IMG/VR virus record: IMGVR_UViG_3300019487_000088
Coordinates: 1-26,843 of that record
Direction: 5' to 3' (one strand)
Length of the DNA stretch: 26,843 nt
Origin: a virus
Shown: positions 1-26,843 of the stretch, piece by piece
Numbering within the stretch: the first letter of the stretch is position 1
Layout of the letters: the number at the start of each line of letters is the position of its first letter
Position numbers and translations under genes: made by a program
Notes under the pieces: generated by a model
What the model was told of the DNA's origin: nothing
Database searches by the model: none
Seen by the model: the letters and a program-made list of their open reading frames with translations, nothing else

Positions 1-113
1 CCTTGTTGGCGGATTTCACTTATTGCCAGGGCTTCCTGTATGTGGAAAAGTATTTCTTGCAGGCCATGAGACGTCCTATCCAGACCGGACCTGCGGCAAC
101 GGGGGAACAGACC

Positions 114-401
114 GTGACGCACGACCGCCCAGGCGCGCCCGACGGCCTCGAGCGCTCGGCCGCCCGCCGCGCGGCCCTGATCGCCGTCAAGCACGAATGC
201 GACTGGACAATGCGGCGCATCGCCGCTTGGCGGGGTCGCCTCGACGCCGAGGACGAAGACCTCCTCAGCGACGTCGAGGAGGCGGTCAAGGAGTCGCTGC
301 GGCGGCTGAGCCACCTCGCCGACCGTGCTGAGGCGCGCGCTGCGCGGCTTCCTGGGCCGGATGATGTGCCCGGAGGTAGGCCTCCAGCCTCGCGATCCTG
401 A
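114..401 (+). CDS. Hypothetical charged phage protein
   Basis: Encodes about 95 residues if translation begins at the GTG at 114, which has a GGGGGA ribosome-binding sequence at 101-106. The frame stays open upstream to base 3, but that part has no good start signal. The protein is rich in Arg, Ala and Glu. It has a predicted helical, acidic middle (LDAEDEDLLSDVEEAVKE) and a Pro/Gly-rich tail. I recognise no family. Its last ~116 bases run antisense through the 3' end of the repressor gene, so either the two genes overlap tail to tail or this gene is not translated to its end. Function unknown. Confidence 0.5.
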   Translation: MTHDRPGAPDGLERSAARRAALIAVKHECDWTMRRIAAWRGRLDAEDEDLLSDVEEAVKESLRRLSHLADRAEARAARLPGPDDVPGGRPPASRS

Positions 402-774
402 CCCGGATGGCTTCCATCTCGGCGAACGGGTCGTAGTCCGCGGGGTCCGCCTCGCTCGGCTCGAGGTCGCGGCCGCAGCGGGCGAACACCTCTGCGGCGT
501 TCACCCCGAGAGTGAAGGCGATCTGGTGGAGGATGTAGCGCTCGGGGTTGGGGGTCACCCATGTCCCGTACAAGGTCCGGCCGCCGTTCTCCAGGGCGCG
601 CCACGTGCTGTCCGAGATCTGCGTGCGTCTGGCCGCCTCCCGTTTCGACAGCCCAGCCGCCTCGCGCAGCCCGGCCAGCCACGCCCCGAAGGCCTTCCAA
701 CGCGCCTCGGTTTGCCCGTCTTGCTCGTTGCCAGCGTCGGCTGCCACCACACGCTCCCCAGTTTTCTGTCGCAT
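286..774 (-). CDS. XRE-family helix-turn-helix repressor (probable immunity repressor)
   Basis: A 162-residue protein with an XRE/Cro-CI type helix-turn-helix at about residues 30-98 (LREAAGLSKREAARRTQISD, then STWRALENG). A helical C-terminal segment around residues 117-135 may mediate dimerisation. There is no S24 peptidase domain and no HExxH motif, so it is not a LexA-like self-cleaving or ImmA-like protein. It is the only minus-strand gene and faces a Cro-like gene across a short intergenic space, the classic layout of a lysogeny switch, so I infer it maintains lysogeny. The ATG at 774 has no clear ribosome-binding site. A GTG at 747 lies six bases after GGGGAG and would give about 153 residues. 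Confidence 0.75.
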   Translation of the reverse strand: MRQKTGERVVAADAGNEQDGQTEARWKAFGAWLAGLREAAGLSKREAARRTQISDSTWRALENGGRTLYGTWVTPNPERYILHQIAFTLGVNAAEVFARCGRDLEPSEADPADYDPFAEMEAIRVRIARLEAYLRAHHPAQEAAQRAPQHGRRGGSAAAATP

Positions 775-782
775 TTTTTCGC

Positions 783-881
783 GTATCGCGCGTAACCATA
801 AGTCGACGTTCTTAACTTTCGCAAGCCGGGAGAAGTACGCGCCAGCGGGTCAGTACTGCGCATCGCGCATTGGTATTGCGC
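783..881. promoter_or_regulatory. Divergent switch region with repeated operator-like elements
   Basis: The 133-base gap between repressor and Cro-like gene holds three direct copies of GTAYYGCGC: GTATCGCGC (783-791), GTACTGCGC (853-861) and GTATTGCGC (873-881). The last two start 20 bases apart, about two helical turns. A perfect inverted repeat TGCGC-ATC-GCGCA lies at 857-869, and a shortened copy GTACGCGC at 835-842. These are the natural candidates for sites shared by the two XRE proteins; which protein binds which site is unknown. Confidence 0.5.
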
Positions 882-899
882 GGTGACAGCGGTTAGCTT
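870..899 (+). promoter_or_regulatory. Probable rightward early promoter (leaderless transcript)
   Basis: TTGGTA at 870-875 is followed after 18 bases by TAGCTT (894-899), matching the actinobacterial TANNNT -10 pattern. Transcription would begin around 906-908, at the ATG of the Cro-like gene, which has no ribosome-binding site. Leaderless mRNAs are common in actinobacteria. The third GTAYYGCGC element (873-881) overlaps the -35 element, which would suit repression. Confidence 0.45.
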
Positions 900-907
900 G
901 CCGGCCC

Positions 908-1135
908 ATGAGAGTCAACCGCGAGGCCCTGCGGGCCATTCGAAAGCGCAGTGGCTACAACCTGCCGGCGCTCGCCAAGCAGGCAGGCGTCACGACCTCC
1001 TGCCTGTGCGACCTCGAGCGGGGCCGCCGCAACGGCACCAAGAGGACCTTGATCGCCCTCGCCAAGGCGCTCGACGTCCCCCTCGAGGCGATCGTCTTGG
1101 ACCGGCCCTCACGTTCAGCCGAGCACGTCGCGTGA
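908..1135 (+). CDS. Cro-like XRE-family DNA-binding protein
   Basis: A 75-residue protein that is almost entirely a single XRE helix-turn-helix domain (residues about 5-65). It contains LPALAKQAGVTTSCLCDLER, where the conserved turn and recognition helix can be seen, followed by LIALAKALDVPLEAI typical of helices 4-5. It is divergent from the larger repressor gene and is the first gene of the long rightward operon. I infer a Cro-like role in entering lytic growth. The stop codon overlaps the GTG of the next gene (GTGA). Confidence 0.75.
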   Translation: MRVNREALRAIRKRSGYNLPALAKQAGVTTSCLCDLERGRRNGTKRTLIALAKALDVPLEAIVLDRPSRSAEHVA

Positions 1136-1464
1136 GCGTCACGCCGCTGCCCCATAGCCGGGCAGATGCTCGAGGCGAGCAGCGAGGGTCGACTGCGGAA
1201 GACGCCGGTCGGGCGCTGGAGCGGCTGATCCGCGAGCAGGTGAGCGCGGCGGTGCTGGCCGCGGCTCAGCCGGTCCCCGATCGGCTGTTGCTCACTGTGG
1301 AGCAGGCGGCCGCGCAGCTCGGCGTCAGCCCTCGCACCGTCGGCACCCTGTTGGCCGAGGGGCTGCTACCCGTGGTCAGACCGCGGCCCAAGTGCACCCG
1401 TATCGCCTACGCCGACCTCGTCTCCTACGTCGAGCGGCTCACGCGAGAGGGCGGTGCTCGATGA
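1132..1464 (+). CDS. Excisionase-like helix-turn-helix protein
   Basis: About 110 residues from the GTG at 1132, chosen because it overlaps the previous stop codon (GTGA). The N-terminal 50 residues are charged and of low complexity. Residues about 52-105 form a MerR/excisionase-type winged helix (HTH_17), with LLTVEQAAAQLGVSPRTV followed by a short wing and AYADLVSYVERL. Small proteins of this type act as excisionases or as binding modules of replication regulators. The genome also appears to use a Gp3-like RDF, which usually works with a serine integrase, so a transcriptional role is as likely here as excision. Confidence 0.65.
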   Translation: MSVTPLPHSRADARGEQRGSTAEDAGRALERLIREQVSAAVLAAAQPVPDRLLLTVEQAAAQLGVSPRTVGTLLAEGLLPVVRPRPKCTRIAYADLVSYVERLTREGGAR

Positions 1465-2117
1465 GCGCGGCCGCGACGGTGGTGGATCTTGTGACGGGTG
1501 AGGTGGTCGAGCCGCTCGACCAGGCCGCGGCGCGGGAGCTGACCGAGCGGATCCGCCGGACCGCCGACCGGCTGTGGGAGCTGCTGTCGGAGGCGCACGA
1601 GCGGCAGGCGTGGAGAGTGCTCGGCTACCGGACGTGGAAGGCGTACATCGAGAACGAGTTCTCCATGACCGAGCGCCGGTCCTATCAGCTCCTCGACCAG
1701 GCCCTCGTGATCCGCGAGCTGGAGACAGTCGCGGGACTGAACCGCGGTTCAGTCCCCATCACCGAGCGCCAGGCGCGGGAGATCAAGCCGCGGTTGGTCG
1801 AGGTAACCGAGCGGATCCGTGAGCGCGTGGCGGAGGAGCCGCCTCCCGCTCCCGCCGAACCGCTTGAGGCGGGTGACCGTCCCAGTCCTGCGCCTGCGTC
1901 TCCGGCTGTGGCTCCGGAGCGGGTGCGGGAGATCGTGGACGAGGTCGTGGCCGAGGAGCTCGAGCGACGGCGCAAGCGGCGGGAGGACCGCGAGGCGACG
2001 AAGGCTGTCCGGATGGGAGCGCCCCCCGGCTCCCGGGGTCGCCTGCGTCGCTCGGGCGCTGCCACGCCTGCCGGCGCAGCGCCGACCGCCATGGATCGTC
2101 ACGACTGGGAGGTCTGA
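1461..2117 (+). CDS. ParB/DUF3102-like DNA-binding protein
   Basis: 218 residues starting at the ATG at 1461 (ATGA overlap). Residues about 25-95 include WELLSEAHERQAWRVLGYRT, then a segment ending in SMTERRSYQLLDQA. This pattern is seen in actinobacterial plasmid and phage proteins related to the HTH core of ParB/KorB or to DUF3102 proteins. The middle is Pro-rich (about 130-155), followed by a strongly charged helix (ERVREIVDEVVAEELERRRK) and a basic tail. It probably binds DNA in early regulation, replication or partition. There is no ParA partner in the window, so partition is only a possibility. Confidence 0.55.
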   Translation: MSAAATVVDLVTGEVVEPLDQAAARELTERIRRTADRLWELLSEAHERQAWRVLGYRTWKAYIENEFSMTERRSYQLLDQALVIRELETVAGLNRGSVPITERQAREIKPRLVEVTERIRERVAEEPPPAPAEPLEAGDRPSPAPASPAVAPERVREIVDEVVAEELERRRKRREDREATKAVRMGAPPGSRGRLRRSGAATPAGAAPTAMDRHDWEV

Positions 2118-2584
2118 TGCCCTTCTCTGATTTCGACGGTCAGCGGGTGCCCCGCGGCCGTATCCGGTTCGCCGGCACCCAGGCCTGCCATCGCGAGCTC
2201 GACCGTGACTCCGAGGTGGTTGTCCTGGCGGTCGGCACGGTGTCAGCGATCACTTACAAGACGTTCGACGAGCTCCTCACTCGCCTTCATGCGGTCAAGG
2301 TCGGTGAGGCCTACGTCATCGAGGTCGACTACGTGGCAGCGTTGCTGGACAAGCTCCGCGCCGAGGCGGCCGAGCTGGCCGAGTCCGATGAGCCTCGCCT
2401 GTTCGACGTCGACCCGCCCCAACCCGCGCAGCCGACGGCGAAGGGTTCGGCGTTGGACCAGGCGTTGGCGTTCGCTGAGATGTCCGAGGCCGAGCACCCC
2501 GACGAGCCCGTCGACGAGCCCGACGAGGAGGACAGCGGCGCGGCCGGCAAGCGCAGCAGCCCGTTCTCGGAGGCGAGCTCATGA
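2117..2584 (+). CDS. Hypothetical phage early protein with acidic tail
   Basis: 155 residues; the start ATG overlaps the previous stop (TGATG). The N-terminal ~90 residues look globular and alternate beta strands (EVVVLAVGTVSAITYKTF) with helices (LLDKLRAEAAELAE). The rest is acidic and disordered (DEPVDEPDEEDS). I recognise no motif that gives a function. It lies in the early operon between a DNA-binding protein and a membrane protein, and its stop overlaps the next start. Confidence 0.6.
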   Translation: MPFSDFDGQRVPRGRIRFAGTQACHRELDRDSEVVVLAVGTVSAITYKTFDELLTRLHAVKVGEAYVIEVDYVAALLDKLRAEAAELAESDEPRLFDVDPPQPAQPTAKGSALDQALAFAEMSEAEHPDEPVDEPDEEDSGAAGKRSSPFSEASS

Positions 2585-2895
2585 TCTACGACCACAACAG
2601 CTTCCTGCCCGGCGGCCTCGGGATCGGCCACGCCGACGGCCCCGCCGCGTCACCCGCCTCCCCCAGTGGTGACGCGGCGGCGGCCCATCCCGTCAAGCTG
2701 CGCGACTGCCTGGACTGCGGCGCGCAGCGTGTCTACCCGGACGGCTTCGCCACCCCCCGCTGCTGCTGGGCGTGTGAGTGGGACCGCGAGGCCGAGCTGG
2801 CGGGCCCGCCGATGATCGGCGTGCTCATCGTGCTGCTGTTGGCCGGCTACCTGACCGGCGCCGCCGTCGTCTGGCTGGCGGTGAGCGGCGGATGA
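2581..2895 (+). CDS. Zinc-ribbon membrane-anchored small protein
   Basis: 104 residues. Two Cys pairs, C43/C46 (CLDC) and C62/C65 (CWAC), are spaced as in a zinc ribbon. A hydrophobic segment at about residues 79-100 (GVLIVLLLAGYLTGAAVVWL) should span the membrane, leaving only a few residues after it. The zinc ribbon would therefore face the cytoplasm or periplasmic side on a single C-terminal anchor. I do not recognise the family. Being in the early operon it may act on a host membrane target, but that is a guess. Confidence 0.55.
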   Translation: MIYDHNSFLPGGLGIGHADGPAASPASPSGDAAAAHPVKLRDCLDCGAQRVYPDGFATPRCCWACEWDREAELAGPPMIGVLIVLLLAGYLTGAAVVWLAVSGG

Positions 2896-3122
2896 TTTCT
2901 GTATATCTGTCAGCCGGCCGCTCGCGGCGTGAGGAGATCGCCCGCTACGCCGAGCTGGGTTGGGCGCTGGCCGACCAACAACGCGTCATCCTCGTCGGCC
3001 AGCCCGAGCACGCCTTCCACCGCCTCGGCCACATCGAGCAGCACGACACCTGGGAGCGGCTCCTGGAGCAGCTCCCAAGTCCCAACGCCGCCACCGGTGA
3101 CGACGACGAGGCGCCGTTCTGA
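2892..3122 (+). CDS. Short nucleoside 2-deoxyribosyltransferase-like protein
   Basis: 76 residues from the ATG at 2892 (ATGA overlap). It opens with ISVYLSAGRSRREEIARYAE and continues LGWALADQQRVILVG, then EHAFHRLG. These correspond to the first strand and helix and to the last strand region of the nucleoside 2-deoxyribosyltransferase-like fold found in phages. Family members are usually about twice this length. The middle part, which normally carries substrate-binding residues, is absent. It may be a minimal or decayed version with no enzyme activity. Confidence 0.45.
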   Translation: MISVYLSAGRSRREEIARYAELGWALADQQRVILVGQPEHAFHRLGHIEQHDTWERLLEQLPSPNAATGDDDEAPF

Positions 3123-3388
3123 TGGCCGCCGCTCCCGGTCTGGTCCTGAAGCTGCGCTCGACGTTGGAAGGCGCGCACATCCGCACCAGCGTGTTCGTCG
3201 GTCCCGAGGTCGGACGGCTGAAGTGCGCCGGGATGCTGGCGTTCGCGGTCCCTGAGGACGTGCGTGCCTGGCGCAGCCTGATCTGCCCGCTCGCGCGGGC
3301 CGGCGCCGGCTCCGGCTGGGCGCAGGTCCTGCTCGAGCACGGCCCGGGGCTGGACACCTTGGCCGGCTTCGACGAGGAGGCGTTCTGA
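3122..3388 (+). CDS. Hypothetical small phage protein
   Basis: 88 residues, with its ATG overlapping the previous stop (TGATG). The sequence has short beta-like stretches (LVLKLRSTLE, HIRTSVFVG, CAGMLAFAV) and an amphipathic segment around WAQVLLEHG, so it is probably a compact alpha/beta protein. No motif is recognised. It directly precedes the nuclease gene with a one-base overlap and probably belongs to the same translational unit. Confidence 0.5.
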   Translation: MAAAPGLVLKLRSTLEGAHIRTSVFVGPEVGRLKCAGMLAFAVPEDVRAWRSLICPLARAGAGSGWAQVLLEHGPGLDTLAGFDEEAF

Positions 3389-4173
3389 TGGCTGCCCCGT
3401 CGCGGGCCCGCAGCGCCGGCAAAGGACGCTTCTATGTCGACGGCCGCGGCGAGGCCTACTGGTCGGTCACGACGATTTTGAAGGCGGTCCCCAAGGACGC
3501 GCTGGTCTACTGGTCCGCCAAAGAGGCCGCGATCTGCGCGGTCGACAACATCCCCCGCATCCGCGCGATCCTCGGCGACGACGGCGACGGCCGGGAAGCC
3601 GCGATCAACTGGATCAAGGGCGCGTGCTGGCGCTCGAGCGGGAAGAAGATGGAGCTGGGCACCATCGTCCACAACGTCATCGAGGCCCTCGTCATCGACG
3701 GCCCCATGCCCGCCATCCCCAAGGACGCCGAACCATACGTCGACCAGTTCCTCGACTGGTACGCCACCTTCAACCCGCAGTTCCAAGCGTCCGAGATGAC
3801 GGTGTTCTCCCGCAAGGAGAAGTACGCGGGCACGCTCGACATGATCGCAACCGTGCCTGGGCTGGGCCGGCTGCTGATCGACACCAAGACCGGGTCGGGG
3901 GTGTATCCGGAGACCGCGTTGCAACTTTCGGCTTACCGCAAGGCCGAGTTCATCCTCCTCGCCGACGGTCGGGAAGAGCCGATGCCGGCCACCGACGGCG
4001 GCGCGGTGCTCCACCTGCGCCCCGACGGCTACGAGCTCATCCCGGTCCGCTGCGACGACGAGGTGTTCCGCCACTTTCTCTTTTGGCGTGAAGGCTATAG
4101 ATGGCTTAACGAGACCTCGAAGACAGTCATCGGTGACCCCCTCCACGCCGCTGCCGCGCACGGGGCCGTGTGA
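3388..4173 (+). CDS. Cas4/RecB-like PD-(D/E)XK exonuclease
   Basis: 261 residues. The catalytic pattern of the RecB/Cas4-type PD-(D/E)XK nucleases is visible in order: His95 in GTIVHNVIEAL, Glu136, Asp151 in GTLDMIA, the D-x-K core Asp165/Lys167 in LLIDTKTG, and the QxxxY motif Gln179/Tyr183 in LQLSAYR. No iron-sulphur Cys cluster of the Cas4 type is seen. Such phage enzymes degrade double-stranded DNA ends to prepare single strands for annealing during recombination or replication. The next gene's C-terminal module looks like part of a single-strand annealing protein, which fits an exonuclease pairing. Confidence 0.8.
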   Translation: MAAPSRARSAGKGRFYVDGRGEAYWSVTTILKAVPKDALVYWSAKEAAICAVDNIPRIRAILGDDGDGREAAINWIKGACWRSSGKKMELGTIVHNVIEALVIDGPMPAIPKDAEPYVDQFLDWYATFNPQFQASEMTVFSRKEKYAGTLDMIATVPGLGRLLIDTKTGSGVYPETALQLSAYRKAEFILLADGREEPMPATDGGAVLHLRPDGYELIPVRCDDEVFRHFLFWREGYRWLNETSKTVIGDPLHAAAAHGAV

Positions 4174-5462
4174 TGCCGATCCTCGACATCCAGCAGCGGT
4201 TGCGGGAGATCGGGCGTCTCCGGATCGGCGCGAAGACGACGTCGAGCAACGGCAAAGAACGACCGACCAAGCTCGACACCTTCCGCGTCACCTCCCCGTC
4301 TGCCGACCTGGTGCAGGCGGTGGCGGAGATCTACGGCGGCGAGCCGCGACCGTGGGACGGCGGGGAGGGCGCGCAGCACGAGGTCTACACGACCGCCGCC
4401 GAGCTGGAGATCATGCTCCCCCCGTTCGAGGTCCTCGACCAGTACTACGAGCTGTGGGCGGGCGGCGGCTGCCAACGCCGCTGCGACGGGCGCACCGAGC
4501 TCATCGGCATGAAGCCGTGCGCGTGCCCGTCCGACCCGGTCGAGCGCGCCGTCCTGGCCCAACGAGGCAACGCGTGCAAGCCGGCCACCCGGCTACGAGT
4601 CATCCTGCCCCAGGTCGCCGGGATCGGCGTGTGGCGGCTGGAGACCCACTCGTACTACGCGGCCACGGAGCTGGCCGGCGTCGCGCAGCTGCTCGCCGCG
4701 TCCACGGCGCACGGGTGCGCGCTGCCGGCCAAGCTCCGCCTCGAGCAACGCCAACGTAAGGTCCCCAACCAGCCGACCAAACGGTTCGCGGTCCCCGTCA
4801 TTGACGTCATCGCGCCGCTCGGGCTCGTGCTCGAATCCGTCGGCGCGGTCGCCGAGATCGGCCCCGCACGCACGGAACTGCAGCCCGGCCGCCGCGCGAC
4901 CCAGCGTCTCCCGTTGCCGGCGGGCGCGGAGCTGCCCGCCGACCCGACCTTCAAAGAGCTCCCGTCGGCGCGGCCGGCTCTGCCGGAGCCTCCACCGGTA
5001 CCGGCCGCGCCGGAGGGGCGTCCGGCGGAGCCGGCCCTACCCCCGGCTCCGCCGCCCCCGACCTCCGCGCCGCTCGGCATCACCGAAGACCTCGAACAGG
5101 AGCCCGAACGCGGCCAGCGGGATGAGCGGGACCGGCGGCTCGTCGATGCGGCCGAGGTCACGGCGGTGGCGATCGCCTGCCGCTCTAAGGCCGGGCTGGA
5201 CGATGAGGGCCGTCACGATTTGGTGTGGTCGGTGACCGGCGGGCGGACCCAGTCGTCCAAGGAGCTGTACTTCGGCGAGGTCGAGCAGGTCTTCATCGCC
5301 TGCGACCTGCTCGCCGGCGGCCACGCCACCTTCGACCCTGACCCTGAGGACGACACCGGATCCGGGCGCATCCTCGTCCGCGCCGACACCCAGGCCCGGA
5401 TCTCCTTCCCGCTGGACGTCCCCAAGACGCGTGCCTGGCTCGCGAAACAGGCGAAAGGCTGA
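4173..5462 (+). CDS. Gp3-like recombination directionality factor with extra C-terminal module
   Basis: 429 residues from the ATG at 4173 (TGATG); a GTG at 4170 is also in frame. Residues 1-235 match the actinophage Gp3-like family named after the phiC31 RDF. Matching features are the opening MPILDIQQRLREIGRLRIG, TKLDTFRVTSPS, the Cys cluster C100/C104/C116/C118/C135 and GVWRLETHSYYAATEL. These proteins bind a large serine integrase and switch it from integration to excision. phiC31 Gp3 is far shorter (about 245 residues). Here a Pro/Ala-rich linker (about 245-302) joins a second module (about 325-385) containing GRHDLVWSVTGGRTQSSKEL. That resembles a helical module at the C-terminus of phage annealing proteins. 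No integrase is in the window. Confidence 0.8.
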   Translation: MPILDIQQRLREIGRLRIGAKTTSSNGKERPTKLDTFRVTSPSADLVQAVAEIYGGEPRPWDGGEGAQHEVYTTAAELEIMLPPFEVLDQYYELWAGGGCQRRCDGRTELIGMKPCACPSDPVERAVLAQRGNACKPATRLRVILPQVAGIGVWRLETHSYYAATELAGVAQLLAASTAHGCALPAKLRLEQRQRKVPNQPTKRFAVPVIDVIAPLGLVLESVGAVAEIGPARTELQPGRRATQRLPLPAGAELPADPTFKELPSARPALPEPPPVPAAPEGRPAEPALPPAPPPPTSAPLGITEDLEQEPERGQRDERDRRLVDAAEVTAVAIACRSKAGLDDEGRHDLVWSVTGGRTQSSKELYFGEVEQVFIACDLLAGGHATFDPDPEDDTGSGRILVRADTQARISFPLDVPKTRAWLAKQAKG

Positions 5463-5467
5463 CGCGC

Positions 5468-5779
5468 GTGGCTGCTCACTCCTCGTCTGCGGTCAGCCCC
5501 GGGCGGCTGCACACCTCCGTCCAGGCCCGGCAAACATCCGGGGCCACGCCGCGGCAGCTGGCCTACTGGGTCGAATCCGGCCTGGTCACCCCGACTGTCC
5601 GGGCCTACGCCAGCGGCAGTACGCATCTGTGGACCGACGATCAGGTCGCTGAGCTGTCCCAGATCCGCCGCCTGCTCGAGCTGGGCATGTCCCTGCAGGC
5701 GATCCGCCGTCACTCCCCCGAGGTCCGCGCCCGCCTGGTCGACATCCTCACGCGCGGCCTGACGGGAGCCAGCCGATGA
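5468..5779 (+). CDS. MerR-like DNA-binding regulator
   Basis: 103 residues from the GTG at 5468, six bases after the RDF stop. Residues about 26-82 form a MerR-type winged helix: TPRQLAYWVESGLVTPTVRA, a short wing with LWTDDQVAEL, then RRLLELGMSLQAIRR, which matches the second helix pair of MerR proteins. No effector domain or Cys ligand set follows, so it is a stand-alone DNA-binding protein. It overlaps the next regulator gene by four bases (ATGA), which suggests the two are made together. Confidence 0.7.
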   Translation: MAAHSSSAVSPGRLHTSVQARQTSGATPRQLAYWVESGLVTPTVRAYASGSTHLWTDDQVAELSQIRRLLELGMSLQAIRRHSPEVRARLVDILTRGLTGASR

Positions 5780-5979
5780 GCGAACTTGTCGATGAGGAGA
5801 TGCTGCGCCCGTCAGAGGTGGCCAAGGCGTTCGGGGTGGACGTCAAGACCGTCACCCGGTGGGCCAAGGCGGGCAAGCTGCGCTCGATCCGCACGCTCGG
5901 CGGGCACCGCCGCTATCACGCCAGCCATGTCAAGGCGCTCCTGGAGGCGCACCAGGACCCCGCAGGAGACCGCCCATGA
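5776..5979 (+). CDS. BldC-like small MerR-type DNA-binding protein
   Basis: 67 residues, the same size as Streptomyces BldC (68). The core at residues 21-47 contains KTVTRWAKAGKL followed by SIRTLGGHRRY, which from memory is close to identical to BldC's DNA-binding region. BldC binds head to tail to direct repeats as an asymmetric oligomer and controls the onset of development. A phage-borne copy could regulate phage genes or compete at host BldC targets. It lies between another MerR-like gene and a small acidic ORF in the early operon. Short N- and C-terminal tails differ from BldC. Confidence 0.8.
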   Translation: MSELVDEEMLRPSEVAKAFGVDVKTVTRWAKAGKLRSIRTLGGHRRYHASHVKALLEAHQDPAGDRP

Positions 5980-6140
5980 TCCGTACGTTGGAGGAGCGTC
6001 TCCGCGCCTGGCTGGAGCAGCTGCAGCAGGAGCAGCTCGGGCTGGACGGCGCCGGCGGCTATTGGCCCATCGAGAAGGTCGCCGACACGGTCCGTGGGAT
6101 CCTCGACGATCCCATGCATCCCCTGTGGGACGGGTCATGA
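5976..6140 (+). CDS. Hypothetical 54-residue phage protein
   Basis: Starts at the ATG at 5976 (ATGA overlap) after CAGGAG at 5962-5967. The N-terminal half is a Gln/Leu-rich helix (LEERLRAWLEQLQQEQLGL) and the rest contains GYWPIEKVADTVRGILDD, suggesting two helices in a helical hairpin. No family recognised. It overlaps the following resolvase gene by four bases. Confidence 0.5.
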   Translation: MIRTLEERLRAWLEQLQQEQLGLDGAGGYWPIEKVADTVRGILDDPMHPLWDGS

Positions 6141-6655
6141 AGACCATCCCCAGCGTCATCGGGCTAGACCTGTCACTGACGGCCACCGGGGTCGCCAACG
6201 GCGCCGGCGCGACGACTCTCAAGTCGAGCGCGACGGGGATGGCCCGGCTGGTCGACCTCCGTGACGCCGTCCTCGCGGTCGGCGCCGGCGCCGACCTCGT
6301 CGCCGTCGAGGGCTACAGCTTCGGGTCGCGCACCAGCCAGGCGCACGCGCTCGGCGAGCTGGGCGGCGTCGTCCGCCTCGCCCTCCACGAGGCCGGCATC
6401 CGCTACGTGGACATCCCGCCGGCGACGCTCAAGCGCTACGCGTGCGGTAAGGGCAACGCGCCCAAGGCAGAGGTCTACGGCGCCGCCATCCGACGGCTGG
6501 GCTACCAGGGCTCCGATCACAACCAGGCCGACGCGCTGTGGCTCCGCGCGCTTGGCCTGGACGGGCTCGGCTACCCCATCGTCACCGTCCCCCAGACACA
6601 CCGCGCTGCTCTCAAGCCCATTGACTGGGCAGCGCTGCGCAAGGAGGTCGGCTGA
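6137..6655 (+). CDS. RuvC-like Holliday junction resolvase
   Basis: 172 residues from the ATG at 6137. The RNase H-fold acidic residues of RuvC enzymes are in place: Asp11 in GLDLSLTATG, Glu58 in VAVEGYSFG and Asp127/Asp132 in SDHNQADALWL, with the conserved Lys110 region GKGNAPKAEV between. The length matches bacterial RuvC (about 173). Phage RuvC-like enzymes cut four-way and branched DNA, clearing recombination intermediates before packaging. The PD-(D/E)XK nuclease upstream belongs to the same recombination module. Confidence 0.85.
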   Translation: MKTIPSVIGLDLSLTATGVANGAGATTLKSSATGMARLVDLRDAVLAVGAGADLVAVEGYSFGSRTSQAHALGELGGVVRLALHEAGIRYVDIPPATLKRYACGKGNAPKAEVYGAAIRRLGYQGSDHNQADALWLRALGLDGLGYPIVTVPQTHRAALKPIDWAALRKEVG

Positions 6656-6990
6656 TGCCAGGACGTCTGGCCCGGGACCCGAACTGGGAAGAGCAGCTCG
6701 TGGAAGACGCGCGGCTTGTGGACGGCGACCAGATCACTGTCACGACCGTCGACACGGGTTCGCTGCTCGACCAGGGCGGGACCTATCGACGCGCCTTGGC
6801 GGTCGGCGGGACGACCTCGAAGGGACAGCCGGTCACGGTCGTGTTCGTCCTCGACGAGGACGTCTGCGCGGCGCTCATCTACCGGCTGTACGCCACGTTC
6901 GGCACACCCGAGGTCCTCCGGCGCGTCGAGCGCCTCGCCGAGCTAGGGGTGACCGGCCGCAGGACCAAGCGCCGCGGGAGGGGCGCGTGA
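6655..6990 (+). CDS. Hypothetical phage protein
   Basis: 111 residues, start ATG overlapping the previous stop (TGATG). The middle has a run of beta-strand-like segments (DQITVTTVDTGS, YRRALAVGG, QPVTVVFVLDED), followed by a helix (AALIYRLYATF) and a basic C-terminus (TGRRTKRRGRGA), which could contact nucleic acid. I recognise no family. It is in the early operon between the RuvC-like gene and another unknown gene. Confidence 0.5.
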   Translation: MPGRLARDPNWEEQLVEDARLVDGDQITVTTVDTGSLLDQGGTYRRALAVGGTTSKGQPVTVVFVLDEDVCAALIYRLYATFGTPEVLRRVERLAELGVTGRRTKRRGRGA

Positions 6991-7352
6991 ACGCCGCGGA
7001 CGTCGACCAGGTCGCGGCGGACCTGCTGGCGTGCGGTGAACACGACGAGAAGGCCGCGGAACCGGGCGCGCTCGACCAAGCTCTCGGCCGGGTGGGCGAC
7101 CACCTGGCCGGCATGGGCATCGACCTCGGCGACCCGGCTCAGCGTGAGGTCACGCTGAGGCTGATCGCCGCGATCGACCACGCCGCCGCCCGCGTCGACC
7201 TGTCCAAGGTGACCGCCGTCGGCATGCCCCCCGAGACGGCAACGAGGCTGCTGATCGCGACCCGCTGGTGCGGCATCGCCATCGCGCGCGCCCACGTCGG
7301 CAACATCTTCGAGCATCTCCAGCCGTCCGACCTCACGGAAGAGGGTCGCTGA
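6987..7352 (+). CDS. Hypothetical helical phage protein
   Basis: About 121 residues from the GTG at 6987 (GTGA overlap). Predicted to be mostly alpha-helical (DVDQVAADLLACG, REVTLRLIAAIDHAAARVDL, TATRLLIATRWCGIAIARAH). No catalytic motif or known domain is evident. The stop overlaps the start of the J-domain protein gene. Confidence 0.5.
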   Translation: MNAADVDQVAADLLACGEHDEKAAEPGALDQALGRVGDHLAGMGIDLGDPAQREVTLRLIAAIDHAAARVDLSKVTAVGMPPETATRLLIATRWCGIAIARAHVGNIFEHLQPSDLTEEGR

Positions 7353-7828
7353 TGGAACTCCCCCCCGACGCCCTCGACGCGATCCGTGACTACCTTCGCC
7401 GATACCGCCCCTGCGAATGGTCGGTCTGCAACGTCATCCGAGGCCACCTCAGGCAGCTCCTCATCGAGGTCACACGCCTGCGCGCCGAGGTTGGGCGGCT
7501 CTCCGGCGACAACGCCGCGCTGCGGTCCGACCTCGCCGACGCGCACGCCGGCTTCCACGCCCTCCCCCCAGGGGGTGAAACCGGAAACGGGCAGGTCACC
7601 GGGCGCGAACCCAGTTCCGGTTTTGCGACCACCCGGGAAGCCGCGGTCTTCATCGCTGAAGCATCCGGGTCCACCGACCCCGCTCGGCTCGCCGCTCTGC
7701 TGACCAATGCCGACGCCATGCTCGCCGCCGTCTGCCGCGCGGCCCTCAAACGCACCCATCCCGACCGTGGCGGCAACCCCGCCGACTTCCGCCGCGTCCA
7801 AGACGCCCACGCCATCCTGAGCAAGTGA
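7352..7828 (+). CDS. Phage protein with C-terminal J-domain
   Basis: 158 residues from the ATG at 7352 (TGATG). The N-terminal ~65 residues form a helical, coiled-coil-like region (LIEVTRLRAEVGRL, then NAALRSDLAD). A Gly/Pro-containing linker follows. The last ~45 residues look like a DnaJ-type J-domain: helix II AAVCRAALKRT, the invariant HPD tripeptide at 136-138, then DFRRVQDAHAIL as helix III. J-domains stimulate the ATPase of DnaK/Hsp70. In canonical DnaJ the J-domain is N-terminal; here it is at the end. It could recruit host DnaK to remodel a replication complex, as lambda does with host DnaJ. That role is inferred. Confidence 0.65.
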   Translation: MELPPDALDAIRDYLRRYRPCEWSVCNVIRGHLRQLLIEVTRLRAEVGRLSGDNAALRSDLADAHAGFHALPPGGETGNGQVTGREPSSGFATTREAAVFIAEASGSTDPARLAALLTNADAMLAAVCRAALKRTHPDRGGNPADFRRVQDAHAILSK

Positions 7829-8031
7829 TGACTACCCGCCGAGCTCGCCACCGACGCGGCCAAGCCGCCGACGTCGGCGTCGAGATCCCAGCCGAGCACC
7901 GCGACGTCGCCAATCGCCTCACCAGACACCTGTCAGCCCACTTCGACCCCGCCGTGCGCGCCCGCCACCTCCACCAGCTCCGCGAGCTCGCCGCGGCGAA
8001 GACCAAGATCGTCAGGAGCCGCCGGCGATGA
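7828..8031 (+). CDS. Small basic hypothetical protein
   Basis: 67 residues from the ATG at 7828 (TGATG); a GTG at 7825 is also possible. Rich in Arg and His (TTRRARHRRG, DPAVRARHLHQLRELAAAK, ending IVRSRRR) and likely helical in its second half. The basic charge would suit nucleic-acid binding, but no motif shows it. Overlaps the next gene by four bases. Confidence 0.45.
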   Translation: MTTRRARHRRGQAADVGVEIPAEHRDVANRLTRHLSAHFDPAVRARHLHQLRELAAAKTKIVRSRRR

Positions 8032-8216
8032 GACGGTGTGTGACCCATTACGCCTGCGACTGCATCCTCGAGCAGCTCCGCCTGTTGGACGCGGTCGCCG
8101 CCGCGGCCCGAACCATCATCAGGCGGGCCGAAGACGCGGGCGCTGGCCCGCTCGACCATACACCGCTAAGCAAAGCCCTCCACGCGCTCGATGAGCAGGA
8201 AAACGATGGCCGATAA
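8028..8216 (+). CDS. Small Cys-containing hypothetical protein
   Basis: 62 residues, ATGA overlap with the previous gene. The N-terminus has three Cys within the first 12 residues (C4, C10, C12) followed by a long amphipathic helix (LEQLRLLDAVAAAARTIIRR). No family recognised. It overlaps the start of the DUF5131 gene by 11 bases. Confidence 0.45.
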   Translation: MRRCVTHYACDCILEQLRLLDAVAAAARTIIRRAEDAGAGPLDHTPLSKALHALDEQENDGR

Positions 8217-9294
8217 CACAAAAATCGAATGGTCGCAGGCGACGTGGAACCCTATCACGGGCTGCACCAAAGTGTCGCCCGGCTGCGATCACTGCTATGC
8301 GGAGCGTGAGGCCAAGGGGCGGCTGAAGCGCTATTACCCGGACGGGTTCGGGAAGATCATCTGCCACAAAGACCGGCTCGACATCCCATTGCGGTGGCAA
8401 CGCCCCCGGATGATCTTCGTCAACTCGATGAGCGATCTCTTTCATGATGAGGTCCCAGACGAGTTCATCACGAAGGTGTTCGCGGTGATGGCGCTCACGC
8501 CGCGCCACACCTATCAAGTGCTCACAAAGCGTCACGGGCGCATGCATGCGCTGGTCAACGACGATTGGTTCAAAGAGCAGATCTGGCGTGACGCCTGGGA
8601 GCTCGACCCCCGCGGCGACATCATCCTCAACACCGAAACGCCCTGGCCGTTCCCCAACGTCTGGCTCGGCGTGTCCGTCGAAGACCAGAAGTGGGCAGAC
8701 ATCCGCATACCGAAACTCCTCGGAACCCCCGCAGTCGTCCGGTTCCTCTCATGCGAACCGCTACTCGGCCCGATCGACCTCGAACAGTACCTATTCAGAT
8801 TCTGTGATCGGGAGCCTGGCACATGCCCGCGCCTTAATGGCGAAGGGCCTTGCGACGGATGTCGGGTACCACAACACCTTCGCGGGCTGCACTGGATCAT
8901 CTGTGGCGGAGAGTCCGGACCCCGGGCTCGCCCAATGCACCCGGATTGGGCACGTTCAATACGCGACGAATGCCAGGCAGCGGGCGTCCCATATTTTTTC
9001 AAACAATGGGGCGAGTGGGTACCGGTCAGTAGTGACGCGGGCGTCTACTTCAGCGGCGACATCGAGCTGCGGGCAGACGGCTACTCGTGGCCCATTGAGC
9101 AACCCCACGGAGCCGACGACGGCACCGCGGTAACGATGCGCCGGCTTGGCAAGAAGGCGGCGGGCCGCCAGCTCGACGGGCGCACCTGGGACGAGATGCC
9201 CTCAGGACCGCCCCGTCCTGCGCCAAGCTCGGCCACCAGATGGTCGACGCCGCATCCGGCGTCGACGACGTCGGCGTGCCGGTGGTCTGGCTGA
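8206..9294 (+). CDS. Phage Gp37/Gp68 family protein (DUF5131)
   Basis: 362 residues from the ATG at 8206, preceded by AGGA. The sequence is characteristic of DUF5131: KIEWSQATWNPITGCTKVSP leading into a Cys20-x6-Cys27-x2-Cys30 motif ending GCDHCYAE, then FVNSMSDLFH, YQVLTKR, LGVSVEDQ, FLSCEPLLG and IICGGESGPRARPM. The triple-Cys pattern recalls radical-SAM-type metal sites, but the biochemical role of the family is not established as far as I know. A second Cys cluster lies around residues 203-225. Family members usually end just after LDGRTWDEMP (here near residue 332); this one has about 30 extra residues of Pro/Ser-rich sequence. GC content is visibly lower than in neighbours, suggesting recent acquisition. 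Confidence 0.85.
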   Translation: MADNTKIEWSQATWNPITGCTKVSPGCDHCYAEREAKGRLKRYYPDGFGKIICHKDRLDIPLRWQRPRMIFVNSMSDLFHDEVPDEFITKVFAVMALTPRHTYQVLTKRHGRMHALVNDDWFKEQIWRDAWELDPRGDIILNTETPWPFPNVWLGVSVEDQKWADIRIPKLLGTPAVVRFLSCEPLLGPIDLEQYLFRFCDREPGTCPRLNGEGPCDGCRVPQHLRGLHWIICGGESGPRARPMHPDWARSIRDECQAAGVPYFFKQWGEWVPVSSDAGVYFSGDIELRADGYSWPIEQPHGADDGTAVTMRRLGKKAAGRQLDGRTWDEMPSGPPRPAPSSATRWSTPHPASTTSACRWSG

Positions 9295-9386
9295 TGTGCG
9301 ACCGCTGCGGCCACCTCGACCGGCGCGCCACCCCGCCCCCGGACGACGGGCAGCTCGACCTGTTTGGCGAGAAGGAGGGCGACTGA
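9240..9386 (+). CDS. Possible 48-residue CxxC mini-protein overlapping the DUF5131 gene
   Basis: A short reading frame from the ATG at 9240, shifted relative to the 3' end of the DUF5131 gene, which it overlaps by 55 bases. It encodes GVPVVWLMCDRCGHLDRR and ends DGQLDLFGEKEGD. The last bases include the strong AAGGAGGG used by the next gene. It has no clear ribosome-binding site of its own, and the frame is open further upstream without a good start. It may be a real small gene or the remnant of a longer one cut by insertion of the DUF5131 gene. Confidence 0.4.
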   Translation: MVDAASGVDDVGVPVVWLMCDRCGHLDRRATPPPDDGQLDLFGEKEGD

Positions 9387-10282
9387 TGGGCTGGCTCAAG
9401 CTCGATGACCTCTACGACGACCACCCCAAGATCGTGGGTCTCCACCCCCTGGCCGAGCTCCTCGACGTCCGCGGCATGCTCTACGGCTCGCGCCTGAAGA
9501 CGGATGGGTTCGTCCCCCGCGGCCAGTTGGAAGCCCTCGGCCGGCGCATACCAGCTGTCGCCAAGAAGGTAGCAGAGTTGGTCGCGGCAGGCCGCTGGCA
9601 CGACGGTCCTTCGGACTGTTGCCCAGACCCTGGCGGCAAGGGATGGTGGATCCATGACTTCCTCGTCTACAACCCGTCCCGCGCGGAGCGTGACAACGAG
9701 CGGGCGGCCGCCGCCGAGCGGATGGCCAAAGCCCGCGCGAACAAGAATCCGCGTTCGAAGAATGTTCCGGCGAACAAGACCGCAGGTTCGCCTGAAGTTC
9801 GGGCGAACACACCCGACGCGTTCGCCCGAACATCGCTCAATCCGATAGAGGACCGTTCGGGTAACCCCGTCCCGTCCCCACCCCATGTTCCTTCGGAACA
9901 TATGCCTCCGGCGGGCGCTGACGCGCCGCGCGGCGACCCCGTTCCGGCGAACAGCAACGGCCAAACGCCTGCGCAGCGGCTGCTCGCCGGCTATATCGCG
10001 GCCTGCAAGGTCAGACCGCCCGATGGGTTCCTTGGCCCCCTGTCAGCCGAGGTCAAGCGCCTCGTCGGCCAGGGATACTCCGAGGCCGACATCGCGACCG
10101 CGCTCGAAGTCATACGCCGCAAAGGCCTGCACCACACATCACTTCCCAGCGTCCTCAACGAATTCCTCAACGCTGACCCGGCAGCCGATCGCGGCGCGCG
10201 ACGGACTCGCGAGCAGCAGACGTCCGACGACATCGCCGCCTACCACGCGCTGGCCGACGAGCTCACACGGCGAGGCATGTGA
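9386..10282 (+). CDS. Replication initiation protein (DnaD/lambda-O-like organisation)
   Basis: 298 residues from the ATG at 9386 (TGATG overlap, AAGGAGGG six bases upstream). Residues 1-115 form a winged-helix-like N-terminal domain opening MGWLKLDDLYDDHPK, common in actinophage initiators. A low-complexity linker (about 115-190) is rich in Asn, Pro, Ala. A helical C-terminal domain (about 192-265, GYSEADIATALEVIRRKGLH) may bind the helicase loader or helicase. The DNA coding for the linker carries the dyad repeats described as the candidate origin, the same arrangement as ori within lambda O. The G39P-like gene follows immediately (GTGA). The family assignment is by architecture and context. 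Confidence 0.65.
   Translation: MGWLKLDDLYDDHPKIVGLHPLAELLDVRGMLYGSRLKTDGFVPRGQLEALGRRIPAVAKKVAELVAAGRWHDGPSDCCPDPGGKGWWIHDFLVYNPSRAERDNERAAAAERMAKARANKNPRSKNVPANKTAGSPEVRANTPDAFARTSLNPIEDRSGNPVPSPPHVPSEHMPPAGADAPRGDPVPANSNGQTPAQRLLAGYIAACKVRPPDGFLGPLSAEVKRLVGQGYSEADIATALEVIRRKGLHHTSLPSVLNEFLNADPAADRGARRTREQQTSDDIAAYHALADELTRRGM
9753..9952. other. Candidate phage replication origin: iteron-like GTTC-N4-GAAC dyads
   Basis: Within the initiator gene there are four perfect 12-base dyads GTTC-N4-GAAC: GTTCCGGCGAAC (9764-9775), GTTCGGGCGAAC (9797-9808), GTTCGCCCGAAC (9820-9831) and GTTCCGGCGAAC (9941-9952). A longer perfect inverted repeat ATGTTCC-TTC-GGAACAT lies at 9885-9901, and a degenerate copy GTTCGGGTAAC at 9855-9865. 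Half-sites GTTCG occur at 9753 and 9786. Elements 9753/9764 recur as 9786/9797, exactly 33 bases on, three helical turns. Together with the gene's identity this suggests initiator-binding iterons. The sequence between 9832 and 9860 is somewhat AT-richer. Confidence 0.6.
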
Positions 10283-10794
10283 ACCCCTCGGACTGGGCGC
10301 GCATCTACGCCAACCTCAAGGGCTACTGGCCGGCGGCCACCTTGCCGCCGCAGACCATGGCCCTGTGGTACCCGCTGCTCGCCGACCTCGACACGGCCGC
10401 AGTGGCTGCGGCGGCGCGGACGCTCGCGGCCGAGCCCGACCGCCGGTTCCCGCCGGCGGTGGGGGAGATCCGCGCCGCGGCGATGCCGCGAGAGCGCAAT
10501 TGGGCTGACGCGCTGGCGGAGCTGGAGCAGGCATGCCGCAAGGTCGGCGCATATCAGCCCGCTCCCGCGTTCGAGGACGTCGTGCTCGTCGAGCTGGTGC
10601 GTCGGCATGGCTGGGCTCGGCTGTGCTCGACGGACATGCGCGACACGACCTGGCGGGCGCAGTGGCGTGACGAGTACACCGCCTGCGCACGCCAGCACGC
10701 CGACGTCGCGCGTCGCCAGCTAGCCACTCGCGCGTCCGCCTCACCAGTCGGGGCAGGGTTGCTGCCGGCCTTGGGGATCGGCGATCCAGGATGA
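10279..10794 (+). CDS. G39P-like replicative helicase loader
   Basis: 171 residues from the GTG at 10279 (GTGA overlap with the initiator gene). The N-terminal ~75 residues follow the pattern of the SPP1 G39P helicase-loader/inhibitor family: ALWYPLLADLDTAAVAAAAR and then RRFPPAVGEIRAAA, where the W..L.DLD...V..A spacing and FPP-x-VGEI end are typical. The rest is helical. Such proteins bind the host DnaB helicase and deliver it to the initiator-bound origin. No phage helicase is visible in the window, so recruitment of the host helicase is plausible. Confidence 0.6.
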   Translation: MNPSDWARIYANLKGYWPAATLPPQTMALWYPLLADLDTAAVAAAARTLAAEPDRRFPPAVGEIRAAAMPRERNWADALAELEQACRKVGAYQPAPAFEDVVLVELVRRHGWARLCSTDMRDTTWRAQWRDEYTACARQHADVARRQLATRASASPVGAGLLPALGIGDPG

Positions 10795-11153
10795 GCACGC
10801 TGGACTCTGCCGCCGTCGGCGAGCTCCTCGGGTCTCCGGGCGCGGACCGTTATCGGGCTGAGGTCGAGCAGCGCCTCGACGCGCTGGACGCGGCCGGGTT
10901 GGGGGACCGGGCGGTCGCGCGGATCGTCGGGACGGTCGGCGCGACGATCGACGCGGATCCGGTGTGGGGCCCGCGGCTGGCCGCCGTCTATCTTCGCCAG
11001 GCGGTGCGGGACACGCGGCCGGCGGCGCGGTTGGCGGTGTGCTGGTGCACGGAGGGGTGGATGTTCGAGGTGCAGCGGATCGACGGGCGCGACTACGAGA
11101 TCGTTCGCCCGTGCCGGCGCTGCCGGCCAGCAGACGCAGGAGCAAGCGTATGA
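10791..11153 (+). CDS. Hypothetical protein with C-terminal Cys motif
   Basis: 120 residues, ATGA overlap with the loader gene. The N-terminal ~85 residues are helical (YRAEVEQRLDALDAAGLGDR, then AVARIVGTVGATID). The C-terminal end carries CWC around residue 84 and CRRC near residue 110, a spacing that could bind zinc. I do not recognise the family. It sits among replication genes and shares translational coupling on both sides. Confidence 0.5.
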   Translation: MSTLDSAAVGELLGSPGADRYRAEVEQRLDALDAAGLGDRAVARIVGTVGATIDADPVWGPRLAAVYLRQAVRDTRPAARLAVCWCTEGWMFEVQRIDGRDYEIVRPCRRCRPADAGASV

Positions 11154-11638
11154 CCCGCGGCCGTTCCACAAGCTCAGCGGCGCGCACTTCGGAGACGATC
11201 GCTCGTGCGGTGGAGGACGTGACGACCGCGGTCGTGGCGGCGATCGACTGTTACGGGCTGATGTGGCATCCCGCCTCGGTCGCTGTGGACGGCCGCGGCG
11301 GCCGCGGCGGCAACCTCAGCTGCGGCGATCTCGCGCTACGGGAGGCCTACGCCGCCTGCGTGCTTCACGTCGCGCGAGCGCATCGTGAGCTGGCCGCCCA
11401 CTTCTCGCTTAGGCCGTGGGCGCCGTCGGCGCGCGTCCTCGACCTGGTCCCTGTTGGCGAGCTGGGAGGCGCCTGCGACCGGATCGTGCTGGTGCTCGTG
11501 TTCTTGGACCCTGACGTGTTGACCCGTGTGCAGCGGCGGGCGGTGGAGCAGGCCGGGCATAGCCTGCGCGCTGGGGCCGCCTGTTTCCCAGGCACCCGTC
11601 AGAATGACAAAAAAATGGCGTCTCGGCGGGCCCTGTAA
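11150..11638 (+). CDS. Hypothetical phage protein, last gene of the early operon
   Basis: 162 residues from the ATG at 11150 (ATGA overlap). Helical in the first third (ETIARAVEDVTTAVVAAI) and middle (LREAYAACVLHVARAHRELA). A hydrophobic beta-like stretch follows (CDRIVLVLVFLDPDVL). No motif recognised. A run of seven A residues (11609-11615) near the 3' end is unusual in this GC-rich sequence. The gene is followed by a 133-base intergenic region with the late promoter. Confidence 0.5.
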   Translation: MTRGRSTSSAARTSETIARAVEDVTTAVVAAIDCYGLMWHPASVAVDGRGGRGGNLSCGDLALREAYAACVLHVARAHRELAAHFSLRPWAPSARVLDLVPVGELGGACDRIVLVLVFLDPDVLTRVQRRAVEQAGHSLRAGAACFPGTRQNDKKMASRRAL

Positions 11639-11671
11639 TGCCAGCACTGACCTGCGCGAACGCTGGTGCGC

Positions 11672-11714
11672 TTGACATCCCGCCCTCGCGTCGGGTATTA
11701 ATCTGCGTCAGATT
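11672..11714 (+). promoter_or_regulatory. Late promoter with overlapping dyad operator
   Basis: A perfect TTGACA (11672-11677) is followed after 18 bases by TATTAA (11696-11701), giving a near-consensus housekeeping-sigma promoter in an otherwise GC-rich region. A perfect inverted repeat AATCTG-CGT-CAGATT (11700-11714) overlaps the end of the -10 element and the expected start point near 11708. A dimeric repressor bound there would block initiation. It is the only clear intergenic promoter between the early genes and the head/tail genes. The leader downstream (11715-11771) is pyrimidine-rich with no other feature seen. Confidence 0.65.
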
Positions 11715-11771
11715 TAGGCGAGCTGACACCACAGCCACATTCATTCCCTTCTTCCCAGCCCAGGTTTCGGC

Positions 11772-12101
11772 GTGCCGTTGACCCCGTGCCTGGACTGCGG
11801 CGCGCCCACACGCGGCAACCGGTGCCCCGCCCATCGCAAGGCGCGCGAGCACGCTCGGGGGAGCCGGCAGGAGCGCGGCTACACCGACGCCTGGCTGACC
11901 GCCGCCAGGCAAGCGATCGCCACCCACGTGGCCGCCCACGGCCCGGTATGCCCCGGCTGGCAACGCCCACCCCACCCCGTGGACGCGGCCGAGCTGACCG
12001 GCGACCACCATGTCGCGCTCGCCCAAGGCGGACCGCTCCTGCCCGACCGCATCGCTGTCCTGTGTAAGTCATGTAACGCAAGCAAAGGAGCAACACGATG
12101 A
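11772..12101 (+). CDS. HNH endonuclease
   Basis: 109 residues from the GTG at 11772. The HNH signature is present: Asp78-His79-His80 (LTGDHHVALAQGG), the central loop LLPDRIAVL, then C98-x2-C101 with Asn102 and Lys105 (CKSCNASKG). An N-terminal Cys pair (CLDC, residues 6-9) probably adds a second zinc site. In HK97-like phages an HNH protein next to the terminase stimulates terminase cutting at cos sites and is needed for head formation. Its position before the terminase genes fits that role here. It is the first gene after the late promoter. Confidence 0.85.
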   Translation: MPLTPCLDCGAPTRGNRCPAHRKAREHARGSRQERGYTDAWLTAARQAIATHVAAHGPVCPGWQRPPHPVDAAELTGDHHVALAQGGPLLPDRIAVLCKSCNASKGATR

Positions 12102-12271
12102 GCTACAGCCTGTCTCTGTCCGGCCACGTCGAGGGCGACAACGCAGCCGAGGTCGAAAGCGACATCTTCGCCAGCTGCGAGAAGCTGGTCGCTGACTTGC
12201 GCGAGGCCCACGGCGAGGCGGTGATCAGCGGCTCGTTCTCCGGTCAGCACGTGGGCCAACGGGGCCTGTAG
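12098..12271 (+). CDS. Small conserved-looking phage protein (57 residues)
   Basis: Starts at the ATG at 12098 (ATGA overlap with the HNH gene) with an excellent AAAGGAG ribosome-binding site at 12084-12090. The pattern is strand (SYSLSLSGHVEG), helix (IFASCEKLVADLREAHG), strand (EAVISGSFSGQHV), a small alpha/beta protein. I do not know the function. The strong ribosome-binding site suggests it is made in quantity. Confidence 0.6.
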   Translation: MSYSLSLSGHVEGDNAAEVESDIFASCEKLVADLREAHGEAVISGSFSGQHVGQRGL

Positions 12272-12274
12272 CGC

Positions 12275-12598
12275 GTGACTACCTCGGAGCACGACCAAAC
12301 GGAGCAGCCCTGGCAGGGCTGGGCGATCGTGGAGCTGATGGGCCACCGCCGGCTCGCCGGCTACGTCTGCGAGCAGCAGGTCGCCGGCGCCGCGTTCCTC
12401 CGCCTGGACATCCCCGGCGACGGCGGCACGGTCGCTACCCAGCTGTACTCCCCGGCCGCCGTGTACTGCATCACCCCGACCACCGAGGCGACCGCCCGCA
12501 AGGTCGCGTCCGGCTCGCGCATCGCGCCGGTGCAACGTTGGGAGCTTCCGCCGGCCGTCGACGCCGAGTGCGTTGACGACGACGACGCGCCCTATTGA
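12275..12598 (+). CDS. Conserved actinophage protein of unknown function
   Basis: 107 residues from the GTG at 12275. Contains WAIVELMGHRRLAGYVCEQQ, then AAFLRLDIPG and TQLYSPAAVYCITPTTEATA, a beta-rich pattern common in phages and mobile elements of many bacteria. The role is not established to my knowledge. It precedes a 100-base gap containing a G-rich tract before the terminase small subunit. Confidence 0.6.
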   Translation: MTTSEHDQTEQPWQGWAIVELMGHRRLAGYVCEQQVAGAAFLRLDIPGDGGTVATQLYSPAAVYCITPTTEATARKVASGSRIAPVQRWELPPAVDAECVDDDDAPY

Positions 12599-12605
12599 GC
12601 GCCAA

Positions 12606-12618
12606 GGGGGGAGGGGGG
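12606..12618 (+). other. G6-A-G6 tract upstream of terminase (possible cos region)
   Basis: The 100 bases between the previous stop and the terminase small subunit start hold a run GGGGGGAGGGGGG and further GC-rich sequence. cos sites of actinophages are GC-rich and usually lie next to the terminase genes, and an HNH protein is nearby. No dyad typical of a cos nick site was identified, so this is only a location to examine. Confidence 0.25.
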
Positions 12619-12698
12619 TCGGAAAGTTCGCCTCGGGTCCGGCCCCTCGAACCCCGCGCCACCTCAACTTTTCGCCGCGTGAGACTGGAGGGCAAGCC

Positions 12699-13148
12699 GT
12701 GGCTGGACGTGGACCAGCACCGAAAGAGCAGCGTTCACGCGAGCGCGACACCCCGGAGCGTGAGGATCTCCCACGGTCTGGGTACACCGGTCGGGCGCCT
12801 GCGTTGCCGGGTGCGTCGAGGCTTTCGAAGGCGACGCGGGCGTGGTATCGGACGTGGGCCAGGTCGCCGCAGGCGCTGCGGTTCGCCGCGACGGACTGGC
12901 AGCGGCTGCACATGCTCGCGGGCCTGGTCGAGCGTTACTTCGCGGATCCGTCGAAGGAGCTTATGTCCGAGATCCGGCTCAATGAGGCCAAGCTCGGCGC
13001 GACGCCGGAGGACCGGATGCGGTTGCGGTGGCGGATCGTGGACCAGGCCGACAAGCAGGAGGAGGCGGCGCGGCCGCGGCGACGTTCTCGCCAGCGGTCG
13101 GACCCACGGCACCTTGCCGCGGTCCCGGGCTCGGCCACGCTGGAGTGA
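12699..13148 (+). CDS. Terminase small subunit
   Basis: 149 residues from the GTG at 12699, chosen for the GGAGGG six bases before it and because the protein then opens VAGRGPAPKEQRSRERDTPE, the typical start of actinophage small terminases (P27-like). The middle (about 45-120) is helical: TRAWYRTWARSPQALRFAAT, then DWQRLHMLAGLVERYFA. The C-terminus is basic. This subunit recognises the packaging site on the concatemer and presents it to the large subunit. It overlaps the large-subunit gene by four bases (GTGA). Confidence 0.75.
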   Translation: MAGRGPAPKEQRSRERDTPEREDLPRSGYTGRAPALPGASRLSKATRAWYRTWARSPQALRFAATDWQRLHMLAGLVERYFADPSKELMSEIRLNEAKLGATPEDRMRLRWRIVDQADKQEEAARPRRRSRQRSDPRHLAAVPGSATLE

Positions 13149-14755
13149 GGTCGGACGCGCGGCTGCTGGTCCCGCCGCTGGAGGCGGAGCCGTGGCCGAC
13201 GCTGGGCCCGGAGGTCTGCGACTTCATCGAGGACCTGCTCGTCCACGGTCCCGGCGACGTGCTGGGCGACCCGGTCGAGCTGACCGACGAGATCCGCGCG
13301 TTCGTCTACCGCTCCTACGAGGTCTACGACCGCGGGCATGAGCTCGCGGGCCGCCGCCGGTTCAAACGCGAGGTCCTGAGCAGGCGCAAGGGGGTCGGCA
13401 AGACTGAGATCGCGGCGTGGGTCGCGATCGCGGAGATGGACCCGACGGCGCCGGTGCGCTGCGACGGCTGGCGTAAGCAGGATGGCGAGTGGGTGCCCGT
13501 GGGACGCCCGGTGCGGGACCCGTACATCCCGATGGTGGCGACCACGGAGCAGCAGACCGACGACCTGGCCTATGGCGCGGTACGAGCGATCCTGACCAAC
13601 GACGACTGCAAGCTGGTCAACGACTACGACGTGGGCCTGGACCGGGTGCTGCACGCGCGGGCGCCCGGCGAGATCAAGCCGCTCGCGTCGGCGCCGAGCG
13701 CCAGGGATGGCGCCCGGACGACGTTTCAGCACTTCGACGAGCCCCACCTGTTCACCAGCGAGCGGCTGCGCAAGGCGCACGCGACGATGCTGCGCAACAT
13801 CCCCAAACGCAAGGCCGCGGACGCGCATTCGCTGGAGACGACGACGATGTACGGGCCAGGTGAGGGGTCGGTGGCCGAGGCCTCGCACCGCTACGCCTTG
13901 CAGGTCGCCGACGGCGCGATCGCCGATGCCAGGTTGCTGTTCGACCACAGGCAGGCCTCGGAGCGGTGGGACCTGGAGGACGAAGAGCAGCTGCGCGCGG
14001 CGATCCGGGAGGCGTCGGGGGACGCGTGGGCGTTCACCGACGTCGAGAGCGTCATCGACTTGTACCGGTCGCCGCAGACGGATGAGAACGAGTGGCGCCG
14101 CTATTGGGGTAATCAGCCGCGGCGGGCGGCGACGAAGTGGACGGCGGTGACGTCGGTGTGGGACGACCGCGCCGACCCGACGCGGGTCGTCGAGGGCGGC
14201 GCCGAGGTGGTGCTGTTCTTCGACGGCTCCTACAGCCGGGACTCGACGGCGTTGGTTGGCTGCACGGTCGAGGCCCGCCCGCACGTGTTCGTGGTGAGGG
14301 CGTGGGAGCGTCCGTTGACCGCGGGGGCGAGTTGGCGCACGCCGCGCAACGAGGTCGACGACGAGGTCGCCGAGGCGATGCAGCGGTGGACGGTGCTCGA
14401 GCTGGCGCCGGACCCGCCCGGCTGGCACCGGGAGATCGAGGACTGGGAGCACACCTACGGCGAGACCGTCGTCCGCTTCGACACGAACCAGCCGTCCCGG
14501 TTCGGCCCGGCGTGTGACAGCTTCGAGAAGGCCGTCGCCGGCGACGAGCTGACCCACGACAACGCTGAGGTGTTGAAACGGCACCTGGAGAACGCCGTAC
14601 CGGTCAAGCGGCGCGGCTATGTCGTGGTGACGAAGGCGTCGGCGGACTCGCCGGACAAGATCGACGTCGCGGTGGGCGCGATCGGGGCGCATCACCGAGC
14701 CGTGTGGCACTACCTGAACCCGACTGAGCCCGAGAGAGGACCGAACATCTGGTGA
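13145..14755 (+). CDS. Terminase large subunit (ATPase/nuclease)
   Basis: 536 residues from the GTG at 13145; an upstream in-frame extension lies inside the small-subunit gene and is unlikely. Walker A is at residues 79-87 (SRRKGVGKT), Walker B at about 194-199 (FQHFDE, with Asp198 and catalytic Glu199), and an ETTT coupling motif at 231-234. The C-terminal RNase H-fold nuclease begins with Asp360 in VVLFFDGSYSRDSTAL and ends with DKIDVAVGAIGAHH. It powers DNA translocation into the prohead through the portal and cuts the concatemer. The order small subunit, large subunit, portal is standard. Confidence 0.92.
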   Translation: MRSDARLLVPPLEAEPWPTLGPEVCDFIEDLLVHGPGDVLGDPVELTDEIRAFVYRSYEVYDRGHELAGRRRFKREVLSRRKGVGKTEIAAWVAIAEMDPTAPVRCDGWRKQDGEWVPVGRPVRDPYIPMVATTEQQTDDLAYGAVRAILTNDDCKLVNDYDVGLDRVLHARAPGEIKPLASAPSARDGARTTFQHFDEPHLFTSERLRKAHATMLRNIPKRKAADAHSLETTTMYGPGEGSVAEASHRYALQVADGAIADARLLFDHRQASERWDLEDEEQLRAAIREASGDAWAFTDVESVIDLYRSPQTDENEWRRYWGNQPRRAATKWTAVTSVWDDRADPTRVVEGGAEVVLFFDGSYSRDSTALVGCTVEARPHVFVVRAWERPLTAGASWRTPRNEVDDEVAEAMQRWTVLELAPDPPGWHREIEDWEHTYGETVVRFDTNQPSRFGPACDSFEKAVAGDELTHDNAEVLKRHLENAVPVKRRGYVVVTKASADSPDKIDVAVGAIGAHHRAVWHYLNPTEPERGPNIW

Positions 14756-14898
14756 ACCGTCGTATCCCTGACCTGGTCGAGCTGGCCGGCGCCGCGCTGA
14801 TCGTCGTCGGCGTGAGCCTGCTCGCCGTGTGGGCCGGCCTGATCATCGCCGGCGCCGCCCTGATCGCGAAGGGCTACGCGATGGAGCAGCGCTCGTGA
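14752..14898 (+). CDS. Small membrane protein between terminase and portal
   Basis: 48 residues from the GTG at 14752 (GTGA overlap with the terminase stop), ending in a GTGA overlap with the portal gene. Nearly the whole protein is hydrophobic (LAGAALIVVGVSLLAVWAGL and following IIAGAALIA), probably two short membrane helices around a small turn. Small membrane proteins are common at this spot in actinophages, but their role is unknown. It is below usual length cut-offs for gene finding. Confidence 0.65.
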   Translation: MNRRIPDLVELAGAALIVVGVSLLAVWAGLIIAGAALIAKGYAMEQRS

Positions 14899-16187
14899 CG
14901 GTGCTGGGCACCCTGCTGGGCCGCCGGTCCTTGGAGGACCCGGCCCGCCCGCTGACCGACGCCAGCCTGTTGGACGTCTTGGGTGGGGAGCCGGCCGAGG
15001 CCGGCGTGGCGGTCACGGTCGAGTCGTCCTCACGGATGCTGGCGGTCTACCGCGCGCACGCGCTGCTGGGCGGGCTCATCGCCGGGCTGCCGCTGCACGC
15101 CTACCAGCGGCACCGCGTGGGCGGTCGGGCGGCCCGGCGGCAGGTCGACGCGCCGGTCATCACCGACCCGCACCCTGACGCCACCCCGTTCGAGGTCTGG
15201 GAGTACCTGGTCGTGTGCCTGATCGCGTGGGGCAACGCCTACGCGTTCAAGGCCCGCGACGGCGCCGGGCGGGTGCGGGAGCTGTGGCCGCTGCACCCGG
15301 CCCGCGTGCGGGTGGAACGCAAGTCGTCCTGGCGGACCGATGCCAACCCGTCCGGGAAGCGGTTTTTCGTGTACGGCGATGACGGCGCTGAGACGGTCTA
15401 CACCGGCGGGCCGCTGGGCGACCTGCTGCACATCCCCGGCCTGTCCTACGACGGGGTGAGGGGTGTCTCCCCGATCGGGCTGGCCCGCCAGGGGATCAGC
15501 CTGGGGCTGGCCGCCGAGCGGTTCGCCGCGCGGATGTTCGGCCGCGGCGCGCTCATCCCCGGCGTGCTGGAGACCGACCAGCAGTTGGAGAAGGAGGACG
15601 CGGAGCGGCTGCAGGCGCAGTGGGCGGCCAAGACCGCGGGAGATTTCGGGCAGTGGCGCATCCCCGTGCTCGACAAGGGCGCGAAGTTCCGCCCGGTCGG
15701 GCTGCCGCCCGCCGACGCGCAGTACATCGAGGTGCGCCGCTTCCAGGTCGTGGAGATCGCCCGCCTGTACGGGCTGCCCCCGCACTTGCTCGCCGACGTC
15801 GAACGCTCGACGAGCTGGGGATCGGGGATCGAGCAGCAGAACATGGCGATGCTGATCTTCACGCTCGATCCGTGGCTGGTCCGCATCGAGCAGCGCGCCA
15901 CCCGCGAGCTGGTGCTGTCCCGCAACACCTACGTCAAGTTCACCCGCGCCGGGCTGCTACGCGCCGACACGGCGACCCGGTACATGGCCTACCAGCGGGC
16001 CTGGACCAACAGCTGGCTGTCCGCCGACGACATCCGCGAGCTGGAAGACCTCGACCCGCTACCCGACGACATTGGCGACCAGTACTTCCGCCCGACCAAC
16101 CTCACGCCGGTCACCAGCCAGCCCGACCCGCAGCCCGACGCGTTGCCGGAAACCGACCCGGAGGAGGAGGACGACAATGCCGACTGA
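14895..16187 (+). CDS. Portal protein (HK97 family)
   Basis: 430 residues from the GTG at 14895. Family features include the N-terminal region around VLAVYRAHALLGGLIAGLPL, VCLIAWGNAYAF, the LWPLHPARVRV stretch, GVSPIGLARQGISLG, and the C-terminal region EIARLYGLPPHLLADVERST. The C-terminus is acidic (PETDPEEEDDNAD). The dodecameric portal is the vertex through which DNA enters and leaves the head and to which the connector attaches. It overlaps the protease gene by 11 bases. Confidence 0.92.
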   Translation: MTVLGTLLGRRSLEDPARPLTDASLLDVLGGEPAEAGVAVTVESSSRMLAVYRAHALLGGLIAGLPLHAYQRHRVGGRAARRQVDAPVITDPHPDATPFEVWEYLVVCLIAWGNAYAFKARDGAGRVRELWPLHPARVRVERKSSWRTDANPSGKRFFVYGDDGAETVYTGGPLGDLLHIPGLSYDGVRGVSPIGLARQGISLGLAAERFAARMFGRGALIPGVLETDQQLEKEDAERLQAQWAAKTAGDFGQWRIPVLDKGAKFRPVGLPPADAQYIEVRRFQVVEIARLYGLPPHLLADVERSTSWGSGIEQQNMAMLIFTLDPWLVRIEQRATRELVLSRNTYVKFTRAGLLRADTATRYMAYQRAWTNSWLSADDIRELEDLDPLPDDIGDQYFRPTNLTPVTSQPDPQPDALPETDPEEEDDNAD

Positions 16188-17007
16188 CGCGCCGGGATGG
16201 CTGGCCCGCGAGCTCGGCCCCGGAGGGCTGGAGTTCCGGACCGTGAGCACGCCCGGTCGGGTACAGGCCCGCGCCGAGAGCGAGGACGACCAGGGCCCGC
16301 GGCTGGTCGGCTACGGCTCAGTGTTCGACCAGCCGGTCACGATCGAGGGGTGGTGGAGCTCATGGGACGAGGAGGTCGCCCCAGGAGCGTGGACCCGCAC
16401 GATCGCCGAGGACGACATCCGCAGCTGCTTCAACCACGACGTCAACGTGCTGTTGGGCCGCAACACCGTCGGCAGCCTGGCGCTGTCCGAGGACGACTAC
16501 GGGCTGGCCTACACCGTCGACATCAACGAGGCGGACCCCCAGGCGATGGGGGTGCACGCCAGGGTCGCCCGCGGCGACGTCGACGGCTCTAGCGTGTTCT
16601 TCCGCGTCGACCGGCAGGAGATCACCTCCCCGAACAAGGACAACGGGCTGGAGCGCGCGAAACGGCGGATCCTGGAGGGGACGCTGTACGAGACCGGCCC
16701 GGTCGTGTTCCCCGCCTTCCCTCAAGCCACCGTGACCGCCCGCGGCGCCAATGTCGTCGAGCGGGTGCTGGCCGCCGCCGGCGTCGCACAAGAGCGGCGG
16801 GCCCGGCTGGCGCACGAGCTGCTGTCTGACCCTGACCGCGTCGAGGTCGAGCTGCGCGCCATGCTGTCGAGGCGCCCGGAGCTCCGCGACGCCGTCTGCA
16901 ACTGCCCCACCCCGCCCACCGTGGCGGCCGCGCGGCTGGCGTTGCGGGCCCGCCGCGCGGCCGCGCTGTCTGCCATGACCGGTCTTTCCGTCCGCAACGA
17001 CCGCTGA
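16177..17007 (+). CDS. Prohead protease (HK97 family)
   Basis: 276 residues from the ATG at 16177, preceded by GAGGAGGAGG; the frame is open further upstream inside the portal gene but with unlikely sequence. The fold and catalytic residues of HK97-type proteases are visible: VGYGSVFDQPVTI, His87 in CFNHDVNVLLGR, TVGSLALSEDDYGLAYTVD, then Ser138/Ser139 in DVDGSSVFFRV and LYETGPVVFPAFPQA. It cleaves the delta domain from the major capsid protein during head maturation and then degrades itself. The C-terminal ~75 residues are helical and basic, typical of a targeting tail. Confidence 0.9.
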   Translation: MPTDAPGWLARELGPGGLEFRTVSTPGRVQARAESEDDQGPRLVGYGSVFDQPVTIEGWWSSWDEEVAPGAWTRTIAEDDIRSCFNHDVNVLLGRNTVGSLALSEDDYGLAYTVDINEADPQAMGVHARVARGDVDGSSVFFRVDRQEITSPNKDNGLERAKRRILEGTLYETGPVVFPAFPQATVTARGANVVERVLAAAGVAQERRARLAHELLSDPDRVEVELRAMLSRRPELRDAVCNCPTPPTVAAARLALRARRAAALSAMTGLSVRNDR

Positions 17008-17022
17008 GGAGGTCTCGGCCAT

Positions 17023-18291
17023 ATGACCGCGACGATGCTGCGCCGCGCGCTGGAGCGGCGCGTGAACACCTGGGAGCAGATGCAAGCCGTCATCGGCGCC
17101 GCCGAGGCGGGGGGCCGTGACCTGTCCGCCGAGGAGGCCCAGACCTGGGACCGGCTGGAGGCCTCACTGCGTGACGACACCGCCACGATCGAGCGGCTCG
17201 AGCGCGCCAACGCGCTGGAGACCCGCCTGGAGACCGTCGACCGCTCCGGGCTGCCCGCCGAGGACCGCACCGGCGACGACCGCGCCGACGCGGCAGAGGA
17301 CCGCGCCGCCGCCTACCAGACCGCGTTCGGCGCCTACCTGCGCCGAGGCCTCGGAGGCGTGCCCGCCGAGCAGCGCGACCTGCTCGAGGCCGGGTTCGTC
17401 CCCGGCGACCAGCTGCGCGCGCAGGGCATCTCCACCGACGCCGCGGGCGGGTTCCTCGTTCCCGAAGGGTTCCGCAACCGGCTGCAAGAGACGATGCGGT
17501 TCTACGCGGCGCTGCGGCCGATCGCGGAGACGATCACGACCGACTCCGGGAACAACCTGCCCTGGCCGACCAACGACGACACCGGCAACGAGGGCGCCTA
17601 CCTGGCCGAGCAGGCCGAAGTGCCCGAGCAGGACATGACCTTCGGGCAACGCCAGCTCGGCGCCCACACCATCACGTCCAAGATGGTCAAGGTGTCCCGC
17701 CTGCTGCTCCAGGACAGCGCGTTCGGCCTGGAGGAGTGGCTGCCCCGCAAGCTCGGCGAGCGCATTGGCCGCCGCGAGAACCGCGCGTTCACGCTGGGGT
17801 CTGGGATCGAGGAGCCCAAAGGCGTGCAGGTCAACGCCGTCGTCGGCAAGACCGGCGCGGGTGGGCAGACCACCTCGGTCACCTACGACGACCTCATCGA
17901 CCTGGAGCACTCGGTCGACGTCGCCTACCGCAACGAGCGGTCCCGCTGGATGTTCCACGACTTGACCCTGGCCGCGCTGCGGAAGGTCAAGGACGCAGAC
18001 GGGCGGCCGCTGTGGCAGCCCAGCCTGCAAGCCGGCGTCGCCAGCACCCTCAACGGCCGTCCTTACACGGTCAACAACAACATGCCGACCATGGCCGCGG
18101 CGGCCAAGAGCATCCTGTTCGGCGACTTCTTCGCCGGCTACGTCATCCGCGACGTCCGCGCGGTCGGGCTGATCCGCCTGGAGGAGCGGTACGCCGAGCG
18201 GCTGCAGGTCGCGTTCTTCTCCTTCGCCCGCCACGACGGCATGGCCCAGGACACCGCAGCCATCCGCGCCTACGCCAACGCCGCAGCCTAA
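17023..18291 (+). CDS. Major capsid protein (HK97 fold)
   Basis: 422 residues with an AGGAGG site nine to ten bases upstream. Residues 1-75 form a charged coiled-coil delta scaffold domain (ERRVNTWEQMQAVIGAAEAG and LRDDTATIERLERANALETR). The mature shell protein begins somewhere near residue 100, after which GGFLVPEGFRNRLQETMRFY, LPWPTNDDTGNEGAYLAEQA and the C-terminal VRAVGLIRLEERYAERLQVA follow the HK97 gp5 family. The protease gene just upstream would remove the delta domain. I could not decide whether crosslinking Lys/Asn residues are present. Confidence 0.92.
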   Translation: MTATMLRRALERRVNTWEQMQAVIGAAEAGGRDLSAEEAQTWDRLEASLRDDTATIERLERANALETRLETVDRSGLPAEDRTGDDRADAAEDRAAAYQTAFGAYLRRGLGGVPAEQRDLLEAGFVPGDQLRAQGISTDAAGGFLVPEGFRNRLQETMRFYAALRPIAETITTDSGNNLPWPTNDDTGNEGAYLAEQAEVPEQDMTFGQRQLGAHTITSKMVKVSRLLLQDSAFGLEEWLPRKLGERIGRRENRAFTLGSGIEEPKGVQVNAVVGKTGAGGQTTSVTYDDLIDLEHSVDVAYRNERSRWMFHDLTLAALRKVKDADGRPLWQPSLQAGVASTLNGRPYTVNNNMPTMAAAAKSILFGDFFAGYVIRDVRAVGLIRLEERYAERLQVAFFSFARHDGMAQDTAAIRAYANAAA

Positions 18292-18302
18292 AGGAGCCTG
18301 TG

Positions 18303-18707
18303 ATGGCTGATCTGTACAGCGAGCACACCACCGTCCAGACCCTCGTGCCGGCCGCCCGAACCGCCAATGGCAACGGGACCACGGTCGACCGTGGCCAGAA
18401 CGGCGACGACTTCGCCTCGGCGATGTTCGTCGTGACCGCCGGGACGATCACCGACGGCACTCACACCATCGTCGTGGAGCACTCCGACAATGACGCCGCC
18501 TGGTCGGCGGTAGCAGCCGGCGACTTGCAAGGCGTCCCGCCGGCGATCCTGGCCGCCGATGACAACAAGCGGTTCGAGGTCGGCTACCAGGGCAAAAAGC
18601 GTTTCCTGCGGGCTAACGTGACCGTGGCGGGCGCGACCACGGGCGGGGTCTATGGCGTCCTGGTCTTGCTCGGCCGCCCCCGTGTCGCCCCGGTCACGAG
18701 GCTGTGA
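18303..18707 (+). CDS. Capsid-adjacent beta-rich protein, possible decoration protein
   Basis: 134 residues from the ATG at 18303 with AAAGGAG at 18290-18295. Predicted all-beta: FASAMFVVTAGTITDGTHTI, HSDNDAAWSAVAAGDLQG, then FEVGYQGKKRFLRANVTVAG. The pattern is seen in many phage structural proteins located after the capsid gene. The strong ribosome-binding site suggests high expression, which would fit a capsid surface or tail-associated component. The exact function is not known. Confidence 0.6.
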   Translation: MADLYSEHTTVQTLVPAARTANGNGTTVDRGQNGDDFASAMFVVTAGTITDGTHTIVVEHSDNDAAWSAVAAGDLQGVPPAILAADDNKRFEVGYQGKKRFLRANVTVAGATTGGVYGVLVLLGRPRVAPVTRL

Positions 18708-19012
18708 TGACGATGGCCGCCACGAAGTGGATCAGGGTCCTGCAGCCGGTCGCCGGCGACGGGTTCTCCTGGAAGCCTGGTGACCTCGTCGAACTGCCCG
18801 CCGCCCAGGCCGACGCCTGGTGCGACGGCACCCGCGCCGAAGCGGTCCGCACACAACCCAGGCAGGTCGCCATGAGCGACACCGAGCAGCCCGGGCCCGA
18901 GGGCGAGGAGGACGAGCGTCAAGAGCGGCCGAGACGGGCCCAGCCGCGGCCGCGGGCAAGTCGGCCGCGGGGCGAGCAGGCCACTGCCCGCCCGGCAGGT
19001 GAGCAGCGCTGA
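18707..19012 (+). CDS. Small head-region protein with Arg/Pro-rich tail
   Basis: 101 residues from the ATG at 18707 (TGATG); a GTG at 18704 or an ATG at 18713 are alternatives. Residues about 6-50 form a compact beta domain (WIRVLQPVAGDGFSWKPGDL and AAQADAWCDGTRAEAV) often seen next to head-tail connector genes. The second half is highly charged and disordered (EGEEDERQERPRRAQPRPRA). Its 3' end carries the ribosome-binding sequence and CTG start of the connector gene. Confidence 0.55.
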   Translation: MTMAATKWIRVLQPVAGDGFSWKPGDLVELPAAQADAWCDGTRAEAVRTQPRQVAMSDTEQPGPEGEEDERQERPRRAQPRPRASRPRGEQATARPAGEQR

Positions 19013-19857
19013 CCGAGACGATCCTGCGGGACACCGCGCGCACCCTTGAGGTCACCTTCTACCCGCCCGGGTCGGAGACCGGCGCCGACGCTGGCGCGAC
19101 CACGATCGAGGTCCTCCGCGGCGACGGCAGCGCGCTCGTAGCCGCCGGCACTCCCGCCACCAACGCGGGTAGCGGAAGGTACACCTTTGCGCTGACCGCG
19201 GCGCAGACGGCTCAGCTGGACCGGCTGGCCGCCGTGTGGACCTCGACGAGCCAGGGCAAGCGCACGACCTATGCCCAGATCGCCGGCGGCGTCTACGCCA
19301 CCCTCGCGGACATCCGCGCCCTCGCGGATCTCGCCGACCCGGCCCGCTACCCCACCGCCCGCCTCGTCGAGTCCCGGCAATGGGCGCAGGCCCTCATCGA
19401 GGACTACTGCAGGGTCGCGTTCGTGCCCCGCTACGCCCGCGAGCAGCTGACCGGATCGGGAGCTCCCATGCTGATCCTGCCGCGGCCGCGGCCGCGGCTG
19501 CTGCTGGCCGCCACCGTCGACGGCGCCGCCGTCACCAGCGGCGACCTAGCCGCCTGGACTCTCAAGCCCAGCGGCGTCGTCGAGCGCACCAGCGCCTTCC
19601 CCGCCGGCCGGCCGGTGGTCGTGGCCTACGAGCACGGCGAGGACGCCCCACCGGCCGACCTGAAGGAGGCGTGTCTGACCTTGTGCCGCTATTGGCTGCT
19701 CAACCGCCGCGAGGCCATGTTCGACCGGGCCCGCGCGGTCCGCGACGAGCTCGGCGTCACCTACCTGTCCCAACCTGGCGACCGCCGCCCCTCCGGGCTG
19801 CCCGCGGTCGATGCGGTCCTCAACCGCTACGCCGATATCACGCCTTCGGTCGGATGA
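19009..19857 (+). CDS. Head-tail connector (HK97 gp6-like) with probable CTG start
   Basis: 282 residues if translation begins at the CTG at 19009, which overlaps the previous stop (CTGA) and has AGGTGAG at 18997-19003. An in-frame stop at 19000-19002 rules out any earlier start. The first ordinary start in frame is the GTG at 19234, which would discard 75 well-formed residues. The N-terminal 75 residues form an Ig-like beta domain (ILRDTARTLEVTFYPPGSET, ending YTFALTAAQTAQLDRLAAVW). Residues about 100-282 are a gp6-type helical connector (FVPRYAREQLTGSG, LKEACLTLCRYWLLNRREAM). N-terminal domain plus connector is a combination known from other actinophages. It docks under the portal. Confidence 0.75.
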   Translation: MTETILRDTARTLEVTFYPPGSETGADAGATTIEVLRGDGSALVAAGTPATNAGSGRYTFALTAAQTAQLDRLAAVWTSTSQGKRTTYAQIAGGVYATLADIRALADLADPARYPTARLVESRQWAQALIEDYCRVAFVPRYAREQLTGSGAPMLILPRPRPRLLLAATVDGAAVTSGDLAAWTLKPSGVVERTSAFPAGRPVVVAYEHGEDAPPADLKEACLTLCRYWLLNRREAMFDRARAVRDELGVTYLSQPGDRRPSGLPAVDAVLNRYADITPSVG

Positions 19858-20294
19858 GCACCTCGACCATCCCCGCCGTCAAGGACGCGCTCGTCGCTCG
19901 GCTGCGCGCCCATCCCACCCTGGCCGGTGTGCAGGTCGAGCGCAGCCACCCCGGCGACACGCTCGAGCAGGAAGCCGTCTGGCTTGGCAGGGTCATTGGG
20001 TCCAACAGCTGGGTCGCGATGCGCGCCGGGCGGAAACCGCGCGACGAGTCCTACACCGTCCAAGTGTTCATCGAGGTCATCATGCCCGGCGAACCCGAGA
20101 CCGCCGCGGAGGACCGGGTCCTGGCGTGCTACGGCGCGCTCGAGGACGTGATCGCCGAAGACCCCCGCCTAGGCGTGACCGGGGTGGAGTCGATGCGTGT
20201 CGCCGAGTACGAGCTGGACTCGGGCATCGACGGGGAAGGCGCCGGCGCGGCCAACATGGCCGCCGGTGTGCTGGTCGGCGCCCGCCTGTCCTAA
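19854..20294 (+). CDS. Tail terminator / neck protein
   Basis: 146 residues, ATGA overlap with the connector gene. The opening STIPAVKDALVARLRAHPTL with VQVERSHPGDTLEQEAVWLG and a central strand YTVQVFIEVIMPGEPETAAE matches the small alpha/beta proteins that cap the tail tube (lambda gpU / HK97 gp10-neighbour type). It would set tail length and join the tail to the head. The assignment is by pattern and position before the tail tube gene. Confidence 0.65.
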   Translation: MSTSTIPAVKDALVARLRAHPTLAGVQVERSHPGDTLEQEAVWLGRVIGSNSWVAMRAGRKPRDESYTVQVFIEVIMPGEPETAAEDRVLACYGALEDVIAEDPRLGVTGVESMRVAEYELDSGIDGEGAGAANMAAGVLVGARLS

Positions 20295-20313
20295 CCAACC
20301 AAGGAGTGATGTG

Positions 20314-20505
20314 ATGCCTAAGCGTGTCTACGTCGGCGCGGTCGACGGGATCGAAACCGTCCTGGACGGCCGTGTCATCGTCGTCGAGCGTGGCCAGGAG
20401 GTCGAGGTCAGCGTCGAGCAGGCGAAGCTGTTGGACGCGCAGCCGGACAATTGGGCGACCGTGGCCGGCGCCCGCAAGGCGACCGCGAAGGACGGTGACG
20501 CCTGA
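20314..20505 (+). CDS. Small structural-region protein
   Basis: 63 residues from the ATG at 20314, with AAGGAG at 20301-20306. A compact beta domain (KRVYVGAVDGIETVLDGRVI, then VVERGQEVEVSVEQAKLLDA) ending in DNWATV, a pattern common in small proteins encoded next to the tail tube in actinophages. Resembles the first half of the 18707-19012 protein. Function unknown. Confidence 0.6.
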   Translation: MPKRVYVGAVDGIETVLDGRVIVVERGQEVEVSVEQAKLLDAQPDNWATVAGARKATAKDGDA

Positions 20506-21494
20506 TGCCTGGAGTCCTGGACGCGCAGCTGCACGTCGGCCGCGAGACCACCTACGGCACACCGGTCGCTACCAGCAGGTCGTACGAGGCGCTGGCGGAC
20601 GGGCACAAGCGCCCGCCCATGCACCTGGTCTCCGAAGGGATGCGGATCGGCGCGCAAGCGACCGAGTCGGACCGCAGCCGCATCGTCAACATGGGCGCCG
20701 AGGGCCCGATCGAGGTCGACGTCCACAACAAGGGGCTCGGGCTGCTGCTCCAGGTGCTCATGGGACCGCCGGTGATCACGACCCCCGGCGGCGGTGTGAA
20801 CAGCCGGCTGCACACCTACGCCTCGACCTCCGACGCGCCCAACGAGTCGCTGACCGTGAAGCTGGGCCGGCCGCCCGTGTCCCCGGCCGCGGTGCAGCCG
20901 TTCACCTACCACGGCGGCGTGCCGACCAAATGGTCGCTGTCGCAGGAGGTCGGCGACGGCGCGTCCGGGCTGCTCAAGCTGAAGCTGGAGATGGACTACG
21001 AGGACGAAGACACCACCACCGCCCTCGACGCGCCCGCCTACCCCACAACCACCACGCCGTACGGCTGGCCCGACCTTGCCCTCACCGTCGCCGGCGCACC
21101 GGTCGATATCATGAAGTTCGGCTTCGAGGCCGACGCCAACGTCAGGACCGACCGACGGTTCTGCCGCGGCTCATCGTTGAAAAAGATGCCCAAGCGGCAG
21201 GGCAGGCCGACCTACACCGGGCAGCTGGACGCCGAGTTCGAGGACCTTGTCCAGTACGACCGGTTCCGCTCGGGCGCGGTCGTGCCGATCGTGGCCAGCT
21301 GGACGGGTGCCATCATCGAAGGCGCCATCCCCTTCCTGCTCAGGGTGACGTTGCAGGCGTGCCAGTACACCGGCGAGACCCCTCAGGTCAGCCTGGACGA
21401 CATGCCCCAGCAGCCGCTGCCCTTCAAGGTCTTGTGGGACCGCACCAACCCCGCGGTCAAGGTCGAATACCAGACCACCGACCTCGCCGCCTAG
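20505..21494 (+). CDS. Major tail tube protein
   Basis: 329 residues, start overlapping the previous stop (TGATG). The N-terminal region (LHVGRETTYGTPVATSRSYE) and the central MRIGAQATESDRSRIVNMGA followed by GPIEVDVHNKGLGLLLQVLM are typical of actinophage tail tube proteins of the phage_tail_tube_4 type. The rest alternates beta strands as expected. Hexamers stack around the tape measure to form the tail shaft. Confidence 0.8.
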   Translation: MPGVLDAQLHVGRETTYGTPVATSRSYEALADGHKRPPMHLVSEGMRIGAQATESDRSRIVNMGAEGPIEVDVHNKGLGLLLQVLMGPPVITTPGGGVNSRLHTYASTSDAPNESLTVKLGRPPVSPAAVQPFTYHGGVPTKWSLSQEVGDGASGLLKLKLEMDYEDEDTTTALDAPAYPTTTTPYGWPDLALTVAGAPVDIMKFGFEADANVRTDRRFCRGSSLKKMPKRQGRPTYTGQLDAEFEDLVQYDRFRSGAVVPIVASWTGAIIEGAIPFLLRVTLQACQYTGETPQVSLDDMPQQPLPFKVLWDRTNPAVKVEYQTTDLAA

Positions 21495-21496
21495 CC

Positions 21497-22042
21497 ATGG
21501 CGGCTCCTGATATCCAGATCGTCGGCCTGCGCGAGGTCCGCCGCGCGCTGCGGCAGGTCGATGAGGAGCTGCCCCGCGAGCTGTCCCGCGAACTGAAGCA
21601 GCGAGTCGCTGTTCCAGTCGCCACGCTGATCGCGGCACGTGTCCCCTTGGGCCCGGGACGGAAGGGCCACTGGCGTAGCGAGATCCGTGCCGGCGGCAAC
21701 GCCCGCGGCGCCTACATCACCTGGGGTCGCAGCGCGCACCGGTGGCGCGGTTGGGTCGAGTTCGGCGGTGACCGGGTCCACAGCGGCGCGATCAAGGGCA
21801 CCCAACGGTTCGCCGAGATCACCCCGACCGGGCTGCGCCGTGGCCGCCGCGTCGTCATTGGTACCGCTCGCGGGCAGCGGCGGGCGATCATCGGCGACAC
21901 CTCAGGGGCTGTCATCAGCCGCCGCCCCTACCTGCCCGAGGGCCGTTACGTCTACCCAACGGTCAAACGCGCCGAGCCGCTCGCCCGCCGCGCCGCTGAG
22001 CGCGTGATCAAGGACCTGGCCCGCAAGGCCGGACTCGACTAG
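21497..22042 (+). CDS. HK97 gp10-like tail completion protein
   Basis: 181 residues from the ATG at 21497, two bases after the tail tube stop and without a clear ribosome-binding site. Features of the gp10 family: IVGLREVRRALRQVDEELPR, a basic middle with GPGRKGHWRSEIR, RWRGWVEFGGDRV and the near-terminal RRPYLPEGRYVYPTVKRAEP. These proteins join neck and tail. In most phages the gene precedes the tail tube; here it follows it. Confidence 0.7.
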   Translation: MAAPDIQIVGLREVRRALRQVDEELPRELSRELKQRVAVPVATLIAARVPLGPGRKGHWRSEIRAGGNARGAYITWGRSAHRWRGWVEFGGDRVHSGAIKGTQRFAEITPTGLRRGRRVVIGTARGQRRAIIGDTSGAVISRRPYLPEGRYVYPTVKRAEPLARRAAERVIKDLARKAGLD

Positions 22043-22054
22043 CAGGAGACGACG

Positions 22055-22465
22055 ATGGGACACTTTGACCTTGACGCTGCCCGCGCGGGCCGCGCGGCCC
22101 GCCGTGAGGCCTCCGGCGAACGGCACTCCTTCACCTTCCAAGGCCGAAAGTGGGCGCTCCCGGCGGAGCTGCCCGCCAGCTTCCTCATCGACATCGCCGC
22201 GCTCACAAAGGGCGAGCTGGAGCGGCTGAAGCCTTTGTTGGCCAGCGTGCTCGGCGACCAGCTCGACGACTTCTTGGACCTTGAGGGCTCCGCCGATGAC
22301 CTCCTCGAGCTGATGTGGGCGCTGCCTGACCTCTACGAGTTGTCGATGGGGGAAGCATCAGCCTCGGCCGCCTTCTCACGCAGCAGTGGGAGGACGTCGA
22401 GGCCGACTTCGCCCGCTTTTACCGCATCGACCTTCCCGCGGCCGTCTGGGGATCCCATCCCCTAA
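22055..22465 (+). CDS. Tail assembly chaperone, short form
   Basis: 136 residues with AGGAG ten bases before the ATG. Opens MGHFDLDAARAGRAARREAS, then FTFQGRKWALPAELPASFLI and a helical domain (ERLKPLLASVLGDQLDDFLD). It corresponds to lambda gpG, which binds the tape measure before tube assembly. The last ~36 residues after a GGGGGAA sequence (22348-22354) are Ser/Arg/Pro-rich and unlike a folded domain, as expected if the functional second part lies in the -1 frame. Confidence 0.8.
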   Translation: MGHFDLDAARAGRAARREASGERHSFTFQGRKWALPAELPASFLIDIAALTKGELERLKPLLASVLGDQLDDFLDLEGSADDLLELMWALPDLYELSMGEASASAAFSRSSGRTSRPTSPAFTASTFPRPSGDPIP

Positions 22466-22551
22466 GCGCACGCCGCCTTGGTGTCCTGCTGTCCCGGCTG
22501 CCGCCGGAATCCATGACCGTCCTGTCGACCCTGCCGCCGGAGAGGGGGTGA
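22055..22551 (+). CDS. Tail assembly chaperone, long form by -1 frameshift (gpGT-like)
   Basis: About 165 residues: 100 from the short-form frame, then a -1 shift at GGGGGAA (22348-22354) and 65 more ending at the TGA at 22549. The -1 frame is closed by a TGA at 22327-22329 and has no plausible start before the shift. It encodes a well-formed chaperone domain (ISLGRLLTQQWEDVEADFAR, FYRIDLPAAVWG, LSARRLGVLLSRLPPES) typical of the T-part of actinophage chaperones. Such a shift is conserved in long-tailed phages. The exact slip base is inferred. Confidence 0.75.
22348..22354 (+). promoter_or_regulatory. Slippery sequence for -1 frameshift
   Basis: GGGGGAA read as G GGG GAA in the short-form frame. 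The Gly-tRNA can re-pair perfectly with GGG one base back. The -1 frame is open from 22330 to 22551. No other run of this type lies in the permitted interval. Confidence 0.6.
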
Positions 22552-22567
22552 CCTCATCGCTCAGTCC

Positions 22568-24709
22568 TTGCGTGTACTGGTCACCGGCGACGGCCGTGAG
22601 CTCCGCGAGGTATTGCGGCAAGGCGACCGTGACTTGCGCGGCTTCGGGACCGTGTCGACCAACATCGGCAACCGCTTCCGGATCGGGTTCGGGACCGCGA
22701 TCAAGGCCGGAGCCGCGGCGGCCGCAGGCGGCATCGCCCTGGCGATAGCGGGAGTCCCCAAGCTCCTCAACGCTGCCGCGCGGTTGGAGTCGATGGGACG
22801 CAAGTCCGCGACCGTGTTCGGCGACCAGTTGCCCGTCGTCCAACGCTGGGCCCGCGAGGCCGCCGCCGGCATGGGCTTGACCGCCCGACAGGCGACCGGT
22901 CTGGCAGCCAACTTCGCGGACCTCCTCGTGCCCATGGGCTTCGCCAGGTCCGAAGCCGCGAAGATGGCCACCGACGTCGTCGGCCTATCCGGCGCCCTGG
23001 CCGAGTGGTCCGGCGGCCAGCGGAGTGCCGCCGAGGTCGCCGAGATCCTGTCCGCCGCCATGTTGGGCGAACGCGACGCCCTCCAAGGCCTCGGCATCTC
23101 CATCTCCCAAGCCGAGGTCGACGCCCGGATCCTCGCCAACGCGCAGAAAGGGTTGACGTTCGCGACCGAGGAGCAGGCCGCCGCGTTCGCCACCCAGCAG
23201 ATCATCTTCGAGAAGTCCAAAGACGCCCAGACCGCCTACGCGAACTCCACCGACGACCTCGCGTCGCGGCAGGCCAAGCTGACCGCCTGGCTTCAAGGCC
23301 TCAAGGAGGCCGCGGTCGGCGTCGCGATCCCCGCCCTCGTCGCGGTGGGGGACGCCGCCGTCGGACTGGGCCAGAGGCTCTCGGCGAGCGTGGAGCGGCT
23401 CAACCTCGGCCCCATCGGCCAGGTCATGGTCGCGCAGATCCGTGACTCGTTCGCTGAAGGCGACTGGACAGGAGTCGCGAGCGCGATCGGCGCCGGGCTG
23501 AGAGTCGCGCTCGGCCGTGTCGCCGGGCTTGGCACCGATCTCACCGCCCGTTTCGAGGCCTGGCTTGCCGAGACTGACTGGACCCGCGTCGGCGCGGCGG
23601 CCGGGACCGGCATCGCCAATGGCCTCAGCGCCATCGTCAGCATGGCTGACACGCTGGCTGACGCGTTCGGCCGCTGGATCGACTCGGTGGATTGGGCCAG
23701 CGTCGGCCTACGGCTGGGGTTGGCCGCTCCCAAGCTCGTGTTCGGCCTGGTGGTCGGGCTGCTCAACTTCGATGTGACCGAGTTGTTCGGGTTCATCGCC
23801 GAACACTGGAAAGAAGTCCTGATCGCGGGCCTGATCGTCGCGTTCGCGCCCGGCAGGCTGCTCGGCGCGGTTGCGGGGATCATCGGGAGGATTCCCTTCG
23901 TCGGCCCGGTCATCGCCAAAGGCCTGGTGTGGTTCAACGAGATCGGCCACAAGTTCCTCGGCTTCCTCGCCGACTTCGTCCTCGGTCCCTTCGGGCGCAA
24001 GCTGGGAGGCGAGGGACTGGCCCAGGTGCTGTCCCACCTCGGCCAGTTCTTCACCGGGCTACGCAGCCGAGGCGTGGCCGGGATGCGCTCGTTTGGGGAC
24101 GACATCGCGCTGCGCCTGTCGAGCGCGATGGAGTTCCTCGGCGCGGTGATCAACCGGATGATCACGATCCCCGCGCGCGCGATGGGACGAGGGGTCGAGT
24201 ACGTGTTCCGCCCGTGGATCGACGCGGTCGGTCAGATGGTCCGCATCGGCGGTGACCTGATCGGCGGCCTGCTGCGCGGCCTCGAAGGGCGGGTCGGGTC
24301 GATCCTGTCCGCGGCCAGGCGGATCGCCGATCAGGTCACCTCGACGATCCGCCGGGCGTTGGACATCCGCTCACCCTCCGGGGTAGGCGAGGACATCACC
24401 CTACGGTTCGGCGACGGGTTGGTCCTCGGCCTGGAGCGGGCCGAGGCCGCGGTGGCGGCCGCCTCGGCACGGCTGGCCGGCACCGTCGTCGCTGGCGCGC
24501 AGCCGCTTGCGGGCTCTGCCCCAGCGGCCGCGCCGGGAACGCTGGCCGCCAGCGCGGCCGCCGGCAACAGCCGCGTGGTCGAGCTGCTCGCCCGCCTGGT
24601 CGACCTGTTAGAGCGCCGCGGCGCGGGTGCTGCGATCACGGTCAACGACCAGTCCGGCTCCCCGGTGGACACCGCCCGCGCCGTGGCGCTTGCTCTTAGG
24701 ACCCTGTAG
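22568..24709 (+). CDS. Tape measure protein
   Basis: 713 residues from the TTG at 22568. The frame also contains ATC at 22556, which would give an opening x-A-Q-S-L-R-V-L and lies five bases after AGGGGGTG; the true start is uncertain. The sequence shows RVLVTGDGRELREVLRQGDR, a hydrophobic N-terminal region (AAAAAGGIALAIAGVP), a minor-tail-like domain with AEVAEILSAAMLGERDALQG and ISISQAEVDARI, and hydrophobic segments about 405-455 (VLIAGLIVAFAPGRLLGAVA). The C-terminal end ALDIRSPSGVGEDI is typical of tape measures. At roughly 1.5 angstrom per residue this predicts a tail near 105 nm. Confidence 0.9.
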   Translation: MRVLVTGDGRELREVLRQGDRDLRGFGTVSTNIGNRFRIGFGTAIKAGAAAAAGGIALAIAGVPKLLNAAARLESMGRKSATVFGDQLPVVQRWAREAAAGMGLTARQATGLAANFADLLVPMGFARSEAAKMATDVVGLSGALAEWSGGQRSAAEVAEILSAAMLGERDALQGLGISISQAEVDARILANAQKGLTFATEEQAAAFATQQIIFEKSKDAQTAYANSTDDLASRQAKLTAWLQGLKEAAVGVAIPALVAVGDAAVGLGQRLSASVERLNLGPIGQVMVAQIRDSFAEGDWTGVASAIGAGLRVALGRVAGLGTDLTARFEAWLAETDWTRVGAAAGTGIANGLSAIVSMADTLADAFGRWIDSVDWASVGLRLGLAAPKLVFGLVVGLLNFDVTELFGFIAEHWKEVLIAGLIVAFAPGRLLGAVAGIIGRIPFVGPVIAKGLVWFNEIGHKFLGFLADFVLGPFGRKLGGEGLAQVLSHLGQFFTGLRSRGVAGMRSFGDDIALRLSSAMEFLGAVINRMITIPARAMGRGVEYVFRPWIDAVGQMVRIGGDLIGGLLRGLEGRVGSILSAARRIADQVTSTIRRALDIRSPSGVGEDITLRFGDGLVLGLERAEAAVAAASARLAGTVVAGAQPLAGSAPAAAPGTLAASAAAGNSRVVELLARLVDLLERRGAGAAITVNDQSGSPVDTARAVALALRTL

Positions 24710-24711
24710 CC

Positions 24712-25596
24712 ATGGCGCTTGGGCTGCTGGATTACCAGCTTGATTACCGCGGGTTCCGGATCGGTGCGGACACGCCCTACGAGGTCGTCTCGCACGAGGG
24801 GCTGCTCGGGTTCGAGGTCCGCTCCGCCGACGAGGACCTGCCGCGGGGGGACGGCGCGGTCCGCGGCCGCGACCTGGTCGCCGCCCGCCAGTGCGGCATC
24901 GACGTCGAGGTCGTCGGCTCCGAGGCCGAGGTCGAGAGCCTGCTGGCGGCGTTGCGCGACGCGTTCGACCCGTCCGAGACGCTCGACTCCGATCTGGTGT
25001 TCAAGCTGCCCGGCCAGGTCGAGCAGCTGATCCGCGCCCGGCCGACCCAGCTGCGCGACCGCCGCGACTGGAAGGGGCTGCTGCTACGCACCCAGCCGAT
25101 CACCATGCGCGCGGCCGACCCACGGATCTACAGCTCGGACGTGCGTCAGCTGATCGTGCCGATCTACTCCGCGGCCGGCGGCGGCATCGACTACCCGGTC
25201 GGCGACTACCCGATCGACTGGACCGCCTCCGCCTCAGGCGAGGTCGTGGCGACCAACGCAGGGAAGGCTCGGGCGTACCCGCTGATCCGCTGGTACGGCC
25301 CCGTGACCGGCACCGCTACCGGGGTGAAGCTGACCAACCTGACCAACGGCGAGGTTATCGACATCCAGACCACGGTCAGCGCCGGGCAGATCCTGACCGC
25401 GGACATCGAGGCCTACGTCACCGGCGCCGCGCGGCGGGTGATCGCCCTGTCCGGCGCCTCCCGCTACGGATCCTGGCAGTTCCCGCACACCGCCTGGAGC
25501 CTCAGCCCAGGCGACAACGTGGTCCGCTTCGAGCTGACCGGCACCTCCGTCAACGTTCAAGCGCTGCTGACCTGGCGCGACACCTGGCGAGCCTAG
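24712..25596 (+). CDS. Distal tail protein (Dit-like)
   Basis: 294 residues, two bases after the tape measure stop. N-terminal half resembles the siphovirus Dit/phage_tail family: LDYQLDYRGFRIGADTPYEV, LVAARQCGIDVEVVGSEAEV and DLVFKLPGQVEQLIRARPTQ. The C-terminal half is an all-beta galectin-like domain (ARAYPLIRWYGPVTGTATGV, LSPGDNVVRFELTG). It forms the hexameric ring that ends the tail tube and anchors the baseplate. Confidence 0.8.
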   Translation: MALGLLDYQLDYRGFRIGADTPYEVVSHEGLLGFEVRSADEDLPRGDGAVRGRDLVAARQCGIDVEVVGSEAEVESLLAALRDAFDPSETLDSDLVFKLPGQVEQLIRARPTQLRDRRDWKGLLLRTQPITMRAADPRIYSSDVRQLIVPIYSAAGGGIDYPVGDYPIDWTASASGEVVATNAGKARAYPLIRWYGPVTGTATGVKLTNLTNGEVIDIQTTVSAGQILTADIEAYVTGAARRVIALSGASRYGSWQFPHTAWSLSPGDNVVRFELTGTSVNVQALLTWRDTWRA

Positions 25597-25604
25597 GAGC
25601 CCCC

Positions 25605-26576
25605 ATGCCCACCACCACCTACGTCACCAGCACCTTCGCGGCCCGCAACATCGGCGCGCGCACCGACGGCGCCGGCGCCGCGGTCGCCGACCTGGCCGCC
25701 GAAGAGGACCGGCTGATCAACGCCATCCTGTCCGAGGGCAAGCTGGAGGCCAACGCGTTTCAGGTCCGCGCGCAGGCCATACCGGACATGACCGTGCGGG
25801 TCGGCTCCGGCGCCGCCAAGGTCGATCACTATGTGGTCGCCGGCGACGTCGCCGGGCAAGAGCCCTACCTCGTCCGCCTCGACGTCTCCGTGCAGAACCT
25901 GACGATCGAGGCGTCCGACGCCTCCCAAACCCGCACTGATGAGATCTGGCTGGTGGTGCGGGACAACGCCTACGACGCGTCCGCCCGCGCGCTGCCCCAA
26001 CTGGCCGTGCGCAAGGGCGACCTGGGCGGCGCCAACCCCGGCCCCGACTCCGCCTGGAAAGCAGCCGCGCTGCTGGCCCGGATCACCGTCGCCGCGGGCG
26101 TCACCACGATCCAGACCGCCGCGATCTCTGACCAGCGCGCCACCGCCGCCCTGCTGTCCAGCCTGACCGTGCCCGCGGGCACCACACAAAGCGCGGTCAT
26201 CGCGACGGAGGAGAGCAGGGCGAACACCGCCTACGGCGACCTAGCCACGGTCGGTCCGACCGTCACGGTCACGGTGCCCGCCTCCGGGCGGGTGCGGGTG
26301 ACCGTGGGATGCAAGATCAAGTTCTCGACCGGCAACGACAAGTACGGCTACATGAGCTTCGCGATCTCCGGCGCCAACACAGCGGGCGCCTCCGAAACCC
26401 GAGCGCTCATCCTCGAGTCGACCATCGCGGAGTCCCCCGCGGCCGCGAGCCGCGTGTTCGTCCTCACCGGGCTGGCCCCGGGCGCGACGACCTTCACGGC
26501 CAAGTACGCCACCGCCGACGGCGTCGTCCTCATCCGCTTCTCCGACCGCGAGATCGCCGTCGACACGCTCCCATGA
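25605..26576 (+). CDS. Baseplate or tail fibre-like structural protein
   Basis: 323 residues from the ATG at 25605. The N-terminal ~190 residues include FQVRAQAIPDMTVRVGSGAA and YLVRLDVSVQNLTI, a pattern shared by baseplate upper/receptor-binding-associated phage proteins. The C-terminal ~120 residues are beta-rich (TVTVTVPASGRVRVTVGCKI, FTAKYATADGVVLIRFSDRE), a likely jelly-roll-type head that may contact the host or glycans. The host-binding role is inferred from position after Dit. Ends in an ATGA overlap with the next gene. Confidence 0.6.
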   Translation: MPTTTYVTSTFAARNIGARTDGAGAAVADLAAEEDRLINAILSEGKLEANAFQVRAQAIPDMTVRVGSGAAKVDHYVVAGDVAGQEPYLVRLDVSVQNLTIEASDASQTRTDEIWLVVRDNAYDASARALPQLAVRKGDLGGANPGPDSAWKAAALLARITVAAGVTTIQTAAISDQRATAALLSSLTVPAGTTQSAVIATEESRANTAYGDLATVGPTVTVTVPASGRVRVTVGCKIKFSTGNDKYGYMSFAISGANTAGASETRALILESTIAESPAAASRVFVLTGLAPGATTFTAKYATADGVVLIRFSDREIAVDTLP

Positions 26577-26843
26577 GCGCCCCTTACGAGCTGGTCCTCG
26601 TCGCGCGGACGCCCCAACAGCTCACTGGGCCGACGCTGGTCGAGATCAGCCATCTCACGCCCACGAACGTGTCGTGGACCGACGAGCTCAACCGGCCCTC
26701 GAGCGCGTCGTGCGGGGTCAACCTGCGCACGCTCAACGACGATGTCAAGACGCGGCTGGCCAACCTGCGCGCGAGCCCGTGCGAGCTGTGGCTCTACCGC
26801 GGCACGGTCCGCCGCTTCGCCGGCCCGGTCCAAGGCGGCCAGA
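26573..26843 (+). CDS. Minor tail protein, Gp37-like (truncated by window end)
   Basis: The first 90 residues of a gene cut by the right edge. Visible sequence YELVLVARTPQQLTGPTLVE, then NVSWTDELNRPSSASCGVNL and CELWLYRGTVRRFAGPVQGG matches the opening beta region of the ReqiPepy6 Gp37-like minor tail proteins found after Dit in actinophages. It probably belongs to the tail tip. Length and remaining domains are unknown. Confidence 0.65.
   Translation, partial: MSAPYELVLVARTPQQLTGPTLVEISHLTPTNVSWTDELNRPSSASCGVNLRTLNDDVKTRLANLRASPCELWLYRGTVRRFAGPVQGGQ

Follow-up and report, generated by a model that had tools for sequence, protein, structure and literature searches.

A probable CTG start codon for an Ig-bearing head-tail adaptor gene in a metagenomic siphophage

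Where does a phage gene begin when an in-frame stop codon closes its reading frame upstream and no ATG, GTG or TTG follows until well inside the coding region? This question is raised by the head-tail adaptor (connector) gene of the virus analysed here, a metagenomic contig recorded in IMG/VR, the full 26,843 bases of which are referred to below as the window. The answer that we favor, and regard as probably correct, is that the CTG codon at 19009 is the real start of a siphophage head-tail adaptor of 282 residues that carries an Ig-like domain at its N-terminus. The features that bear on the argument are as follows.

14829-16187: portal
17023..18291, + strand: major capsid protein (Pfam Phage_capsid, E 1.8e-70)
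18704..19012, + strand: 102-aa gene upstream of the adaptor, its stop TGA at 19010-19012 overlapping the CTG
18997..19003, + strand: Shine-Dalgarno-like AGGTGAG inside the 102-aa gene, of which AGGTGA (6 bases) is complementary to the end (3') of the 16S rRNA
19000..19002, + strand: TGA in the adaptor frame, its upstream limit, read from the sequence
19009..19857, + strand: head-tail adaptor (connector), 282 aa, with full-length matches to phrog_442 and phrog_30828
19009..19011, + strand: probable CTG start codon of the adaptor, at the homologous start position and within the CTGA overlap 19009-19012
19009..19287, + strand: N-terminal Ig-like beta-sandwich, residues 1-93, predicted from model strands and a filamin profile match
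19234..19236, + strand: GTG encoding residue 76, the first canonical in-frame start and very probably a gene caller's false choice
19288..19857, + strand: C-terminal head-tail adaptor domain, residues 94-282, assigned from structural alignments (Z 11-12)
19854..20294, + strand: next neck/tail gene, with an ATGA overlap with the adaptor stop
20505-21494: tail tube

The adaptor reading frame and its upstream junction

The structural module runs in the order portal, prohead protease, capsid, 134-aa gene, 102-aa gene, adaptor, neck/tail gene, 63-aa gene and tail tube, so that the adaptor lies between the capsid (17023-18291) and the tail genes (tail tube at 20505-21494). After the TGA at 19000, the codons from 19003 read GCA GCG CTG ACC GAG ACG ATC CTG, and the frame stays open to the TGA at 19855-19857, which amounts to 284 codons from stop to stop and 282 from the CTG. 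The earliest ATG, GTG or TTG in this frame is the GTG at 19234, 75 codons past the CTG; the 75-residue truncation to which the first-pass annotation of this DNA had drawn attention can thus be read directly from the sequence. The same annotation had proposed that AGGTGAG stands just upstream of the CTG and that the CTG overlaps the stop of the previous gene, and both proposals hold: the six-base AGGTGA match within 18997-19003 is suitably spaced from the CTG at 19009, and this codon shares its TG with the stop codon of the 102-aa gene to form CTGA. Given that the flanking gene junctions are GTGA (at 18704) and ATGA (at 19854), the CTGA is the usual four-base overlap layout of this neighbourhood with C replacing A or G.

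CTG accounts for 4.7% of codons, so that the triplet by itself is weak evidence. An anti-Shine-Dalgarno match of at least six bases at suitable spacing, in turn, is rare: 1.5% of internal codons have one ahead of them (4 of the 244 internal CTGs), and the same scan detected no match for the GTG at 19234. The G+C content of the 75 restored codons, by codon position, is 0.68/0.63/0.89 vs 0.72/0.56/0.92 in the remaining gene; the restored codons share the third-position G+C bias of the rest of the adaptor gene.

Several other ways to begin or extend the frame were considered and rejected. The near-cognate codons ACG at 19018 and ATC at 19021 lack a Shine-Dalgarno sequence, and the CTG at 19024 has a weak one of 4 bases. 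Frameshift fusion with the 102-aa gene was set aside because homologs encode the adaptor as a separate gene with its own start; inspection by eye of the junction between the two genes revealed no slippery run. Readthrough of the TGA at 19000 was dismissed as well, the preceding sequence being the 102-aa gene in a different frame.

With regard to the 102-aa protein itself (18704-19012), its N-terminal residues, approximately 40 in number, are conserved in some 25 related loci, and its tail, within which the Shine-Dalgarno sequence of the adaptor is encoded, is charged and of low complexity. Elsewhere in the window (22517-22568), the first canonical start in the tape measure frame is a TTG at 22568 that lacks a Shine-Dalgarno sequence, and an ATC at 22556 in this frame is preceded by a five-base match.

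The protein and the start position of its homologs

In profile searches with the 282-aa product, residues 5-274 matched positions 3-260 of 270 of phrog_442, a head-tail adaptor family (E 1.2e-26), and residues 4-281 matched phrog_30828 (E 2.2e-34); the N-terminal 75 residues searched alone retrieved phrog_30828 as well (E 2.6e-4). The AlphaFold2 model, which was built from 13 sequences and has a mean pLDDT of 78.7, places seven strands within residues 11-91, followed by a helical/beta domain. Residues 94-282 align with neck adaptors, namely those of phage T5 (9ilp), Mycofy1 (gp8, 9lw9) and a gene transfer agent (6tba), at Z 11-12, and residues 1-93 align with Ig domains at a modest Z of about 8; furthermore, the adaptor family profile has a match among filamin Ig domains (E 1.4e-5). 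The N-terminal Ig-like beta sandwich is complete in the CTG-started product as modelled. Residue 76, encoded by the GTG at 19234, falls in the middle of the modelled strand 71-79, so that a protein begun there would keep a mere fragment of the sandwich. By analogy with the family, this adaptor would sit beneath the portal as a ring, presumably of 12, from which the Ig-like domains project outward.

Related prophages and viral contigs were reached via the capsid protein, and the adaptor alignment, used directly as the query, yielded 80 viral-contig homologs, 58 of which align up to the N-terminus; 44 of these are distinct at 85% identity. All 44 non-redundant homologs have an ATG, GTG or TTG start between -11 and +3 codons from the position of the CTG (the nearest start codon is GTG in 22, ATG in 20 and TTG in 2), and with F17 in the first strand as a fixed reference, the distance from the start comes to 17 residues for the CTG vs a homolog median of 18. 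None of the 58 N-terminally aligned homologs starts near residue 76. In the best full-length homolog (L246, 42% identity), GTG ACC stands opposite CTG ACC of the window, with no gap over the first 40 residues, and the adaptors of actinobacterial prophages agree with those of the viral contigs on the start position. This shared start position is the strongest evidence against chance, and it essentially settles the start site: all 44 homologs start there, none starts near residue 76 and L246 aligns ungapped. That translation starts at 19009, whatever the base, is nearly certain. The suggestion of the first-pass annotation that the CTG restores a full-length connector accordingly stands, with profile matches that extend from residue 4-5 to residue 274-281. 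An alignment with homologous connectors, which it had put forward as a check, bears out the N-terminal domain and the start position; the start codons, on the other hand, are all ATG, GTG or TTG in the N-terminally aligned homologs, and never CTG.

The Ig-like domain is present on the prophage adaptors of Goodfellowiella (L028) and Streptomyces (L033 and L039) and on many viral contigs, and is absent from connector homologs of about 200 aa (L002/L026, L016, L197). Hence the domain, though common, is not found in every connector, and a short form of the adaptor had to be weighed. The earlier supposition that a beta domain is joined to connectors in other actinophages is borne out for the actinobacterial prophage adaptors, which carry an Ig-like sandwich, with the domain-free homologs as a reservation. 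Among named phages, tblastn gave no match at 1e-5, and a single, chance-like match at E 3.

Two loci, L263 and L268, were considered as homologs without a canonical start near the CTG position and were rejected because each has, further upstream in the same frame, an additional Ig-like domain that starts with GTG. These loci (L263:141-1403, L268:1099-2361) encode two different Ig-like domains in tandem ahead of the adaptor domain, of which the first is similar to its N-terminal counterpart in the Goodfellowiella and Streptomyces adaptors and the second to that of the window. In L002, the closest capsid relative first found, some 4.6 kb with two large ORFs (L002:7924-12590) separate the homolog of the 102-aa gene from an adaptor without the Ig-like domain, and L112 and L032 have a similar gap; one of the large ORFs of the L002 insert contains, as judged by eye, the motif ILAGQSNM, which is typical of SGNH esterases.

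The base at 19009 and the rival explanations

The computed evidence consists of the frame, the domain, the homologous start position and the Shine-Dalgarno sequence; that the C at 19009 is the true base, that CTG initiates and that coupling assists it is what we infer. Base 19009 is also the fourfold-degenerate third base of a CGC arginine codon in the 102-aa gene, and A, G or T in its place would create a canonical start while leaving the 102-aa protein unchanged, so that one of them might be anticipated in a working gene. Could the base, then, simply be wrong in the metagenomic contig, the true codon being ATG, GTG or TTG at the same site and the full-length protein remaining correct? The CTG is one base away from each of these codons, all the homologs are canonical at its position (with GTG in L246), mycobacteria initiate poorly at CTG (PMC4633059), and a pattern scan for near-identical contigs that would permit a check of base 19009 gave four matches, none related to the adaptor, and yielded no second copy. 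However, the frames of the portal, protease, capsid, tail tube and tape measure genes are intact, so that the density of errors looks low, and CGC is the commonest CGN codon here (225 of 426), which implies that codon preference may hold C at this position. An error at this base would, however, give just the same picture. On balance, we deem a wrong base unlikely.

The two remaining explanations take the sequence as it stands. A start at the GTG at 19234 would produce an adaptor of 207 residues that lacks the Ig-like domain, like the known adaptors of about 200 aa, and would make use of the first canonical start in the frame; yet this codon, buried in a strand, lacks a Shine-Dalgarno sequence, no domain-bearing homolog begins at the position of residue 76, and the 75 preceding codons retain both coding bias and family similarity, all of which makes such a short form scarcely credible. 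Nor does it seem at all probable that the start codon was recently lost, leaving a phage that is defective or makes little adaptor: the CTG is indeed the sole exception in the adaptor family and a weak initiator (PMC11497404, PMC4633059), but the adaptor gene and its neighbours are whole, and the Shine-Dalgarno sequence and the four-base overlap have been kept.

CTG initiation and comparison with known systems

CTG is a permitted start codon in NCBI translation table 11. Experimental work nevertheless portrays it as a weak one: in a mycobacterial reporter library with a Shine-Dalgarno sequence, ATG, GTG and TTG each accounted for 20-29%, whereas CTG reached 0.03% and was not enriched (Shell et al. 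2015, PMC4633059); in E. coli, complexes formed for initiation on CUG are less stable (PMC11497404). The NTGA four-base overlap with an internal Shine-Dalgarno sequence is a common layout for translational coupling (PMC6728339, PMC12548453), and RTGA overlaps occur in mycobacteria (PMC4633059). In the coupled overlaps, as in the window, stop and start share TG and the Shine-Dalgarno sequence lies in the upstream gene, the difference being that the window has CTGA in place of ATGA or GTGA. If CTG 19009 is the working start, the AGGTGA near the end of the 102-aa gene would position ribosomes or 30S subunits at the CTG, ribosomes terminating at the TGA at 19010 would probably re-initiate there through the CTGA overlap, the initiator tRNA would read the CTG, and coupling could compensate for the weakness of this codon.

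A bolder proposal, which we find rather doubtful, is that the CTG is kept on purpose, being too weak alone in an actinobacterial host and working only via termination-reinitiation at the CTGA; under this proposal, and with the same degree of doubt, the amount of the Ig-bearing adaptor would be tied to translation of the 102-aa gene. If so, a codon scored as inactive in reporter screens can be made usable by coupling. Be that as it may, the junction offers a clean test, provided by nature, of whether in actinobacteria a CTG start can be rescued by a stop that overlaps it together with a Shine-Dalgarno sequence.

Comparison with known adaptors sets the window apart in the start codon. Ig-bearing adaptors of phrog_442/phrog_30828 (L028, L033, L039, L246) are the same two-domain protein at full length with the same start position, and the prophages L028, L033 and L039 share the neighbourhood of the window (capsid, small genes, adaptor, neck/tail genes), but these adaptors begin with ATG, GTG or TTG and that of the window with CTG. 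Mycofy1 gp8 (9lw9), the T5 head completion protein (9ilp) and the gene transfer agent neck protein (6tba) have the fold of window residues 94-282, and their chains (167-194 aa), unlike the window adaptor, have no N-terminal Ig-like domain. For one ORF of phage phiB124-14, CTG is proposed as the start, as in the window (PMC3338817); there the CTG appears to be a predicted ORF start, whereas for that of the window the support comes from where 58 homologs start.

The probable CTG start of the adaptor is a single further example of a known rarity and otherwise ordinary biology. One instance, the base of which is unverified, leaves the general picture unchanged; it is useful for annotation. A gene caller limited to ATG, GTG and TTG would cut 75 residues, most of the Ig-like domain, and virion models and domain censuses based on such calls would be wrong here. 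Searches for further CTG starts, through CTGA junctions in approximately 1.3 Mb of G+C-rich loci and by homology in 2.3 Mb, produced no convincing second case, although the power of both was low, with many antisense shadow frames. In a Rhodopila MAG, the frame of the capsid gene (L070:8420-8700) lacks a canonical start for 41 codons, although its homologs begin near codon 1-6; further upstream, this frame resembles a near-repeat of the gene's own N-terminus, which suggests duplication or a frameshift.
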